In this document: positions 1 through 64,000 of the stretch, in pieces | Position numbering within the stretch: the first letter of the stretch is position 1 | How the letters are laid out: each line of letters starts with the position of its first letter | Position numbers and translations under genes: made by a program | NCBI GenBank assembly: GCA_903822435.1 | Contig: CAIJPE010000411.1 | Span: 1-64,000, forward strand | Length of the DNA stretch: 64,000 bases | Direction: 5' to 3' | Origin: an uncultured beta proteobacterium | GTDB lineage: Bacteria; Pseudomonadota; Gammaproteobacteria; Burkholderiales; Burkholderiaceae_C | Notes under the pieces: model-generated | Seen by the model: only the letters and a program-made list of their open reading frames with translations | What the model was told of the DNA's origin: nothing | The model's database searches: none

Positions 1-24
1 CAGCAAGCCACATGCCACGGGCTC

Positions 25-696
25 TCAGAAGGTGGGCGGGGTGTTGATCCACAGCACCCGTGCCACCGTGCGGCCCGGGTTGCGATAGGTGTGCGGCAGG
101 TTCGAAGGGAAGGCAAAGGAATCGCCTTGGGCCAGCGTGTGGCTGACCTCGCCGATGCTGAGCACGAGACGGCCTTCCAGCACGTAGCCCACTTCGTCGC
201 CTTCGTGCTGCATGGGCCCCATGCTGCCCCCGCCGGGCGCCACGATGTGGATGTTGCCTTGCAACAGGTGTCCGCGGCCGGCCGGGATCAGCCGTTCCAG
301 CGTGACGCCGGCGGCGTCTCCGTCGCCGCCTGCCGCGATGCAAGGACGCTCGCCTGCGCGGGCTACGTGATCGGCACCCGACCAGTTGGCGTCGAAAAGC
401 GCGCCGATGTGTGTGCCCAGCGCCGTCACCAGGGCGTGCAGCACGGTCAGCGGGGGCAGCAACTTGTCGTTCTCGTACTTCGAGATCAGGCTGATGGACA
501 CGCCCACCTGCGCGGCCAGGTCCTTCATCAGCAGGCCCTTGACGAGGCGGGCGTGGCGCAGACGTGCACCGATGGCCACGGGGGGCGGCGCCGGCGCGGC
601 CAGCAAGGCGGCCCCGGGCCTGGGACGGGAGGCCGGCCGCCTGGGTGGCGGCGGCGCTGCGGGGGCCACGGGCACCTTGATCACGGGTTTCTTCAT
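25..696 (-). CDS. XRE-family transcriptional regulator with C-terminal cupin domain
   Basis: Predicted cytoplasmic DNA-binding regulator of about 223 residues. A Pro/Ala-rich leader (residues 1-40) is followed by an XRE helix-turn-helix, recognisable from 'LAAQVGVSISLISKYEND', and then a cupin barrel with the sensor-type pattern MQHEGDEVGYVLEGRL and a late 'FPSNLPHTYRN'. This HTH-plus-cupin design is known from repressors of small-molecule catabolism and transport genes, where the cupin senses the ligand. I chose the ATG at 696 because the residues encoded upstream of it are low-complexity and overlap the promoter region of the divergent transporter gene at 899. The divergent arrangement suggests it controls that ABC importer. 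The ligand is unknown. Confidence 0.85.
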   Translation of the reverse strand: MKKPVIKVPVAPAAPPPPRRPASRPRPGAALLAAPAPPPVAIGARLRHARLVKGLLMKDLAAQVGVSISLISKYENDKLLPPLTVLHALVTALGTHIGALFDANWSGADHVARAGERPCIAAGGDGDAAGVTLERLIPAGRGHLLQGNIHIVAPGGGSMGPMQHEGDEVGYVLEGRLVLSIGEVSHTLAQGDSFAFPSNLPHTYRNPGRTVARVLWINTPPTF

Positions 697-898
697 TGGA
701 AAGTGAGTTGAATGGCAGGTCAATGGCTGCACAGGCACGGTGCCTGGCGCACCAGCGCGCGGCGCCCAATGCGAACCATGGGCCTTGCATGCAAGTGCCG
801 GCCCAGGCCGGCGCCCTGGGCGTGGCCGAGCGCTGGCACGTCGCGTGCTCAGGGGTGGTGGACAGATCCCGAGCGCATCGCTCATTGCCGGAGTCACC

Positions 899-2047
899 AT
901 GAAGTTCCCGTTCCGTGCCGCACTGGCCACCCTGGCCGCATCGGCCGCCGCCACCGCCTGGGCCCAGGGTGCCGCCAGTTGCCCCAACCCGATCCCGCTG
1001 GCCCTGACCACCCCGCTGACCTCGGGCGTGGCGCTGCTGGGCGTTCAGGCCAAGCTGGGCCTGGAAGACGCGGTGGAAGAGATCAACGCCGCTGGCGGCG
1101 TGGGCGGCAAGAAGTTCAAGCTCTCGGTGGAAGACGCCACGGGCTCGGCCACCACGGCACTCAACACCTTCAATCGGCTGATGGAAGACAAGCCTGTGGC
1201 GCTGTTCAGCTCGATGATCAGCCCCCACGTCTTCACCCAGAACGACGCCATCGCCAAGGGCGGCACGCCCGTGCTGGTGGCCGGCACCAACGGCCAGTTG
1301 ATGAAGCAGGCCAACCCGTGGATGGTGCGCATCCACGTCCACGACGGCCAGTTGGCCGAAGCCGTGCCCACCTACGTGGTGGAGACGCTGAAGAAGTCCA
1401 AGCCCGGCATCCTGACGGTCAGCGACGACTACGGCCTGGGCGCGGCCAAGGGCTTGCAGGCCCAGTTCGAGAAGCTCAAGGTCAAGCCCGTTGCGGTCGA
1501 GAGCTACGGCCTGAATGACAAGGACATGAGCGCGCAGCTCAGCAAGATCCGCGATGCCGGGGCCGATCTCATCGTGCTGTGGGGCCGCCCGGGCGACGTC
1601 GCCCTGGTGATGAAGCAGCGCAAGGCCCTGGGCATCACGCTGCCCGTCATCGGCAACGCCAGCGCCGTGGCGGCCACCACGCTGGCCAACCTCACGGCCG
1701 AGGAGGCCGACGGCAGCATGGGCATCGGCGGCATGTTCCCGCAGATCACCCCCGACCCCAAGTCCCAGGCCTTCGCCAAGCGCGTGCTCGACCGCAGCAA
1801 GATCCCTGCAGACAACTTCGCCGTGGCCTACCGCGACGCGCTGTACCTGCTCAAGGGCATCATCGAGAAGGTCGGATGCGAGCCCGGCGCCATCCGCGAC
1901 CAGCTGAAGGCCACCAAGGACTTCAAGGGCCTGTTGATCAGCTACACCGCCGACAAGGACGGCGACCTGGCGCACGCCATGGGCATCTACCGCAACAAGG
2001 GCAAGACCACCGAACTGCTGGGCACCATCACCGAGAAGGGCTTCTGA
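899..2047 (+). CDS. Branched-chain-amino-acid-type ABC transporter substrate-binding protein
   Basis: Periplasmic binding protein (382 aa) of the type 1 periplasmic-binding fold (LivK/AmiC family). The start at 899 gives a good Sec signal peptide (MKFPFRAALATLAASAAATAWA then QG). The mature chain begins with 'IPLALTTPLTSGVALLGVQAKLGLEDAVEEIN', typical of HAAT-family receptors. It is the first gene of a five-component importer read in the same direction (LivH at 2088, LivM-LivG at 2965, LivF at 4805). Family members bind branched-chain amino acids, amides, urea or aromatic acids, so the true ligand cannot be read from sequence. The divergent XRE-cupin gene is its likely regulator. Confidence 0.9.
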   Translation: MKFPFRAALATLAASAAATAWAQGAASCPNPIPLALTTPLTSGVALLGVQAKLGLEDAVEEINAAGGVGGKKFKLSVEDATGSATTALNTFNRLMEDKPVALFSSMISPHVFTQNDAIAKGGTPVLVAGTNGQLMKQANPWMVRIHVHDGQLAEAVPTYVVETLKKSKPGILTVSDDYGLGAAKGLQAQFEKLKVKPVAVESYGLNDKDMSAQLSKIRDAGADLIVLWGRPGDVALVMKQRKALGITLPVIGNASAVAATTLANLTAEEADGSMGIGGMFPQITPDPKSQAFAKRVLDRSKIPADNFAVAYRDALYLLKGIIEKVGCEPGAIRDQLKATKDFKGLLISYTADKDGDLAHAMGIYRNKGKTTELLGTITEKGF

Positions 2048-2087
2048 CCCCCTGCGGCGGGCAGCGGCGGGCGGCTCGGGCCTCGCG

Positions 2088-2954
2088 ATGATCCAGCTCG
2101 TGCTCAACGGCCTGGCCATGGGCGCCGTGTATGCGCTCGTGGCCCTGGGGTTGCTGCAGATCTTCAATGCCGTGCGCATCGTCAACTTCGCGCAGGGGCA
2201 GCTGCTGATGGTGGGCGCCTTCCTCGGCGTGGCCGCGCTGGTACAGGCGCAGTTGCCCGTGTGGCTGGCCTACCCGCTGGTGCTGGCGGCCATGGCGGTG
2301 CTGGGCCTGGTGTTCATGCTGGTGGCCTACTACCCGCTGCGGGGAAAGCCCTTCCACCTGGTGATCCTCACCACCATCGCCATCGGCATCATCCTGGAGA
2401 ACGGTGTGCTGATCGTCTTCGGGCCGTTGCCGCAGTCGCTGCCATCGCCTTTCGACAGCAGCCCGCTGCACCTGGGGTCGGTGGTGGTCTCCCGGCACGT
2501 GCTGTTCATCTTCGCGGCCACGGCCGTGCTGCTCGGGGCGCAATGGTGGTTCATGGCCCGCACGCGATTCGGCCGCATGGTGCGCGCCACGTCGATGGAC
2601 ATGGACATGGCTCGCCTCGTGGGCATTCCCGTGCGCCGCACGGTGGCCGTGGCCTTCATGCTGGGCGCCATGCTGGCCGGCGCAGCCGGGCTGCTGGTGG
2701 CCCCCATGTTCCTGGCCGAGCCGGCCATGGGCGGTGCGCTGGGCCTGAAGGCTTTCGTGGTCTGCGTCATCGGTGGCTTCGGCAGCCTGTACGGCGCGGT
2801 CGCGGCCGGGCTCTTGCTGGGCGTGGTCGAGACACTGGCCGCAGGCTACCTGTCGTCCGATTTCCGCGATGCCATTTCCTTCCTGATCATGGTCGGCTTC
2901 CTGTTCGCGCGGCCCCAAGGCCTGTTCGGCGAACGGCAAACCGAGCGGGTATGA
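2088..2954 (+). CDS. livH: ABC transporter permease, LivH type
   Basis: Inner-membrane permease subunit (288 aa) of a HAAT-family importer. It is almost entirely hydrophobic with about eight membrane segments. LivH hallmarks are the opening 'LVLNGLAMGAVYALVALGLLQIFNAVRIVNFAQG', and a late 'LKAFVVCVIGGFGSLYGAV' loop that contacts the ATPase. It starts 41 bp after the binding-protein gene and ends 10 bp before the LivM-LivG gene, so it is co-transcribed. The symbol reflects the family role, not a proven leucine substrate. Confidence 0.9.
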   Translation: MIQLVLNGLAMGAVYALVALGLLQIFNAVRIVNFAQGQLLMVGAFLGVAALVQAQLPVWLAYPLVLAAMAVLGLVFMLVAYYPLRGKPFHLVILTTIAIGIILENGVLIVFGPLPQSLPSPFDSSPLHLGSVVVSRHVLFIFAATAVLLGAQWWFMARTRFGRMVRATSMDMDMARLVGIPVRRTVAVAFMLGAMLAGAAGLLVAPMFLAEPAMGGALGLKAFVVCVIGGFGSLYGAVAAGLLLGVVETLAAGYLSSDFRDAISFLIMVGFLFARPQGLFGERQTERV

Positions 2955-2964
2955 GGCCCTTGCC

Positions 2965-4812
2965 ATGATGCTCTCCCGCCTGCACGCAGGCCAACGCCTG
3001 GCACTGCCCGCCTTGCTGGCCCTGATCGGCCTGCTGGCGGCACTGCCTCTGGTGGTGAAGGGCAACTATGCCCTGGGCCTGGTCAACCTCGGCCTGGTGA
3101 GCCTGGTGGTGGTCATCGGCCTGAACTTCATCACCGGCTATTGCGGCCAGATCAACTTCGCGCAGGCCGCGTTCTGGGGCATCGGCGCCTACGTCACGGC
3201 GGCGCTCACGCTCAAGGGCCTGTCGTTCTGGCTGGCGTTGCCGCTCTCGGCGCTGGCCACGGCGGCCTGCACGCTGCTGCTGGGCCTGCCCACGCTGCGC
3301 CTGCGGGCCTACTACCTGGCCATGGCCACCATCGCTTTCGGCGAGATCGTTCAACTGGTGCTGGTGCACTGGGAGCCGGTCACCGGCGGCACCTCGGGCC
3401 TGCGCGGCGTGCCGGGCATCCAGGTCTTCGGCTACGAGCTCAAGTCGCATGCGGCGCAATACGAGTTCCTGCTCCTGTGCGGCGGCTTGGCCCTGGCCTT
3501 GTCGCTGCGGGTGCGCCACTCCAAGCTGGGCCGCGCCATGATCGCGCTGCGCGATTCCGAGATCGGCGCCGAGGTGATGGGCGTGGATACCGTGCGCGTG
3601 AAGATGCTCGCCTTCATGCTGTCGTCGGTGTACGCCGGGGTGGCCGGCAGCCTGTACGTGGGGACCATCAACTACGTCAGCCCCGACCTGTTTTCCAATG
3701 CGCAGGCCGTGCTGTTCTTCGTGATGCTGGTCATCGGCGGCACCGGCTCGGCCGTGGGCGCCGTGCTGGGCACCATCACGCTGACCGTGCTGCCCGAGGC
3801 CCTGCGCTTCCTGAAGGAGTGGTACCTGGTGCTGTACGGCGTGGGCGTGATCGTGATGATCACGTTCCTGCCCGGGGGGCTGGTAAGCCTGGGCGCACGG
3901 TGGCGCCGTGGCAGCGATGGAAGGCCGGCCGATGGCACGGCGCCGCCTGCAGCCCCGGCGGCGCGGGCACCTTCGGCCCCTGCCCGACCGGCGACGGGCG
4001 CACTGCTGTCGGCGCGCGAGCTCACGCAGCGCTTCGGTGGCCTCGTGGCCCTGGACGCCATCAGCGTGGACATCGCACCGGGCACCGTGCACGCGGTGAT
4101 CGGCCCCAACGGCTCGGGCAAGACCACCTTCCTGAACGTGCTGTCGGGCGCCTACGTGGCGCAATCGGGCTCGGTGCGGCTGGCCGGTGTCGAGCTGATC
4201 GGCCGGCGGCCGAGTGCGATTGCCCGGGCCGGCTTGTCGCGCACCTTCCAGAACATCCGCCTGTACAAGAGCCTGACCGTGCTGGAAAACGTGATGGTCG
4301 GCGCCGCCTGCCATTCGCCCCTGTCGGTGCTGGCGGTGCTGCTGCGCAGCCGCCGCCAGCGTGACGAAGAAGCCGCCTTGCGGGCCACGGCGCAATCGGC
4401 CCTGGTGCTGGTGGGCCTGGATCACCTGGCCGGCCGGCCGGCGGGCAGCCTGGCCTACGCGCAGCAGCGCCGGCTGGAGATCGCACGGGCCGTGGCAGCC
4501 GGCCCGAAGCTGCTGCTGCTGGACGAGCCGGCGGCGGGCATGAACCCGCAGGAAGCGGCCGACCTGGTGACCACCATCCGCACGTTGCGCGACACCGGCA
4601 TCACGGTGGTCTTCGTCGAGCACAACGTGCGCATGGTGATGTCGGTGTCCGACCGGGTCACAGTATTCGACTTTGGCCGCAAGATCGCCGAAGGCACGCC
4701 GGCCGAGGTGCAGGCCGACCCCCGCGTGATCGAGGCCTACCTGGGCCGCCCGCGCGCCCTCCGGCCGGTGGAGCCGGACGCGGCAGACAAGCTGCAGGCC
4801 GCCCGTGCTTGA
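2965..4812 (+). CDS. Fused ABC permease/ATPase, LivM-LivG type
   Basis: A 615-aa natural fusion of the second permease (LivM, about residues 1-320) and the first ATPase (LivG, about 345-600), joined by an Ala/Pro-rich linker. The permease part carries 'GLNFITGYCGQINFAQAAFWGIGAY'. The ATPase part has Walker A GPNGSGKTT, the LivG-type 'RTFQNIRLYKSLTVLENV', a signature region 'LAYAQQRRLEIARA' that departs from the classical LSGGQ, Walker B LLLLDEPAAGMN and the switch 'VFVEHNVRMV'. LivM-LivG fusions are common in Burkholderiales. It overlaps livF by 8 bp, implying translational coupling. The importer therefore assembles from LivH, this fusion and LivF. Confidence 0.92.
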   Translation: MMLSRLHAGQRLALPALLALIGLLAALPLVVKGNYALGLVNLGLVSLVVVIGLNFITGYCGQINFAQAAFWGIGAYVTAALTLKGLSFWLALPLSALATAACTLLLGLPTLRLRAYYLAMATIAFGEIVQLVLVHWEPVTGGTSGLRGVPGIQVFGYELKSHAAQYEFLLLCGGLALALSLRVRHSKLGRAMIALRDSEIGAEVMGVDTVRVKMLAFMLSSVYAGVAGSLYVGTINYVSPDLFSNAQAVLFFVMLVIGGTGSAVGAVLGTITLTVLPEALRFLKEWYLVLYGVGVIVMITFLPGGLVSLGARWRRGSDGRPADGTAPPAAPAARAPSAPARPATGALLSARELTQRFGGLVALDAISVDIAPGTVHAVIGPNGSGKTTFLNVLSGAYVAQSGSVRLAGVELIGRRPSAIARAGLSRTFQNIRLYKSLTVLENVMVGAACHSPLSVLAVLLRSRRQRDEEAALRATAQSALVLVGLDHLAGRPAGSLAYAQQRRLEIARAVAAGPKLLLLDEPAAGMNPQEAADLVTTIRTLRDTGITVVFVEHNVRMVMSVSDRVTVFDFGRKIAEGTPAEVQADPRVIEAYLGRPRALRPVEPDAADKLQAARA

Positions 4813-5512
4813 TGTCCAGGACCTGACCGTGCGCTACGGGGCCATCACGGCCCTGCACGGCATCTCGTTCAAGGTCGAGCGCGGCGAGATCGTCACCCTG
4901 ATCGGCGCCAACGGCGCGGGCAAGACCACCACCTTGCTCGCCTTGTCGGGCTTGCTGCCCATCGCGCAAGGCCGGGTGGTGTTCGAGGATGCGCCACTGG
5001 CGGGCTTGGCGCCCGAGGCCATCGTGCGCCGTGGGCTGGTTCAGTCGCCCGAGGGCCGGCGCGTCTTTGCGGGCATGACCGTGCAGGACAACCTGGAGAT
5101 CGGCGCCACGCCCTGGCGGCGGCGCGGCCAGTCCATCGCCGACGACCTCGACCGTGTCTACACGCTGTTTCCGCGCCTCGCCGAGCGCCGCACGCAGCTG
5201 GCCTGGTCGATGTCGGGCGGGGAGCAGCAGATGCTCGCCGTGGGGCGTGCGCTGATGGGCCGGCCACGGCTGCTGCTGCTGGACGAGCCTTCGCTGGGCC
5301 TGGCGCCGATCATCGTCGAGCAGCTCTTCGACAAGATCGTCGACATCAACCGCCAGGGCGTGACCGTGCTGCTGGTCGAGCAGAACGCCGCCATGGCGCT
5401 GTCCGTGGCCGCGCGAGGCTACCTGCTGGAGAACGGCCGCGTGGTGCTGCAAGACCGCACCGAGCGGCTGCAAGACCACCCGCTGGTGCGCGAGGCCTAC
5501 CTCGGCGGCTGA
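4805..5512 (+). CDS. livF: ABC transporter ATP-binding protein, LivF type
   Basis: Second ATPase of the importer (235 aa), beginning with GTG inside the end of the LivM-LivG gene (8-bp overlap). Walker A GANGAGKTT, the LivF-type 'GLVQSPEGRRVFAGMTVQDNLEIGA', signature 'WSMSGGEQQMLAVGRALM', Walker B LLLLDEPSLGL and H-loop region 'VLLVEQNAAMAL' are all present; the usual H-loop histidine position is occupied by Gln-Asn as is normal in LivF. It closes the operon; the next gene is convergent and overlaps its last 16 bases. Confidence 0.92.
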   Translation: MLDVQDLTVRYGAITALHGISFKVERGEIVTLIGANGAGKTTTLLALSGLLPIAQGRVVFEDAPLAGLAPEAIVRRGLVQSPEGRRVFAGMTVQDNLEIGATPWRRRGQSIADDLDRVYTLFPRLAERRTQLAWSMSGGEQQMLAVGRALMGRPRLLLLDEPSLGLAPIIVEQLFDKIVDINRQGVTVLLVEQNAAMALSVAARGYLLENGRVVLQDRTERLQDHPLVREAYLGG

Positions 5513-6138
5513 ACGCCGGGCCAACCGCCGGGCAGGTGTCTCAGGTGCACCAGGTCGCCCGGCACGTCCACATCGCCCAGGGCCGGCAATTCGGCCCAGC
5601 GCAAGCCCGCAGCGCGGGCCCGTTCGCGGGTGGCGGCCATCACCCGCGGGGTGCTCCAGGCCATGTCCATGAACAGTTCGGGCGCCACCCGCCGCAGGCC
5701 CACCAGTGCATAGCCCCCGTCCAGCGCGGGCACGAACACGGCGTCGTGGTCGTGCAGGGCCTGCGCGGCTTCACGCAGCACGGCCCCGTCCAGCGCGGGG
5801 GCGTCGGTGCCCATCAGGAGCACGGCGGGGTCTTGGGCCAGCCGTCGCGCCAGGGCACGGTGCATGCGCTGCCCCAGGTCGCCCGGACCCTGCTCGGCCA
5901 TCACCAGGCTCTGGCGCTGGGGCAGCCGGCTGAAGCACGGATGGCTGGCATCGGGCGTGACGCACACCTCCACGCTGCGAAGGCCGGCCGCCAGGCCCTG
6001 GGCCACGGCGTGCTCCAGCAGGCGTTGAGCCAGGGCGGCGGCGCCTTCGGCGCCCAGTGCCGGAATGAGCCGGGTCTTGGCCTGTCCGGGCACGGGGGCC
6101 TTGGCAAACACCACCAGGCTGCAGTCCGTGGCCTTCAA
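5497..6138 (-). CDS. TIGR04282-family glycosyltransferase-like (CofC-like) transferase
   Basis: About 213 aa, DUF2064/TIGR04282 family (rSAM-associated nucleotidyl/sugar transferase with a GT-A fold). Diagnostic segments are 'VVFAKAPVPGQAKTRL' at the N-terminus, 'LLMGTDAPAL' (nucleotide/metal-binding Asp) and 'PALDGGYALVGL'. I place the start at a TTG at 6138 that overlaps the stop of the upstream reductase gene (TTGA), because the residues encoded further upstream are Ala/Arg-rich and unlike the family. Known relatives sit in ArsS clusters and are proposed to transfer a sugar-like group in arsenosugar-type biosynthesis; the reaction here is inferred. It is the last gene of the three-gene minus-strand operon. 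Confidence 0.82.
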   Translation of the reverse strand: MKATDCSLVVFAKAPVPGQAKTRLIPALGAEGAAALAQRLLEHAVAQGLAAGLRSVEVCVTPDASHPCFSRLPQRQSLVMAEQGPGDLGQRMHRALARRLAQDPAVLLMGTDAPALDGAVLREAAQALHDHDAVFVPALDGGYALVGLRRVAPELFMDMAWSTPRVMAATRERARAAGLRWAELPALGDVDVPGDLVHLRHLPGGWPGVQPPR

Positions 6139-8300
6139 GCCCGCTCCCAGGCGTGGTAGCGGGCCACCCAGGCCAGCAGCCGCTGCGGCGCGTGGGCGCG
6201 CTTCCATTCGCCGGCTGCGTATTTGTTGGCCTCGGCCAGTGTGGGGTAGGTGTGTATGGTGCCCAGGATCTTGTTCAATCCCAGGCCCTGCTTCATGGCC
6301 AGCACGAACTCGGCCAGCAGATCGGCCGCGTGTTCGCCCACGATCGTCGCGCCGAGGATACGGTCCGTGCCGGGCGCCGTCAGCACCTTGACGAAGCCGC
6401 GGGCGGTGCCGTCGGCGATGGCACGGTCCAGGTCGTCCAGGCCGTAGCGGGTAACCTCGACGGCGACGCCCTCCTCACGGGCCTCGGCTTCGCTCAGGCC
6501 CACCCGCGCCACCTCGGGGTCGGTGAAGGTGGCGCGCGGGATCACGCGGTAGTCGGCCTTGAAGCGCTTGAATCGGCCGAACAGCGCATTGACCGCGGCA
6601 TACCAGGCCTGGTGCGCGGCGGTGTGGGTGAACTGGAAGGGCCCGGCCACATCGCCCACCGCGTAGATGTTGGGGTAGAGCGTCTGCAGGTACTCGTTCG
6701 TCTCGATGGTGTGCCGCCCCGTCAGGGGGATGCCCAGCTCTTCCAGGCCGTAGCCTGTCACCCGCGGAGTGCGCCCAACGGCACACAGCAGTTGGTCGAA
6801 GGGCAGGGCCAGATCGCGACCTTCGCGCCGCACCACCAGTTGCCGCTGGCCATCGACGACCTCGGCTCGCACCGCCTCATGTCCCAGCAGCAAGTGGATG
6901 CCGTCTGCGGACAGGCTCCCGGCGACGAGTTCGGCCACCTCGGTGTCTTCGCGGGCCAGCAGGCGGGGGGCCATCTCGACCTGCGTGACCTGCGCGCCCA
7001 GGCGCGCGAAGGCCTGCGCCAGTTCGCAGCCGATGGGCCCGCCCCCCAGCACCACCAGCCGCCGCGGCAGTTCGGTCAAGCCCCAGACGGTGTCGCTGGT
7101 GAGGAAGCCGGTGTCCTGCAGGCCCGGTATGGGCGGCACGAAAGGGCTGGCCCCCGTGGCAATGACGATGCCGCGCGTGCTCAGGGTCTGCCGGCGGCCA
7201 TCGGCAGCGGTGACTTCGACGCTCCAGGGGCTGGTGATGCGCGCATGGCCCTGCAGCACCTCCACGCCCAGGCCGGTGTAGCGGGCCACCGAGTCGTGCG
7301 GGGCAATGGCCGCGATCACTTGCTGGATGCGCCTCATCACGGCTGCGAAGTCCACTGCGCCGGCGGTGCGGGTGAAGCCCAGTTCGCCGGCCCGCTTGAG
7401 TTGGTGCGCGAACTTGGCTGAGCGGATCAGCGCCTTGCTGGGCACGCAGCCGTAATTCAGGCAATCGCCGCCCATCTTGTGGCCTTCCACCAGCGTGACC
7501 TTGGCCTTGACGGCCGCTGCGATGTAGGCCGAGACCAGGCCGCCGGCGCCTGCGCCGATCACCACCAGGTTGCGGTCGAAGGCGCGAGGCCGCGGCCACT
7601 TCGCATAGACCTTGCGGCCCCGCAGGCCCCCCACCACTGCCTTGGCCACCAGCGGGAACAGCCCGAGCAGCACGAAACTGCCCAGCAGGCCCGGCGAGAC
7701 GATGTCGCCCGCCGAATGGATGGCAACCAGTTGCGTGCCCGCGTTCACGACCACCGCGGTGCCCGCCAGCATGCCCAGCTGGCTGACGAGGTAGAAACGC
7801 CCGGCCCCGATGGGGGTCAGCCCCATCAGCAGGTTGATCAGCCAGAAAGGGAACAGGGGCACCAGCCGCAGGGTCAGCAGGTAGAAGGTGCCGTCGCGCC
7901 GCACGCCCTCGTTGAAGGGAGCCAGACGGTCGGCGAATCGGGCCTGGATGGCATCGCGCAACAGGTAACGCGCGGCCAGGAAGGCCAGCAGGGCGCCCAG
8001 GCTTGAGGCGAAGGACACCACCAGCAGTCCGACGCCCAGGCCGAACATCGCGCCGGCGGCCAGGGTCAGGATGAGGGCGCCGGGGATGGACAGCGCCGTG
8101 GCCATCACATACAGCCCGAAGTAGGCAAGCAGGGTGGACAGCGGCCGGGCCTGGTAGGCGCCCACCAGCGCATCGCGGCTCGCCTTGAGCTGCTCCAGCG
8201 TCAGCAGCCTCCCCAGGTCGAAGTGCTCATAGGTCACGGCCAGAGCGACCACGGCCACGCCGGCGCCCACCCACAGCGCGCGGCGCGCTCCTGCGGCCAT
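6135..8300 (-). CDS. VTT/DedA-like membrane domain fused to FAD-dependent pyridine-nucleotide disulfide reductase
   Basis: About 721 aa. Residues 1-230 form a TVP38/TMEM64 (VTT) membrane domain with the family motif region 'LRLVPLFPFWLINLLMGLT'. Residues 245 onward are a mercuric-reductase/lipoamide-dehydrogenase-like flavoprotein: FAD-binding VVIGAGAGGLVSAY, redox-active pair C280/C285 (GGDCLNYGCVPSK), NAD-binding 'LGGGPIGCELAQAFARLG', FAD 'YAVGDVAG' and C-terminal catalytic 'IHTYPTLAEA'. So the catalytic set is intact and tethered to the inner membrane. Start (ATG 8300) and stop (6135) both overlap neighbours by a few bases (ATGA and TTGA), a sign of tight coupling with the radical SAM and transferase genes. 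The electron acceptor or substrate is unknown. Confidence 0.88.
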   Translation of the reverse strand: MAAGARRALWVGAGVAVVALAVTYEHFDLGRLLTLEQLKASRDALVGAYQARPLSTLLAYFGLYVMATALSIPGALILTLAAGAMFGLGVGLLVVSFASSLGALLAFLAARYLLRDAIQARFADRLAPFNEGVRRDGTFYLLTLRLVPLFPFWLINLLMGLTPIGAGRFYLVSQLGMLAGTAVVVNAGTQLVAIHSAGDIVSPGLLGSFVLLGLFPLVAKAVVGGLRGRKVYAKWPRPRAFDRNLVVIGAGAGGLVSAYIAAAVKAKVTLVEGHKMGGDCLNYGCVPSKALIRSAKFAHQLKRAGELGFTRTAGAVDFAAVMRRIQQVIAAIAPHDSVARYTGLGVEVLQGHARITSPWSVEVTAADGRRQTLSTRGIVIATGASPFVPPIPGLQDTGFLTSDTVWGLTELPRRLVVLGGGPIGCELAQAFARLGAQVTQVEMAPRLLAREDTEVAELVAGSLSADGIHLLLGHEAVRAEVVDGQRQLVVRREGRDLALPFDQLLCAVGRTPRVTGYGLEELGIPLTGRHTIETNEYLQTLYPNIYAVGDVAGPFQFTHTAAHQAWYAAVNALFGRFKRFKADYRVIPRATFTDPEVARVGLSEAEAREEGVAVEVTRYGLDDLDRAIADGTARGFVKVLTAPGTDRILGATIVGEHAADLLAEFVLAMKQGLGLNKILGTIHTYPTLAEANKYAAGEWKRAHAPQRLLAWVARYHAWERA

Positions 8301-9286
8301 CAGGTGGCGCCGGCCGCCGCCGGTGCCTCCAGCGCGCCGCCGCAACTGCTGCCCTGGCCGGCCGTGCAGCCGTAGCAGTGGTCGGCGATGCGGATGTCCT
8401 GGCCGGCGGCATCGTGCAGAAGCAGGTCGCGCAGGTGCGGCTGCGCGAGGCCACCCAGCTGGGCGCGCAGGCCCAGCATCTGGTTGAAGTCGCAGTCGTA
8501 CAGCTGGCCCTGCCAGTCCACGCTGACCAGGCTGCGGCACATCACCGAGTCGAGGTTCTCGGCACGGTAGCTGCTGCGCAGCAGTTGCATGTAGGTGCCC
8601 AGGGTGCCCTTGCTGACCAGCGTGCTGCCGAAGCGCTGGATGGGCATGTTGGTCAGTGCGAAGAGGTGGTTGAAGCGGATGCCGAAGTGCTGCTGCAGCT
8701 CGCGCTGGTAATCGGACTGCAGGGCGCCCTGCGGCGGGGGCAGGCTGGGGCCCTGGGGGTTGTAGACCAGGTTCAGCACCAGGCCGCTGCCCTCGTGGCC
8801 GTAGCCCCGCGCATTGAGCTGCTGCAGGCCGGCGATGCTGCGCTCGAACACCCCCTCGCCCCGCTGGCGGTCGACGTTGGCCATCGAATAGCAAGGCAGC
8901 GAGGCCGTCACCTCCACACCTTCATCGGCCAGGAAGTCAGCCAGGTCGTGCTGCCCCGGTTCGCTCAGGATGGTGAGGTTGCAGCGGTCGATTACCCGCA
9001 CGCCCAACGCACGGGCGCCGCGCACGAGGTCCCGGAAGTGGGGGTTCAACTCGGGCGCACCGCCGGTCAGGTCCAGGGTCCCGATGTCCCTGGCCCGCAG
9101 CACCTGAATCACCAGCGCCACATGCTCGGCGTCCATCATTTCGGTGCGATTCGGCCCGGCGGCCACGTGGCAGTGCAGGCAACTCTGGTTGCATTTGTAG
9201 CCCAGGTTGACCTGCAGCGTCTGCAGCCGCTGGCGGCGGATGGGCGGGAAATCGGTGTCGGCAAGCAGGTGCAACGTGGCGCGCAT
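8300..9286 (-). CDS. arsS: ArsS-like radical SAM/Cys-rich protein (TIGR04167 family)
   Basis: Radical SAM enzyme of about 328 aa. The [4Fe-4S] motif CxxxCxxC is C32, C36, C39 (KCNQSCLHCH), followed by 'DLTGGAPELNPHF' (the GGE-like SAM site). The C-terminal domain is Cys-rich ('CYGCTAGQGSSCGG'), matching the family once called rSAM/selenodomain and now ArsS, proposed to join a 5-prime-deoxyadenosyl group to dimethylarsenic in arsenosugar synthesis. I use ATG 9286 since it directly precedes conserved sequence. No internal UGA replaces a Cys, so it is a Cys form. An ArsM methyltransferase is not visible in this window, so whether arsenic is the substrate here is open. Confidence 0.85.
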   Translation of the reverse strand: MRATLHLLADTDFPPIRRQRLQTLQVNLGYKCNQSCLHCHVAAGPNRTEMMDAEHVALVIQVLRARDIGTLDLTGGAPELNPHFRDLVRGARALGVRVIDRCNLTILSEPGQHDLADFLADEGVEVTASLPCYSMANVDRQRGEGVFERSIAGLQQLNARGYGHEGSGLVLNLVYNPQGPSLPPPQGALQSDYQRELQQHFGIRFNHLFALTNMPIQRFGSTLVSKGTLGTYMQLLRSSYRAENLDSVMCRSLVSVDWQGQLYDCDFNQMLGLRAQLGGLAQPHLRDLLLHDAAGQDIRIADHCYGCTAGQGSSCGGALEAPAAAGAT

Positions 9287-9479
9287 GGTGGGTTGGGTCG
9301 GTGACAGCAGGGCAAAGCTTACAGGCGCGGGGGGCCGGATTCTGCGCACGGGCTTTGGCCCGGGCCTACCGCTGACAGGGGCGGACCCCCCGTGAGACTA
9401 TGGGCGGTCTGTGGCAGCGACCTGGCCGGTGGCAACTGCCGACGACTTGGAGCCGGTTCATTTCTTGGGAGCACAGAGC

Positions 9480-10145
9480 ATGCGCAACCTTCGATTCGGG
9501 CCATTCCTGATGGCCACCTTCATCGCCTTGGCGGCGGCCCTGACGGCCGATCGGCTGCAGGCTGCGCCCCTGAGCCGCGCCCAGGCCCTCAAGGCCCTGG
9601 TCCAGGAAGACGCCACGGTGCGCCAGGCGGGCATCGAGCGCCTGGCCGAGGTGGGCAGCATGGCCGACGCCCCTCAACTGGTGGCCAATCTGCGCGACGA
9701 CGAGCCCACGCTGCGGGAAGAAGCGGCCTCCGCGCTGTGGCAGATCTGGAGTCGCTCGGGCGACCCTGCCATCGACAAGCTGCTGATCCGCGGGGTGCTG
9801 CAGATGCAGTCTTCGTCACTCGAGGAAGCGCGCTCGACCTTCGATGAGATCGTGCGCCGCAGGCCGTCGTTCGCCGAGGCCTGGAACAAGCGGGCCACGG
9901 TGCACTACCTGATGGGCAACCTGCAGGCCTCGCTGAAGGACGTGACCGAGGTGCTTCGCCGCAACCCGTATCACTTCGGTGCGCTGTCGGGGGCCGGCCG
10001 CATCCACTTCCAGCTGGGCAACGACAAGGCGGCGCTGGCCTTCCTGCAGCGAGCGCTGGCGGTGAATCCCAACCTCGAAGGCATCGACGAGATGATCGAG
10101 ACCATCCAGGAACGGCTCGAGGAGAAGACCCGCAACAGCACTTGA
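9480..10145 (+). CDS. Secreted HEAT/TPR-repeat protein
   Basis: 221 aa with a signal peptide (MRNLRFGPFLMATFIALAAA..ADRLQA). Residues 30-95 resemble HEAT-like repeats ('DATVRQAGIERLAEVG', 'DEPTLREEAASALWQIW'); residues 105-205 form TPR repeats ('AEAWNKRATVHYLMGN', 'FGALSGAGRIHFQLGNDKAALAFLQRALAVNPN'). This is a periplasmic scaffold type with no catalytic signature. It stands between the divergent ArsS operon (193 bp apart) and an OsmC gene 33 bp downstream, with which it may be co-transcribed. Partner unknown. Confidence 0.8.
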   Translation: MRNLRFGPFLMATFIALAAALTADRLQAAPLSRAQALKALVQEDATVRQAGIERLAEVGSMADAPQLVANLRDDEPTLREEAASALWQIWSRSGDPAIDKLLIRGVLQMQSSSLEEARSTFDEIVRRRPSFAEAWNKRATVHYLMGNLQASLKDVTEVLRRNPYHFGALSGAGRIHFQLGNDKAALAFLQRALAVNPNLEGIDEMIETIQERLEEKTRNST

Positions 10146-10178
10146 CGAGTGCTCCGCGGCCCGGCGTTAGCATGGGGC

Positions 10179-10691
10179 ATGAACGCCGAAGAACTGCGCC
10201 AGTTGCAGGGCCCCATCAAGGCCCGCTACAAGGAACACCCCGAAGCCGCGCGGCACGTCTTCCACGCCAGTGGGACGCTCCTGCCCGACCGGCCATCGGT
10301 CCACATCGAGACCGGCTTTGCCCGGTACGACGCGGGCTTGCACGAGAAGGCCGGCGGCCCGAGCACCGAAGCCTGCTCGGGCGATCTGCTGCTGGAATCA
10401 TTGGTGGCCTGCGCCGGCGTCACCTTCAACGTGGTGGCCACCGCGATGGGTGTGGCCTTTCGGTCGGCGCGCGTGGCGGTGGAAGGCGAGGGCGATTTCC
10501 GCGGCACGCTGGGCGTTGCCAAGGAAGCCGCGGTAGGCATCACCGACATCCGCCTGCGTTTCGAAATCGACAGCGACGCCAGCGACGAGCAACTGGCCAC
10601 GCTGCTCAAGCTGACCGAGCGTTACTGCGTCATCCTGCAGACCCTTCGCACGCCGCCGAAGCTGTCGGCGGCGCTGGTTCGCGTGGCCTGA
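10179..10691 (+). CDS. OsmC-family protein (thiol peroxidase-like)
   Basis: 170 aa. OsmC/Ohr-like fold, with the two expected cysteines: one in 'SLVACAGVTFNVVA' and one in 'ERYCVILQTL'. OsmC proteins reduce organic hydroperoxides using a Cys pair, but the second Cys here is not in the CP.S context of true Ohr, so it belongs to the broader OsmC branch whose substrates are undefined. Start taken at ATG 10179, 10 codons into the open frame, because homology-like sequence (MNAEELRQLQGPIKARYKEHPEAA) begins there. No export signal, so cytoplasmic. Confidence 0.85.
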   Translation: MNAEELRQLQGPIKARYKEHPEAARHVFHASGTLLPDRPSVHIETGFARYDAGLHEKAGGPSTEACSGDLLLESLVACAGVTFNVVATAMGVAFRSARVAVEGEGDFRGTLGVAKEAAVGITDIRLRFEIDSDASDEQLATLLKLTERYCVILQTLRTPPKLSAALVRVA

Positions 10692-10825
10692 GCGCGCTGG
10701 CGGGCTGAATGCCAGCCGCGCAATGCGGCTGTGTCCGCATGAGCAGCGGCCGCGAAGGCCGGCTTTTTCTCGCTTGCGCCCGCCCACATCGCAGGATCAT
10801 CCGTAGCCAGACGGGGGACATGCGG

Positions 10826-12766
10826 ATGGAACGATGGGCTTCACCGGGCTCGACCCGGACGGCATTGCAGCCCTGGCTGATGTCCAGCCCCCGCGCACGG
10901 GCCGAGGCGGCCTTTCGCCAGGGTGTGGCCGCGCAGGCCGAAGGCAGGGCCGGTGAAGCCCGGGCGCACTTCGAGGATGCCCTGGCCGGCTGGCCCGGTT
11001 GTGCCGAGGCCTGGTCCAACCTGGGCCTGCTGCAAGAGGATGCCGGTGAGTTCGAGGCGGCGCTGGGCAGCTTCGAGCGGGCACTGGCCCTGCAGCCGAC
11101 CCTTTACGCCGCAGCCCTGAACCTGGGCGCGCTGCTGGCCCGCTGCCAGCGCTACGAAGAGGCCGAAGCCGCCTACGGCCACGCCGTGCGGACGCGTCCC
11201 CATGCTGCCCAGGCCTGGTCCAACCTCGGCGCGCTGCTGGCGGCGCTGGGCCGCCTGGCCGATGCCCAGGCCTGCTGCTGCCAGGCGCTGGGCCTGAGCC
11301 CGCGGCACGATGCGGCGCGCTTCAACCTGGCCTACGTGCTTTTGCGGCAGGGGCACTACGCCGAAGGCTTCCTGTGCCTGGAAGCGCGCGACAGCCTGGC
11401 TCTGCTGCAACGCGCCATCCCGGGGCCGCGCTGGGCCGGCGAACCGCTGGCCGGGCAGGGCCTGCTGGTGGTCAGCGATGCGGGGCATGGCGATGCCATC
11501 CAGATGGCGCGTTACGCGCGCCTGCTGCGCGAGCGCGGTGCCGGCCGGCTGGTGTTCTACGGGCAGAACAGCCTGCAGCGCCTGCTGCAGGACACGGAGG
11601 ACTGGGACGAGGTGCTCGGCGCGGACTGCCCGCTGCCGGCCACCGGCTGGCAGGTCTGGACACCCGCGATGAGCCTGCCGCACCTGTGCAACAGCACGCT
11701 GGACCATCTGCCGTCGGCCTTGCCCTACCTGCGCGCCGATCCAGCGCAACGGACTGCCTGGCGCGCCCGGCTGGTGCGCGACCAGCCGCAACCCGCGCTG
11801 CGCATCGGCCTGGTCTGGCGCGGCAACCCGTTGCACGAAAACGATGCCGAGCGGTCGCTGCCCCACCTGCGCGCGCTGGCGCCCCTGATGCAGCTGCCCG
11901 GCGTCCAATGGGTGAGCCTGCAATCGGGCGCCGGGGCTGACGACACGGACGGCGTGCCCGAGGACTGGCCCATGGCGCGGCTGGGGGCCCGGCTGGGCGA
12001 CTTCGCCTGCACGGCGGCGCTGGTGGCCAACCTGGACCTGGTCATCGGCGTGGACACCTCGGTGGTCCATCTCGCAGGCGCCCTGGGCGTGCCGGTGTGG
12101 GTGTTGTTGTCTCAGCACAAGCCGGACTGGCGGTGGCCCGAAGGCCGCGACGACAGCCCGTGGTATCCCGGCGTGGCGCAGGTCTTCAGGCAGCCCGGCC
12201 GCGGAAACTGGACCGGCGTGCTGCAGCAGGTGGCGACGGCACTGCAGCGACTGCAGTCCGGGAGGTTACGATCGAGAGTTACCTTCAACAACGCCCCAGG
12301 CGACATTCAATCCATGGCAACTCGCAAGACTGCAGTCTCAGCCCCCGCAACCAAGAAGGCCGTGAAGGCCAAGGTGGCCGCCAAGGCGCCGGCAAAAGCA
12401 CCGGCAAAGGCGCCGGCAAAGGCGCCAGCAAAAGCGCCGGCCGCGGCCCTGAAGCCGATCAAGACGGCCTTCAACAAGACCGGCCTGACCGCCCACCTGG
12501 CTGAACTGGCTGCTGTCGAACTCAAGGCTGCCAAGGCCCTGATGGCCGCGCTCGAAGCCACCGTGCTCGCGTCGATCCACAAGAAGGGCCTGGGGTCGTT
12601 CACCTTGCCCGGCATGCTGAAGATCACGGCGCAGAGCGTGCCGGCCAAGAAGAAGCGCATGGGCAAGGACCCGTTCACCGGCGTGGAGCGCATGTTCGCC
12701 GCCAAGCCGGCCACGACGAAGATCAAGACCCGCGCCCTCAAGAAGCTCAAGGACGCCGCGCTGTAA
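10826..12766 (+). CDS. TPR-repeat glycosyltransferase-9-like protein reading in frame into an HU-like domain
   Basis: Open frame without any stop from a TPR protein into the downstream histone-like gene. Residues 20-160 contain tetratricopeptide repeats ('AEAWSNLGLLQEDAGEFEAALGSFERALALQP', 'AQAWSNLGALLAALGRLADAQACCCQAL'). Residues 190-480 resemble the heptosyltransferase/GT9-like C-terminal domain ('LRIGLVWRGNPLHENDAERS', 'DLVIGVDTSVVHLAGALGVPVWVLL'). The expected end is near 12260-12313, yet the frame continues through a low-quality linker to the HU-like Met at 12314. The start at 10826 is preceded by GGGGGA 7 nt upstream; ATG 10880 is an alternative. Either a genuine fusion or an ancestral stop lost by mutation or sequencing error. 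Confidence 0.7.
   Translation: MERWASPGSTRTALQPWLMSSPRARAEAAFRQGVAAQAEGRAGEARAHFEDALAGWPGCAEAWSNLGLLQEDAGEFEAALGSFERALALQPTLYAAALNLGALLARCQRYEEAEAAYGHAVRTRPHAAQAWSNLGALLAALGRLADAQACCCQALGLSPRHDAARFNLAYVLLRQGHYAEGFLCLEARDSLALLQRAIPGPRWAGEPLAGQGLLVVSDAGHGDAIQMARYARLLRERGAGRLVFYGQNSLQRLLQDTEDWDEVLGADCPLPATGWQVWTPAMSLPHLCNSTLDHLPSALPYLRADPAQRTAWRARLVRDQPQPALRIGLVWRGNPLHENDAERSLPHLRALAPLMQLPGVQWVSLQSGAGADDTDGVPEDWPMARLGARLGDFACTAALVANLDLVIGVDTSVVHLAGALGVPVWVLLSQHKPDWRWPEGRDDSPWYPGVAQVFRQPGRGNWTGVLQQVATALQRLQSGRLRSRVTFNNAPGDIQSMATRKTAVSAPATKKAVKAKVAAKAPAKAPAKAPAKAPAKAPAAALKPIKTAFNKTGLTAHLAELAAVELKAAKALMAALEATVLASIHKKGLGSFTLPGMLKITAQSVPAKKKRMGKDPFTGVERMFAAKPATTKIKTRALKKLKDAAL
12314..12766 (+). CDS. 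HU/IHF-like histone-like DNA-binding protein with Lys/Ala/Pro-rich tail
   Basis: 150 aa if translated from its own ATG. Residues 1-50 are a basic, disordered arm built of repeated APAK units, reminiscent of H1-like extensions. Residues 52-150 match an HU fold ('KTGLTAHLAELAAVELKAAKALMAALEATVLASI', 'GSFTLPGMLKITA', 'GKDPFTGVERMFAAKPA'), including the DNA-intercalating arm region. Such tailed HU proteins are typical of Burkholderiales and act as nucleoid proteins. It shares the reading frame of the upstream TPR gene with no stop between; no convincing Shine-Dalgarno is visible before 12314, so whether it is made separately is uncertain. Confidence 0.75.
   Translation: MATRKTAVSAPATKKAVKAKVAAKAPAKAPAKAPAKAPAKAPAAALKPIKTAFNKTGLTAHLAELAAVELKAAKALMAALEATVLASIHKKGLGSFTLPGMLKITAQSVPAKKKRMGKDPFTGVERMFAAKPATTKIKTRALKKLKDAAL
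12383..12439 (+). repeat. 12-bp tandem repeat encoding APAK units
   Basis: Roughly five consecutive copies of a 12-nt unit close to AARGCGCCGGCA, giving the protein repeat A-P-A-K in the basic arm of the HU-like protein. Copies differ at third positions (e.g. gca/gcg). Such short coding repeats can expand or contract without shifting frame, so arm length may vary between strains. Confidence 0.7.
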
Positions 12767-12771
12767 AGGCG

Positions 12772-12797
12772 CCGGCCGGCCCTACGGGTGCGGCCGG
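12772..12797 (+). terminator. GC-rich hairpin downstream of the HU-like gene
   Basis: Arms CCGGCCG (12772-12778) and CGGCCGG (12791-12797), with an inner CCC/GGG pair around a TAC loop, lie six bases after the stop codon. No T-run follows, so this is a plausible but not canonical terminator. Confidence 0.45.
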
Positions 12798-12864
12798 AAG
12801 TTCGAGCGGGCACACTGTGCATGCCGGGATCCTCCCGCCACCCCCGAACTTCCCGTTGTCACCC

Positions 12865-13821
12865 ATGCACGATCTCGACTACTGGTCCCGCGAGGGCCGC
12901 ACCGACCTCCTGGGCGGCGGTGCCCGCCTGATCCCGATCCACACCCCGCACGGCGACTTCAAGGTCTGGACCAAGCGGGTGGGCCACAACCCGCGGATCA
13001 AGCTGCTGCTGCTGCACGGCGGCCCCGGCGCCACGCACGAGTACTTCGAACCCTTCGACAGTTGGCTGCCCGAAGCCGGCATCGAGTACTACTACTACGA
13101 CCAACTCGGCTCGCACCGCAGCGACCAGCCCGACATCCCCGACCTCTGGGAACTGCCCCGCTTCGTCGATGAGGTGGAACAGGTTCGTCTGGCGCTGGGC
13201 CTGTCGGCCGACAACTTCTTCCTGCTCGGCCACTCCTGGGGCGGCATCCTCGCCATCGAATATGCGCTGGCCCACCCGCAGCACCTCAAGGGCCTGGTCA
13301 TCAGCAACATGGTGGCCAGCATCCCGGCCTACAACCGGTATGCCCAGTCGGTCCTGATGCCGTCCATCGAGCCCGCGGTGCTGGCCGAGATCCAGGCGCT
13401 GGAAGCCGCCAAGGACTACGAGAACCCCCGCTACATGGAGCTGCTGGTGGCGCACCATTACGTGCACCACGTGCTGCGACTGCCTCACGCGCAGTGGCCC
13501 GACCCGGTGAACCGCGCCTTCGCGCACCTCAACCCGAAGGTGTACGTACCCATGCAGGGCCCCAGCGAACTGGGCGCCAGCGGCAAGCTGGTGAACTGGG
13601 ACCGCGACGCCGACCTGCACCGCATCCAGGTGCCCACGCTGACCATCGGCGCCACGCACGACACCATGGATCCCGCACACATGGCCGCCATGGCCCGGGC
13701 CATGCCCCAGGGGCGGCACCTGCTGTGCCCCAATGGCAGCCACATGGCCATGGTGGATGACCAGGAGGCCTACATGTCGGGGCTGATCGCCTTTCTGCAG
13801 GACGTCGGCAGCCGAGCCTGA
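12865..13821 (+). CDS. pip: Proline iminopeptidase (alpha/beta hydrolase, S33)
   Basis: 318 aa cytoplasmic hydrolase cleaving N-terminal proline from peptides. Seen: oxyanion 'LLLHGGPGATHEYF' (residues ~48-61), nucleophile elbow GHSWGG with S124, and late acid/base residues near 'ATHDTMDP' and 'NGSHMAM'. It fits the TIGR01250 peptidase group in length. ATG 12865 directly precedes 'DLDYWSREGRTDLLGGGARLIPI'. It converges on the Dpp-type peptide importer (stops only 30 bp apart), which supports a role in using imported peptides. Confidence 0.88.
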   Translation: MHDLDYWSREGRTDLLGGGARLIPIHTPHGDFKVWTKRVGHNPRIKLLLLHGGPGATHEYFEPFDSWLPEAGIEYYYYDQLGSHRSDQPDIPDLWELPRFVDEVEQVRLALGLSADNFFLLGHSWGGILAIEYALAHPQHLKGLVISNMVASIPAYNRYAQSVLMPSIEPAVLAEIQALEAAKDYENPRYMELLVAHHYVHHVLRLPHAQWPDPVNRAFAHLNPKVYVPMQGPSELGASGKLVNWDRDADLHRIQVPTLTIGATHDTMDPAHMAAMARAMPQGRHLLCPNGSHMAMVDDQEAYMSGLIAFLQDVGSRA

Positions 13822-13851
13822 ACCGCTGGGCCCGCTCTGCCGCCGCTCGGC

Positions 13852-14847
13852 TCAGTCCAGCGGATGGTGGCAGGCCACCCAGTGGTCCGGCGCGATGGCC
13901 CACAACGGCGGCCGTACCTCGCGGCAGCGATCGGTCGCCGCCGGGCAACGCGGGCTGAAGCGGCAGCCGACCGGCGGGTTGGCGGGGTCGGGCGGATCGC
14001 CCACGAGCATCGGCCGCACCTTGGCACCGCCCCGGGATGGGCGTGGCACCGGCACGGCCGCCAGCAGGGCGGCCGTGTAGGGATGGGCAGGCCGGGCATA
14101 CAGCTGGTCGGTGGGGCCCGACTCCACGATGGCGCCCAGCACCATCACGGCCGTGCGCGTGGACACCTGCCGCACCACGCTCAGATCGTGGGCGATGAAG
14201 ACGTAGGTCAGGCCCAGCCGCTCCTGCAGATCTGCCAGCAGGTTCACGATCTGCGCCTGGATCGAGACGTCCAGCGCGGACACGGGTTCATCGGCCACGA
14301 CCAGCCGCGGCTCCAGGGCCAGCGCCCGGGCGATGCCGATGCGCTGGCGCTGCCCGCCCGAGAACTCGTGCGGAAAGCGCTCCAGCTGCTCTGGCCGCAG
14401 GCCGACCAGCGCGGCCAGCTCACGCACCCGCTCGGCCACTTCGGCCGGGGACCGGCGCGTGTGCACGCGCAGCGGCTCGGCCAGGAGGTCGCCCACGCGC
14501 CGCCGTGGGTTGAGCGAGCTGTACGGATCCTGGAAGACCATCTGCAGCCGCGGCCGGATCTCGCGCAGGGCCTGGCCGGACAGCCGCGTGATGTCGCGCC
14601 CTTCGAAGCGCAGGGTACCGCTGGTGCTGTCGTGCAGCCGCACCAGGCAGCGGGCCAGCGTGCTTTTGCCGCAGCCCGACTCGCCCACCAGGCCCAGTGT
14701 CTCGCCCGGCCACACCTTGAAGCTGACGGCATCCACAGCCTGCACCTCGCGGCGCCCGGCCCGGGTGAAGGCGCCGCCGACCCGGTAACGCTTGCCGAGC
14801 TGATCGGCCTCCAGCAGGGCCGGTGGGTTTGGCGAGGGGCTGCTCAT
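13852..14847 (-). CDS. dppF: Oligopeptide/dipeptide ABC transporter ATPase, DppF/OppF type
   Basis: 331 aa. Walker A 'GESGCGKST', signature '[15 protein letters not shown]', Walker B '[14 protein letters not shown]', H-loop '[11 protein letters not shown]', and the C-terminal oligo_HPY segment ending in a Cys-rich '[17 protein letters not shown]' that in this family binds an [4Fe-4S] cluster. Start ATG 14847 overlaps the DppD stop (ATGA). It is the last gene in the five-gene transport operon. Confidence 0.9.
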
Positions 14848-15878
14848 GTTCTCTGCTGCAGTCCCAGGCGTGCGCGCGCCGCGGGGCGTTCGGGGGGCGT
14901 GAGGACGCAGGCCACTTCGTGCGGGCCGTCGCCCAGCAAGGCGGGCCGCACGGCGCAGCGCGGGTCCCGGCAGACGCACCGGGGTGCGAAGGCGCAGCCG
15001 CTGGGCAAGGCGCCCATCGCGGGTGGAAGGCCGCCGATCGAGGCCAGCCGGTGTGGACGGGGCCCGGTCAGGGGCGGGATCGATCCGAGCAGCCCCCAGG
15101 TGTAGGGGTGCTGCGCATCGTCGAAAAGGCCCGCCACGGTGCCACGCTCCACCACCCGGCCGGCGTACATCACCATCACGCGGTCGGCCAGTTCGGCCAC
15201 CACGCCCATGTCGTGCGTGACCAGCAGCACGGCCATGCCGATCTCGCGGCGCAGGCGGTCCATCAGTGCCAGGATCTGCGCCTGCACCGTGACGTCCAGC
15301 GCCGTGGTGGGCTCGTCGGCCATCAGCACCGCCGGGTTGCACGAGACGGCCATGGCGATCACGGCACGCTGCCGCATGCCGCCCGACAACTGGTGTGGGT
15401 AACGCTGGAAGGCCGCGGCCGGCTGGGGCAGCCCCACGGCCCCGAGCAGTTCGATGGCGCGTGTACGCGCTGCGGCGCGTCCCAGGTCGGTATGGGCCCG
15501 CAGCTGCTCGACGATCTGCGCGCCGACGGTGTGCACCGGCGTGAGGGTGGTCATCGGGTCCTGGAAGACCATGGCGATCTGCCGACCTCGCACCCGTTGC
15601 AATTCGGCCGCCGGCAGGCCCACGAGCTCGCGCCCGTTCAACCGCACGGAACCTTCGACGATCGCGTGCGTGCCCTCCAGCAGGCCCAGGATGGCCATGA
15701 GCGAGACCGACTTGCCGCAGCCCGATTCGCCCACCACGCCCAGCACCTCGCCGGCCGCCAGATCGAAGCTCAGGTCATCCACGGCGCCGACCACGCCCTG
15801 CGCCGTGCGAAAGCCCACGCGCAGGCCGCGCACCGACAGCAAGGGTGCGCCACCGGGTGCGGTGGTGGCGTCAGTCAT
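14844..15878 (-). CDS. dppD: Oligopeptide/dipeptide ABC transporter ATPase, DppD/OppD type
   Basis: 344 aa. Walker A 'GESGCGKSV', signature '[16 protein letters not shown]', Walker B '[14 protein letters not shown]', H-loop '[11 protein letters not shown]' and the C-terminal Cys-rich '[17 protein letters not shown]'. The start at 15878 overlaps the preceding permease by 8 bp. With DppF it drives import by the DppB/DppC pore. Confidence 0.9.
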
Positions 15879-16842
15879 GGCGGATACGGGGGTCGACCAG
15901 GGCATGCAGGACGTCGACCGCGGCATTGGCCGCCACGACGAAGAACGAGGCATACATCACCGTGGCCATGATCACCGGCAGGTCCAGTGCGAGCAGCGAA
16001 TCGAAGGTGAGCTTGCCGATACCGGGCAGGCTGAAGACCACTTCGGTGAGCAGCGCGCCACCGCCCACCAGCGCGCCGAAATCCAGCCCGAAAAGGCTCA
16101 CCACGCTGGCCAGCGAACAGCGCAGGGCGTGGTGCAGCAGCACGCGCCGCTCGGGCAGCCCCTTGGCCCGGGCGGTGCGGATGTAGTCCTGCTGCAGGGC
16201 CTCGATGACGGCGGTCCGCAGCACCCGCCCGTACAGTCCGATGTACAGCACCGCCAGCGTGAGGCAGGGGAACACCAGGCACTTCAGCCACCCGGCGGGG
16301 CTCTCGGTGAAGGGCACGTAGCCCAGGGGCGGCACCCACGAGAACAGCCAGGTGTCGTGGAAGCGGCTCTGCGTGACCAGGTTCACCACCGCCCCCAGCC
16401 AATACACCGGCACCGAGATGCCCACCAGGCTCAGGGCCATCAGGCCGCGGTCGAGCGCGCTGCCGCGCGCGGCAGCCGACACCACGCCGATGGACAGGCC
16501 GCCCACCAGCCACAGCAGCGCGGCGCCCATGACCAGCGACAGCGTGACCGGTGTGGCGGCCGCGATCTCGGGCACCACCTGCTCGCCGCGGTTGACGAAG
16601 GAGCTCAGGTCGCGCGTGATCAACAGGCGCTTCATCAGCAGGGCATATTGCACGGGCAAGGGCCGGTCCAGGCCGAAGTCGTGCCGCACCGCGGCCAGGG
16701 TCTCGGGGCTGGCGTTGCGGCCGGCCATGCGGGCCGAGGGGTCGGCGCCGGGCGTGGCGAAGAAGATGGCGAAGGTGAGCACGCTGATGCCCGCCATCAC
16801 GAACAGCATTTGGCTCAGCCGGCGCAACAAGGCGGCGAGCAT
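15871..16842 (-). CDS. dppB: Peptide ABC transporter permease, DppB type
   Basis: 323 aa, six membrane segments. DppB features: N-terminal TM with 'LTFAIFFATPGADPSARMAGR', and the EAA loop 'ALQQDYIRTARAKGLPERRVLLHHALR'. The start ATG 16842 overlaps the stop of the DppC gene (ATGA), fixing both ends. Inner membrane. Confidence 0.9.
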   Translation of the reverse strand: MLAALLRRLSQMLFVMAGISVLTFAIFFATPGADPSARMAGRNASPETLAAVRHDFGLDRPLPVQYALLMKRLLITRDLSSFVNRGEQVVPEIAAATPVTLSLVMGAALLWLVGGLSIGVVSAAARGSALDRGLMALSLVGISVPVYWLGAVVNLVTQSRFHDTWLFSWVPPLGYVPFTESPAGWLKCLVFPCLTLAVLYIGLYGRVLRTAVIEALQQDYIRTARAKGLPERRVLLHHALRCSLASVVSLFGLDFGALVGGGALLTEVVFSLPGIGKLTFDSLLALDLPVIMATVMYASFFVVAANAAVDVLHALVDPRIRHD

Positions 16843-17882
16843 CAGGCCGACCCTGAGGCCATGGGTTGCGGTTCGGGCTCGTCCGGCGACTGTCCCGGGT
16901 CGGTCCGCAACAGGGCGCGCGGGTCCAGCGCGTCTCGCAGGGCATCGCCCAGCATGTTCAGGGCCAGCACCGTGACCATGATGGCCACGCCCGGAGCCAG
17001 CGCCACGGCCGGCCGCGTGTAGAGCAGGGCCAGCCCGTCCTGGATGATGCTGCCCCAGCTCGCGTTGGGAGACTGCACGCCGATGGACAGGAACGACAGC
17101 GCGGACTCGGTGAGCATGTTCAAGGCCATCATCAGCGGCACGAACACGATGAGCGTGGTGGACACATGCGGCAGGATGTCCAGCCGCAGGATCCGCGGCG
17201 TGGGCACGCCCAGCCCGACGGCCGCGTGCACGAAGTCGCTGCCGCGCAGCGCCAGGGCCTGGGCCCGCACCGGCCGTGCGACGTAGGGCACGTAGATCAG
17301 CCCGATGATGAAGGCCGGCAGCAGCAGGCTGTCGGATGCCAGGGTGAAAGGCCCGATGACCAGACCCGAGCCGATGGTCACGATGGACAGCGAGATGGCC
17401 AGCAGGTACACCGGGAAAGCCCACAGAATTTCCAGGGCGCGGGACAGGGTGGCATCGACCCACCCGCCGGCGTAGCCCGCCACGACGCCCAGCGCCCCGC
17501 CCAGCACGATGGTGATCAGGGTGGCCACCGCTGAGATGAACAGCGAGGCCTGGCCGCCATACAGCAGGCGCGCCGCCACGTCGCGCCCCTGGTTGTCGGC
17601 ACCCAGCAGGTAGGCCTGCGGCCGCCATGTCGGACCGATGGGCGTCTGGCCCAGGCCCAGGCCTTCGGTGGAGGCCTGCAACACGGGCACGGCTTGGCCG
17701 TCCAGCGTGATTTCGCCGTTCACGTTGGATCGGAAGGGGTCGGTGTGCGCCATGTACCTGGCGTACAGCGGCGCCGCCAGGCAGGCCAGCAACACGGCCA
17801 TCAGCACGGCGGCAGACGCTACCGCGCTGCGGTCGGCCCGCAGCCTTGCCCAGGCGGCGCGGGCCGGGCTGGGGCTCGGCAT
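16842..17882 (-). CDS. dppC: Peptide ABC transporter permease, DppC type
   Basis: 346 aa. N-terminal TM then a periplasmic loop ('LLGADNQGRDVAARLLYGGQASLF', a DppC hallmark), BPD_transp_1 membrane domain and EAA loop 'GSDFVHAAVGLGVPTPRILRLDILPHV'. ATG 17882 lies 14 bp after the binding-protein stop. Residues 45-75 contain an extra loop before the hallmark, as in longer DppC variants. Confidence 0.9.
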   Translation of the reverse strand: MPSPSPARAAWARLRADRSAVASAAVLMAVLLACLAAPLYARYMAHTDPFRSNVNGEITLDGQAVPVLQASTEGLGLGQTPIGPTWRPQAYLLGADNQGRDVAARLLYGGQASLFISAVATLITIVLGGALGVVAGYAGGWVDATLSRALEILWAFPVYLLAISLSIVTIGSGLVIGPFTLASDSLLLPAFIIGLIYVPYVARPVRAQALALRGSDFVHAAVGLGVPTPRILRLDILPHVSTTLIVFVPLMMALNMLTESALSFLSIGVQSPNASWGSIIQDGLALLYTRPAVALAPGVAIMVTVLALNMLGDALRDALDPRALLRTDPGQSPDEPEPQPMASGSA

Positions 17883-17896
17883 GCCGCGTGCCGGAA

Positions 17897-19592
17897 TCAG
17901 CGCACCCACGCCAGCTGGAACAGGAAGTTGAATTCGCCGCTGAAGGTGTAGTTGCCCACCCGCCTGGAGACGAAGTCGATCTGCTTGAGGTTGAACAGCA
18001 CCGCCACCGGCGCCAGGTCGACCACCTTGCGGTCGATGGCGGACCACAGCGCCTCGGCGGCGGCGGGGTCGGTGATGCCCATGGACTTGGCCTTGGCGAG
18101 ATCGGCCTCCAGGTCTTTCTCGCACAGGCCCGAGATGTTGATCGATGCGTCGCTGCCGGGCCGGAAGCTGGCACACGAGAACAGCACGTCCAGGAAGTCG
18201 GCCGGTGCCGGGTAGTCCTGGTACCAGCTGCTCAGGCTGATCTGCACCTTGTTCTGCGTGTTCTGGATGTAGGTGAACTGCACGGCGCTGGACAGCAGCT
18301 TCAGCGTGGTCGGGTAGCCCAGGTCGTTGAGCACGCTCTGCAGGTAGGTGCCGATCTGCCGGTCGGCCGCGATGTCCTGCCCGATCAGCGTCACGGGCGT
18401 GCCCGACGTGCCCGACTCCTTGACCAGCTGCCGTGCCCGCGCCAGGTCGGGCGCCGACCACGCGTGGCCCGGGTTCAGGGTGTAGGGGCAGTAGGGCTGA
18501 TGGCCCGGGAAGCGGGGCGGCAGCACCTGGCAACTGGGGGTGGCAGTGTTGGGCCCGCCGTAGAGCTTGACCAGTGCGTTGCGGTCGATGGCGAAGTTGA
18601 CGGCCTGCCGCGCCTTCGGGTTGTCGAAGGGCTTGAGGCGGGTGTTCATGGGCAGGTAGTACATCGCCGTCAGCGGCGAGATATGCACCTGCCTGGCGTA
18701 TTTGCCGCCGACCTCGGCCAGGCGGTCGGCCGGCAGCGGGTTGAACATGAAATCGGCCTGGCCGTTGGCGATGGCCGTCACCTGGTCTTCGTCGGAAAGG
18801 CCGAAGTCGTAGTCGATGGCGTCCACGTAGCCATCGGGCTGAGCGTCTTCGCTCCAGACCTTGAAAAAGGTGTTGCGCGCCAGCTTGAGCTGCTTCTTGG
18901 GGGTCGTAGGCCACGATCTTGTAGGGGCCGGTGCCCGGGACGGGCGTCACGCCCACGTCACGAGGCGGCGCATCGGCCGGCAGGATCACGGCGTGGGGCA
19001 CGGCCAGCTTGTAGAAGAACTCGGCATCGGGGCTCACCAGGTTGATGGTCAGCGTGCCGGCCTTGGCGTCGGCGATCACGCCACCGGCCAGGGTGCAGGT
19101 GTCGGGCTTCTTCAGGCAGGCCTGCGCGCCGACGATGCCGTTGTAGAAGCTGCCGGCCGTGGGGCCCAGCACCTTGAAGATGCGGCGGAACGAGGCCACC
19201 GCATCGTCCAGCGTCACCTCGCGGCCGTCGGAAAAGCGGATGCCCTTGCGCAGCTTGAAGACGTAGCGCTTGCCGCCGTCTTCGGGCTTGGGAATGGCTT
19301 CGGCCAGGTCGGGCACGAGCTTGAAGGCCTCCGACCCGGCGGCCTTTCGGAAGGCCACCAGGCCGTCGTAGGTAGCCTGCACCACCTGCGCGTATTGCAG
19401 CGTGTAGTTCACGTGCGGGTCGATGGTGCCGGCACCGGCCGTGGACAACAGGCGCAGCGCGCCGCCGCGGTGAGGATCGGCAGGGCCGGAGGGCCCGGCC
19501 GCATGGGTCACGCCATGCAGGCCCCATGGGAGCAACAGGCCGATCGAAACCGCCGCGACAGGGTGACGAGCCAAGAAAGTGGTCATGGGCAT
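17897..19592 (-). pseudogene. Peptide/nickel ABC transporter substrate-binding protein, frameshifted
   Basis: SBP_bac_5 family. The N-terminal part (signal peptide 'VAAVSIGLLLPWGLHGVTHA', then 'GGALRLLSTAGAGTIDPHVNYTLQYAQVV') is open to about 18905. The C-terminal part ('DAIDYDFGLSDEDQVTAIANGQADFMFNPLPADRL' to 'GEFNFLFQLAWVR') lies in another frame from about 18895 to 17897. On the coding strand a run of five C (plus-strand G 18899-18903) turns the expected ..YDPKKQLKLARN.. into ..YDPQEAAQAG...; removing one C restores one continuous protein of about 564 aa with the linking residues KVWSEDAQPDGYV. All other parts look intact, so this is either a recent mutation or a sequencing error. First gene of the Dpp operon. 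Confidence 0.82.
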
Positions 19593-19675
19593 GGGGCGCA
19601 AACGATCCGCAGCGGGCCGGCACACGTCGATGCACCGGCCCGGCACAGAAGGCGGCTCACGCCGCTCCGTTTTGG

Positions 19676-22492
19676 TTAGAACTGGTAGCTCGCACCGACG
19701 TTGAGCACCCGGCCGATGGCGCCGGCCAGATGCATCGACGGGTTGTACGGCAGTTGCCCACCGCCGTAGGTGGCCAGGTCCACCGGCGGTTGCGAATTGA
19801 ACACGTTCACCACCGACCCGTGCACCGTCCAATGGTTGTCCAGCTTCCACCGCGCGGAGACGTTCGCGGTGGTGAACGACTTCACCTTGCAGAACTGCGA
19901 GGGCACGCCGCCTGAGGGGAAGTACCCGCCGACGCCGGCGCCCCCGTCGCAATCGTTGATCCCGTAGGAAGGATCGGTGAGGTCGAAGCTGCTCAGCCAG
20001 TTGACCGTGCCGGCCACCTGGAACGGGCCCTTGTCCCAGGTCACGGTGGCTTGCACCTTGTCCTTGGGATTGCCGGTGTCGCCGCCCACCACCAGCGGGC
20101 CGTGGGTGCCGGCCAGCTGAAACGGGCTGCCCCCGACCGTGAGCACGTAGCTCATGGTGTGGCTCCAGTCCAGCGCGGCCGTCAGCGTGCCTTGCTCACC
20201 CAGCGAGAACCGGTAGGACGTGTCCAGCTCCAGGCCGCTGGTCTTGGTGGAGTTGGCGTTGATGTACTGCACCGGGATGTAGACGATGGGGCCGGTGGGC
20301 GTGGTGCAGGTGGTGGTGCCGCCGTTGCCGTCGGAGCACAGGCTCTGGATCGGCGTGCCGCGGACGGCGTTGGCGATGTCGTATTGCGGCGTGACGACCT
20401 GGTTGCTGATCTCGATCTGGTACAGGTCGATGGTGGTGCTCCAGCCGGGGATCGGCTCGAGGATCACGCCCAGCGTGGCCGAGTGCGACTTTTCAGCCTG
20501 CAGCTGCGGGTTGGCACCCTGCAGCGAAACCGGCTGGAAGCTGCAATAGGCCACCACGTTGCCCTGGTGGTTGGTGTCGCCGCCCGGACACAGTGCCGGG
20601 TCGAAGGTGGAGCCGACCAGGAAGGCCGTACCGGCCTGGCCGTTCTCGGCCGCGTTGGGCGCCCGGAAGCCGAGGGCCGCCGTGCCGCGCAGCCCGAAGG
20701 ACTTGGTGGGGGTCCACTTGAATCCGAGTTTGGGCGTGGTGGCGTTGCCGGCGTTGTCGAAGTGGTCGTAGCGCAGCGCGGCGTCCAGCTCCAGCGACTT
20801 GAGCACCGGTGCCACCAGCTCGGCATAGATGGCCGTGTCGGTCTGGCGCCCCGTCACGTAGGCGTTGTTGCCGTTGACCAGGCCTTGCGCAATCAACGGC
20901 GGCGCCGGCGAATCCAGCTTGCGGTCGATGAAGGCGAAGCCCCCGCTGAACCCGAGCTCGCCGCCGGGCAGCGCCATCAGGCTGCGAGAGGCGTGCCCTT
21001 CGACGAAGCTCAGGGTGGAGATGTCGTCCACCGCCGAGGTCGGGAAGATGGTGTCCACGTCGGCCGCGGTGTTGCCCCCGGTCACCTTGTACGGGTCGGT
21101 GCTTCGGTTCAACGCCGCGTTGAGTGCGGGCACATTGATCAGGCCGTACACCGTCTGCCGGGTGGTGATGTGGGTGTAGCCCAGGGCCGCGCCCACGTCC
21201 CAGTCGCCCAGGGTGCCCGACAGGTCGGCCACCACGCGCGTGGCCTTGGAGTCGGTGGCGGTGTGCGGCAGCGGCGCGCCGGGGATCACGCCATTGACCA
21301 CGGCCGGCGCACCGAAGGGATTGCCCGGGTAGGTGGCGGGCACGGTGATGGAGTCGATGGTGGGCGTGACGATGCGGGGCGGCACGCCGGCCGAGACGCC
21401 CACGATCGGCGTCAGCGAGGACGGGAAGGTCTGCACGAAGCCGGCGGGGTATTGCTCGGCCTTGCTGTCGAACAGCGAGGCCTTCAGGTCCAGGCGGAAG
21501 CTGCTGCCCAGCCTCTTGCTGAAGCTGCCGATGACGTTGAGGTTTTCGGTGCGCGGCGAGATCTCGGCCAGCGGGTTCTGGTAGGCGCAGCTGCCTGCGG
21601 CCAGGGCCGCGTAGCTGGGGCAGGCGCCGCCGTAGAAGTACGAACTGGTCGGGTCGCCCGAGAAGCTCGCGGCGGGGTTGGTGAGGTAGGGCGACAGCGT
21701 GGAAGGCTGCGGGTTGTTCGGCGTGATGACGCCGGGGGTGCGGTTGATGCCGCCGTAGCCCGTCCAGTCCAGGTTCTGCCACAGGCCCTTGCCGGCTCGC
21801 TGCGCGTACGTGATGCGGTCCTGCTGGCGGTATTCCAGGCTGCCGTAGGCGGTGTAGCCGTCGGCTTCGTAGTCGCCAAAGCCGCTGATCACCGAGCCGT
21901 GCACGCGCTTGCCGCCGCCTTCCGTGGCGGCGCCGCCTTCCAGCGAGACGCGCGTGCCGGTGAAGCTCTTCTTCAGGATGATGTTGACCACGCCGGCGAT
22001 GGCGTCGGAGCCATACGTCGCAGAGGCCCCGTCCTTCAGGATCTCGATGCGCTCCACGGCATCGAAGGGGATGTTGGAGACGTCCACGAAGGAGCGCTGC
22101 GCGTCGTCGGAAAGCGGGTAGGGCGCCATGCGGTGGCCGTCGATCAGGACCAGCGTGGCCGCCGTCGTCAGGCCGCGCAGCGAGATGCCGCTGGCGCCCG
22201 AGGCGAAGGCCTGCGAGAAGCCCTGGCTCAGCGTGCCCTGGCCGTTGGCCGTGAGGTTCTGCAGCACCTCGGTCAACGTGGTGTAGCTGCTCTTTTGCAA
22301 GTCGGCCGACGTGATCACCTGCAGCGGGCTGGGCGTCTCGGCATCCACGCGCAGGATGCGCGAGCCCGTGACTTCAATGCGGGTGGGTGCGGCCGGGGTG
22401 CTGTTCTGGGCCAGCGCCGGGCCGGCCGCGGTCGCCGTGAGGATGGCGCCGACGATGGCTGAGAGGCGGAGCTTGGATGGGTACTGCATCAT
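19676..22492 (-). CDS. TonB-dependent receptor
   Basis: About 938 aa outer-membrane receptor. Signal peptide ends near 'GPALAQ'; no STN regulatory domain. Plug domain: 'RIEVTGSRI', 'GISLRGLTTAATLVLIDGHR', 'VERIEILKDGASATYGSDAIAGVVNIILKK'. A long beta-barrel follows, ending 'RVLNVGASYQF' with the terminal Phe for BAM assembly. Start ATG 22492 chosen for a clean signal peptide; ATG 22516 (inside a palindrome) is possible. It is transcribed in the same direction and 83 bp upstream of the peptide-binding protein, suggesting it brings peptides or similar ligands across the outer membrane for the Dpp system. Confidence 0.9.
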   Translation of the reverse strand: MMQYPSKLRLSAIVGAILTATAAGPALAQNSTPAAPTRIEVTGSRILRVDAETPSPLQVITSADLQKSSYTTLTEVLQNLTANGQGTLSQGFSQAFASGASGISLRGLTTAATLVLIDGHRMAPYPLSDDAQRSFVDVSNIPFDAVERIEILKDGASATYGSDAIAGVVNIILKKSFTGTRVSLEGGAATEGGGKRVHGSVISGFGDYEADGYTAYGSLEYRQQDRITYAQRAGKGLWQNLDWTGYGGINRTPGVITPNNPQPSTLSPYLTNPAASFSGDPTSSYFYGGACPSYAALAAGSCAYQNPLAEISPRTENLNVIGSFSKRLGSSFRLDLKASLFDSKAEQYPAGFVQTFPSSLTPIVGVSAGVPPRIVTPTIDSITVPATYPGNPFGAPAVVNGVIPGAPLPHTATDSKATRVVADLSGTLGDWDVGAALGYTHITTRQTVYGLINVPALNAALNRSTDPYKVTGGNTAADVDTIFPTSAVDDISTLSFVEGHASRSLMALPGGELGFSGGFAFIDRKLDSPAPPLIAQGLVNGNNAYVTGRQTDTAIYAELVAPVLKSLELDAALRYDHFDNAGNATTPKLGFKWTPTKSFGLRGTAALGFRAPNAAENGQAGTAFLVGSTFDPALCPGGDTNHQGNVVAYCSFQPVSLQGANPQLQAEKSHSATLGVILEPIPGWSTTIDLYQIEISNQVVTPQYDIANAVRGTPIQSLCSDGNGGTTTCTTPTGPIVYIPVQYINANSTKTSGLELDTSYRFSLGEQGTLTAALDWSHTMSYVLTVGGSPFQLAGTHGPLVVGGDTGNPKDKVQATVTWDKGPFQVAGTVNWLSSFDLTDPSYGINDCDGGAGVGGYFPSGGVPSQFCKVKSFTTANVSARWKLDNHWTVHGSVVNVFNSQPPVDLATYGGGQLPYNPSMHLAGAIGRVLNVGASYQF

Positions 22493-22513
22493 GGGTTTTG
22501 AGCAAAGGTTGAA

Positions 22514-22531
22514 CATGCACGGTCGTGCATG
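22514..22531. promoter_or_regulatory. 18-bp palindrome in TonB-receptor leader
   Basis: CATGCACGGTCGTGCATG: perfect 8-bp arms around GT, 22-39 bp ahead of the receptor start. Its position near the expected transcription start suggests a repressor operator. It matches neither a Fur box nor any site I can name. Confidence 0.5.
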
Positions 22532-22719
22532 CGAGAGAGACCGACGTTGGGCAAACACCGGACAATCCGTGGCCTCGTCGAGGCTTTGACCAAGGTGCGA
22601 CAGCGGGCATCCATCAACGTCCCGAACAGGAGCTCCTGCCATGCGTCCGAGGTTCGCGATCGCTTGCAGCCACGGCCATCGGGTTTGCAAATTGCGAGCC
22701 AGGATCGCCTCGCGCCGCC

Positions 22720-23127
22720 TCAACGGACGAAGCGCGCCAGCACGGTGCCCGCCATCGCGATGTGGGCCAGCGTGACCACGACCGACAGGCCGTGCAACTG
22801 CGCGAAGCGTTTCCGCCGGCCTTCGTCGGTGGCGGTGTTGATCGCCGGCATGAGCAGTTGCCGCGTGGGAAGCGTCGTCAGCGCAATGCCCGCCAGCAAG
22901 AGCGCAGAGATGTGGTCCTGCGGCCAACTGGCGGCTGCGGCCAGAAGTGCCAGGGCCATCACGAAGAGGTAGAAATGCGGGAACGCCTTTCGGATCAACG
23001 ATCGCGCGTCGGCGATGGGCAGGGCTGTGAACAGGAAGGCTGCGAAGCCGGCCGCGAACAGCAGCATGCCGCCGAACAGCCAGGCCGTGGCCAGCACGGC
23101 CGACAGTCGAAGAATCGAATCCTGCAT
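22720..23127 (-). CDS. DUF4149 membrane protein
   Basis: 135 aa, four predicted membrane helices. The segment 'LLMPAINTATDEGRRKRFAQLHGLSVVVTLAHI' is typical of DUF4149 proteins of proteobacteria, where the LMP and LHG(L/V)S motifs recur. Function unknown. Single-gene unit 228 bp upstream of the receptor gene start, reading the same way. Confidence 0.75.
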   Translation of the reverse strand: MQDSILRLSAVLATAWLFGGMLLFAAGFAAFLFTALPIADARSLIRKAFPHFYLFVMALALLAAAASWPQDHISALLLAGIALTTLPTRQLLMPAINTATDEGRRKRFAQLHGLSVVVTLAHIAMAGTVLARFVR

Positions 23128-23261
23128 GGGGCCCCGTACGACTTGTGAGGGCCGGCAGGCTACCCGAACAATGCATGCCGAGCGGGCTGAAGGGACTCCG
23201 TGCGCGGCACGGCAGGTGAGAATTCGAACTCATCCAGGAAGCCCTCCGGGCCCCAACGCCC

Positions 23262-24713
23262 ATGCGTGTCTTCACCGCTGCACTCGCCACAGAGACCAAC
23301 ACCTTCGCGCCCGTGCCCACGGGCCTGGCGTCGTTCAAGGAACGCGACTACTTTCCCGCCGGCCAGCACCCGGGGCACCTCACCGCATCGGCCGGACCGC
23401 TGTGGGCGCTGCGCGAGGTGGCGCCCGCCAGGGGCTGGACCGTGATCGAAGGGATGGTGGCGTCGGCCCAGCCCGGGGGCACCACCACGCGCCAGGCCTA
23501 TGAGGCCTTGCGTGAAGAGTTGCTGGACGACCTGCGCGCGGCCCTGCCGGTGGATATGGTGCTGCTCGGCCTGCATGGCGCCATGGTGGCCGAGGGCTGC
23601 GACGACTGCGAAGGCGACCTGCTGGGCCGTGTGCGCGGCATCGTGGGCAGCGGCGTGGTGGTGGGCGCCGAGCTCGACCCGCACAACCACCTGAGCGAGG
23701 CGATGGTGCGCCACGCCGACGTGCTGGTGTCGTTCAAGGAGTACCCCCACACCGACATGCTGGAGCGGGGTCGCGAACTCGTGGCCCTGTGCGCAGCCAC
23801 CGCGCAGGGCCGCATCGAGCCTGTCAGTGCCGTGGTCGATTGCCGGATGGTCGTGCCCTTCCACACCACGCGGCAGCCCGCCCGCGGCCTCGTCGACCGC
23901 ATCCAGGCGATGGAGGGCCGCGACGGCGTGCTCTCGGTCTCGATCACCCATGGGTTCTCGCTGGGCGACGTGCCTGACATGGGCACCCAGGTGCTGGTGT
24001 ACTGCGACGGCAACGCCCTGCAGGCCCGGGCGCTGGCCCGGCGCCTTGCCGACGAGATCATCGGCCTGCGTGAGCAGCTGGCGGTGCATTACCTCCCGAT
24101 CGACGAAGCGCTGGACGCTGCGCTGGCCTTCGGTGCCGGCCCCGTGGTGCTGGCCGACCGCGCCGACAACCCCGGCAGTGGCGCGCCGGGTGATGCCACC
24201 TTCATCCTGCGGCGCATGTTCGAGCGCGGCATCCGGCCGGCGGCCGTCGGCCCGGTGTGGGACCCGATGGCGGTGCGCACGGCCTTCGAGGCGGGCGAAG
24301 GCGCACGGCTCATGCTGCGGGTGGGCGGCAAGACCGGCCCGGCCTCGGGCGACCCGCTGGACCTGGACTGCACCGTCAAGGCCCTGCGCACGGAGCACCA
24401 CATGGCGGGCCTGGGCGGCTCAGCCGTCTCGGTGGGCGACGCGGCCTGGATCGAGAGCGCAGGCATCGACATCGTGCTGACCACCTTGCGCCGCCAGGCC
24501 ACCGGCACCGATGTCTTCACGGGCCTGGGTTGCGATCTGGCAACCCGGCAGATCGTGGTGGTGAAGTCGGCCCAGCACTTTCATGCCTCTTTCGCCAAGG
24601 TGGCCCGGCACGTGCTGTACGTCGGCGCGCCGGGCGCGGCCACGCCGTTCATCCAGACCCTGGATTACCGCAAGGTCCGGCGACCCAAGTGGCCGCTCGA
24701 CGCCATCGATTGA
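23262..24713 (+). CDS. M81-family metallopeptidase (MlrC-like)
   Basis: 483 aa, DUF1485 plus MlrC C-terminal domain. Recognisable segments: 'TETNTFAPVPTGLASFKERDYFPAGQH', 'VDMVLLGLHGAMVAEGCDDCEGDLLGRVR', 'ELDPHNHLSEAMV', 'YPHTDMLERG'; the His/Asp residues in these motifs are the metal-ligand set of the family. C-terminal 'GGKTGPASGDPLDLDCTVKALRT' and 'GCDLATRQIVVVKSAQHFHASF' match MlrC_C. MlrC of sphingomonads hydrolyses linearised microcystin; most homologues act on unknown peptides or amides. No signal peptide, so cytoplasmic. Its neighbour on the opposite strand is a CoA-transferase. Confidence 0.87.
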   Translation: MRVFTAALATETNTFAPVPTGLASFKERDYFPAGQHPGHLTASAGPLWALREVAPARGWTVIEGMVASAQPGGTTTRQAYEALREELLDDLRAALPVDMVLLGLHGAMVAEGCDDCEGDLLGRVRGIVGSGVVVGAELDPHNHLSEAMVRHADVLVSFKEYPHTDMLERGRELVALCAATAQGRIEPVSAVVDCRMVVPFHTTRQPARGLVDRIQAMEGRDGVLSVSITHGFSLGDVPDMGTQVLVYCDGNALQARALARRLADEIIGLREQLAVHYLPIDEALDAALAFGAGPVVLADRADNPGSGAPGDATFILRRMFERGIRPAAVGPVWDPMAVRTAFEAGEGARLMLRVGGKTGPASGDPLDLDCTVKALRTEHHMAGLGGSAVSVGDAAWIESAGIDIVLTTLRRQATGTDVFTGLGCDLATRQIVVVKSAQHFHASFAKVARHVLYVGAPGAATPFIQTLDYRKVRRPKWPLDAID

Positions 24714-24850
24714 GATCGAGTCGTTGGGCGCGGCCTTGGCGACCTCCTCGGCGCCGGGCCCGCAACCGAAGCCCGGGCAATGGCCATGGCGATCGATGTG
24801 GCGGGTGACCGCCACTTGGCGCCCCTCGAAGACCTTGGCGGGCTCGGCGT

Positions 24851-26089
24851 CTAGCGCCCCATCGGCGCATGTGCTGAAGGCCCGCTGGCGGATGGCTCGG
24901 CTGCTTCGCTGAACTCCGCGCGAAGGGCCGCACCCTGCGCGTCCAGGGACGGCGCCTGTGCGAACTCGGCAGACTCCCACTCCACGCCCCAGGGCGACGC
25001 AGGCACCTCGACGTCGTGCCCACCCACGGCCATGCGGCGCGTGCGCAGTTGCGGGTGGTCGACCAGGTCGTGCACCGAGTTCACGTTGCCGAAGGCGGTC
25101 TGCGCTTCGGTCAGGCGGTCGACCATGGCCGCGCTGGGCTGGCTTGCGAAGACCTCGGCGGCCACGCCATCGACGAAATCGCGGTGGGCCACGCGGGCGG
25201 CGTTGTTCGCGCAGCGCGGGTCCTGCAGCAGTTCAGGGCGACGCAGCACCAGCCGGCAGAAGGCGGTCCATTCGCGTTCGTTCTGGATCGATATGACGAT
25301 GTCGCGGCCATCCGCGCAGGTGAAGGCGCCGTAGGGCGCGATGGTCGGGTGCTTCAGCCCGACCCGCTCGGGGGCCTTGCCGCCATAGCGTGCCTGCAGG
25401 TACGGCACCGCCATCAGTTCGGCCGCAGCCCCGAAGAGCGAGACCTTCACCGCCGAACCGAGCCCGGTGCGCTCGCGCTGCATCAGTGCCTGCTGGATGC
25501 CCACGAGCGCACTCAGCCCCGCGTTGATGTCGCACAGCGACACGCCGATCCGGCCCCACTCGCCGGGCGCCCCGCTGACCGACACCAGTCCGCTTTCGGC
25601 CTGCACGAGCAGGTCGTATGCCTTCATGCCGGTCAGGCGGCCCTCGTCGCCATAGCCGCTGATGTCGCAGGTGATCAGCCGCGGATGCCGCTGGCGCAGT
25701 GCGGCCGAGCCGATACCCAGCCGGTCGGTGGCGCCCGGCGCCAGGTTCTGGATGAACACGTCGGCCTGGGCCAGCATGCGGTCCAGCAGCGCCAGGTCGC
25801 CGGCGTCCTTCACGTCCAGCATGATCGATTCCTTGCCGCGGTTGATCCACACCCAGTACGAGGATTCGCCGTGGACGGCGCGGTCGTAGCCGCGGGCGAA
25901 GTCGCCCTCGCGCCTTTCGATCTTGATCACGCGGGCACCGGCGTCCGCCAGGCGGCTGCTGCAGTAGGGCGCTGCCACTGCCTGTTCCAGCGCGACGACC
26001 AGCACGCCGTCCAGCGGGCGCGGGGTCGGCGTTTGATGTCCCTCGTCTTGGCCGGGGATGGCAGCTCCAGGGTGGGTGTCGATGTGCAT
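24851..26089 (-). CDS. Class III (CaiB/BaiF) CoA-transferase
   Basis: 412 aa. Family opening 'PLDGVLVVALEQAVAAPYCSSRLADAGARVIKIERREGDFARGYD', 'SSYWVWINRGKESIMLDVKD'. The catalytic Asp is D187 in 'IGVSLCDINAGLSALVGI', which forms the acyl-anhydride intermediate. It moves CoA between organic acids; the acid is unknown. The stop lies 137 bp beyond the convergent M81 gene. The start at 26089 is the first Met before family sequence; no strong Shine-Dalgarno is visible. Confidence 0.87.
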   Translation of the reverse strand: MHIDTHPGAAIPGQDEGHQTPTPRPLDGVLVVALEQAVAAPYCSSRLADAGARVIKIERREGDFARGYDRAVHGESSYWVWINRGKESIMLDVKDAGDLALLDRMLAQADVFIQNLAPGATDRLGIGSAALRQRHPRLITCDISGYGDEGRLTGMKAYDLLVQAESGLVSVSGAPGEWGRIGVSLCDINAGLSALVGIQQALMQRERTGLGSAVKVSLFGAAAELMAVPYLQARYGGKAPERVGLKHPTIAPYGAFTCADGRDIVISIQNEREWTAFCRLVLRRPELLQDPRCANNAARVAHRDFVDGVAAEVFASQPSAAMVDRLTEAQTAFGNVNSVHDLVDHPQLRTRRMAVGGHDVEVPASPWGVEWESAEFAQAPSLDAQGAALRAEFSEAAEPSASGPSAHAPMGR

Positions 26090-26271
26090 GGTGGAAGCCG
26101 CGGGGTGTTGGCGGATTCGTCCTTTTACGCGAATGCGGCATCGCCGGCGCGAGAGTCCGACCGCATCACGAACAATGGCCTGAACGAATTGAATGGCGGA
26201 CGCCAAGATGGTGCGGTGACGAACAGTGCCAAGACACCGTGCCGCCTAGGATGGATCACGGAATAGGGACC

Positions 26272-27384
26272 ATGGTGCACAAGCTATCGCGCAGGCAATT
26301 CGTTTCGGCGGCGCCGGTGGTCCTGGGCAGCGCTGCGGGGCTGGGCGCTTGCTCGCGAACACCCGATGCCGAGGATTACGAGAGCGTTGCGGCAGGTACC
26401 TGGCAAGCCGGGGTGTCCGCCGGCATCGGCGGAGCTGCGCTGACCCATGAGTTGGTCCGATGTGCGACCCTGGCACCGTCCAGCCACAACACGCAGTGCT
26501 GGCGGTTCTCGGCCGATGGTGTTGGCATCGCGCTCACGCCCGACCCCCTCCGGCGCTGTCCGGCGGTAGACCCTGACGACCACCATGTGTTCGTCACGCT
26601 GGGCTGCGCGGCCGAAAACCTCATCCTGGCCGCGCAGGCCCACGGGCTGCATGCGCAGCCCGACTTCGACGACACGTTGGGCGCCATGCATCTGGCGCTC
26701 ACGCCCACGGCAGCGCAGGACACGGCGCTGTTCCGGGCGATTCACTCACGGCAGTGCACCCGCGGTGACTACGACAGCCGGCCACTGTCGAACGAAGAGT
26801 TGAACCTGCTGGAACGCGCGGGCACGCTCAGCGGCGTGCGCGTGTTGCTGTTGACCGCCCCCACCGAGATGGAGCGCGTGCTGGATCATGTCGTTCAAGG
26901 CAACACGGCCCAGCTGGCGGACCCGGCATTCATGCGCGAGATCAAGTCCTGGATCCGATTCAACGCAACGGATGCCGTCCGCACCCGCGACGGCCTGTTC
27001 AGCGCGTGCACGGGCAACCCGACCATCCCGACCTGGGTGGGCGATCTCGCCTTCAGCTGGTTCTTCAACGCCAAGAGCGAAAACGACAAGATCGCACGGC
27101 AGGTGCGCAACTCCGCGGGCATCGCGGTGTTCGTGGGCGCTGCTGCCGACAAGGCCCATTGGGTGCAGGTAGGCCGGGCCTACGAGCGCTTTGCGCTGCA
27201 GGCCACGTCGCTCGGCATCCGCAACGCCTTCCTGAACCAGCCCGTGGAGGTGGCTGCGGTGCGGTCGCCTTTCGCGGCCTCGCTGGGGCTCACGGGCCAG
27301 CGGCCCGCCCTGGTGGTGCGCTTCGGGCGCGGGCCCGCGCTGCCACGGTCGCTGCGCCGGTCGGTCGAGGCCGTGATGGTTTGA
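26272..27384 (+). CDS. Tat-exported Acg-type nitroreductase-fold protein
   Basis: 370 aa. Tat signal 'KLSRRQFVSAAPVVLGSAAGLGAC', where the Cys could act as a lipobox. The rest resembles the Acg/NfnB-like FMN-binding family: 'LVRCATLAPSSHNTQCWRFS', 'IHSRQCTRGDYDSRPLS', 'AFLNQPVEVAAVR'. ATG 26272 follows AGGGA 5 nt upstream and places the twin Arg correctly. FMN-binding by an exported protein fits Tat use. Divergent from the CoA-transferase with 182 bp between them. Substrate unknown. Confidence 0.8.
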   Translation: MVHKLSRRQFVSAAPVVLGSAAGLGACSRTPDAEDYESVAAGTWQAGVSAGIGGAALTHELVRCATLAPSSHNTQCWRFSADGVGIALTPDPLRRCPAVDPDDHHVFVTLGCAAENLILAAQAHGLHAQPDFDDTLGAMHLALTPTAAQDTALFRAIHSRQCTRGDYDSRPLSNEELNLLERAGTLSGVRVLLLTAPTEMERVLDHVVQGNTAQLADPAFMREIKSWIRFNATDAVRTRDGLFSACTGNPTIPTWVGDLAFSWFFNAKSENDKIARQVRNSAGIAVFVGAAADKAHWVQVGRAYERFALQATSLGIRNAFLNQPVEVAAVRSPFAASLGLTGQRPALVVRFGRGPALPRSLRRSVEAVMV

Positions 27385-27795
27385 CGGCGGGTACCGGCCA
27401 GCCAGGGAAGCCCTTGCGTCGCTGCCAGCTGGCATCCGCAAGGTGCAGGCGGAAGTGGCGCGCATCGTCAGCCTGCCCGATGGGTTCGACCCCATGCGCC
27501 ATTCGGGCATCGAGCCCGTGACCCGGCTGCCCAGCGGCTTCGCCGGCACCGGCTGGGTGGCGGAGTGGGCCTCCGTAACCAACTTCTACTGGCCGGTAGA
27601 TTCCAGCGGGTCGCGCCGCGACCTGGTTCCTGGGTTTGACGGTCCACGGCGCCGGCTCCGGTGTGTCTGGAATTCGCCACACCGGATTTACCGGCAGCAA
27701 CCTGCGAACCGTCAACAACCTTCAGCAAGTGCTCGTTGTGTGCACAGGCCGCGTTGTGGCCTTTACACCGCAAAACCTGCTCAAGGAGAACCTCG
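27385..27795. other. 411-bp intergenic region with one hairpin
   Basis: No gene I can support. A plus-strand open frame at 27443-27799 lacks family features and runs into the next gene. A stem with perfect 8-bp arms CCGGTGTG (27658-27665) and CACACCGG (27678-27685) around 12 nt is followed by ATTTACC, and may terminate the nitroreductase transcript or form part of the leader of the next gene. Confidence 0.5.
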
Positions 27796-28146
27796 ATGAC
27801 CACCAAGTCCCTGTTCGTCGCCGGCATGCTGGCCGTGCTGTCGATCCCCAGCTTCGCCCAGGGTGCCTCGGCGCCTGCGGGCCATGCCGAATCCCGCTGG
27901 GAAAAGGCCCATCCGCGCCGCGACCAGGTCAACGACCGTCTGCAGAACCAGAACCGGCGAATCAAGACCGAAGTCGCCGAGGGCGACATGAGCAAGGCCA
28001 AGGCTGCCAAGCTCCACCGCGAGGACCGCCAGATTCGCCAGGAGGAGCGCAACATGGCGGCGCAGAACGGCGGCCACATCACCAAGGCCGAGCAGAAGGT
28101 CCTGAATCAGCAGGAAAGCAAGGTGAGCGGGCAGATCGGCAAGTGA
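27796..28146 (+). CDS. Small secreted Gln/Lys/Arg-rich protein
   Basis: 116 aa. Signal peptide 'MTTKSLFVAGMLAVLSIPSFAQG', mature part hydrophilic and largely helical: 'RDQVNDRLQNQNRRIKTEVAEGDMSKAKAAKLHREDRQIRQEERNMAAQNGGHITKAEQKVLNQQESKVSGQIGK'-like sequence (shown here only in parts: DQVNDRLQNQNRRI, RQEERNMAAQNG). A strong AAGGAGA lies 6 nt before the ATG. I know similar short periplasmic proteins in Burkholderiales but no assigned function. Monocistronic by spacing. Confidence 0.78.
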   Translation: MTTKSLFVAGMLAVLSIPSFAQGASAPAGHAESRWEKAHPRRDQVNDRLQNQNRRIKTEVAEGDMSKAKAAKLHREDRQIRQEERNMAAQNGGHITKAEQKVLNQQESKVSGQIGK

Positions 28147-28318
28147 GCAGGCTCGGGCGCCCGCCGCGCCCGCGCCTGACCCGACTTCATCGGCCTGCGC
28201 CTCAACCGCTCGAGGTGCCCACCGGCATCACGCGTGGGCCGTGCCTGGAACGTGTCTGGTTGCCCACCCTGCAGCGCGATGCCGCCGCCATCGTCCTGGA
28301 TGAACGCGGCGGGCGACC

Positions 28319-28846
28319 CTACGAGACCTGGGGCAAGCGCCGCTCAGGCTGAACGCGGCGCCCGGCCCTCCACCGGGCGCTGGCCAGGACCCACAGCAGC
28401 CCTGCAGACAGGCTCAGCGCCGTGGCCGGCTCCGGCACGGTGGTGGTCTGCGGCACGAGGTAGCCGCTGACCGTGCCGGTCAGCGTGTAGGGCGCGAAGT
28501 CGTTCTGTGCCGAGAAGGACCCGCTGACGGTGTCGCTGGCCAGGCCGAGCGGTGCCGCGAAGCCCAGGTTGATGTCGCCCTGGACCGTGCCGTTGTTGCT
28601 GGCACTCGTCACCGTGTACGAGGTGGCCGTGAACTCGATGACCGACGGGTAGAGGCCGTCGATCCAAGCCCCCAGGTCGACGCTGACACTGTCGCTGTAG
28701 GTGAGGAAGGGCACCGAAACCGACCAGGACCCGGCAGCGGCCACGGGGTCCCAACTGACGGTGCCGGTGGCGTGGATGGACTGGGCCGGGTAGCCATTGA
28801 TCACGCCCGTGAACACGAGATGGCTGGCGTCGTAGACGATGTTCAT
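28319..28846 (-). CDS. PEP-CTERM protein lacking its own signal peptide
   Basis: 175 aa, beta-rich, Ser/Thr/Gly-rich, ending in a PEP-CTERM sorting signal: 'VPEPATALSLSAGLLWVL' followed by a basic tail 'ASARWRAGRR'. PEP-CTERM proteins are exported and processed by exosortase/EpsH systems linked to exopolysaccharide. The odd point is that it begins directly with 'MNIVYDASHLVFTGVIN', with no Sec signal. Its ATG overlaps the stop of the upstream short PEP-CTERM gene (ATGA), with AAGGA 7 nt ahead, so the two are co-translated. The export signal may have been lost or displaced. Confidence 0.75.
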   Translation of the reverse strand: MNIVYDASHLVFTGVINGYPAQSIHATGTVSWDPVAAAGSWSVSVPFLTYSDSVSVDLGAWIDGLYPSVIEFTATSYTVTSASNNGTVQGDINLGFAAPLGLASDTVSGSFSAQNDFAPYTLTGTVSGYLVPQTTTVPEPATALSLSAGLLWVLASARWRAGRRVQPERRLPQVS

Positions 28847-29127
28847 GGACGGTCCTTGACCTGGCGCAGGCCACGATTTACGAACAGGGCGGGGCTGCCA
28901 GGAAGGGCCAACGTGGCGCTGGCGGGTTCAGGCAGCCGCTGCAGCACGGGCCCACGGGTGCCATCGCCCGGGGGGATCTGCAGCAGGCCGGTGCCGGACA
29001 TGGGTGTGAAATAGGCGAAGTCGATCTCGCTCACCGCGCCGGCTGCCCCGGGCACAGAAAGCTGAACCGCTGCCCAAGCTCCCAGGGCCCAGGTCACACC
29101 GCGGCGGCACCGTTCGTCAGGTCGCAT
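28843..29127 (-). CDS. Short protein with signal peptide and PEP-CTERM-like tail
   Basis: 94 aa. Signal peptide 'RRGVTWALGAWAAVQLSVPGAAGA', a mere 30-residue middle 'VSEIDFAYFTPMSGTGLLQIP..', and a C-terminus 'LPEPASATLALPGSPALFVN' plus 'RGLRQ' that looks like a PEP-CTERM signal with two unusual prolines in the hydrophobic stretch. AGGAGA lies 7 nt before the ATG. It looks like an internally deleted PEP-CTERM protein, or the first half of an ancestral gene now followed by a second PEP-CTERM reading frame. Function unknown. Confidence 0.6.
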   Translation of the reverse strand: MRPDERCRRGVTWALGAWAAVQLSVPGAAGAVSEIDFAYFTPMSGTGLLQIPPGDGTRGPVLQRLPEPASATLALPGSPALFVNRGLRQVKDRP

Positions 29128-29427
29128 CGACCTTCTCCTGGTTCGGGGAGGGCCTCCGCGGACATCGCGGCTGGCAATGAAAGTGCATTGTGCACATTGC
29201 TGACAAAGAGAAAAGCCCGACGCAGGCCTGTCGCCCCCTTGCCCCGGCTCGCCGTTTGCCGCGACGCCGACGTGACCTGGGCTTCGCGGGCCACGCGCAA
29301 GGGCGCTTTCGTGCATGTGTCACGGACGATGGACCGACTCTGTAACAGGCCGTATCACATGGCATGCTGCCCGCCTACAGTCCTGCTCGACGCGATCGGA
29401 TGCCCTGCACCCGGCCGCCACCACCGA

Positions 29428-29516
29428 ATTCCGAGGGCAAACCCGTTGAAAAGCGGGGACGCAAAGCCACCGGCCTACAGCGCTCACAGCGCCAGGGCAG
29501 CGGGGTTGCCAACGAA
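29428..29516 (+). ncRNA. c-di-GMP-I (GEMM-I) riboswitch aptamer
   Basis: The leader of the S53 peptidase contains the GEMM-I core: GAGGGCAAACC at 29433, a 6-bp stem (29442-29447 with 29452-29457) closed by a GAAA tetraloop (29448-29451), then GGGACGCAAAGCC (29456-29468) with the tetraloop-receptor part CCGGCCTA, a variable stem (29480-29492) and the closing GCAGCGGGGTTGCC (29497-29510). These segments match the conserved core of Vibrio Vc2-type aptamers that bind cyclic di-GMP. It lies about 93 nt upstream of the start codon of the peptidase gene. Confidence 0.9.
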
Positions 29517-29540
29517 CCGGACCGGCCCTGCGCCGTGCCT

Positions 29541-29557
29541 GCCACCCTGAAGGTGGC
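29541..29557 (+). terminator. Hairpin in riboswitch expression platform
   Basis: GCCACC (29541-29546) pairs with GGTGGC (29552-29557) around CTGAA, followed by CGTTGTTTCC. It sits between aptamer and start codon where a regulated intrinsic terminator would be. The T tract is weak, so a role in transcription attenuation is inferred. Confidence 0.45.
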
Positions 29558-29608
29558 CGTTGTTTCCACGTGGCCCTCGCCAAGCAACCGAGCACCCGAG
29601 GCGCCACG

Positions 29609-31741
29609 ATGTCATCCCGTTTTCTGTCCCTTTCCCAACGGTCGTCCGCTTCTCGAACGGGCCCCTGGCTGTGCGCCCTGGCCGTTGCAACCCTGACGGC
29701 TTGTGGCGGCGGAAGCGACGACACCACCACCCCATCGAGCGCGACCGAAGCCGCGACCGTTGGGCCGCTGGTCTTCGATCTGCCGGCCGCCGACGCCGCC
29801 CTGGCAGCTGAGACCGCCGGCATCCAGGCCCAGCCCACCTTTCATGCCGCTCCGGTGATCCTGGACGAACCCGACGACACCGATGTGGCCGACCCGGGGG
29901 CATCGGCACTGCGGGCGCCTCACGCGCAGCGCGTATCGGCGGCCCTGGCCGGGCTGTCCACGCAGCGCCTCAGCCTGGACCGCCTGCTCGCGGCGCAGCG
30001 CAGCCAGGCATTGGCGGCCCCCGCCGGCGAAGTCAACGCCGCCCTGGCAGCGACCTCGACGGTGCAGACCTACACGCCCGCACAGATCCGCGCCGCCTAC
30101 GCCATGCCGGCCCTGCCTGGCGCAGGCAGCGCGCCGACGCCGGCCCAGGCCGCAGCCCTGGGCGCGGGCCAGACCATCTACATCATCAATGCCCACCACA
30201 GCCCCAATGCGGCTGCCGAACTGGCCGCCTTCAACCTCAAGTTCGGCCTGCCTGCCTGTGCGGCCAAGGCCGTGGCGGCGAACAGCGTGCTGCCGCTGGC
30301 ATCCGCGTCGGCCACGGGCTGCGAATTCGCGCAGGTCTATGCCACGGCATCGGGCACGCTGACGACGGCCGTCCCCACCTACGATGCCGGATGGGCGACC
30401 GAGATCGCGCTGGACGTGCAATGGGTGCACGCCACCGCGCCGCTGGCGCGCGTGGTGCTGATCGAGGCGGTCGATGCCTCTCTGAACAGCCTGCTGGGCG
30501 CTGTCAAACTGGCCAATGCCATGGGCCCGGGCGTGGTCTCGATGAGCTTTGGTGCGACCGAGGGCAACTACACGGCTTCGGTCGACGCGGCTTTCACGGC
30601 GGCCCGGATGACCTACCTGGCCGCCACCGGCGATGCCGGCGTGGCGGTCAGTTGGCCTTCGGTGTCGACCAACGTGGTGGCCGTCGGCGGTACCACCCTG
30701 AGCTACGGCGGCGGCATGCGCAGCGAAACGGCCTGGGCCGGCACGGGCGGTGGCGTCAGCGCCTACACGGCCACACCCGCCTACCAGAATCCGGCGGTTC
30801 CCGGCTTCACCGGCTACGCCCGGCGGGCCGTGGCCGACGTGGCCTTCAATGCCGATCCGAACAGCGGGCAATACGTGGCCGTGATGCCGCCGGGCACCTC
30901 CGCGGCCAAGTGGATGAGCGTGGGCGGCACCAGCCTGGCCACCCCCCAATGGGCCGGCCTGATGGCGATGGCCAACGCCCAGCGCGGGTTGGCAGCCAGA
31001 TTGCCGCTGGGCGGGCCGCACGCGCTGCTGTACGGCCAGATCGGCGCGGTGCCCGGCAGCTACGCCAGCGCCTTCCTCGACGTGGCGCAGGGCCGACATG
31101 GCACCTGCAGCCTGTGCACGGCCAAGGCCGGCTACGACGAGCTCACGGGCCTGGGAACGCCCAACGTCGGCAGCCTGCTGAACCTGCTGAGCGGTAGTGC
31201 GCCATCGGCGGCGGCCCCTGTGCCACCCGTGGTGGCCGGCGCCACCATCAGCGGACAGCCGGGCGTGGCCCTCAGCGCCGCTGTCGGTGTCACCGCACCC
31301 AACACCGTGAGCTACACCCTGGCCGGTGCCCCGAGCGGCATGGCCATCAGCAGCGGCGGCGTCATCAGCTGGGCCAGCCCCGTGGCGGGCAGCTATGCCG
31401 TCACGGTCACGGCCCGGGACACCAAGACTGCTCTCAGCGGCCAGGGACTGCTGACCTTCAACATCGTCAAGTCCGGTCCGGTGGTGAGCTACAGCCCGAT
31501 GGCCGGGGTGGCAGGCAAGGCCCTGACGGGCAGCTTCAGCATCGCCGACGCCACGACCGGCGCGATGTCCATCGCGATCAGCGGGGTGCCTTCGGGCATG
31601 GCCTTCTCGGGCAGTGGTCTCACGTTCACGGCTAAATGGGCCAGCCCGGTAACGGGCACCTACACCCTCAAGGTGGCCGTGATGGACGCGGCGGGCCTGA
31701 GCACCACGGCCAACATTCCGGTGACGATCACGGCCAAGTAA
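29609..31741 (+). CDS. Secreted S53 (sedolisin) serine-carboxyl peptidase lipoprotein
   Basis: 710 aa. N-terminal lipobox LTAC (C32) after a hydrophobic signal. Pro-kumamolisin-like propeptide region, then the catalytic domain with E265 and D269 ('WATEIALDVQW'), oxyanion Asp D342 ('AATGDAGVAVSWP') and nucleophile S442 ('GGTSLATPQWAGL'): a complete sedolisin Glu-Asp-Asp-Ser set. After residue 540 come two putative Ig-like (He_PIG) repeats, each with 'SGMAISSGG' / 'SGMAFSGSG' and 'WASPV.G.Y..'. The leader holds a GEMM-I riboswitch, so expression should respond to cyclic di-GMP. Such peptidases degrade proteins at low pH or in biofilm matrix. Divergent from the PEP-CTERM pair. Confidence 0.92.
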   Translation: MSSRFLSLSQRSSASRTGPWLCALAVATLTACGGGSDDTTTPSSATEAATVGPLVFDLPAADAALAAETAGIQAQPTFHAAPVILDEPDDTDVADPGASALRAPHAQRVSAALAGLSTQRLSLDRLLAAQRSQALAAPAGEVNAALAATSTVQTYTPAQIRAAYAMPALPGAGSAPTPAQAAALGAGQTIYIINAHHSPNAAAELAAFNLKFGLPACAAKAVAANSVLPLASASATGCEFAQVYATASGTLTTAVPTYDAGWATEIALDVQWVHATAPLARVVLIEAVDASLNSLLGAVKLANAMGPGVVSMSFGATEGNYTASVDAAFTAARMTYLAATGDAGVAVSWPSVSTNVVAVGGTTLSYGGGMRSETAWAGTGGGVSAYTATPAYQNPAVPGFTGYARRAVADVAFNADPNSGQYVAVMPPGTSAAKWMSVGGTSLATPQWAGLMAMANAQRGLAARLPLGGPHALLYGQIGAVPGSYASAFLDVAQGRHGTCSLCTAKAGYDELTGLGTPNVGSLLNLLSGSAPSAAAPVPPVVAGATISGQPGVALSAAVGVTAPNTVSYTLAGAPSGMAISSGGVISWASPVAGSYAVTVTARDTKTALSGQGLLTFNIVKSGPVVSYSPMAGVAGKALTGSFSIADATTGAMSIAISGVPSGMAFSGSGLTFTAKWASPVTGTYTLKVAVMDAAGLSTTANIPVTITAK

Positions 31742-31757
31742 GGCCGGCAGCTCGACC

Positions 31758-32459
31758 TTAACGCGAAGCCGAGGGCTGCTGCGGCCCGAGTCTGGCCAGG
31801 AGCGCCCTGGCCGCAGGCTCGGACGACGCGGGGTTCTGGCCCGTGATCAGCAGGCCGTCGACGACCACATGCGGCTGCCAGTCGGCCACCTTGGAAAAGT
31901 GGCCTCCCTGTTCCTTCAGCATGTCTTCCACCAGGAACGGCACGACCTGGGTCAGGCCCGCTGCTTCTTCCTCGGTGTTCGTGAAACCCGTGACGTTCCT
32001 GCCCTTCACCAGCGGCTGTCCCCCGGGCGCCTTGGCATGCCGAAGCACGCCGGGTGCATGGCAGACGGCAGCCACGGGCTTGCCGGCGGCAATCATCGCG
32101 TCCACCAGGCCGATGGACGCGGCGTCTTCGGCCAGGTCCCACAAGGGGCCGTGGCCACCGGGATAGAACACGGCGTCGAACCGGCTTGCCTCCAGCGTGG
32201 CCAGCTTCACCGTGGCAGCGAGCGCCGCCTGGGCAGCGCTGTCGGCCTTGAAGCGGCGCGTGGCGTCTGTCTGCGAAGCGGCGTCGTCGCTCTTGGGGTC
32301 CAGCGGCGGCTGCCCACCCAGCGGCGAGGCCAGCGTGATGGGGATGCCTGCGTCCTTGAACACGTAGTAGGGCGCTGCAAACTCCTCGAGCCAGAAGCCC
32401 GTCTTGCGGCCCGTCTTGCCGAGTTTGTCGTGGGAGGTGAGGACCATCAGGATGTTCAT
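31758..32459 (-). CDS. DJ-1/PfpI-family class I glutamine amidotransferase-like protein
   Basis: 233 aa, Hsp31/HchA-like branch: 'LTSHDKLGKTGRKTGFWLEEFAAPYYVF', 'FDAVFYPGGHGPLWDLAED', nucleophile elbow Cys in 'VAAVCHAPGVL'. The family includes glyoxalase III/deglycase and chaperone activities; which applies here is unclear. It is 31 bp downstream of the CurA-like oxidoreductase gene on the same strand, and both could detoxify reactive carbonyls. Confidence 0.87.
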   Translation of the reverse strand: MNILMVLTSHDKLGKTGRKTGFWLEEFAAPYYVFKDAGIPITLASPLGGQPPLDPKSDDAASQTDATRRFKADSAAQAALAATVKLATLEASRFDAVFYPGGHGPLWDLAEDAASIGLVDAMIAAGKPVAAVCHAPGVLRHAKAPGGQPLVKGRNVTGFTNTEEEAAGLTQVVPFLVEDMLKEQGGHFSKVADWQPHVVVDGLLITGQNPASSEPAARALLARLGPQQPSASR

Positions 32460-32490
32460 GAATTCTTTCTCGGGTAGGGTGTGGCGTGCT

Positions 32491-33525
32491 TCACTCGTGC
32501 GCGAGCTGGATGACGAGCTTGCCGAAGTTCCGGCCCTGCAACAGGCCGATGAAGGCTTGAGGGGCGTTCTCGAGGCCGAAGACCCTGTCTTCGCGGACCT
32601 TCACCCGGCCTTGCTGAACCCACTCGCCCATCGCACCCGCAAACTCGCTCCAGCGCGGGCCGTAGTCGTCGAAGACGATGAAGCCCTGCATCCTGATGCG
32701 CTTGCGCAGGAGCGTGCCCATGAGCTGGCCCAAGCGATCCGGCCCGGGTGGCAGCGCGGTGTCGTTATAAGCCGCGATGAGCCCGCAGACCGGCACGCGG
32801 GCCTTGGCATTGAGCAGGGGCATCACGGCGTCGAACACCGCACCGCCGACGTTCTCGAAGTACACGTCGATGCCCTTGGGACAGGCCGCGGCCAGGCGCA
32901 GCGCAAAGTCGTCGGCGCGGTGGTCGATGCAATTGTCGAAGCCCAACTCGTCGACGACATACCGGCACTTGTCTGGCCCACCGGCGATGCCCACCACGGT
33001 GCATCCCTGGATCTTCGCGACCTGGCCCACCACCGAGCCCACGGCGCCGCTCGCGGCGGCCACCACGACCGTCTCGCCCCCGACGGGTCGGCCGATGTCG
33101 AGCAACCCCATGTATGCCGTGAAGCCGGGCATGCCCAGCACGCCAAGGGCACGCGAAGGATGTGGGTCCTCGGGATATAGCGACCGGAGGCCCGTGCCAT
33201 CCGACAGCGCATAGTCCTGCCACCCGGTGTAGCCGAGCACCCGCTGACCGACCTTGAAATCCTTGTGCCTGGATGCCTCGACGCGCGACACGGTGCCGCC
33301 GACCATCACCTCACCCAGGCCCACTGGCGCGGCGTAGGACGGTCCGTCGCTCATCCGGCCACGCATATAGGGGTCCAGCGACAGATACAGCGTGCGCAGC
33401 AGCACTTGGCCGTCCGCAGGGGTGGGGACCTGACGGCTTTCGAGGTGGAAGTTGTCGGAACTCGGCGCGCCGTGCGGCCTGGACTTCAAGACGATTCGGC
33501 GATTTTCAGCGGGGCTTTGCGGCAT
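32491..33525 (-). CDS. NADP-dependent zinc-free MDR oxidoreductase (CurA-like)
   Basis: 344 aa. Zinc-independent medium-chain reductase: 'LYLSLDPYMRGRMSD', 'GMPGFTAYMGLLDIGRPVGGETVVVAAASGAVGSVVGQVAKIQG' (NADP-binding), 'GIDVYFENVGGAVFDAV', 'MQGFIVFDDYG'. Matches the CurA / leukotriene B4 dehydrogenase-like family that reduces C=C bonds of enones. Cytoplasmic. A shared dyad (33560-33573) lies 35-48 bp upstream of its start. Confidence 0.9.
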   Translation of the reverse strand: MPQSPAENRRIVLKSRPHGAPSSDNFHLESRQVPTPADGQVLLRTLYLSLDPYMRGRMSDGPSYAAPVGLGEVMVGGTVSRVEASRHKDFKVGQRVLGYTGWQDYALSDGTGLRSLYPEDPHPSRALGVLGMPGFTAYMGLLDIGRPVGGETVVVAAASGAVGSVVGQVAKIQGCTVVGIAGGPDKCRYVVDELGFDNCIDHRADDFALRLAAACPKGIDVYFENVGGAVFDAVMPLLNAKARVPVCGLIAAYNDTALPPGPDRLGQLMGTLLRKRIRMQGFIVFDDYGPRWSEFAGAMGEWVQQGRVKVREDRVFGLENAPQAFIGLLQGRNFGKLVIQLAHE

Positions 33526-33881
33526 GGCTCAAGCTTGTTCCATTGCAGGCCACCGCTCTGTGCGCTTGCGCACGCCAGTCTCACGTCCGTCCTACAGGGC
33601 CTGACCGGCGCCATCCGGTTCGCCGTCATCCACAAAGCGGTCTGATCGGGCGTGTGTGCCGAGGATCCTGCGGGCGTGCTCGATCGGGCAGAAGGTCTGT
33701 CGCATCGGTCCCTTTGCCTTGGGGTCTTGTGGGGGCCCCGGAGCCGGACACCCTGTCCTGGCGTGCGTTGTCGAACAGACGGGCTCGCTGGACGACCCTA
33801 AAACGGTCCTGACGATCTGGCGTCCTGCGCGAGTGCAGGGCAAGCCCATCGGCGCACTTGAACAAACCGCAAGGGAAACCC
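33526..33881. other. 356-bp divergent intergenic region
   Basis: Holds no gene I can support; open frames on the minus strand here show no family features. It contains the palindrome GTGCGC-TT-GCGCAC at 33560-33573 and the leader of the small gene at 33882. Confidence 0.5.
33560..33573. promoter_or_regulatory. Operator-like dyad upstream of the CurA-like gene
   Basis: GTGCGCTTGCGCAC, perfect 6-bp arms around TT. A copy differing by one base occurs at 38616-38629, and a related CTTGCGCTCGCGCAAG at 36738-36753; each lies within 80 bp ahead of a start codon. Confidence 0.5.
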
Positions 33882-34124
33882 ATGAACAAGTCTCTGGTCG
33901 CCATCGGTTTGCCGGGACGGTCCGTCGCCATGGCATTGACGGGGGCGGTCGGTCATGTGTTCGATCGCGCCCGAAGGGACGTGGCGAAAACGCGTGTCGA
34001 TCACGATATCGCAGCGTTCAGGACCGGGATCAAGGCGCTCGAATCCAAAGCCGTGCACGCCAGTGGCGCGGCCAAGACCCGGCTGCTGGCCTGGAGCCTG
34101 ACCAAGGAAGCGTTGACGGCCTGA
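33882..34124 (+). CDS. Small protein of unknown function upstream of the YeeE gene
   Basis: 80 aa, basic, with one hydrophobic stretch near the N-terminus ('LVAIGLPGRSVAMALTGAVGHVF') then a helical charged tail. AGGGA lies 5 nt before ATG 33882. The stop overlaps ATG 34124 of the transporter gene by TGATG. I do not recognise a family. Could be a membrane-associated accessory of the transporter. Confidence 0.5.
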   Translation: MNKSLVAIGLPGRSVAMALTGAVGHVFDRARRDVAKTRVDHDIAAFRTGIKALESKAVHASGAAKTRLLAWSLTKEALTA

Positions 34125-35440
34125 TGGCGGGGCCTTCCTGGTACCGGCGTTCGCTCCCCACGATGAGTGCCCTTCCATCGGCCCCCGTCGGCGAAGCCCC
34201 CGTGCGCAGCCCGACACGGGCCGCGGCGCCCCAACGCTCGAGCGTCCTCGCGGCACTGGCCGGGGTGCTCATGCTTGGCGCGGCCGTCGCGGCACGTGCG
34301 TCCGCAAGTCATGTGCTGCTCCTGCTCACGGGCACGGCCCTGGGCTGGGTGCTGTACCGGTCGGTGTTCGGCTTCACATCGGCCTTCCGCGTGCTGCTGG
34401 CCGACCGGCGCAGTGCCGGGTTTCGTGCGCTGCTGGTCATGCTCGGCGCCGCCTGCCTCCTGTTCTTTCCGGTGCTGGCTGGGGGCACGCTGTGGGGCCG
34501 GCCGGTCACGGGCTTCGTGTCGCCCGTGGGTGTCTCGCTGGCCTGTGGTGCATTTCTGTTCGGCATCGGCATGCAGCTGGGTGGCGGCTGTGCATCCGGT
34601 ACCTTGTATGCCCTGGGTGGTGGAAGTACCCGCATGATCGTGACCTTGCTGTTCTTCATCGTGGGGTCGGTCGTCGGTGTCATCCACCTTGCATGGTGGG
34701 AACACTTGCCGTCCATGCAGCCGCTGTCGCTGATACAAGGCATGGGCTGGGCATGGGCCCTGGCCTTGAACCTGGCGCTGTTTGCGTTGGCCTATGCCTT
34801 CGTCTCGCGCCTGGAGCGGGCGCGGCATGGCAGCGTCGCGCCCATCGGCCGCGTACCGGCCGCGGATGCTGCGGCCGGCACCGACCCAGCTGCTGTACGG
34901 AACAGGCGGTTGTCCTGGCTGATCGAGCCTTGGCCCCTGGTGGTGGGTGCCCTCGCCCTGGCCGCTCTCAACTTTCTCACTCTCTGTCTCGCTGGCCGGC
35001 CGTGGGGCATCACCTCGGCCTATGGGCTCTGGGGCGGCTTGCTGCTGCAGGCCGCCGGTGCGCCCGTGACCCATTGGTCGGGCTATTCATCGCCCGAGAT
35101 GCAGGGCGCGATGCAACGCGGTGCGCTGGCGGACATCACGTCGGTGATGGACTTCGGCATCATGCTGGGCGCGTTTCTGGCGGCGGCTGTGGCCGGAAAG
35201 TTCAAGCCGGTCTGGCGAATTTCCGGCGGCGACTTCGCCGCTTCGGTGGTTGGAGGCCTGCTGCTGGGCTACGGCGCCCGCCTGGCTTATGGCTGCAACA
35301 TCGGCGCCTTCTTCAGCGGCATCGCATCGGGCAGCTTGCACGGTTGGGCGTGGATCGTGTTTGCCCTGTTCGGCACCTGGGCAGGCTTGCACCTGCGGCC
35401 CGTCTTCGGACTGTCCGGTGCAGACCCCGCGAAGCCTTGA
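34124..35440 (+). CDS. YeeE/YedE-family membrane transporter (TsuA-like thiosulfate uptake)
   Basis: About 438 aa, ten or more membrane segments in two repeated halves. Conserved Cys-containing loops 'QLGGGCASGTLYALGGGS' and 'LAYGCNIGAFFSGIASGSLHGW' match the sulfur-binding cysteines of TsuA, which imports thiosulfate through Cys relays. A third Cys sits in 'FLTLCLAG'. ATG 34124 overlaps the preceding stop; ATG 34163 is an equally possible start. Inner membrane. No rhodanese partner is seen nearby; a flavin-reductase remnant begins 5 bp downstream. Confidence 0.85.
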   Translation: MAGPSWYRRSLPTMSALPSAPVGEAPVRSPTRAAAPQRSSVLAALAGVLMLGAAVAARASASHVLLLLTGTALGWVLYRSVFGFTSAFRVLLADRRSAGFRALLVMLGAACLLFFPVLAGGTLWGRPVTGFVSPVGVSLACGAFLFGIGMQLGGGCASGTLYALGGGSTRMIVTLLFFIVGSVVGVIHLAWWEHLPSMQPLSLIQGMGWAWALALNLALFALAYAFVSRLERARHGSVAPIGRVPAADAAAGTDPAAVRNRRLSWLIEPWPLVVGALALAALNFLTLCLAGRPWGITSAYGLWGGLLLQAAGAPVTHWSGYSSPEMQGAMQRGALADITSVMDFGIMLGAFLAAAVAGKFKPVWRISGGDFAASVVGGLLLGYGARLAYGCNIGAFFSGIASGSLHGWAWIVFALFGTWAGLHLRPVFGLSGADPAKP

Positions 35441-35444
35441 AGGC

Positions 35445-35713
35445 ATGAACGCGGCCCCCAACAAGCGGCCGCTGGCGCTGCCCAAGGTCTACGGCCTGCT
35501 CGAGACCGGGTCGGTGGTGCTCATGACCACGTCGCACAAGGGCGCCGCCAACGTGATGACCCTGTCCTGGCACACGACAACTTCTTCGTCCTGGAAGTGG
35601 TCAAGGCCTGGATCGATCCCACGATCAAGGACCCTCGCACCCTGCACCACCGGGGGTATGGACGTTTCGTGGTCTCGGGCGAGACCTTGAAGCTTGCGTC
35701 CAGGATGCGGTGA
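35445..35713 (+). pseudogene. Flavin reductase remnant, internally deleted and frameshifted
   Basis: The first ~45 codons ('PLALPKVYGLLETGSVVLMT', 'KGAANVMTLSWHT') match the N-terminus of flavin-reductase-like FMN-binding proteins. After about 35573 the frame changes and the family C-terminus appears directly: 'NFFVLEVVKAWIDP', 'KDPRTLHHRGYGRFVVSGET', ending at TGA 35711-35713. The central ~100 residues that hold the FMN site are missing. Both ends being recognisable points to a recent deletion. Confidence 0.8.
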
Positions 35714-35781
35714 ACCGCCACCGCGAGCCCGGCCGCAAGATCGTTCCCATCGCGCCGCAGCGCACTCCAACCCGGGCACGC

Positions 35782-36732
35782 ATGGCCGAATACCGCATTC
35801 TTTCGTTGTCCGGTGGCGGCTTCCTCGGCCTGTACACCGCCCGGCTCCTCGAAGCGCTCGAGCAGCGCGCGGGCGTTCCGCTCGCGCAGCGCTTCGACCT
35901 GTTGGCCGGCACCTCGGTCGGCGCCATCCTGGCCGTGGCGCTGGCCTACGAGGTGCCCATGGCGCGCATGGTGCGCCTGTTCGAGGCCGGGGGTTCGGGC
36001 GTCTTCTCGGGCCGGTCGCTGCCTTCGGGGACCTTGGGCCGCCTGATCGACATGGGCCGCTCGGCGCTGGGCCCGAAGTACGACGGCGTCGCGCTGCGCC
36101 GGGCGCTCGAGGCCGAGTTCGGCGGCCGCACCCTGGCGCAGGCGCCCCATTCGTTGGTCTTGCCCGCGGTGGACGTCGGCAACTGTTGCACCAAGGTCTT
36201 CAAGACGCCGCACGCGTCGGCCTCCGAAGGCGACGGCGGGTTGCTGGCAGTGGACGCGGCGATGGCGTCGGCCGCGGCGCCGACTTACTTCCCGTCGGTG
36301 AAGGTGTCTGGCCGCCTGTATGCCGACGGCGGTCTGTTCGCCGTGGCCCCGGACCAGGTGGCTCTGCACGAGGCAGAGCATTTCGTGGGTGTGGACGTCA
36401 CGCAGGTGCGCATGCTGTCGCTGGGCACCGCGGCGTCGGGGTACCGGCCGGCCGCGGGCGTGCACGAGAACGATGGCGCGGTGTCGTGGCTGTCCAGCGG
36501 GCGCCTGGTGATGACCTTGCTCGCCGCGCAGCAACAGCATGTGCAGGCGATGATGGAAGACCGCCTGGGCGGTCGCTATCTGCGCCTGGATGCCCGCTGG
36601 CCCGTGGAAGGCGGGCTGGGCCTGGATGTGGCGACGCCGCAGGCCGCACAGCGGCTGATGGCCCTGGCGCAGGGGACCATCGATGCGTTCCCCCAGCCTG
36701 GCGGGCTGGCGCCGTGGATCGGCCCGCGTTGA
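35782..36732 (+). CDS. Patatin-like phospholipase
   Basis: 316 aa. Oxyanion-loop region 'ILSLSGGGFLGLYTARLLEALE', nucleophile elbow GTSVG, and the catalytic Asp in 'LYADGGLFAVAP'. This is the CapV-like subgroup by overall pattern ('FDLLAGTSVGAILAVAL'), but the usual GGGxRG arginine is replaced (GGGFLG). No cyclase or other CBASS gene is adjacent, so I treat it as a stand-alone lipase. No signal peptide. Confidence 0.85.
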   Translation: MAEYRILSLSGGGFLGLYTARLLEALEQRAGVPLAQRFDLLAGTSVGAILAVALAYEVPMARMVRLFEAGGSGVFSGRSLPSGTLGRLIDMGRSALGPKYDGVALRRALEAEFGGRTLAQAPHSLVLPAVDVGNCCTKVFKTPHASASEGDGGLLAVDAAMASAAAPTYFPSVKVSGRLYADGGLFAVAPDQVALHEAEHFVGVDVTQVRMLSLGTAASGYRPAAGVHENDGAVSWLSSGRLVMTLLAAQQQHVQAMMEDRLGGRYLRLDARWPVEGGLGLDVATPQAAQRLMALAQGTIDAFPQPGGLAPWIGPR

Positions 36733-36737
36733 GCCGG

Positions 36738-36753
36738 CTTGCGCTCGCGCAAG
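36738..36753. promoter_or_regulatory. Dyad ahead of the APH/ATPase gene
   Basis: CTTGCGCTCGCGCAAG: perfect 7-bp arms around TC, 34-49 bp before ATG 36787. Its core TGCGCTYGCRCA-like form is shared with sites at 33560 and 38616. Confidence 0.5.
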
Positions 36754-36786
36754 GTTGCCGGCCGTCGTCGCGGCTAGTCTGCAGGC

Positions 36787-38457
36787 ATGCAGCCGGTACC
36801 CAACGCCCGACCTCCCGCGGGAACACCGGGCGGCATGCCGGCTGAGCTCGGACTCGAGCGGCAGACCCGCATGGTGCGCAGCCTGCAGCGGTTGCTGGCG
36901 CTGAAGCAAGGCCTGGAGGTGGTCTGGATCGAGACGCACATCTCCTTCGTGCTGCTCTGCGGCGCGCACGCCTACAAGTTCAAGAAGGCACTGCGCACGC
37001 CGTTCCTGGACCAGTCCACGCTCGCGCTGCGGCGCAGGGCCTGCCAGGAGGAACTGCGCCTGAACAGGCGCCTGGCGCCCGACCTCTACCTGGGGGTAGT
37101 GTCCATCACCGGCACGCCCGAGGCACCCGAGCTGGCGGGGCAGGGTGCCCCCATCGACTGCGCCGTGCAGATGCGTGCCTTTGCGCAGGACGGCCTGTGG
37201 GACCGGATGGCCGAACGCGGGCAACTCGGGCCGGCGCAGGTGGACGGTCTGGTGCCGATGCTGCAACGTTTCCACGCGGAGGCGCAGCCGGCCCAGGCCG
37301 ACGGGCGCCTGGGTTCGCCGGCGCAGGTCCGGGCTCCGCTTGTGCAGAGCCTGGATGAGCTCGAGGGCCTGCTGGGCCCGCGTGGTGGCGCAGCCATGCT
37401 CGGCCCATTGCGGACCTGGGAAGCGGCAGCCTTCGCTCGCCTGGCCCCGGTGATGGCCAGGCGGCTTGCCCAGGGCCGGGTGCGCGAGTGCCACGGCGAT
37501 CTGCACCTGGGCAACGTCACCCTGATCGAAGGCCGCGGCACCATCTTCGACGCCATCGATTTCAACGACGACTTCCGCTGGATCGACGTGATGAGCGAGA
37601 TCGCCTTCATGGCGATGGACCTCCAGGCCCACGGCCTGCCGCGCCTGGCCCATCGCTTCGTCAACGGCTACCTCGAATGCAGCGGCGACTACGACGGTGT
37701 GCAGGTGCTGGACTACTACCTGGTGCACCGGGCCCTGGTGCGCGCCAAGGTGCATGCGCTGCGAGCCGTCCAGTGCGCCGGCGCCACGGCCGTGGCCGAA
37801 CAGGCAGCGGCCGAGCGCTACTTGACCCTGGCACGCCACTTCAGCGGCCGTGGTGCGGCCGGTGCCGCGCTGATGCTCACGCACGGGTTTTCGGGCAGCG
37901 GCAAGTCGACGCTGACCCAGGGCTTGCTCGAAGCCTGCGGTGCCATCCGGATCCGATCGGATGTCGAGCGCAAGCGCCTGGCGCGACTGTTGCCGCTGGA
38001 TCGCGCCGGCGCGGCCCCCGATGAGTCGCTTTATGCCGCCGACATGACGGCCGCCACCTACGCACAGCTGCTGCGCCTGGCCCGGCCCGTGCTGGCCGGC
38101 GGCTACCACGTCGTCCTCGATGCGACGTTCCTCCAACGCGTCCAGCGCGACGCCGCGCGGCAATGGGCCGCACGGCAAGTCGTTCGTTGCGCGTTGCTGG
38201 ATTTCGACGCCGCACCGGCCGAGTTGCGCCGGCGCCTGGTGCAGAGGGCGGCCATGGCCTGCGATGCGTCGGACGCCGACGCTGCCGTCCTCGCCGCGCA
38301 GATGCGCGTTGCGGAGCCTTTGCGTGCCGATGAGGAAGGCCCGGTCTTCTCCTGCCATGCGTCGGCAGCAGACGGGGGTGGCCCCATCGACGCGGACTGG
38401 TCTGCGGTGCTGACCTGGCTGGCCGCGGATCAGAAGGCCATGTGCCAAAGCTTGTAG
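36787..38457 (+). CDS. Fused aminoglycoside-phosphotransferase-like kinase and P-loop ATPase
   Basis: 556 aa. Residues 1-350 are an APH/ChoK-like kinase with Brenner motif 'VRECHGDLHLGN' and 'IFDAIDFNDDFRWIDV'. Residues 360-556 are an AAA/zeta-toxin-like P-loop kinase with Walker A 'GFSGSGKST', 'IRIRSDVERKRLA' and 'GYHVVLDATFLQRVQRD'. This two-domain architecture is a known family without established function. Substrate unknown. No signal peptide. Confidence 0.87.
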   Translation: MQPVPNARPPAGTPGGMPAELGLERQTRMVRSLQRLLALKQGLEVVWIETHISFVLLCGAHAYKFKKALRTPFLDQSTLALRRRACQEELRLNRRLAPDLYLGVVSITGTPEAPELAGQGAPIDCAVQMRAFAQDGLWDRMAERGQLGPAQVDGLVPMLQRFHAEAQPAQADGRLGSPAQVRAPLVQSLDELEGLLGPRGGAAMLGPLRTWEAAAFARLAPVMARRLAQGRVRECHGDLHLGNVTLIEGRGTIFDAIDFNDDFRWIDVMSEIAFMAMDLQAHGLPRLAHRFVNGYLECSGDYDGVQVLDYYLVHRALVRAKVHALRAVQCAGATAVAEQAAAERYLTLARHFSGRGAAGAALMLTHGFSGSGKSTLTQGLLEACGAIRIRSDVERKRLARLLPLDRAGAAPDESLYAADMTAATYAQLLRLARPVLAGGYHVVLDATFLQRVQRDAARQWAARQVVRCALLDFDAAPAELRRRLVQRAAMACDASDADAAVLAAQMRVAEPLRADEEGPVFSCHASAADGGGPIDADWSAVLTWLAADQKAMCQSL

Positions 38458-38615
38458 GCGCGGACAGAGCCCGCAGCGCGTGCGCCCGCCCGCCCGGGGC
38501 TTGGGGTCCTTGCCGCCTGCAGACACGGACATGCCTGCCCACAGTTGACCTTGAAGGTCTGCAGAAGGGCGTACTCGTGTTCCTCACACGATGCGCGCAC
38601 CCGCCCGGCCGGTCT

Positions 38616-38629
38616 GTGCGCTTGCACAC
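38616..38629. promoter_or_regulatory. Dyad ahead of the 107-aa gene
   Basis: GTGCGCTTGCACAC, 13 of 14 bases identical to the perfect palindrome at 33560-33573, with matching TCT flank. It lies 66-79 bp before ATG 38695. Confidence 0.45.
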
Positions 38630-38694
38630 AGTGGTCGAGGCGCTGGCGCGATGGCTCCAAATGGAGGAATATGGACTGTTCCAGGAGACATGCC

Positions 38695-39018
38695 ATGAAC
38701 ACCAAGACACCCGGTCCGCCGGAAGGCGAAATCGCCAAGTTCATCGACGAACAGCTCGAACTGGCTGCCGCCAAGCTGGGCGCACTGGACCCCTCGCGGG
38801 TTCACCCGTCGCCGGTTGATCACGAAGAGCGCAAGGCCGCCCACGCCGACTTCGAGGACGTGATGCTCGGCAACGCCGAACCGACGCCTGAAATGCTGGA
38901 AGAGTTGCGGGTGCTCGGCACCGCCAGCCCGATGAGCGATGAAGAACTCGCCCGCCAGGCGCTGGCTGCACCATCCGCATCGCCCGATTCAGCCGCAGGC
39001 GGCCTGTCCAAGCCCTGA
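38695..39018 (+). CDS. Hypothetical acidic protein
   Basis: 107 aa, hydrophilic, acidic: 'GEIAKFIDEQLELAAAKLG', 'ERKAAHADFEDVMLGNAEPTPEMLEELRVLG', 'MSDEELARQALAAP'. AGGAGA precedes ATG by about 6 nt. Predicted helical and soluble. I recognise no family. Confidence 0.6.
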   Translation: MNTKTPGPPEGEIAKFIDEQLELAAAKLGALDPSRVHPSPVDHEERKAAHADFEDVMLGNAEPTPEMLEELRVLGTASPMSDEELARQALAAPSASPDSAAGGLSKP

Positions 39019-39022
39019 AGGC

Positions 39023-39409
39023 CTAGGGCGCCGCGCCGTCCCGAAGCATCAGCAGTTCGCGTTGGACTTCGGACGGGAAACCGCGCCGGTTGCCCCGCCG
39101 GTCCACCAACAGGTCTTCGAAGACCTTGTGGGTCAGCATCCTGTCGTCCCAGCACAGTGCCAGCCGGTTGGCGATGCGTGGATAGCGCCGGCAAAGCGAG
39201 ACCGGCCGCAGCTCCAGGGGAAACCGTTCGCACCAACCCGCGGCCATCGCGGAAAGGCTCACGTCGCGAGGGTTTGGCGCCGAGCGGCGAAGGCGGTGCA
39301 GGTTGCCGAAGCTCGGCTCCACAGGCGGGGCGGCAAGTTCGGGGCCTGCCGTGCCTTCCTGGCGATCCAGCGTGATGGTGCCGTCGCCAAAGCCTCTGGT
39401 GAATCGCAT
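39023..39409 (-). CDS. Conserved hypothetical protein
   Basis: 128 aa, soluble. 'RFPLELRPVSLCRRYPRIANRLALCWDD' and 'VFEDLLVDRRGNRRGFPSEVQRELLMLRD' resemble a Burkholderiales family of unknown function that I know by sequence pattern only. It converges on the preceding small gene (4 bp between stops). Start ATG 39409; 'MAAGW' lower down is a less likely alternative. Confidence 0.65.
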   Translation of the reverse strand: MRFTRGFGDGTITLDRQEGTAGPELAAPPVEPSFGNLHRLRRSAPNPRDVSLSAMAAGWCERFPLELRPVSLCRRYPRIANRLALCWDDRMLTHKVFEDLLVDRRGNRRGFPSEVQRELLMLRDGAAP

Positions 39410-39461
39410 CGCCTGCTGCCGAGTGGTCTCCAGGGAGACTTCGGCAGGGCGAGGCGAAACT

Positions 39462-40970
39462 TTAGAAGGCGGGTTGGGCGCGCTCCAATCGGTTCTTGCG
39501 GGCCTTCAGCACGAAGGTGCGGATCTGCCAGACCACGAACAACCCGATCAGGGCCAGCAAGGTTCCGCTGATCGGCCGGTTGACGAAGCCCATGAAGCTG
39601 CCGCGGCTGAGCAGCATGGCGCGGCGGAAGTTCTCTTCGAGCATGGGGCCCAGGATGAAGCCGAGCATGAGCGGCGCGGCATCCAAGTTGAGCCGCATGA
39701 ACATGTAGCCGATCAGGCCGAAGGCCGAGGTCACGAACACGTCGTCGAGGTTGTTGTTGACGCTGTACGTCCCGATGCAGCAGAAGAACAGGATCGACGG
39801 GAAGAGCACGCTGTACGGGATCTTGAACACCGACAGCCAGTAGCGTACCAGCGGCACGTTCAGCGTCACCAGGAACACGTTACCCACCCACATGCTGGCC
39901 ACCAGGCCCCAGAACAGGTCGCCGTGCTCCTTGATCATGCTGGGGCCGGGCTGGATGCCCTTGATGATGAAGGCCGCCATCATCAGGGCCATCACGGCGT
40001 TCTCGGGGATGCCGATGCTCATCAGCGGGATGAAGCTGGTGCGCGCGGCGGCTTCGTCGGCCGCGGCCTGGCCGGCCACGCCTTCGATGGCGCCCTGGCC
40101 GATCTCGTCGCGGTACTTGCTGAACTTCTTGTCCACGGCGTAGGCCGCGAACTGGGCGATGACGGGCCCGCCGCCGGGCAGGATGCCCAGGAACGAGCCG
40201 ATCACGCTGCCCCGCAAGGCACTCGGGATGATGCGCTTGAACTCGGGCCACGTGGGCATCAGGTCGATCTTGCCGTTGAAAGGCGTGCGCTCGTTCTTCT
40301 CGTCCAGGTTCTTGGTGATCTCGGCGATGCCGAAGCAACCCAGCGCGACACTGACCAGGCCCACGCCGTCGGACAGGAAGGTGAAGTCGAAGGTGAAGCG
40401 CTGCGTGCCGCTGTTGACGTCGGTGCCGATCTGCCCCATGAGCACGCCGATCAGGCACATGGCCAGGCCGTTGAGCAGGCTGCCGGTGGTGACGAAGCTC
40501 ACGCACACGAAGCCCACCAGCATCAGCGCGCAGTAGTCGGCCGGGCCGAACAGGAAGGCAACCTCACCCAGCACGGGAGCCAGGGTGGACAGCACGATGA
40601 TGGCCACGGTGCCGCCGATGAAGCTGGAGATGCCGGCCGTGAACAGCGCCAGGCCGGTCTTGCCCTTGAGGGTCATCTGGTAGCCGTCGATGCACGCCAC
40701 GATGCTGCTGGCGTGCGGGATCTTCATCGTGATGGCGCTCACACTGTCGCCGTATTGCGCCCCGTAGTAGATGCCCGCGAGCATGATGAGCGCGCCGCCC
40801 GTGGGGATGGAATAGGTGAGCGGCAGCAGCAGGCTGATGGTGGCCAGCGGGCCGAGGCCCGGCAGCAGGCCGACCAGCGTGCCCACCGTGCAGCCGATGG
40901 CGCAGAACATGAGGTTCTGCCATGTCAGCGCGTGCTCGAAGCCGAAGGCCAGGTTGTGAAGGATGTCCAT
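39462..40970 (-). CDS. tctA: Tripartite tricarboxylate transporter large permease TctA
   Basis: 502 aa, about 12 TM helices. TctA hallmarks: 'GLLPGLGPLATISLLLPLTYSIPTGGALIMLAGIYYGAQYGDSVSAI' and 'GILPGGGPVIAQFAAYAVDKKFSK', 'TSFIPLMSIGIPENAVMALMMAAF'. It starts at 40970 overlapping the TctB stop by one base (TAATG). In the TTT family TctA and TctB form a proton/sodium-driven importer of citrate-like carboxylates with a Bug/TctC receptor. Confidence 0.93.
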   Translation of the reverse strand: MDILHNLAFGFEHALTWQNLMFCAIGCTVGTLVGLLPGLGPLATISLLLPLTYSIPTGGALIMLAGIYYGAQYGDSVSAITMKIPHASSIVACIDGYQMTLKGKTGLALFTAGISSFIGGTVAIIVLSTLAPVLGEVAFLFGPADYCALMLVGFVCVSFVTTGSLLNGLAMCLIGVLMGQIGTDVNSGTQRFTFDFTFLSDGVGLVSVALGCFGIAEITKNLDEKNERTPFNGKIDLMPTWPEFKRIIPSALRGSVIGSFLGILPGGGPVIAQFAAYAVDKKFSKYRDEIGQGAIEGVAGQAAADEAAARTSFIPLMSIGIPENAVMALMMAAFIIKGIQPGPSMIKEHGDLFWGLVASMWVGNVFLVTLNVPLVRYWLSVFKIPYSVLFPSILFFCCIGTYSVNNNLDDVFVTSAFGLIGYMFMRLNLDAAPLMLGFILGPMLEENFRRAMLLSRGSFMGFVNRPISGTLLALIGLFVVWQIRTFVLKARKNRLERAQPAF

Positions 40971-41392
40971 TACAGCAGCGGGAGGTTCAGGCCGAGGCCC
41001 TTTTGGAACGCAAAGGCCACGGCAATCAGGCCGGCGGCAACCTTCACGCTGCGAAACCACGAAAACGAACTGGCGGCGAAGGCCGAGCAGAACACCAGCA
41101 CCACGATGCCGGCGATCATGTTCACGAAGTGCGACACCAGGGCGAAGCCGCACAGGCTGCCCAGGATGATGCTGATGTTCTTGATCTGGATTTCCATCGG
41201 CTCGCGGGCCGACAGGCGCGCCTGGATGATCGTCAGGATGCCGATCAGCAACAGCAGCCCGCTCACCATCAACGGGAACAGGCCGGGGCCGGCGTTGCTG
41301 AGCTTGCCCAGCTTGTACTGCAGCGATGAAAGGCCGAAGGCCAGTGCGATGCCCGAGAGGAAAATGCCCCGGGCGAGGTTGCGGTCGACCAT
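40970..41392 (-). CDS. tctB: Tripartite tricarboxylate transporter small permease TctB
   Basis: 140 aa with four TM helices: 'SLQYKLGKLSNAGPGLFPLMVSGLLLLIGILTI' is typical of TctB. GGAG lies 7 nt upstream of ATG 41392. First gene of the tctBA unit; the expected tctC receptor gene is not directly upstream. Divergent from the tctDE regulator genes (166 bp apart). Confidence 0.88.
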   Translation of the reverse strand: MVDRNLARGIFLSGIALAFGLSSLQYKLGKLSNAGPGLFPLMVSGLLLLIGILTIIQARLSAREPMEIQIKNISIILGSLCGFALVSHFVNMIAGIVVLVFCSAFAASSFSWFRSVKVAAGLIAVAFAFQKGLGLNLPLL

Positions 41393-41558
41393 GTGATCTC
41401 CAGGTAGGGGGCAGCGGCCCCCGGCCCGCTCACTGTAGGAACCACCCGACCCTGCGCATCCTCGGTTTTCACCTACGACAGCCAGACGACAGCTTCGAAG
41501 ACCGGACTGGGGTGGCCGGGTGTGGGTAGCATCGCGCTGCGGCTGATTGAATGGACCC

Positions 41559-42233
41559 ATGCACGTTCTCATCGTCGAAGACGACCTGCCGCTGGCCGAC
41601 TCGATCGCCCAGGCGATGCGGGCACAAGGCTGGCGCGTTGACCTCAGCACCCGGGGCGAGCCCGTCGCGGCTTCGCTGCAGCAGGACGAGTACGACGTGC
41701 TGGTGCTGGACATCGGCCTGCCGGGCATCGACGGCCTGGAGACGCTGCGCCGGGTACGCGCGCAGGGGTCGGTGCTGCCGGTGCTGCTGCTGACCGCGCG
41801 CGACACGGTGGAAGACCGCGTGCTGGGGCTGGAAACCGGCGCGGACGATTACCTCGTCAAACCCTTCGCGCTGGACGAACTGCTGGCCCGGCTGCGCGCC
41901 CTGGTGCGCCGCCACGACGTGCGTCAGGGCGAGACCATGGTGCTGTCCGCCCTGCGCTTCGATGCCAGCGCCCGCAGGGCCATGGTGGGCGATCGTCCGG
42001 TGCATCTGTCGGCGCGCGAATGCGTGGTGCTCAACTACCTGATGCTCAAGACGGGGCGCATCGTGTCGCGCGAGCAACTGGCCGGGCTGGTGCCGGGCTG
42101 GGACGCGGCCACCTCGGACAACGCGCTGGAGTTGCTGGTCTCGCGGCTGCGCGCAAAGATCGAACCGGCCGGGGTGCGCCTGCGCACGGTGCGGGGGCTG
42201 GGCTACACGCTCGAGCTGGCGTCTCCCGAATGA
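41559..42233 (+). CDS. tctD: OmpR-family response regulator (TctD-like)
   Basis: 224 aa. Receiver domain: acidic 'IVEDD', phospho-acceptor Asp in 'DVLVLDIGLPGIDG', 'LLLTARD', 'DDYLVKPF'. C-terminal winged helix ends 'RLRTVRGLGYTLE'. I choose ATG 41559; a TTG 12 nt upstream is less likely. With the kinase at 42259 it forms the two-component system expected to activate tctBA, since it is divergently arranged as in known tct/bct loci. Confidence 0.9.
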   Translation: MHVLIVEDDLPLADSIAQAMRAQGWRVDLSTRGEPVAASLQQDEYDVLVLDIGLPGIDGLETLRRVRAQGSVLPVLLLTARDTVEDRVLGLETGADDYLVKPFALDELLARLRALVRRHDVRQGETMVLSALRFDASARRAMVGDRPVHLSARECVVLNYLMLKTGRIVSREQLAGLVPGWDAATSDNALELLVSRLRAKIEPAGVRLRTVRGLGYTLELASPE

Positions 42234-42258
42234 CCGCGCAGCCGGGCCACTGGCGGCC

Positions 42259-43665
42259 ATGAGGGTCGGGCTCGGGGGGGCGCGCCAGCCCAGCCTGCGG
42301 CAGGCCTTGCTGGTGGGCTTGCTGCTGCCCCTGGCGGGCCTGATCCCCTTGAGCGCCGGCCTGATCTATGTCCTTGCCGTGCGCCCTGCGCTCGACGGCC
42401 TGGACCGCGCGTTGACCGACATGGCGGTGGCCTTGTCCCAGATCGTGGAAGTCCGCGACGGCCAGGCGGTGTTGCCGCTGAGCGAACAGACCGCGCGTGC
42501 GCTGAAGGCCGACCTGGTGGACGAGACCTACTTTGCCGTGAGCGACGGCGCCGGCCGGCTGCTGGGCGGCACGCCCGGACTGCAGCCCATGGCGCCGGCG
42601 CTGCGGGCCGGTGACTGGCTGTTCTTCGACTCGAAGCTGGACGGCAAGGGCGTCCGGGTGGCTGCCCACGCCATGCCCTGCGGCGCAAGCCCCGGGCAGC
42701 CCTGCCTCATCCTGGTGGCCGAGACGCTGGGCAAGCGCGATGCTGCCGAGCGCGCGGTGCTGCTGGCCGCGCTGCTCGGCGGCCTGGCGATGGCGCTGCC
42801 GGTGGCGCTGCTCGCCATGGTGGCGGTGGACCGCGGATTGAGCCCGCTGCGTGCTGCGGCGGTCGACGTGGGCTCGCGAACGCCCGACCGGCTGGAGCCC
42901 ATCGACGCCCGCACGGTCCCGGCCGAATTGGTCGTCTTCGTGCAGGCGATCAATGGCCTTTTCGCCCGGCTGCGAGAGGCCGCGGCCGCGCAGCGCGCCT
43001 TCGTGGCCGATGCTGCCCACCAGTTGCGCACGCCGCTGTCGGTGCTGCGCATCGAGGCGGCACGCGCCCTGGAGATGGCCGGCCAGACGCCGATGCGCCC
43101 CGTGTTGCAGCGCCTGCACGCGGGCGCCGAGCGCGGCGCCCGGCTGGCCCAGCAACTGCTGGCCCTGGCCCGCTGCGAAGGCGCCGAGCTCGACCCGGCG
43201 CGGCTGACCCAGTCGCTGGACTTGGGCCGACTGGCCGCCGAGGCGGCCGAACGCTGGCTGGAGCCTTCCCGGCAGGCCGGCCAGGATCTGGGCTACGAAC
43301 TGGCGCCAGCGTGGGTCGTGGGCGACGCCACGCTGTTGACCGAACTGCTGGGCAACCTCACGCAGAACGCCATCGAACACGCCGGGCAGGGCGCCCGCAT
43401 CACCATCCACACCTCGACGAAGGAGGGGACGGCGATGCTGTGCGTCGAGGACGACGGGCCCGGCCTGGCACCGGCCGAGCGCGAGGCCGTGTGGCAGCGC
43501 TTCCGAAGGGGCCAGGGGGCGCAGGGCACGGGCAGCGGTCTGGGCCTGGCCATCGTTCGCGACATCGCGCGGCTGCACGGGGCCGAACCCACGCTGGAGG
43601 CCGGCGAGCAGGGGCGCGGGCTGCGGGTGTGCGTACGGTTTACCGCCCGCCCGGCCCCGAACTAG
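42259..43665 (+). CDS. tctE: Sensor histidine kinase (TctE-like)
   Basis: 468 aa. Two TM helices bracket a ~130-residue periplasmic sensor; then HAMP-like region, phospho-acceptor His in 'VADAAHQLRTPLSVLR', N box 'LGNLTQNAIEHAG', G boxes 'VEDDGPGL' and 'GTGSGLGLAIV'. The order regulator-then-kinase and divergence from tctBA fit tricarboxylate sensing. The last 4 bp overlap the convergent GST gene. Confidence 0.9.
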   Translation: MRVGLGGARQPSLRQALLVGLLLPLAGLIPLSAGLIYVLAVRPALDGLDRALTDMAVALSQIVEVRDGQAVLPLSEQTARALKADLVDETYFAVSDGAGRLLGGTPGLQPMAPALRAGDWLFFDSKLDGKGVRVAAHAMPCGASPGQPCLILVAETLGKRDAAERAVLLAALLGGLAMALPVALLAMVAVDRGLSPLRAAAVDVGSRTPDRLEPIDARTVPAELVVFVQAINGLFARLREAAAAQRAFVADAAHQLRTPLSVLRIEAARALEMAGQTPMRPVLQRLHAGAERGARLAQQLLALARCEGAELDPARLTQSLDLGRLAAEAAERWLEPSRQAGQDLGYELAPAWVVGDATLLTELLGNLTQNAIEHAGQGARITIHTSTKEGTAMLCVEDDGPGLAPAEREAVWQRFRRGQGAQGTGSGLGLAIVRDIARLHGAEPTLEAGEQGRGLRVCVRFTARPAPN

Positions 43666-44393
43666 GCCAGGTCGAGCACCGGATAGCGCCGGAAGATGCC
43701 TTGCTCATTGAAGGGCAGGCGCCGGTCGCTGGACAGGTAGGCCGCCACGCGCGGCAGGGCGGCCACGCGGCCGTGAAGGTCGACGACCCGCGGCGCCCCG
43801 GCCAGAGCGGCGGCCGCGGCGCGCGGAAAGGCGTATTGCAGCCCTTCGACGAGCTGGAACAGCGACAGGTCGACATAGCTCAGGCGGCCCGCCACCAGAT
43901 GGCGCGGCCCGGCGGGGTTGCGAGCCAGGATGGTCTCGAACCAGGTGATGAACTTGGGGATCCGTTGGCGGCAGAAGCCGCTGGCCCGCCGCAGGGCTTC
44001 GGGCTGCTGGTCCTCGTAGCTCAGATCCACTCCCACCGGGTGATGGGTGTCGTGCGCCTCGGCGACCATGTCGGCAATGGTGAGCTGGATCTGCTGGGTC
44101 CAGATGCGGGCCCCCTCGTTGCGCGCGACGAGCTTGAGCGTGGGCGCCAGGTACTGCAGGATGGTGGCCGTCTGGGCCACGACCATGGCGCCGTCCTTCA
44201 GCACCGGCGGTGCGAAGGGCGGGTGCACCTCGGCCTTGTCGTGCAGCAGCCGTTGCAGGGCCTGCACGCCCTGGCCCTGCGACTCGGGCCCCCGGGCCAC
44301 GTCAAGGTAGTGCGCGCCGGCTGCTTCCAGCGCCAGGTGCACGAATTCTCCGCGGCCCTGGATGGTCGGCCAGTAGTGAAGCTCGTAGGTCAT
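43662..44393 (-). CDS. Glutathione S-transferase-like protein
   Basis: 243 aa. N-terminal thioredoxin-like domain 'YELHYWPTIQGRGEFVHLALEAAGAHYLDVA', with 'PPVLKDGAMVVAQTATILQYLAP' as the glutathione gamma-Glu binding region, and an all-helical C-terminal domain ('GRLSYVDLSLFQLVEGLQYAFP'). The first Tyr in YELHYW is the candidate catalytic residue. Start 44393 chosen as the first Met ahead of the domain. Substrate unknown. Confidence 0.87.
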   Translation of the reverse strand: MTYELHYWPTIQGRGEFVHLALEAAGAHYLDVARGPESQGQGVQALQRLLHDKAEVHPPFAPPVLKDGAMVVAQTATILQYLAPTLKLVARNEGARIWTQQIQLTIADMVAEAHDTHHPVGVDLSYEDQQPEALRRASGFCRQRIPKFITWFETILARNPAGPRHLVAGRLSYVDLSLFQLVEGLQYAFPRAAAAALAGAPRVVDLHGRVAALPRVAAYLSSDRRLPFNEQGIFRRYPVLDLA

Positions 44394-44429
44394 GCGCGGA
44401 CTGTAGACCGATGCGGCTAAAGTCCAGCC

Positions 44430-44744
44430 ATGGGTTTGCTGCGAAAACTGCCGGGGTACCAACGGTCTCCGGCCGGGCTGGAATGGCGGCTGTGGAAACG
44501 CCTGCCGGCGATCCTGGGCTGCGGTACGGCCGTGCCGCTGCTGGGCGTGCTGGCGCTGTGGTGGGCATCGCCCTCGGACCCGGCCGCGCCCGACGATCCG
44601 ACGCTCACCCTGTGGATGTACCAGTTGATGGGGCTCGTGGTGCTGCACTGGACCCTGGTGCTCACGCTGGCCATCGGTTGCGGCATCGTCATGCTGATGA
44701 AGGGGCCGGCCTACGCGGCCGACTCCTATCCGCATCTGCCGTAG
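44430..44744 (+). CDS. Small integral membrane protein
   Basis: 104 aa, two TM helices ('LPAILGCGTAVPLLGVLALWWA' and 'LMGLVVLHWTLVLTLAIGCGIVMLM') after a basic, Trp-containing amphipathic N-terminus 'EWRLWKRLP'. It starts 36 bp from the divergent GST gene. Family unknown to me; conserved-looking composition and clean signals make it likely to be real. Confidence 0.65.
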   Translation: MGLLRKLPGYQRSPAGLEWRLWKRLPAILGCGTAVPLLGVLALWWASPSDPAAPDDPTLTLWMYQLMGLVVLHWTLVLTLAIGCGIVMLMKGPAYAADSYPHLP

Positions 44745-44749
44745 CCGGC

Positions 44750-45574
44750 TCAGGCGTACAGGCCGGGCTGCCGGTTGAGCAAGGCGTGGGCCGCCTCGGC
44801 GCCCAGTGCGTCCTGCACGGGTTGCCAGGTGCTGGCATAGGGCGGCAGGGCATCGTCTGCAAAGGCGGTGTGAGGCCAGTCCGAACCCCAGACCAAGCGG
44901 TCACCGAACAGGCCCGCCAGCCTGCGCACCGGCTCCAGCAACCCCGGATAGGGCGCTGAATCGCCCAGCCGGTACCACCCCGAAAGCTTGACCCAGGCCC
45001 CTTCGCGGGCCAGTGATGCCAGCGCCTGCCAGCCCGGGTGGCCTGGGGGCACGTTGGCGCCCATGCCGGCCAGGTGGTCGAGCACGCAGACCACGCCGCT
45101 GCCGGCGTGCAGGGCAGCCACCTCGGCCAGGTGCCCCGGCTGCAGGTACCACTGCAGGTGCCAGCCCAGTTGGCTCAACCGCGGGGCCAGGGCTTCGAAG
45201 CGCCGCGCCAGGGGCCCCCGTTCTCCCACCGGCGAGACCAGGTTCAGCCGCGCGCCGCGCACGCCCAGGGCCTGCATGGCCCAGAGCGCCTGCGGCGGCG
45301 TGGTGTCGTCGATCACCACCACGCCCCGGTGGCGCCCCGGGTGCGTGGACAGTGCGCGCAGCATCACGCGGTTGTCGCTGCCGTAGACGCTGGGCTGTAC
45401 CAGCACCAGGTGGCCCACGCCGTGCCGGTCCGCCTCGGCCTCGATCAGGGCCAGGGGGCGCTCCGCCGGACGGTAGTGACCCGCGACGGTCGGCGCGTCG
45501 TGCTCGAAGACATGGACGTGGCTGTCCCACCCGGCCCGGACCGCTGGATCGGGCGAGAGCAGGGCGTCAGTCAC
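44750..45574 (-). CDS. Amidohydrolase family 2 (PDC-hydrolase-like)
   Basis: 274 aa TIM-barrel hydrolase: metal-binding 'WDSHVHVF', 'VVCVLDHLAGMGANVPPGHPGW' and the late Asp in 'RLVWGSDWPHTAF'. Matches 2-pyrone-4,6-dicarboxylate lactonase-like proteins, which open lactone rings in lignin-derived aromatic degradation. It lies 12 bp downstream of the Bug receptor gene at 45587-46567 and likely forms an operon with it, suggesting import and hydrolysis of a carboxylate. Confidence 0.85.
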   Translation of the reverse strand: MTDALLSPDPAVRAGWDSHVHVFEHDAPTVAGHYRPAERPLALIEAEADRHGVGHLVLVQPSVYGSDNRVMLRALSTHPGRHRGVVVIDDTTPPQALWAMQALGVRGARLNLVSPVGERGPLARRFEALAPRLSQLGWHLQWYLQPGHLAEVAALHAGSGVVCVLDHLAGMGANVPPGHPGWQALASLAREGAWVKLSGWYRLGDSAPYPGLLEPVRRLAGLFGDRLVWGSDWPHTAFADDALPPYASTWQPVQDALGAEAAHALLNRQPGLYA

Positions 45575-45586
45575 CGTGCATGGCGG

Positions 45587-46567
45587 TCAGTCACGGGTGA
45601 TGCCCCGCTCCTTGACGACCCGGGCCCACAAGGCTCGCTGGGCGGCCAGGAACTGGGCCGGGTCCCCGGTGTAGAGGTCGCCACCGAGCGAGCGCACGCG
45701 GCCCAGCACCTCGGGGTCGGCCATGGCCGTGAGGATGGCGGCCACCAGCTTGTCGCGCACGGGCCCCGGCAGGCCGGCCGGGGCCAGCACGGGGTTCCAT
45801 TCCAGCACCTCGTGGCCCCTGACGCCGGCCTCGGCCATGGTCGGCACGTCGGGCAAGGCGCGGCAGCGCACGGCCGCGGTCACGCCCAGGGGCCGTAGCC
45901 GGCCGGCCTGGATCTGGCCCAGGGACGAGGCCACGTTGGCGAAGAACAGCGGCACCTGGCCGCCCATCACGTCGTTCATGGCCGGCCCACCGCCCTTGTA
46001 AGGGACGTGCGTCAACTCGACCTTGGCCAGTTGCTCGAACAGCGCGCCGGCCAGGTGCTGCGCCGAGCCGTTGCCCGACGAAGCGTAGGCCAGTGTCTTG
46101 GGCTTGGCACGCGCCATGCGGATCACGTCTGCCACGGTGCGTGCTTCGAAGCTGGGCGTGCACACCAGCACGTTGGGATACAGAGCCAGCACGGCCAGCG
46201 GCAGGAAGGCGGTGCGCGTGTCGTAAGGCAGCTTGTCGAAGAGCGCCGGGTTGACGGCGAACGACGAAGCGTCCAGCAGCAGCGTCGCGCCGTCCGGTGC
46301 TGCGCGTGCCACGAGGCTGGCGGCGATGGTGCCGCTGGCGCCCGGCCTGTTTTCCACCACCACGGTCTGCCCCAGCGCCTGGGCCATGCGAGGCGCGATC
46401 ATGCGGGCCATCACGTCGGCCCCGCCGCCGGCCGGGTACGACACCACCAGGTTGATCGGCCTGCCCGAGGCGATCTCGGCGCGGGCCCAGGGCGCAGCCC
46501 AAGCGGAGGCCGTTGCGGCCGTGGTGGCTGCAGCGAAGCGCCTTCGGGTCCAGGCGGATGGGTTCAT
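45587..46567 (-). CDS. Tripartite tricarboxylate transporter receptor (Bug/TctC family)
   Basis: 326 aa. Tat-like signal 'TRRRFAAATTAATASAWAAPWARAE'; then Bug hallmarks 'PINLVVSYPAGGGADVMARMIAPRMAQALGQTVVVENRPGASG' and 'AYASSGNGSAQHLAGALFEQLAKVELTHVPYKGGGPAM'. AGGAG lies 8 nt before ATG 46567. Periplasmic receptor for carboxylates. It may serve the tctBA permease at 39-41 kb, which lacks an adjacent receptor; the operon partner downstream is the amidohydrolase. Confidence 0.9.
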   Translation of the reverse strand: MNPSAWTRRRFAAATTAATASAWAAPWARAEIASGRPINLVVSYPAGGGADVMARMIAPRMAQALGQTVVVENRPGASGTIAASLVARAAPDGATLLLDASSFAVNPALFDKLPYDTRTAFLPLAVLALYPNVLVCTPSFEARTVADVIRMARAKPKTLAYASSGNGSAQHLAGALFEQLAKVELTHVPYKGGGPAMNDVMGGQVPLFFANVASSLGQIQAGRLRPLGVTAAVRCRALPDVPTMAEAGVRGHEVLEWNPVLAPAGLPGPVRDKLVAAILTAMADPEVLGRVRSLGGDLYTGDPAQFLAAQRALWARVVKERGITRD

Positions 46568-46681
46568 CGGGTCGGGCTCCTGCGGGCGCTCGGGGTGGAC
46601 CATACTGGCCGGGCCGCCGGCCGTGCGTGGCGGCGCCCGATCGTAACCAGCCGCGCCCCGGCCGTGCCTGAAGGATTTCCC

Positions 46682-47557
46682 ATGCCGCCGCCCTCCGTTG
46701 CCTGCGCTGCCGCCGTCCTGTCCCGGGTGCCCCTGTCCGCCAGCCGCCGGGTCTGCCTGCGGCAAATGGGGTTGCTGTTGCTGCTGCCGATCGGGGGCTG
46801 TGCGTCGACAGTACCCTCACCATCGCCGCTGTCGCCTGCCTCGGCCGCGCTCCTGGCGCCCACGGGACGCCTGCGGGCGGCGATCAACCTGGGCAACCCG
46901 ATCCTTGCGCGGCGTGATGCCGCCGGCGGCCAGGCGCAGGGGGTGTCGGTGGACATGGCCACGGCGCTGGGCGGGCAACTCGGGCTGCCCGTGGACTGGC
47001 TGGTCGTCGAATCGGCGGCGCAATCGGTCCAGGCCGTCACCAGCGGCCGGGCCGACGTGGGTTTCTTTGCCGTCGACCCTGAAAGAGCCCGGGGCATCCG
47101 CTTCACGGCGCCCTATGTGCTGATCGAAGGCGCCTATCTGGTGCGCGACGGTTCCCCGCTGACCGACAACGCCCAGGTCGACCGGCCGGGCACCCGGGTG
47201 ATGGTGGGCAAAGGCAGCGCCTACGACCTGTACCTCAGCCGCGCGCTGGCCTCGGCCACCCTGGTGCGGGCACCGACCTCGCCCCAGGTGGTGGACCGCT
47301 TCCTGGCCGAAGGCGCGGACGTGGCGGCCGGCGTCCGCCAGCAACTGCAGGCCGACGCCGCGCGCATTGGCGGCTTGCGCCTCCTGCCCGGGCGCTTCAT
47401 GCAGATCGACCAGGCGATGGGCCTGCCGGCCGCCCGCGGCGAGCCCGCGCGGGAGGCCCTGGCCGGTTTCGTGGCCTGGGCCAAGGCCAGCGGCTTCGTG
47501 GCACAGGCGCTGGAGCGCCATGGCATCCGGGGCGCGCTGGTGGCGCCGCCGGGTTGA
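46682..47557 (+). CDS. Family 3 solute-binding lipoprotein
   Basis: 291 aa. A hydrophobic signal ending in lipobox-like 'LPIGGCAST' suggests lipid anchoring. The mature part has SBP_bac_3 features: 'GRLRAAINLGNPILARRDAAGG', 'GVSVDMATALGGQLGLPVDWLVVESAAQSVQAV', 'GRADVGFFAVDPERARGIRFTAPYV'. Family members bind amino acids or act as periplasmic enzymes and sensors. No permease gene adjoins, so it is an orphan receptor. Divergent from the Bug gene. Confidence 0.82.
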   Translation: MPPPSVACAAAVLSRVPLSASRRVCLRQMGLLLLLPIGGCASTVPSPSPLSPASAALLAPTGRLRAAINLGNPILARRDAAGGQAQGVSVDMATALGGQLGLPVDWLVVESAAQSVQAVTSGRADVGFFAVDPERARGIRFTAPYVLIEGAYLVRDGSPLTDNAQVDRPGTRVMVGKGSAYDLYLSRALASATLVRAPTSPQVVDRFLAEGADVAAGVRQQLQADAARIGGLRLLPGRFMQIDQAMGLPAARGEPAREALAGFVAWAKASGFVAQALERHGIRGALVAPPG

Positions 47558-47674
47558 AGGCGGGACGAGGGCTGTCCGCGCAAGGGCTCAAGGGCAGGGC
47601 TTGCGGTGCCGAAATCCCTCCTTGATGGTCGCGGGCCCGCCTTGCGGTCGCGCGGACCTGACCAAGGGGTTGCC

Positions 47675-48313
47675 ATGCGAATCGAATGCCTGCTCGTGGT
47701 TGCTGCCGCGGGGTGCGCCACACCCGCCAGCCATGCCGGCGAGATCTACACCGGCCTGGGGCTGAGCGGCGCCGCCGCGGGCTACGCCGGATCCTGGGCC
47801 GCCGGCTGGGGTCTCCGCGGCGAACTGGCAGGCGGCTTGAGCATGAACCGCGACGGGCAGCGCGAGGGCCTGAACTACGACGGCCACCTGAAGGCCGGCC
47901 GGGGCGCGGTCTTCGTGGACTGGTTCCCGCTGGGCAGCACGTTCCGCGTCACCGGGGGTGCCACGCAGAACGACTACACCATCACGCTCAACGGCAAGGG
48001 CTCTACCGGCAGCATCAACGGCAAGCCCGTGGACCTCACCAACGAGACCTTCCGCGTGGACGTCGCCTATGCGCGCACCACGCCCTATCTGGGCCTGGGC
48101 TGGGGCCACCAGGCCGCGGGCACGGGCCTGGCGTTCTACGTCGACGTCGGCGCCCAGTTCGGGCGCTACAACACCGAGGTCTCGACGACCGTGGTGGGCA
48201 AATACGGCATCACGCAGGCCGACGTCGACGCCGAAGCGCAGAAGGTGCGAGACACCCTGGCGCGCTACGGCGTGCTGCCTTCGGTGGGGTTGGGCATGAG
48301 CTACCGCTTCTGA
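47675..48313 (+). CDS. Outer-membrane beta-barrel-like protein
   Basis: 212 aa. Signal peptide with a Cys (VVAAAGCATPASHAG); mature part alternates hydrophobic residues in beta strands ('IYTGLGLSGAAAGYAGSW', 'FRVTGGATQND', 'TTPYLGLGWGH') and ends in 'VGLGMSYRF', the terminal Phe expected of BAM substrates. AGGGG 6 nt before ATG. Function unknown; overall size fits an eight-strand OmpW/OmpA-like barrel. Confidence 0.75.
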   Translation: MRIECLLVVAAAGCATPASHAGEIYTGLGLSGAAAGYAGSWAAGWGLRGELAGGLSMNRDGQREGLNYDGHLKAGRGAVFVDWFPLGSTFRVTGGATQNDYTITLNGKGSTGSINGKPVDLTNETFRVDVAYARTTPYLGLGWGHQAAGTGLAFYVDVGAQFGRYNTEVSTTVVGKYGITQADVDAEAQKVRDTLARYGVLPSVGLGMSYRF

Positions 48314-48353
48314 CCCGCCGCCCCGGCGCACGGAACCCCAAGGTTTCACCGGG

Positions 48354-48374
48354 GGCGCCGCGGCCCGCGGCGCC
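48354..48374. repeat. Strong GC hairpin between barrel gene and fhs
   Basis: Perfect 9-bp arms GGCGCCGCG and CGCGGCGCC around GCC, 41 bp after the upstream stop and about 42 bp before fhs. It has no T-run and could end the upstream transcript or structure the fhs leader. Confidence 0.5.
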
Positions 48375-48415
48375 GGCACAATCGGCTCGCTGCCACCCCT
48401 TCGAGGAGCCTTTCC

Positions 48416-50101
48416 GTGCCTTTGAGCGATATCGAGATTGCCCGCCAAGCCCGCATGCTGCGCATCACGGACATTGCGCGCGACCGCCTGGGCATTTCCG
48501 ACGAACACCTGGTGCCCTATGGCCACTACAAGGCCAAGTTGGCGCTGCCCTTCATCTCCAGCCTGCCGTCGCGGCCCGATGCGCGCGAAGGCAAGCTCGT
48601 GCTGGTGACGGCCATCAGCCCCACGCCGGCCGGCGAGGGCAAGACCACGACCACGGTGGGCCTGGGCGATGCGCTGAACTTCATCGGCAAGAAGGCCATG
48701 ATCGCCCTGCGAGAGCCCTCGCTCGGCCCGGTGTTCGGCCTGAAGGGCGGCGCCACCGGGGGTGGCATGGCGCAGGTGGTGCCCATGGAAGACATCAACC
48801 TGCACTTCACCGGTGACTTCCAGGCCATCGCGCTGGCGCACAACCTGCTGTCGGCCTGCCTGGACAACCACATCCACCACGGCAATGCGCTGGACATCGA
48901 CGTGCGCCGCATCGTCTGGAAGCGCGTGGTCGACATGAACGACCGCGCCCTGCGCCAGATCACCGTGGGCCTGGGCGGGCCGGCCAACGGCTATCCGCGC
49001 GAGGACGGATTCGACATCGTGGTGGCGTCCGAGGTGATGGCCATCCTGTGCCTGTCCACGTCGTTGCGCGACCTGAAGGAGCGCCTGGGCCGCATCGTGG
49101 TGGCCGAGACCCGCAGCCGCAAGCCCGTGACGGCGGCCGACCTGAAGGTGCACGGTGCCATGGCGGTGCTGCTGCGCGACGCGATGGCCCCCAACCTCGT
49201 GCAGACCATCGAGAACAACCCGGCGCTGCTGCACGGCGGGCCCTTTGCCAACATCGCGCACGGGTGCAATTCGGTCATTGCCACCCGCACGGCCCTGCAA
49301 TTGGCGGATTACGTGGTCACCGAGGCCGGCTTCGGCGCTGACCTGGGCGCCGAGAAGTTCATCGACATCAAGTGCCGCAAGGCCGGTCTGGCCCCGGCGG
49401 CGGTGGTCATCGTGGCCACCGTTCGGGCGCTGAAGTACCACGGCGGCGTGCCGCTGGCGGCCCTGGGCACCGAGGACCTCGAAGCCCTGGGACGTGGCAT
49501 GGCCAACATCGAGCGGCACCTGCACAATGTGCGCGAGGTCTTCGGCCTGCCTTGCGTGGTGTCCATCAACCACTTCGCCAGCGATACCGACGCCGAGCAC
49601 GCCCTGCTGCGCGAGCGCATCGGCCGGCTGGGTGTGGCCGTGCACACCGCGCGTCACTGGGCGCTGGGCGGCCCGGGCGCGGCGGACCTGGCGCACGAGG
49701 TGGTTCGGCTGTGCGAACAGCCTTCCACCCTGCGCTTTGCCTACGAGGACAGCGAGCCCCTGTGGATCAAGCTGGAAAAGCTGGCCACCCGCACCTACGG
49801 CGCCAGCGGCATCACCGCCAGCAGCGCCGTGCGCAAGCAGATCGCCGGCCTGCAGGAGGCCGGCTACGGTCACCTGCCGGTGTGCGTGGCCAAGACGCAG
49901 TACAGCTTCTCGACCGACCCGTCGCTGCGCGGTGCGCCCAGCGGGCATGTGCTGGACGTTCGCGAAGTCCGCCTGGCGGCCGGCGCCGAATTCGTGGTGA
50001 TGGTCTGCGGCGACATCATGACCATGCCCGGGCTGCCCAAGGTGCCCTCGGCCGAGCGCATCGACCTGGACGATGAAGGGCAGATCGTCGGCCTGTCCTG
50101 A
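48416..50101 (+). CDS. fhs: Formate-tetrahydrofolate ligase
   Basis: 561 aa. Converts formate, ATP and THF to 10-formyl-THF in one-carbon metabolism. Seen: '[24 protein letters not shown]' (P-loop, ATP), '[36 protein letters not shown]', '[32 protein letters not shown]', '[16 protein letters not shown]'. Start codon is GTG with GAGGAG 8 nt upstream. Full family length. Cytoplasmic. Confidence 0.95.
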
Positions 50102-50122
50102 CCCTGGGCCCAGGGCGCTACC

Positions 50123-51118
50123 ATGGCCCATAACACCGCCCGCCTGTACCGCATCGAGAGCCTGATCCGCAGCCGCGGCTGCGTGAGCTTCCAGGACCTG
50201 CTGCAGGCCCTGGAGGTCTCGCCCGCGACGCTCAAGCGCGACCTGGAATACCTGCGCAGCCGGATGGGCGCGCCCATCGAGTACGACCGCCTCGAGAACG
50301 GCTACCGCTTCGGCGCGGCCCCTCGGCAGCAGCGGCACGAACTGCCGGGCCTGTGGTTCGATGAGGCCGAGTTGTACTCGCTGCTGATGGCCCGGCAACT
50401 GCTGGCCAGCCTGGATACCGACGGCCTGCTGGCGCGACATCTGCAGCCGCTGCTCGACCGCATCCACCAGATCCTGGGCAGCGGCAGCGGCAGCGGCGAC
50501 GGGGCCGCAGACCACCTGATGATGCGGGTAAAGGTGGTCACCGCGCTGCGCCGGCCCGTGCCCGGCCGCTTCTTCGAGCGGGTGAGCGGCGCGCTGCTGG
50601 GCCGCAAGCGGCTGCACCTGCGCTACCTCACCCGCGGCCGGCGCGAGGTGAGCGAGCGCGATGTCTCGCCGCAGCGGCTGGTGCACTACCGCAGCACCTG
50701 GTACCTGGACGCCTGGTGCCACCGGGTGCAGGCCCTGCGCCGTTTCGCGCTGGATGCGGTCGAAGAGGCCTCGCTGCTGGACACCGCTGCGCTGGAGGTG
50801 CCCCTGGCCACGGTGCAAGCCGAAATGGATGCCGGCTACGGCATCTACGCGGGCGGCCAGCGCCGCTGGGCGGTGCTGCTGTTCGACAGCCAGGCCGCAC
50901 AGTGGGCGAGCCGCGAAGAATGGCACCCCGAACAGACGGGGCGGTGGCGGGAAGACGGCCGCTTCGAGATGCGGCTGCCCTACGTGGACGACACCGAGCT
51001 GGTGATGGACCTGCTGCGGCAGGGCGAGCAGGTTCAGGTGCTGGAGCCGCCGGAGCTGGTGCAGGCTGTCAGGGCTCGGCTGGCGGCCGCCGCCGCGCTG
51101 TATCGGGCTGGAGGGTAG
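50123..51118 (+). CDS. WYL-domain helix-turn-helix regulator (YafY type)
   Basis: 331 aa. N-terminal HTH_11 ('RLYRIESLIRSRGCVSFQDLLQALEVSPATLKRDLEYLRSRMGAPIEYD'), then a WYL sensor domain ('RLHLRYLTRGRREVSERDVSPQRLVHYRSTWYLDAWCHRVQALRRFALDAV') and WCX tail. WYL domains sense nucleic-acid or small ligands. It starts 21 bp after fhs, so may be co-transcribed. Target genes unknown. Confidence 0.88.
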   Translation: MAHNTARLYRIESLIRSRGCVSFQDLLQALEVSPATLKRDLEYLRSRMGAPIEYDRLENGYRFGAAPRQQRHELPGLWFDEAELYSLLMARQLLASLDTDGLLARHLQPLLDRIHQILGSGSGSGDGAADHLMMRVKVVTALRRPVPGRFFERVSGALLGRKRLHLRYLTRGRREVSERDVSPQRLVHYRSTWYLDAWCHRVQALRRFALDAVEEASLLDTAALEVPLATVQAEMDAGYGIYAGGQRRWAVLLFDSQAAQWASREEWHPEQTGRWREDGRFEMRLPYVDDTELVMDLLRQGEQVQVLEPPELVQAVRARLAAAAALYRAGG

Positions 51119-51208
51119 GGCCGGTTCGGGCAGGCGCCGCGCAGCTGCTTGCAGGGTGAGCTGTGTTTCTGTACAGTGTCTCTAACCGACCTGCGAGGCA
51201 CCGCCACC

Positions 51209-51298
51209 ATGCACCTGCACCCACTGCATCGCCAGCATTACCAACCCCGTCGCCAGCGCGTGCCTTCCTGGCTGCTGAAGGCCTGGTACTGGTTCTGA
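51209..51298 (+). CDS. Candidate 29-aa small ORF, His/Arg/Trp-rich
   Basis: Encodes MHLHPLHRQHYQPRRQRV followed by PSWLLKAWYWF. Basic and aromatic with no family known to me. Upstream TTGCAG (51149-51154) and TACAGT (51172-51177) are 17 bp apart, a plausible promoter, and a hairpin with TTTCTT lies at 51411-51446, so the unit would be about 260 nt, free-standing. No clear Shine-Dalgarno; it might instead be part of a small RNA. Confidence 0.35.
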   Translation: MHLHPLHRQHYQPRRQRVPSWLLKAWYWF

Positions 51299-51410
51299 TC
51301 CCATCGCTGGCCCACGCTGGGAATCGCCTGCAACGGTTGCGTAGCGAAGCATAAGCCCCAGGAGCGCGTGAAGATGCCGCACGCGCAGACGCCTCCACGC
51401 CCTGAGAAGG

Positions 51411-51446
51411 CGCCGCCAGCCTACGGGTTGCGCGGCGGCGTTTCTT
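51411..51446 (+). terminator. Probable rho-independent terminator
   Basis: CGCCGCC (51411-51417) pairs with GGCGGCG (51434-51440) across a 16-nt loop, then TTTCTT. It overlaps the 3-prime end of the convergent hydrolase gene and suits termination of plus-strand transcription. Confidence 0.55.
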
Positions 51447-52494
51447 GCAGCAACACCTGTAGTTGCTCTTTCCAGAATGCAGCCATGGCCGTGGTGCCGT
51501 GGCCGCGCGTGGCCTCGCTGGCCGGGATCAGGTGGTAGCGCGCACCCTTGATCTGCTGCACCGCCCGGTCCACAGTGGCGAGTTCGGGCGGGTTGCGTTC
51601 ATCGTCGGCCGAATTGATGGCCAGCAGCGCCGCCCGGATCCGGCCCAGGCCGGGCGATGGGTCGTAGTCGCCCGAGGACTCCCACTGATAGAGGTAGTCG
51701 TTGGCGTCGGCCTTGAAGGGCGCGGCGTAACGGTCGGCCAGGAGCTTGTCGGCGGCCTCTCGGGTGGGGGCGGCCTTCTGGTAGGCCAGCGTGCCGCCGA
51801 TCGTGGCCACGTTGAAGAAGATGTTGGCCGTGCGAAGTTGCCGCGGTTGGGTGGTGTAGTTGCCGTTGTTCCAGTCGGGGTCGTTGCGCACGGCGTCGAC
51901 GATCATGCGCCGCATCAGCCAGTTGCGGCCCGACATGGCCGTGGGCTGCGAGGCCATGGGCACCAGGGCATCCATGAAATCCGGGTGCGTCACGCCCCAG
52001 ATCCACGTCTGCATGCCGCCCATCGAATTGCCGATCACCAGGCGCAGGTGCTGCAGGCCCAGCCCCTCGGTCACCAGGCGGTACTGCGCCAGCACCATGT
52101 CATCGTAGTTGTACCGGGGAAACGCGGCCCGCAGGCCGTCGGAGGGCTTGGACGACTTGCCCGCGCCGATGGCGTCGGGCAAGACGATGAAATAGCGGCT
52201 GGCGTCCAGCGGCTGGCCGGGCCCGAACAGCTCGCCCGCGAAGGCCGGCGACAGCATGGACGTGCCCGAGCCCGCCGTGCCATGCAGCACCAGCACCGCC
52301 GGGGAGCCCGGCTTGCCCAGCGTGGTGTAGTGGATGCGCAGGCGGGGCATGACCTCGCCCGTGTGGAAGCGGAAGTCGGGGGCCACCCAGTCGGATTCGG
52401 TGGGCGCCGGAAAGTCGGCGGCCCGGATGCACGGGCTCAGGAGCAGCCCGATCAGGGCCAGTGCGGTGCCGAAGGAGCGGTGGGTGAAAGTCAT
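51421..52494 (-). CDS. Secreted alpha/beta hydrolase, MetX-like
   Basis: 357 aa. Signal peptide 'FGTALALIGLLLSPCIRAAD'. MetX/homoserine-acetyltransferase-like fold: 'RIHYTTLGKPGSPAVLVLHGTAGSGTSM', nucleophile GNSMGG, late 'SADDERNPPEL' (Asp) and 'ATRGHGT' (His). The presence of an export signal argues against homoserine acetylation, which is cytoplasmic. The likely role is an exported esterase or lactonase. Start at ATG 52494 gives a normal signal peptide. Confidence 0.85.
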   Translation of the reverse strand: MTFTHRSFGTALALIGLLLSPCIRAADFPAPTESDWVAPDFRFHTGEVMPRLRIHYTTLGKPGSPAVLVLHGTAGSGTSMLSPAFAGELFGPGQPLDASRYFIVLPDAIGAGKSSKPSDGLRAAFPRYNYDDMVLAQYRLVTEGLGLQHLRLVIGNSMGGMQTWIWGVTHPDFMDALVPMASQPTAMSGRNWLMRRMIVDAVRNDPDWNNGNYTTQPRQLRTANIFFNVATIGGTLAYQKAAPTREAADKLLADRYAAPFKADANDYLYQWESSGDYDPSPGLGRIRAALLAINSADDERNPPELATVDRAVQQIKGARYHLIPASEATRGHGTTAMAAFWKEQLQVLLQETPPRNP

Positions 52495-52629
52495 CCAAAA
52501 AGTATAGGGATGGATCACGCCCCGGGTATCCGTTCAAGTCCCATGGGGGGCGGCCGATAAACCGGTCGGCGGCTACCGATAGCAGTGCGGTTCGGCCCCA
52601 TCCACCTGACCACATCCGGGGAACCCCTC

Positions 52630-53094
52630 ATGAATCGACAACACTTCCTCAAGTCAGCCGCAGCCCTTGCCCTGTGGCCCGTGGCCAACGCGGCCCTGGC
52701 CTCCGACAAGGGCACTGCGCCCGAGGCCGAAGCCCTGGTCCACAAGGCCGTCGCGGCGCTGAAGGCCCAGGGCCCCGAGAAGGCCTTCGAAGAATTCACC
52801 AATGGCAAATCCTTCAAGGACCGCGACCTCTACGTCTATGTCTACGACTTCAACGGCAAGTGCCTCGCCCATGGCGCCAATGGCAAGCTCGTGGGCAAGG
52901 AGCTGATGGCGATGAAGGACCCGGATGGCAAGCCGCTGATCAAGATCCTGCTGGACGTCGCCAAGGAAAAGGGCCAGGGCTGGACCGAGACGGTCAAGTT
53001 CCGCAACCCCACGACGGACAAGATCCAGACCCGCGTGAACTACGTCGAGCGCGTGGGCGAAGTCGTGATCGGATCGGGCGTGTTCAAGGACTGA
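52630..53094 (+). CDS. Periplasmic Cache-domain protein
   Basis: 154 aa. Signal peptide (FLKSAAALALWPVANAALA); single Cache domain ('ALVHKAVAALKAQGPEKAFEEFTNGKSFKDRDLYVYVYDFNGKCLAHGANGKLVGKELM' type pattern, in pieces: 'DLYVYVYDFNGKCLAHGAN', 'GWTETVKFRNPTTDKI', 'GSGVFKD'). Such free-standing Cache proteins bind small acids and may present ligands to chemoreceptors. It overlaps the convergent tag gene by 11 bp. Confidence 0.8.
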   Translation: MNRQHFLKSAAALALWPVANAALASDKGTAPEAEALVHKAVAALKAQGPEKAFEEFTNGKSFKDRDLYVYVYDFNGKCLAHGANGKLVGKELMAMKDPDGKPLIKILLDVAKEKGQGWTETVKFRNPTTDKIQTRVNYVERVGEVVIGSGVFKD

Positions 53095-53734
53095 GCAACC
53101 GGCGGGCTTGCGCGGCCCGCTCGCGGGCGCTGCAGCCCTCGACGTGGTCGTTCACCAGGCCCATGGCCTGCATGAACGCATAGACCGTGGTGGGGCCTAC
53201 GAAGCTCCAGCCGCGCTTCTTCAGGTCCTTGGACAACCGTACCGACTCGGGTGACGTGGTCAGCGCCTGCAGGGCCTCGCGGGTCAACCGCTCGGGCCTG
53301 GTACCCGGCGCCGGCTCGTGCTGCCACACGTACGCCGACAGCGAGCCGAACTCCTCGCGCAGCGCCAGCACCCGGCCGGCGTTGTGGATGGTCGATTCGA
53401 TCTTGCCGCGATGCCGCACGATACCGGCGTCGGCCAGCAGGCGGGCGATGTCGGCCTCGCCGTAGCGGACGATCCGCTCGGCATCGAAGTGATCGAAGGC
53501 CCGACGGAAGTTTTCTCGCTTGTTGAGGATCGTGAGCCAGCTCAGCCCCGACTGGAATCCCTCCAGGCACAGCTTTTCGAACAGCCGCCGGTCGTCGGTG
53601 ACCGGAAAGCCCCACTCGTGGTCGTGATAGTGCCGGTAAGCCGGCGACGCCTGGCACCAATGGCAGCGTGGCAGGGCGTCTTCTTCGGCCCTGAACAGGC
53701 CTGCGGCAAGGATGTCGGCAGAGGGGTCGGCCAT
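53084..53734 (-). CDS. tag: DNA-3-methyladenine glycosylase I
   Basis: 216 aa. Base-excision enzyme removing 3-methyladenine. Family segments: zinc-binding 'RCHWCQASPAYRHYHDHEWGFPVTDDRRLFEKLCLEGFQSGLSWLTIL', 'RRAFDHFDAERIVRYGEADIARLLADAGIVRHRGKIE', 'KKRGWSFVGPTTVYAFMQAMGLVNDH'. The N-terminal 20 residues are an extra extension. Cytoplasmic; convergent with the Cache gene. Confidence 0.93.
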   Translation of the reverse strand: MADPSADILAAGLFRAEEDALPRCHWCQASPAYRHYHDHEWGFPVTDDRRLFEKLCLEGFQSGLSWLTILNKRENFRRAFDHFDAERIVRYGEADIARLLADAGIVRHRGKIESTIHNAGRVLALREEFGSLSAYVWQHEPAPGTRPERLTREALQALTTSPESVRLSKDLKKRGWSFVGPTTVYAFMQAMGLVNDHVEGCSARERAAQARRLLSP

Positions 53735-54032
53735 GCGGTCAGTCTAGCGCGCGCGGGCAGCGCATCAGGGCCGCGCCGCCGGCCATGGCCCGGGACTCTC
53801 GAGCATGATGCCGCGCACGATGCGCGTGCAGTGCGTCAGGGCCTGCACCAGACCGGCAAACAGCACTTCGCAGACCCGCCGCAGCACGGCGCGCAGGAGC
53901 CCGGGTGCGCCCCGCTGCGGGAACCGCCTGGCCCCGGCTGCCAGCAGCGCTTCGTTACGGGCTGGGCTGGTACGGGGCATGGCCGGCATCATTGAACCCG
54001 TGTCCGGTGACAGCGACACCGCAAGCGACCGC
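53735..54032. other. Intergenic stretch upstream of the copper promoter
   Basis: About 300 bp without a supported gene. A 75-codon minus-strand frame (53765-53992, Arg/Ala-rich) has no features that distinguish it from GC-rich chance. Confidence 0.4.
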
Positions 54033-54063
54033 TTGACACTACCATCGTGGGAAGGTTGAAGAT
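54033..54063 (+). promoter_or_regulatory. CueR-type copper-responsive promoter
   Basis: TTGACA (54033-54038) and GAAGAT (54058-54063) are separated by 19 bp, the over-long spacer typical of MerR-family promoters. Inside the spacer ..TACCATCGTGGGAAGGT.. holds the CueR half-site GGGAAGGT, with a weaker left half. It sits 36 bp before copA. Confidence 0.75.
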
Positions 54064-54098
54064 CGGGCTTCGCGCTGCATGGCGCGCATCGGAAACCC

Positions 54099-56348
54099 AT
54101 GGCCACCCTCACAGCCGCACTGCGGCGCCCCGCCGAGTACCGGCTTCGAATCGAAGGCATGACCTGCGCCTCCTGCGTCGGGCGGGTCGAGAAGGCGCTT
54201 CTGAAGGTGCCGGGCGTGGACAGCGCAACCGTCAACCTGGCCACCGAGCAGGCTGCCGTCATCGCGGGCCCCGGTGTGTCGTTGCCGCTGCTCGTGTCTG
54301 CCATCGAGAAGGCCGGCTACACCGCGCAGGCCGCCAGTGCGCCGGCCAGCGCAGCGGCTGCCAACGCATGGCCTTCCTGGGCGCCGGTATTGCTCAGCGC
54401 CCTGTTCACGCTGCCCTTGGTGTTGCCGATGCTGCTGCAGCCGCTAGGGGTGATGCTCATGCCGTCCGGGTGGGTGCAGTGGGCCTTGGCCACGCCGGTA
54501 CAGTTCGGCCTGGGCTGGCGCTTCTATCACTCGGGATTCAAGGCGGTGCGCGCCGGCGCAGGCAACATGGACGTGCTGGTGGCGCTGGGTACCTCGGCGG
54601 CCTACGGGCTTTCGGTCTACCTGCTGCTGACCCTGCCCGAGCATGGCGCCGCGCACCTGTACTTCGAGGCCTCGGCCGCCGTGATCACCCTGGTGTTGCT
54701 GGGCAAGTGGCTGGAGACGCGCGCCAAGCACCAGACCACCGATGCCATCCGCGCCCTGGGTGCGCTGCGCCCCACCAACGCCCGCGTGCTGGTACAGGGC
54801 ACCGAACGCATCACGCCCATCGCGCAGGTGGCCCTGGGCGACCTGGTGGTGGTGCGGGCCGGCGAGCGCCTGCCGGTGGACGGCGAGATCGTCACCGGCC
54901 GCAGCCACCTGGATGAATCGCTGGTCACAGGCGAAAACCTGCCCGTGGCCAAGGGGCCTGGCGACAAGGTCACAGGCGGTTCGGTCAACGCCGAGGGGGT
55001 GATTCAGGTACGCACCCTGGCCATCGGAACCGAAACCACCCTGGCGCGGATCATCCGCATGGTCGAATCGGCGCAGGCGGGCAAGGCGCCCATCCAGCGC
55101 GTGGTCGACCGGGTCAGCGCCGTCTTCGTGCCGGCGGTGCTGGGCCTGGCCGCATTGACGCTGCTGGGCTGGGTCGCGGCCGGCGCTGGCTGGGAAACCG
55201 CGCTGATCAACGCCGTGGCCGTGCTCGTCATCGCCTGCCCTTGCGCCCTGGGCCTGGCCACGCCCACGGCCATCATGGTGGGCACGGGCGTGGCCGCGCG
55301 GCACGGCATGCTGATCAAGGACGCGCAGGCGCTGGAGCTCGCTCACGCGGTGACGGTGGTGGCCTTCGACAAGACCGGCACATTGACCGACGGGCGGCCT
55401 TCTCTGGTGGCGGTGGAGCCCGCTGCGGGCACGCCCGCCGACGAGTTGCTGACGCTGGCTGCCGCACTGCAGGGTTCCAGCGACCACCCGTTGGCCCATG
55501 CCGTCATGGACCGCGTGCGGCAGCGCCACCTGGCCGTGCCCGCTGCGACGGATGCGCAGGCGCTGCCGGGCCGCGGCGTGCAGGCACGGGTACAGGGCCG
55601 CGTGCTGCAGTTGGGCAGCAGCCGGCTGATGCAGGAACAGGGCGCCCAGCCGGGCGCCCTGCAGTCGTCGGCGGGCCGCCTGCAGGCCGACGGGCGTTCG
55701 GTCAGCTGGCTCATGGCCGAGGCTGGGGGCACCTGGCAGGTGCTGGGCCTGCTGGCCTTCGGCGACACCATCAAGCCCACGGCCTACCCGGCGGTACAAC
55801 GTTTGCGCGCCCTGGGCATCCGCACCGTGATGCTGACGGGCGATAACCAGGGCAGCGCCCAGGCCGTGGCACAGGCCCTGGGCATCGACGAGGTGCGGGC
55901 CGAATTGCTGCCAGCGGACAAGGCCCAGGCGGTGCACGCCCTGCGCGCACAGGGACAGGTGGTGGCCATGGTGGGCGACGGCCTGAACGATGCGCCCAGC
56001 CTGGCCGCTGCCGACGTGGGCCTGGGCCTGTCCACCGGCACCGATGTGGCGATGGAGGCCGCGGGGATCACCCTGATGCGCGGCGACCCGCGCCTGGTGG
56101 CCGATGCCTTCGACATCTCTCGCCGCACCTACGCCAAGATCAAGCAGGGCCTGTTCTGGGCCTTCGCCTACAACGTGCTGGGCATTCCGCTGGCGGCCCT
56201 GGGCCTGTTGAGCCCGGTGGTGGCCGGCGCGGCCATGGCCTTCAGCAGCGTGAGCGTGGTGGGCAATGCGCTGCTGCTGCGGCGCTGGCACGCTGCCACG
56301 GCCGACCCGCTCGAACCCGCCAACCCGAAACCCAAGGACCTGCCATGA
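54099..56348 (+). CDS. copA: Copper-translocating P-type ATPase
   Basis: 749 aa inner-membrane Cu(I) exporter. One N-terminal heavy-metal domain with '[11 protein letters not shown]' (Cys 22/25 region), then 'CPC' in '[17 protein letters not shown]', phosphorylation site '[11 protein letters not shown]', actuator 'LVTGENLPV', and hinge '[18 protein letters not shown]'. The late '[15 protein letters not shown]' and '[15 protein letters not shown]' carry the Asn/Tyr and Met/Ser of TM7-8 that coordinate Cu(I). It is followed by cueR with an ATGA overlap. Confidence 0.95.
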
Positions 56349-56830
56349 GCTTCATGAACATCGGCCGCGCGGCCGAAGCCTCGGGCGTCTCGGCCAAGAT
56401 GATCCGCCACTACGAAAGCGTGGCGCTGCTGCCGGGCGCCGTGCGCACCGAGGCCGGCTACCGCCAGTACGACGAGAAGGACGTCCACACCCTGCGCTTC
56501 ATCCGCCGTTCGCGCGACCTGGGCTTCTCGCTCGACGAGATCCGCGGCCTGCTCAGCCTGTGGCAGGACAAGGAGCGCTCCAGCCGTCAGGTGAAGGCGC
56601 TGGCCCAGGGGCACATCGAAGACCTCGACCGCAAGGTGCGCGAGCTGGTGGCCATGAAGGCCACGCTCGAAAAGCTCGTGCACTGCTGCCACGGCGACGA
56701 AAGGCCGGGCTGCCCCATCCTTGAGGAACTGGCCGGCGGTACCCCTGCCGACACCCCTGCCGACACCCCACCCGGCGCGCCACCCGTGGGCCGGCGCGGG
56801 CCTGCCATCCAGCGGGGCACCAGGACTTGA
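56345..56830 (+). CDS. cueR: CueR-type MerR-family copper regulator
   Basis: 161 aa. HTH '[26 protein letters not shown]', dimer helix, then metal loop '[12 protein letters not shown]': C115-x7-C123 as in CueR Cu(I) sensors. An extra C114 and a C-terminal 30-residue Pro/Gly/Thr-rich tail with a repeated TPADTPAD are unusual. Its ATG overlaps the copA stop (ATGA), so sensor and pump are coupled, and it should act on the promoter at 54033. Confidence 0.92.
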
Positions 56831-58188
56831 AACCCTTGCACCGCGATGCATCGCTGGCCCGCGTGTCGGCTGTCCTGGCCCTGGCGGCACTGGCCGGCTG
56901 TGCGTCTTTTTCGCCCGATGGCGGCGGCGATGCGGTGGCGCAGATCACCCGCGAACACATCGGACAGGCACCCTCCATCCAGCGGACGGACGCGCAGGCC
57001 GATGCGGCCCATGCGCGGGTGGCCGAACTGCTCAAGGAGCCCTTGAGCGCCGACCGCGCGGTCGAGGTCGCCCTGCTGAACAACCGCGAGTTGCAGGCCC
57101 GCTACGCCGAGTTGGGCATTGCCGAGGCCGATCTGGTGCGGGCAGGGCGCCTGGCCAACCCGGGCTTGTCGTTCGGGCGGGTGAGCAGCGGCGGCACGGC
57201 CGAAATCGACCGCGGTGTGCTTTTCGACGTCTTGGGCCTGTTGACCTTGCCGCTGGCGCGCGAACTCGAGCAGCAGCGTTTCGGGCAAGCCCAGATGAAG
57301 GCTGCCGAAGACACCCTGGCCCTGGCTGCCGTCGCCCGCACCGCCTTCTTCGATGCCGTGACGGCCCGGCAACTGGTGGCCTATTTCGAGCAGGTGCAGC
57401 AGGCCGCCGATGTCTCCAGCGAACTGGCCCGGCGCATGATGGCTGCCGGCAACTTCAGCAAGCTGGCGCAGATGCGCGAGCAGGCCTTCCAGTCCGACGC
57501 CACGCTGCAACTTGCCCGGGGGCGGCACCAGGCCGTCGCGGCGCGCGAACGCCTGGTGCGCGCCCTGGCCCTGTCGGGCGATCAACGGGCCTTCACGCTG
57601 CCCGATCGCCTGCCCGACCTGCCCGAGGCCGCGGCGCAGCCCAAGGACGCCGAGCAGGCTGCGCTGGACAGGCGCCTGGATGTGCGTATGGCCCGGGCCG
57701 AGACCGAAGCCACCGCGCGGGCGCTGGGCCTGACGCGCGCCACGCGCTTCATCAACGTGCTGCAGGGCGGCTACCAGAACAAGGGCACCACGGGCGAGCC
57801 CGTGCTGAGTGGCTATGTCGTGACGCTGGAGTTGCCGCTGTTCGACTTCGGCACCGCCCGCATGGCACGGGCCGAGGCGGTCTACAGGCAGGCGGTGAAC
57901 CGCACGGCCCAGGTGGCCATCGACGCGCAATCATCCGTGCGCGAGGCCTATTCCGCCTACCGCTCGGCCTACGACGTGGCGCGCCAATACCGCGACGAGG
58001 TCGTGCCCTTGCGCAAGCGGATCTCGGAAGAGAACCTGCTGCGCTACAACGGCATGCTGGCCAGCGTCTTCGAACTGCTGGCCGATTCGCGCGAACAGAT
58101 CGCCGGAGTGACAGGAGCGGTGGAGGCCCTGCGCGACTACTGGGTGGCCGAGACCCAGCTGCAGGCGGCCATCGGCGGGCGCCCATGA
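56827..58188 (+). CDS. TolC-family outer-membrane efflux protein
   Basis: 453 aa. TTG start overlapping the cueR stop (TTGA). Lipobox-like 'LAALAGCAS' suggests a lipid-modified OM channel of the NodT/CusC type. Two repeated TolC halves: 'VEVALLNNRELQARYAELGIAEADLVRAGRLANPGLS' and 'LDRRLDVRMARAETEATARALGLTRATRFINVLQGG'. In copper loci such channels work with RND or alone; no CusA/B genes are found here. Confidence 0.85.
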   Translation: MKPLHRDASLARVSAVLALAALAGCASFSPDGGGDAVAQITREHIGQAPSIQRTDAQADAAHARVAELLKEPLSADRAVEVALLNNRELQARYAELGIAEADLVRAGRLANPGLSFGRVSSGGTAEIDRGVLFDVLGLLTLPLARELEQQRFGQAQMKAAEDTLALAAVARTAFFDAVTARQLVAYFEQVQQAADVSSELARRMMAAGNFSKLAQMREQAFQSDATLQLARGRHQAVAARERLVRALALSGDQRAFTLPDRLPDLPEAAAQPKDAEQAALDRRLDVRMARAETEATARALGLTRATRFINVLQGGYQNKGTTGEPVLSGYVVTLELPLFDFGTARMARAEAVYRQAVNRTAQVAIDAQSSVREAYSAYRSAYDVARQYRDEVVPLRKRISEENLLRYNGMLASVFELLADSREQIAGVTGAVEALRDYWVAETQLQAAIGGRP

Positions 58189-58225
58189 GACCGCCCACAG
58201 CGACCAACCCTTCGACGACCGACCG

Positions 58226-59593
58226 ATGACCAACCGCAGAACGTTCTTTCGCTCGGCCGGTGCCAGCCTCGTGGGCGCGGCCTCCGTGAGCCGCATCGCC
58301 GCCGCTGCCGTGCCCGAGGCGGCCTCGCAGGTGTCGGCGGCCACCCAGCCGCCACCGCCGCCGCCCAACGGCAGGCCCTACAACCCGATCGTCACGCTCA
58401 ACGGCTGGTCGCTGCCTTGGCGGATGAAGGACGGCATCAAGGAGTTTCACCTGGTGGCCGAGCCCGTGGTGCGCGAGATCGCACCCGGCATGAAGGCCAA
58501 CCTGTGGGGATACAACGGGCAGAGCCCCGGCCCCACCATCGAGGCGGTGGAAGGCGACCGCATCCGCATCTTCCTGACCAACCGCCTGCCCGAGGTCACC
58601 ACCGTGCACTGGCATGGCCTGCCGTTGCCCTCGGGCATGGACGGCGTGAGCGGCCTGACGCAGCCGCCTATCGGGGTGGGCAAGACCTACGTGTACGAGT
58701 TCGTCCTGCAGCGTTCGGGGACCTTCATGTACCACCCGCATGCCGACGAGATGACCCAGATGGCCATGGGCATGATGGGCCTTTTCATCGTGCACCCGAA
58801 GGATCCGCGACAGTTGCGCGTCGACCGCGATTTCGGCTTCATCCTGAATGCCTACGACATCGAGCCCGGCAGCGCCACGCCGCGTGTGAACACGATGCTC
58901 GACTTCAACCTGTGGACCTGGAACAGCCGGGCCTTTCCCGGCATCGAGCCTTTGGTGGCCCGCAGTGGCGACCGGGTGCGCATCCGCGTGGGCAACCTCA
59001 CCATGACCAACCACCCCATCCACGTGCATGGCTCGCCGATGGAAGTGACCGGCACAGACGGCGGCTGGGTGCCCAGGACGGCACGCTGGCCCGAGGTGAC
59101 GGTGGACATCGCCGTGGGCCAGATGCGCGCGCTGGAGTTCGATGCCATCCCTGGCGACTGGGCCATCCATTGCCACAAGTCGCACCACACCATGAACGCG
59201 ATGGGCCACGGCGTGCCCACCATGATCGGCGTGGACCACCGTGACCTGGTCCGCAAGATCAATGGCCTGATCCCCGAGTACATGGTGATGGGCGACAAGG
59301 GCATGCACGAGATGGCCGAGATGGAGATGCCCTTGCCCGAGAACACACTGCCCATGATGACGGGGGACGGGCCTTTCGGCCCCGTGGGCATGGGCGGTAT
59401 GTTCAGCGTGGTGAAAGTGCGCGACGACGTGCGCCGCGGCGACTACACCGATCCGGGCCCCTACGCACATCCCCCCGGCACCCGGGCTCATGAGGTGACC
59501 GACGACGTGCCCCCGCCCGCCAGGGCTTCGGCACCGCAGGCCGATGCGGCCACGCTGCAAGTGCGCAAGCCCAGGGGCCACGAGGGCCACTGA
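58226..59593 (+). CDS. Tat-exported multicopper oxidase
   Basis: 455 aa. Tat signal 'NRRTFFRSAGASLVGAAS'. Copper ligand motifs in order: 'VHWHGLPLPSGMDGV', 'YHPHADE', 'HPIHVHGSPMEV' and 'AIHCHKSHHTMN' with the Cys-His pathway. The shape corresponds to two-domain-like laccase/CopA-type oxidases; the Met-rich segment 'MGDKGMHEMAEMEMP' may bind Cu(I). It should oxidise periplasmic Cu(I). Last gene of the copper operon. Confidence 0.9.
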   Translation: MTNRRTFFRSAGASLVGAASVSRIAAAAVPEAASQVSAATQPPPPPPNGRPYNPIVTLNGWSLPWRMKDGIKEFHLVAEPVVREIAPGMKANLWGYNGQSPGPTIEAVEGDRIRIFLTNRLPEVTTVHWHGLPLPSGMDGVSGLTQPPIGVGKTYVYEFVLQRSGTFMYHPHADEMTQMAMGMMGLFIVHPKDPRQLRVDRDFGFILNAYDIEPGSATPRVNTMLDFNLWTWNSRAFPGIEPLVARSGDRVRIRVGNLTMTNHPIHVHGSPMEVTGTDGGWVPRTARWPEVTVDIAVGQMRALEFDAIPGDWAIHCHKSHHTMNAMGHGVPTMIGVDHRDLVRKINGLIPEYMVMGDKGMHEMAEMEMPLPENTLPMMTGDGPFGPVGMGGMFSVVKVRDDVRRGDYTDPGPYAHPPGTRAHEVTDDVPPPARASAPQADAATLQVRKPRGHEGH

Positions 59594-59637
59594 GGCGGCA
59601 CTTGAGCCGAGGGCTCGGCCCTGAAGGTTCGGAAATG

Positions 59638-59666
59638 AAAAAGGGGACCGAGTTGCCTCGGTCCCC
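59638..59666 (-). terminator. Rho-independent terminator of the His-rich protein gene
   Basis: On the minus strand a 10-bp stem (arms 59657-59666 and 59643-59652, TTGC-type loop) is followed by five T. It lies 26 bp after the stop of the His-rich gene. On the plus strand it could also slow transcription coming from the oxidase gene. Confidence 0.85.
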
Positions 59667-59691
59667 TGTGGCGGCTAACCCCGCCGTGCGA

Positions 59692-59922
59692 TCACTTCGA
59701 GGCCGAAGCAGCGTCCGCGGGCGCGGCAGCCTTCATGGCGTGGTGATGCTTGTGATGATGATGGTGCTTGGCACCCGACGCGGCTTCGGCCGGCGCGGCA
59801 GCGGTGGCGGCCATCGGGGCAGCGGGCATGGCCGGCTTGGCGGCAGCGGGGGTCTGGGCGAAGGAAACCGCAGCGACGGAGGACAGCACCGCAGCGGCAA
59901 ACAGGGACTTGACAGTGTTCAT
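59692..59922 (-). CDS. Small His-rich periplasmic metal-binding protein
   Basis: 76 aa. Signal peptide 'VKSLFAAAVLSSVAAVSFAQ', then Ala/Pro-rich linker and the cluster 'HHHHHKHHHAMK'. Such histidine clusters bind copper or nickel. Its place opposite the copper operon suggests metal buffering. ATG 59922 chosen because the signal peptide begins there. Confidence 0.75.
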   Translation of the reverse strand: MNTVKSLFAAAVLSSVAAVSFAQTPAAAKPAMPAAPMAATAAAPAEAASGAKHHHHHKHHHAMKAAAPADAASASK

Positions 59923-60073
59923 GATGGATTCCGATGAAGAGTCTCGCTGCAGGCTCCGAGTCTCTTGAGCGGGCCCGACAGTCGCCGGGCTTGGGGACAC
60001 AACGACGGGTAAACCCGGGGGGTTGACGTGAAGCAAAGTAAACCCGACGCACCCGTGGTGCTGCGCGGCTTCG

Positions 60074-60331
60074 ATGCCGCCTGATTCGATGATCTCTGCT
60101 GCCCCTGCGGCGCGAGAGCTTCGAAGCCGGCGTGGGCATCACCGGCAAGGCATCGGCAAGGCCCTGCAGGACCGGGCCAAGGCGCAGGCGGGCGGCACGC
60201 TCTGGCTCTACACCTTCGCGCAGAAGACCGCGGCCCGCGCTTTCTGCGAAAGCCGAGGTTTGGTGGCCACGGACTTCGGCTTCGAGCCTTCCTGGCAGTT
60301 CGCCGGCCTCCGCTGCGAAAGGGCCCGTTGA
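60074..60331 (+). pseudogene. GNAT acetyltransferase C-terminal fragment
   Basis: The frame contains 'HRQGIGKALQDRAKAQAGGTLWLYTFAQKTAARAFCESRGLVATDFG' in part: acetyl-CoA P-loop Q-x-x-G-I-G-x-A and the 'RAF.E..G' end of GNAT domains. The N-terminal half of the domain is missing; upstream bases show no family sequence. It appears to be a decayed remnant. Confidence 0.6.
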
Positions 60332-60344
60332 TCCACTTGGTGCG

Positions 60345-60392
60345 TTGACGTGCCCGCCTTCAGACCGTAGAGTCCATCGAACAAACATTCGA
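60345..60392 (+). promoter_or_regulatory. Promoter and dyad operator of the LexA-like gene
   Basis: TTGACG (60345-60350) and TAGAGT (60368-60373) are 17 bp apart. Four bases after it lies TCGAACAAACATTCGA (60377-60392), whose core CGAACAAACATTCG differs by one base from the CGAAC-N4-GTTCG LexA box known in Gram-positive bacteria. It would cover the transcription start of the repressor-like gene at 60401. Confidence 0.55.
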
Positions 60393-60400
60393 CAGGCCCC

Positions 60401-60976
60401 ATGTCCGACGACCGCCACCTGGCCGCACTGCGCACCTACTGGAAGCAGCACAACTCATTTCCGGCCCTGAACAAGCTGTGCGAGGTGGTCGGGCTTTCCA
60501 GTTCCAGCAGCGTGTTCGCGCTGGTCGGCCGCCTGTCCGAGCACGGCTACCTGGAGCGCGTGCAGGGCCGCGTGGCCCCCACCCGCAAGTTCTTCGCCCG
60601 GCCCCTGCTGGGCTCGGTGCGCGCGGGGTTGCCGCAGCCGGCCGACCAGTCGCCGCCCGAAGTCCTGACCCTGGACGACTACCTCATCGACGAGCCCAAC
60701 CGCACCAGCCTGCACCGGGTGCGGGGCGATTCCATGCGCGACGCCGGCATCCTCGATGGCGATCTGGTGGCGCTGGAGCACCACGCCCCGGCCGGCCCCG
60801 GCGACATCGTGGTGGCGGTGAGCGACGGCGAACTCACGGTCAAGACGCTGCGCCGCGATCCTGCGGGTACCTTCTACCTGGAAGCCGCCAACCCCGACTA
60901 CCCGCCCATCCGGCCCACCGTGAGCCTGGAGATCCTGGGGGTGGTGGTGAGCGTGGCAAGGCGCATCCGGCGGTGA
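60401..60976 (+). CDS. LexA/UmuD-like self-cleaving repressor (S24)
   Basis: 191 aa. N-terminal winged-helix-like domain ('YWKQHNSFPALNKLCEVVGLSSSSSVFALVGRLSEHGYLE'), cleavage site A75-G76 ('SVRAGLP'), catalytic S111 ('RGDSMRDAG') and K148 ('LTVKTL'). It differs from canonical LexA in its DNA-binding part, so target sites may differ too. Damage-induced RecA would trigger self-cleavage. A palindrome at 60377-60392 in its promoter suggests autoregulation. Confidence 0.88.
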   Translation: MSDDRHLAALRTYWKQHNSFPALNKLCEVVGLSSSSSVFALVGRLSEHGYLERVQGRVAPTRKFFARPLLGSVRAGLPQPADQSPPEVLTLDDYLIDEPNRTSLHRVRGDSMRDAGILDGDLVALEHHAPAGPGDIVVAVSDGELTVKTLRRDPAGTFYLEAANPDYPPIRPTVSLEILGVVVSVARRIRR

Positions 60977-61157
60977 AGGCCCCGGGCCGCAACCCGGCCG
61001 AAGCCCCTTGCGATGCGGCCGGCCCTGAAGAGCGGGCAGGCCTGCCCATCCTGGGCTTTGGGTCGGTCGGCCACTTTGCGCGGCAGGAGGTCTTGCATCC
61101 GACAATGGCCAAGGGCTAGTATTTGGTGCCTGACAGGCGCGTTCTCGCAGGTGGCCC

Positions 61158-61406
61158 ATGGCTGACACACCGACCTACTGGTTCCCCGCCAAGCGTTATG
61201 GCTGGGGTTGGGGCTTGCCCTCGGCCTGGCAGGGCTGGGTCGTGCTGGGCCTGTTCATTGCGATGCTCGGCCTGGGCGCCGTGCTCTGGCCGCCCCGGCA
61301 CGACCGGTTGCCGTTCATGGCCTGGACGGGCGTGCTGGTCTTGCTGCTGATGGCTTGTTGCTGGCTGAAGGGTGAACCGCCCGGCTGGCGCTGGGGTTCC
61401 CGCTAG
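61158..61406 (+). CDS. Small two-helix membrane protein
   Basis: 82 aa: 'YWFPAKRYGWGWGLPSAWQGWVVL' opening, TM helices near 27-45 and 52-70. I know similar short proteins in proteobacteria with the same YWFPAKRYGWGWG opening, without a known function. It overlaps the convergent ChrA stop by 4 bp. Confidence 0.72.
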   Translation: MADTPTYWFPAKRYGWGWGLPSAWQGWVVLGLFIAMLGLGAVLWPPRHDRLPFMAWTGVLVLLLMACCWLKGEPPGWRWGSR

Positions 61407-62761
61407 GTGAGCAGGCGCAAGGCCAGTCCGGCCAGGCCGGACGCCAGCACCACCGGGATCACGCCCGCCTTGTAGCGAATCAACGCCACGGCGGCCGCCA
61501 GGCCGATCACGGCCGAGGCGAGGTCGAAGCGGCCCCCCAGGCCGTCCGGCCACAGGACGTGCACCGCGAAGAACACCGCGAGGTTCACGATCACCCCGAC
61601 CACCGCCGCGGTGATGCCCGACAGCGGCGCCGTGAACCTGAGATTGCCGTGGGTGGATTCGATGAACGGGCCGCCCAGGAAGATGAACAGGAAGCTGGGC
61701 AGGAAGGTGAAGAAGGTGACCACCGCCGCCGCGATGGCGCCCGAGAGCGCCAGCGCCTGCGGGCCCATGACCGCCTGCGTCCAGCCGCCCACGAACCCCA
61801 CGAAGGCCACCACCATGATCAACGGGCCGGGGGTGGTTTCGCCCATCGCCAGGCCATCGATCATCTGTGGGGCCGTGAGCCAGTGGAAGTGCTCCACCGC
61901 GCCCTGGTACACGTAGGGCAGCACCGCGTAGGCGCCGCCGAAGGTCAGCAGCGCAGCCTTGGTGAAGAACCACGCCATCTGCGTGTACACCCCCTGGCTG
62001 CCGAAGGCCAGCGCCAGCCCGCCGATGGCCAGCAGCCACAGGCCCAGGCACACCGCCAGCACCCGGGCGAATCGAGGCCAGGTGAACTGCGCATGCGGTG
62101 GCGTGGGTGTGGTGTCGTCGATCAGGGCGGCCCCGGCGCCGCCGCCGGCCTTGGCGTGGCCCGCCCCGACCGCGAAAGCGGCCGGCCTGAACTGGCCACC
62201 CGCGTAGCCCACGACGCCCGCCAGCACCACGATCAGCGGAAACGGCAACGCCAGCGCATAGATGCCCAGGAATGCCGCAACGGCGATGCCCCAGAGCCAG
62301 GCGTTCTTCAGCGCCCGGGTGCCGATGCGCAGGGCGGCCGACACCACGATCGCCGTCACAGCCGGCTTGATGCCGTGGAAGATGCCTTCGACCAGAGGCA
62401 TGTGTCCGTAGGCCATGTAGACCCACGACAAGGCCAGCAGGATGAAGAGCGAAGGCAGCACGAACAGGCCGCCCGCCACGATGCCGCCTCGCGTACGGTG
62501 CATCAGCCAGCCGATGTAGGTGGCCAGCTGTTGCGCCTCGGGACCCGGCAGCACCATGCAGTAGTTCAGGGCGTGCAGGAAACGGCCTTCGGAGATCCAG
62601 CGCCGCCGCACCACCAGCTCCTCGTGCATCAGGGCGATCTGCCCGGCGGGCCCGCCGAAGCTGAGGAAGCCCAGCCGCAGCCAGTACCGCAAGGCCTGGC
62701 CGAAGCTGACCGGGACCGGGGCGGGGGCGCCGCTGTCGGCAGGTCGGAAGCTGGGCGGCAT
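61403..62761 (-). CDS. chrA: Chromate transporter ChrA (two-domain)
   Basis: 452 aa. Two CHR domains: 'LRLGFLSFGGPAGQIALMHEELVVRRRWISEGRFLHALNYCMVLPGPEAQQLATYIGWLMH' (domain 1) and 'MAWFFTKAALLTFGGAYAVLPYVYQGAVEHFHWLTAPQMIDGLAMGETTPGPLIMVVAFVGF' (domain 2), with the LPGPEAQ and TPGPL motifs. Family members export chromate by antiport. Start ATG 62761 chosen as the first Met before the domain. Confidence 0.92.
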   Translation of the reverse strand: MPPSFRPADSGAPAPVPVSFGQALRYWLRLGFLSFGGPAGQIALMHEELVVRRRWISEGRFLHALNYCMVLPGPEAQQLATYIGWLMHRTRGGIVAGGLFVLPSLFILLALSWVYMAYGHMPLVEGIFHGIKPAVTAIVVSAALRIGTRALKNAWLWGIAVAAFLGIYALALPFPLIVVLAGVVGYAGGQFRPAAFAVGAGHAKAGGGAGAALIDDTTPTPPHAQFTWPRFARVLAVCLGLWLLAIGGLALAFGSQGVYTQMAWFFTKAALLTFGGAYAVLPYVYQGAVEHFHWLTAPQMIDGLAMGETTPGPLIMVVAFVGFVGGWTQAVMGPQALALSGAIAAAVVTFFTFLPSFLFIFLGGPFIESTHGNLRFTAPLSGITAAVVGVIVNLAVFFAVHVLWPDGLGGRFDLASAVIGLAAAVALIRYKAGVIPVVLASGLAGLALRLLT

Positions 62762-62854
62762 GCAGCGAGTATCGGGTCGGGGGCCGGGGGCCGGGGCGGC
62801 CGGGCCCGGCTGCGCAGGGCGGGCGGCCTGCCGACGGGGCAGGGTCAAAGCCCT

Positions 62855-63766
62855 TCAGGCCAGCCGGTGCTGCTTGTGGCCGCGTGTCCGGCCAGCCACC
62901 GGCCGCAGGTGCACCGAAGCCAGGTGCGCGCCGGGCAGCGCATCGAGCGGCGCCAGGCCTGCCAGCCAGCGCGTGACGTTCGTGGCATCCAGCGTGCGGC
63001 CTGCACCCGCGCGCTCATTGAGCAGCACCACCAGCACGGTCTTGCCGGCGGCCTTCAGGCGCATGGCCAGGCAGCGGCCGGCCTCGTTCGTGAAGCCGGT
63101 CTTGGACAGCAAGATATCCCAACCGGGGCTGCCCACCAGCTTGTTGGTGTTGCGGGCGCGGTAGGTCCGGCCATTGAAGACGGCCTCTCCGCTGGCTTGC
63201 GTCGTGGCGGCGACGATGGCCGGGTAGCCCGCGGCCGCGCGCACCACGTCGGCCAGGTCGCTGGCGCTGGACTGGTTCATCGGCGAAAGCCCTGTGGGTT
63301 CGAGGACACGGGTGTGCCTCAGTTCCAGCGCGACGGTCTTCAATTGCACCGCATCGAGGAAGCGTGGCATGCCGCCCGGATAGTGCCGGGCCAGGCACGA
63401 GGCGGCGTGGTTGTCGGAGGCCATCAGGGCCAGTTCGAGCAGTTTGCCCCGTGGCAGCGTCACACCGGGCGGCACGCCGCCGTGGGTGTGCTTGAGCGTG
63501 TCCAGGTCAGCGTCCTCGATGGTCAGGGCTTCCTGCAGGTCCTGGCCGGCATCCAGCACCACCATGGCTGTCAGCAGCTTGGTCAGCGACGCCATGGGTA
63601 CGGCATCCTGTGCGCCCTTGGATAGGAGCACCGAGCCCGTGGATTCGTCCACGACAAGCGCGTGTCGCGCATGCAGCGCAGGCACCGGTGCCTGGGCCTG
63701 GGCTGAGCCGAACGCGGCCAGCGTCAGCCACAGGGCGGCTCGCCACAACGACCGCAAAGCGGTCAT
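62855..63766 (-). CDS. pbpG: D-alanyl-D-alanine endopeptidase (PBP7-like, S11)
   Basis: 303 aa. Signal peptide 'ALWLTLAAFGSAQAQA'. Penicillin-binding active site: S60-x-x-K63 ('MASLTK'), S-x-N ('MASDNHAA'), K-T-G ('LLSKTGFTNEAG'). Length and absence of a C-terminal anchor fit PBP7/8 endopeptidases, which trim peptidoglycan cross-links. ATG 63766 gives the cleanest signal; upstream Mets (63802, 63853) are possible. Confidence 0.88.
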   Translation of the reverse strand: MTALRSLWRAALWLTLAAFGSAQAQAPVPALHARHALVVDESTGSVLLSKGAQDAVPMASLTKLLTAMVVLDAGQDLQEALTIEDADLDTLKHTHGGVPPGVTLPRGKLLELALMASDNHAASCLARHYPGGMPRFLDAVQLKTVALELRHTRVLEPTGLSPMNQSSASDLADVVRAAAGYPAIVAATTQASGEAVFNGRTYRARNTNKLVGSPGWDILLSKTGFTNEAGRCLAMRLKAAGKTVLVVLLNERAGAGRTLDATNVTRWLAGLAPLDALPGAHLASVHLRPVAGRTRGHKQHRLA

Positions 63767-63951
63767 TCCCGATCCAACGATGGGTTGTGCTGGTGTGGTC
63801 ATCGGTCCGCGCCAGGCGATCTGAAGGGTGGTCAAGGCAGGTGACGGGTGCAAAGAGGGTCACTCTGGAAAAGAGGCCAACGATCGAGGGTGCCATTCCG
63901 ATGACAGGGAAAGTGGGGAGGGTGGCGCGATGCCCGAGACAACGTCGATTC

Positions 63952-64000
63952 ATGCACGCCGCCACCTTCAGCTTCGACGGTTTCAACGCGCTCGACTCGC
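63952..64000 (+). CDS. DJ-1/PfpI-family protein, N-terminus only (cut by window end)
   Basis: Only 16 codons are present: MHAATFSFDGFNALDS. The pattern of beta strand plus 'DGFN.LDS' is the opening of PfpI/DJ-1 proteins. Start is ATG 63952. Divergent from the PBP7 gene; function undecidable from this fragment. Confidence 0.5.
   Translation, partial: MHAATFSFDGFNALDS

Follow-up and report, generated by a model that had tools for sequence, protein, structure and literature searches.

A c-di-GMP-I riboswitch upstream of an S53 peptidase gene in Burkholderiales, with a proposed OFF switch for translation

In an uncultured beta proteobacterium of the order Burkholderiales, a gene encoding an exported S53-family peptidase has a full-length c-di-GMP-I aptamer in its leader, and we favor, with somewhat better than even confidence, the reading that this riboswitch controls translation of the protease as an OFF switch. 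The window referred to throughout is the whole 64,000-nucleotide stretch of contig CAIJPE010000411.1 that was analyzed. In the mechanism that we propose, a leader element GUGGCCCUCGCC would pair, in the absence of ligand, with the aptamer 5′ arm GAGGGC, so that ribosomes could reach the Shine-Dalgarno/start region and the protease would be made. With c-di-GMP bound, the arm would be locked in the binding site and the element set free to pair with the Shine-Dalgarno/start region, upon which translation would stop. Ligand should thus close the start, since element:arm pairing excludes both the ligand site and pairing of the element with the start. Low c-di-GMP levels, as on leaving a surface or biofilm, would then result in release of the protease at the cell surface. 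If true, secreted protease output would be tied directly to the biofilm and motility second messenger with no protein regulator in between, as for PPEP-1 in Clostridioides difficile but with serine-carboxyl and subtilisin proteases and in many genera.

The aptamer and the peptidase gene

Searching the whole window against Rfam 15 (cmscan, gathering thresholds) returned a single match, RF01051 (c-di-GMP-I, or GEMM-I), at 29426–29513 on the plus strand, covering the complete model (positions 1–87) with 81 bits (gathering score 35) and an E value of 2.3e-14. The first-pass annotation had read a GEMM-I riboswitch in the leader of the peptidase gene and proposed an Infernal search with RF01051 as a check; this full-length, above-threshold match bears the assignment out, with the boundaries moved from 29428–29516 to 29426–29513. 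The 6.07 Mb draft genome (426 contigs, 98.5% complete) yielded no other RF01051 match. The window riboswitch is an ordinary member of the known family, with its full length, its GAAA-capped stem and contacts of the G20/A47/C92 type: G29436 is the base equal to Vc2 G20, and G29436, A29463 and C29509/29510 stand, with the Rfam alignment as a guide, at what we take to be the positions of the Vc2 contacts G20, A47 and C92. In the passages available from PMC4744006, G20, A47 and C92 are given as the ligand contacts of Vc2, with mutation of G20 lowering binding 30,000-fold. Unlike the RF01051 cases in the literature passages covered, the window leader contains an element not described there and its target is an S53 lipoprotein peptidase.

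The window organism probably makes c-di-GMP, as its genome contains 49 matches to GGDEF (a number of these split), and c-di-GMP is the ligand that the aptamer would be expected to bind. GEMM-I superfamily members with A at position 20 bind cGAMP, and one may ask whether another cyclic dinucleotide such as 3′,3′-cGAMP is sensed here, but G occupies this position in the window and in 27 of the 27 S53-linked aptamers among the best 150 sites listed in the family survey described below, and the best Rfam model within the clan for the window aptamer is c-di-GMP-I; we therefore judge this alternative very unlikely.

The gene downstream (29609–31741, plus strand), the start of which was taken as the ATG at 29609, 95 nt past the aptamer, encodes a 710-residue protein with a lipoprotein signal and an Ig-like C-terminal region. 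Judged by its sequence, this lipoprotein belongs to the S53 kumamolisin/sedolisin family and has the E-D-D-S catalytic residues. No S53 model of Pfam or NCBIfam fires on the window protein; a single-sequence search found tripeptidyl-peptidase 1 (E 1.3e-11), and a profile of 31 homologues found solved kumamolisin (E 1.5e-44) and sedolisin (E 1.1e-26). E265, D269, D342 and S442 do not vary across the 31 homologue rows and fit the roles of what we take to be the S53 catalytic tetrad, E, D, D (oxyanion) and S. The sedolisin named as target at the outset is thus confirmed by the profile matches together with these invariant residues. The protein resembles kumamolisin, sedolisin and tripeptidyl-peptidase 1 across the catalytic domain and differs from them in its lipoprotein N terminus, its Ig-like C-terminal region and its lack of a Pfam or NCBIfam S53 match. 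It had been described as an exported lipoprotein with Ig-like repeats: a lipobox, LTAC, can be read by eye at the N terminus, while the repeats come down to one C-terminal He_PIG stretch (Pfam). Likewise, of the PEP-CTERM genes assigned to the other strand one stands, a divergent neighbor at 28319–28846 (minus strand) outside the switch, with a sorting signal just above threshold (TIGR02595, 18.1 bits vs cut-off 16), and the adjacent short ORF at 28843–29127 has no family match. The window genome contains a second S53 homologue (L212, contig C402:1503–2825, 48% identity) without an aptamer, the match to which reads through one TAG.

There is a precedent for proteases as targets of this riboswitch. 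According to the passages available from PMC11477304 and PMC6447587, PPEP-1 (CD2830/Zmp1) of C. difficile is a secreted metalloprotease under a c-di-GMP-I riboswitch and is made at low c-di-GMP, and those of PMC6366702 describe the functional class I c-di-GMP riboswitches of this species as OFF switches that act by termination. As far as these sources go, the two systems share a c-di-GMP-I riboswitch before a secreted protease and differ in that PPEP-1 is an adhesin-trimming metalloprotease, with termination as in the class I switches of its species, whereas the window has an S53 serine-carboxyl peptidase and a predicted translational platform. Searches of an open-licence literature library, judged by their listings, showed no S53 or S8 targets of c-di-GMP-I riboswitches.

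Conservation of the aptamer with the S53 gene

Among 399 genomes of the family, RF01051 occurs in 116 and a homologue of the window protein (E 1e-20 or better) in 41. A custom covariance model, built from 23 aptamers of which several come from the very S53 loci searched, places an aptamer in the leader of 32 of 43 S53 loci; among the 43, L007 and L084 have almost no upstream DNA. In a maximum-likelihood tree of 61 S53 proteins, a single Burkholderiales clade of 37 (support 97/96) has the aptamer in 32 members, at identities to the window protein mostly near 50–60%; the aptamer is found in 0 of the 24 rows outside this clade, the second S53 copy of the window genome included. Three further aptamer-bearing loci (L042, L046 and L055) were too short for the tree and left out. 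An order-wide sample gave the aptamer in 4 of 6 other genomes with a homologue (L206–L209, from three other families), and it is present in three Burkholderiales MAGs (L002, L005 and L006) and absent from two Oxalobacteraceae (L003 and L004). No RF01051 match was obtained at 19 more distant homologues, mostly of Actinomycetota (L008–L026). These comparisons show that aptamer and S53 gene go together and that their association is conserved.

The aptamer could instead be a relic or chance neighbor that does not regulate the S53 gene. Five clade members are without it, of which L084 keeps only 48 nt upstream and the other four (L003, L004, L076 and L078) live without one, and the copy in L070 is degenerate (45 bits with the custom model; RF01051 listed nothing in that genome). 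Against this stand its retention in the other 32 clade members at such protein divergence and the co-occurrence of the leader element with the aptamer, and we consider a relic or chance neighbor highly improbable.

At E 1e-20, no S53 homologue is detected in the three congeners of the window organism (G195, G269 and G390). Each has a GEMM-I site before an S8 subtilase, and its leader repeats the element of the window leader described below, as an exact copy in two and with two mismatches in the third (L031). Contrary to expectation, window and congeners show no synteny and have no flanking genes in common: around the riboswitch, the riboswitch alone aligns, and a further alignment (L240 vs window 45840–46434, 65%) lies some 16 kb from it in the window. 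The congener loci L027, L028 and L031 have in common, by eye, a GTCAC....TTGTTAC motif roughly 40–55 nt upstream of the aptamer.

A leader element with two complementarities

A recurrent 12-base element, GTGGCCCTCGCC, lies at 29570–29581 (plus strand) between aptamer and gene. It was picked by eye from the leaders before counting. Exact copies stand in 11 of the 35 S53 leaders and in 2 of the 43 S8 leaders, whereas 700 shuffles gave no exact copy and 2 with one mismatch. In nine aptamer-less S53 homologues, four of them in the clade, it does not occur within 2 mismatches, the best match having 3–6. Within the element, GCCCTCG (29573–29579) is complementary to the aptamer 5′ arm CGAGGGC (29432–29438, plus strand), the core GCCCTC facing GAGGGC with ligand-site bases included. 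Because the arm includes binding-site bases, element:arm pairing and an occupied ligand site would be mutually exclusive.

Separate counts of element:arm pairs over 34 loci include 10 elements placed by hand after the complementarity had been seen, and their shuffle figures lean towards the model; for this reason the fair test is one independent of where the element is placed, namely the search for an exact complement of each locus's own arm hexamer within the first 120 nt of its leader. Such a complement is found in 24 of 28 loci with a GAGGGC arm as against 11 of 129 others. It occurs in 24 of 35 S53 leaders vs a mean of 14.5 and a maximum of 21 in 2000 shuffles, a comparison uncorrected for relatedness, and shows no excess over shuffles in S8 (5/43) or remaining (7/79) leaders. 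Compensated variants exist, AAGGGC with GCCCTT in 3 loci of one genus and CAGGGC with GCCCTG in L037. Among the 11 S53 loci (of 35) without an exact complement, L002, L102 and L209 keep the element opposite a mismatched arm and in L100 and L207 the element differs at a single base, while L005, L043, L049, L054, L129 and L143 are, in our reading, other leader types (L005 and L129 have an AAGGGC arm without GCCCTT). A duplex-energy swap test over 149 leaders was weak, with 91 of 2000 permutations as good for the S53 5′ arm.

The element is also complementary to the start region (UGGCC/GGCCAUG). In the window, a predicted hairpin at 29569–29608 (plus strand), CGTGGCCCTCG/CGAGG-C-GCCACG, covers the Shine-Dalgarno-like GAGG (29598–29601) and ends at the start codon, and the segment from element to ATG folds at −19.2 kcal/mol (z −3.06 vs 300 mononucleotide shuffles); 17 of 34 such segments have z below −1. 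Counted on 21 of the 34 leaders, with the three S8 leaders of the congeners and ten others set aside, the element-start helix has 92.5% of its cells paired vs 24–48% when slid by up to three columns. It shows almost no covariation (67 of 500 shuffles reach the observed value), and RNAalifold on the aligned leaders used for it gave no consensus structure.

Folding predictions for the proposed switch are mixed. When each of the two states is enforced, 19 of 24 leaders have a more accessible start codon with element:arm pairing than with the aptamer fold (0.51 vs 0.23 on average), and the Shine-Dalgarno hardly changes across the same 24 (0.25 vs 0.19). In the window's own 215-nt leader the enforced element:arm (−74.1) and aptamer (−76.1) folds lie 2 kcal/mol apart, with −83.3 for the unconstrained fold. 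Here the prediction leaves the Shine-Dalgarno closed whichever state is enforced (unpaired 0.00 and 0.07), and the start codon goes the wrong way, at 0.39 in the element:arm state vs 0.61 in the ligand-bound proxy; the switch is not clear from this leader, the whole-leader minimum-energy folding of which is uninformative (z −1.09).

Control could instead be exerted by transcription termination, or as an ON switch, and not by sequestration of the start site. The window has a terminator-like spacer hairpin (GCCACC-CTGAA-GGTGGC, 29541–29557, plus strand) followed by a T-rich tail, and a scan for terminator-like sites on both strands of 601 bases gave 4 vs 0.4 expected, this hairpin accounting for two of them in overlapping form. 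Of 34 related leaders, 8 have at least five T in a row between element and start; L043, whose S53 leader is of a different type, has by eye a strong GCCAGTCGATCGACTGGC hairpin followed by TTTTTT, unlike the window; and termination is the mode reported for the functional class I riboswitches of C. difficile. However, the tail of the window hairpin is weak (CGTTGTTTCC), and the hairpin is probably not the switching element, as it is predicted in both enforced folds. Between aptamer and element, a common terminator is absent, since five consecutive T are found there in none of the 34 leaders. Termination or an ON switch we regard as unlikely while giving it appreciable weight, and closure of the start site by the freed element remains the reading we prefer. 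The first-pass annotation named no direction of control; it is the anatomy of the leader that points to translational OFF control.

A single platform for all protease leaders was considered and rejected, as S8 leaders mostly use other elements. The same arm-capture principle is seen with other letters in L149, L159 and L168, where CCAAAGGCA or GCAAAGGCA arms have a complement further down (TGCCTTTGG over 9 nt in L149 as in L159, TGCCTTTG over 8 nt in L168), still within the leader; the L149 leader precedes a ShlB-type secretion gene. Another platform type is suggested by the leaders of L049, L104, L121 and L125, in which GGCAACCC is complementary to the aptamer 3′ strand over 8–10 nt.

Targets of c-di-GMP-I sites across the family

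We surveyed the genes downstream of the best 150 c-di-GMP-I sites listed from the 399 family genomes, in which more sites exist. Length and codon-position GC served to pick the likeliest frame downstream of each site (L152 gave none), and targets were classed by similarity to the window protein, by clustering and by Pfam on 50 proteins. S53 peptidases follow 27 sites, S8 subtilases 43 (27 called by Pfam, 16 by phmmer to Pfam-tested ones), FliE-like proteins 13 (two tested) and other proteins 67. The last group, a minority of which was assigned an identity, includes GGDEF/EAL, chemoreceptor, PilZ, PapD-like chaperone, two-partner secretion and GH9 proteins and one clear M12 metalloprotease (L185), L144 being below cut-off. 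S53 or S8 proteases thus lie downstream of 70 of the 150 best listed sites, which as best-scoring sites with several per genus are not independent. By hand count the protease-linked listed sites fall in 32 genera (15 with S53, 22 with S8, five with both), and the riboswitch is present in 58; the window genome, by comparison, contains 10 S8 and two S53 matches. With a concrete candidate expression platform and these 70 sites as candidate regulon, the purpose of GEMM-I in this group becomes testable.

At the position of Vc2 G20, C is found in 11 of the 150 listed aptamers, from five genera by hand count (L050, L090, L091, L098, L112, L114, L118, L119, L120, L148 and L184). Each of the 11 stands before an S8 subtilase and has in its leader a GCCTC..GAGGC hairpin near the start, which is also found in 4 of the other 32 S8 leaders. 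A pattern search for this type, allowing one mismatch, hit 1 of 300 genomes of the order, that one in the window's family. Going by these sequences, the C20 aptamers are possibly a ligand-specificity variant. More broadly, we put forward tentatively, and with slightly less than even confidence, that Burkholderiales c-di-GMP-I riboswitches above all control extracellular subtilisin-fold proteases (S53 and S8), that this link arose repeatedly and with several expression platforms, tying protease release to a fall in c-di-GMP in many genera, and that one protease-linked group, with C at a key contact, may read another signal.

Three listed aptamers (L086, L153 and L173) have A at the Vc2-G20 position, as do GEMM-I members of the cGAMP type. 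For the protease-linked L129 and L140, the top-scoring model is the variant c-di-GMP-I-GGC, with 62.2 and 61.7 bits against a cut-off of 59. In the 13 loci of the FliE-like group (for example L128 and L177), the c-di-GMP-I site lies 388–658 nt before the flagellar gene.
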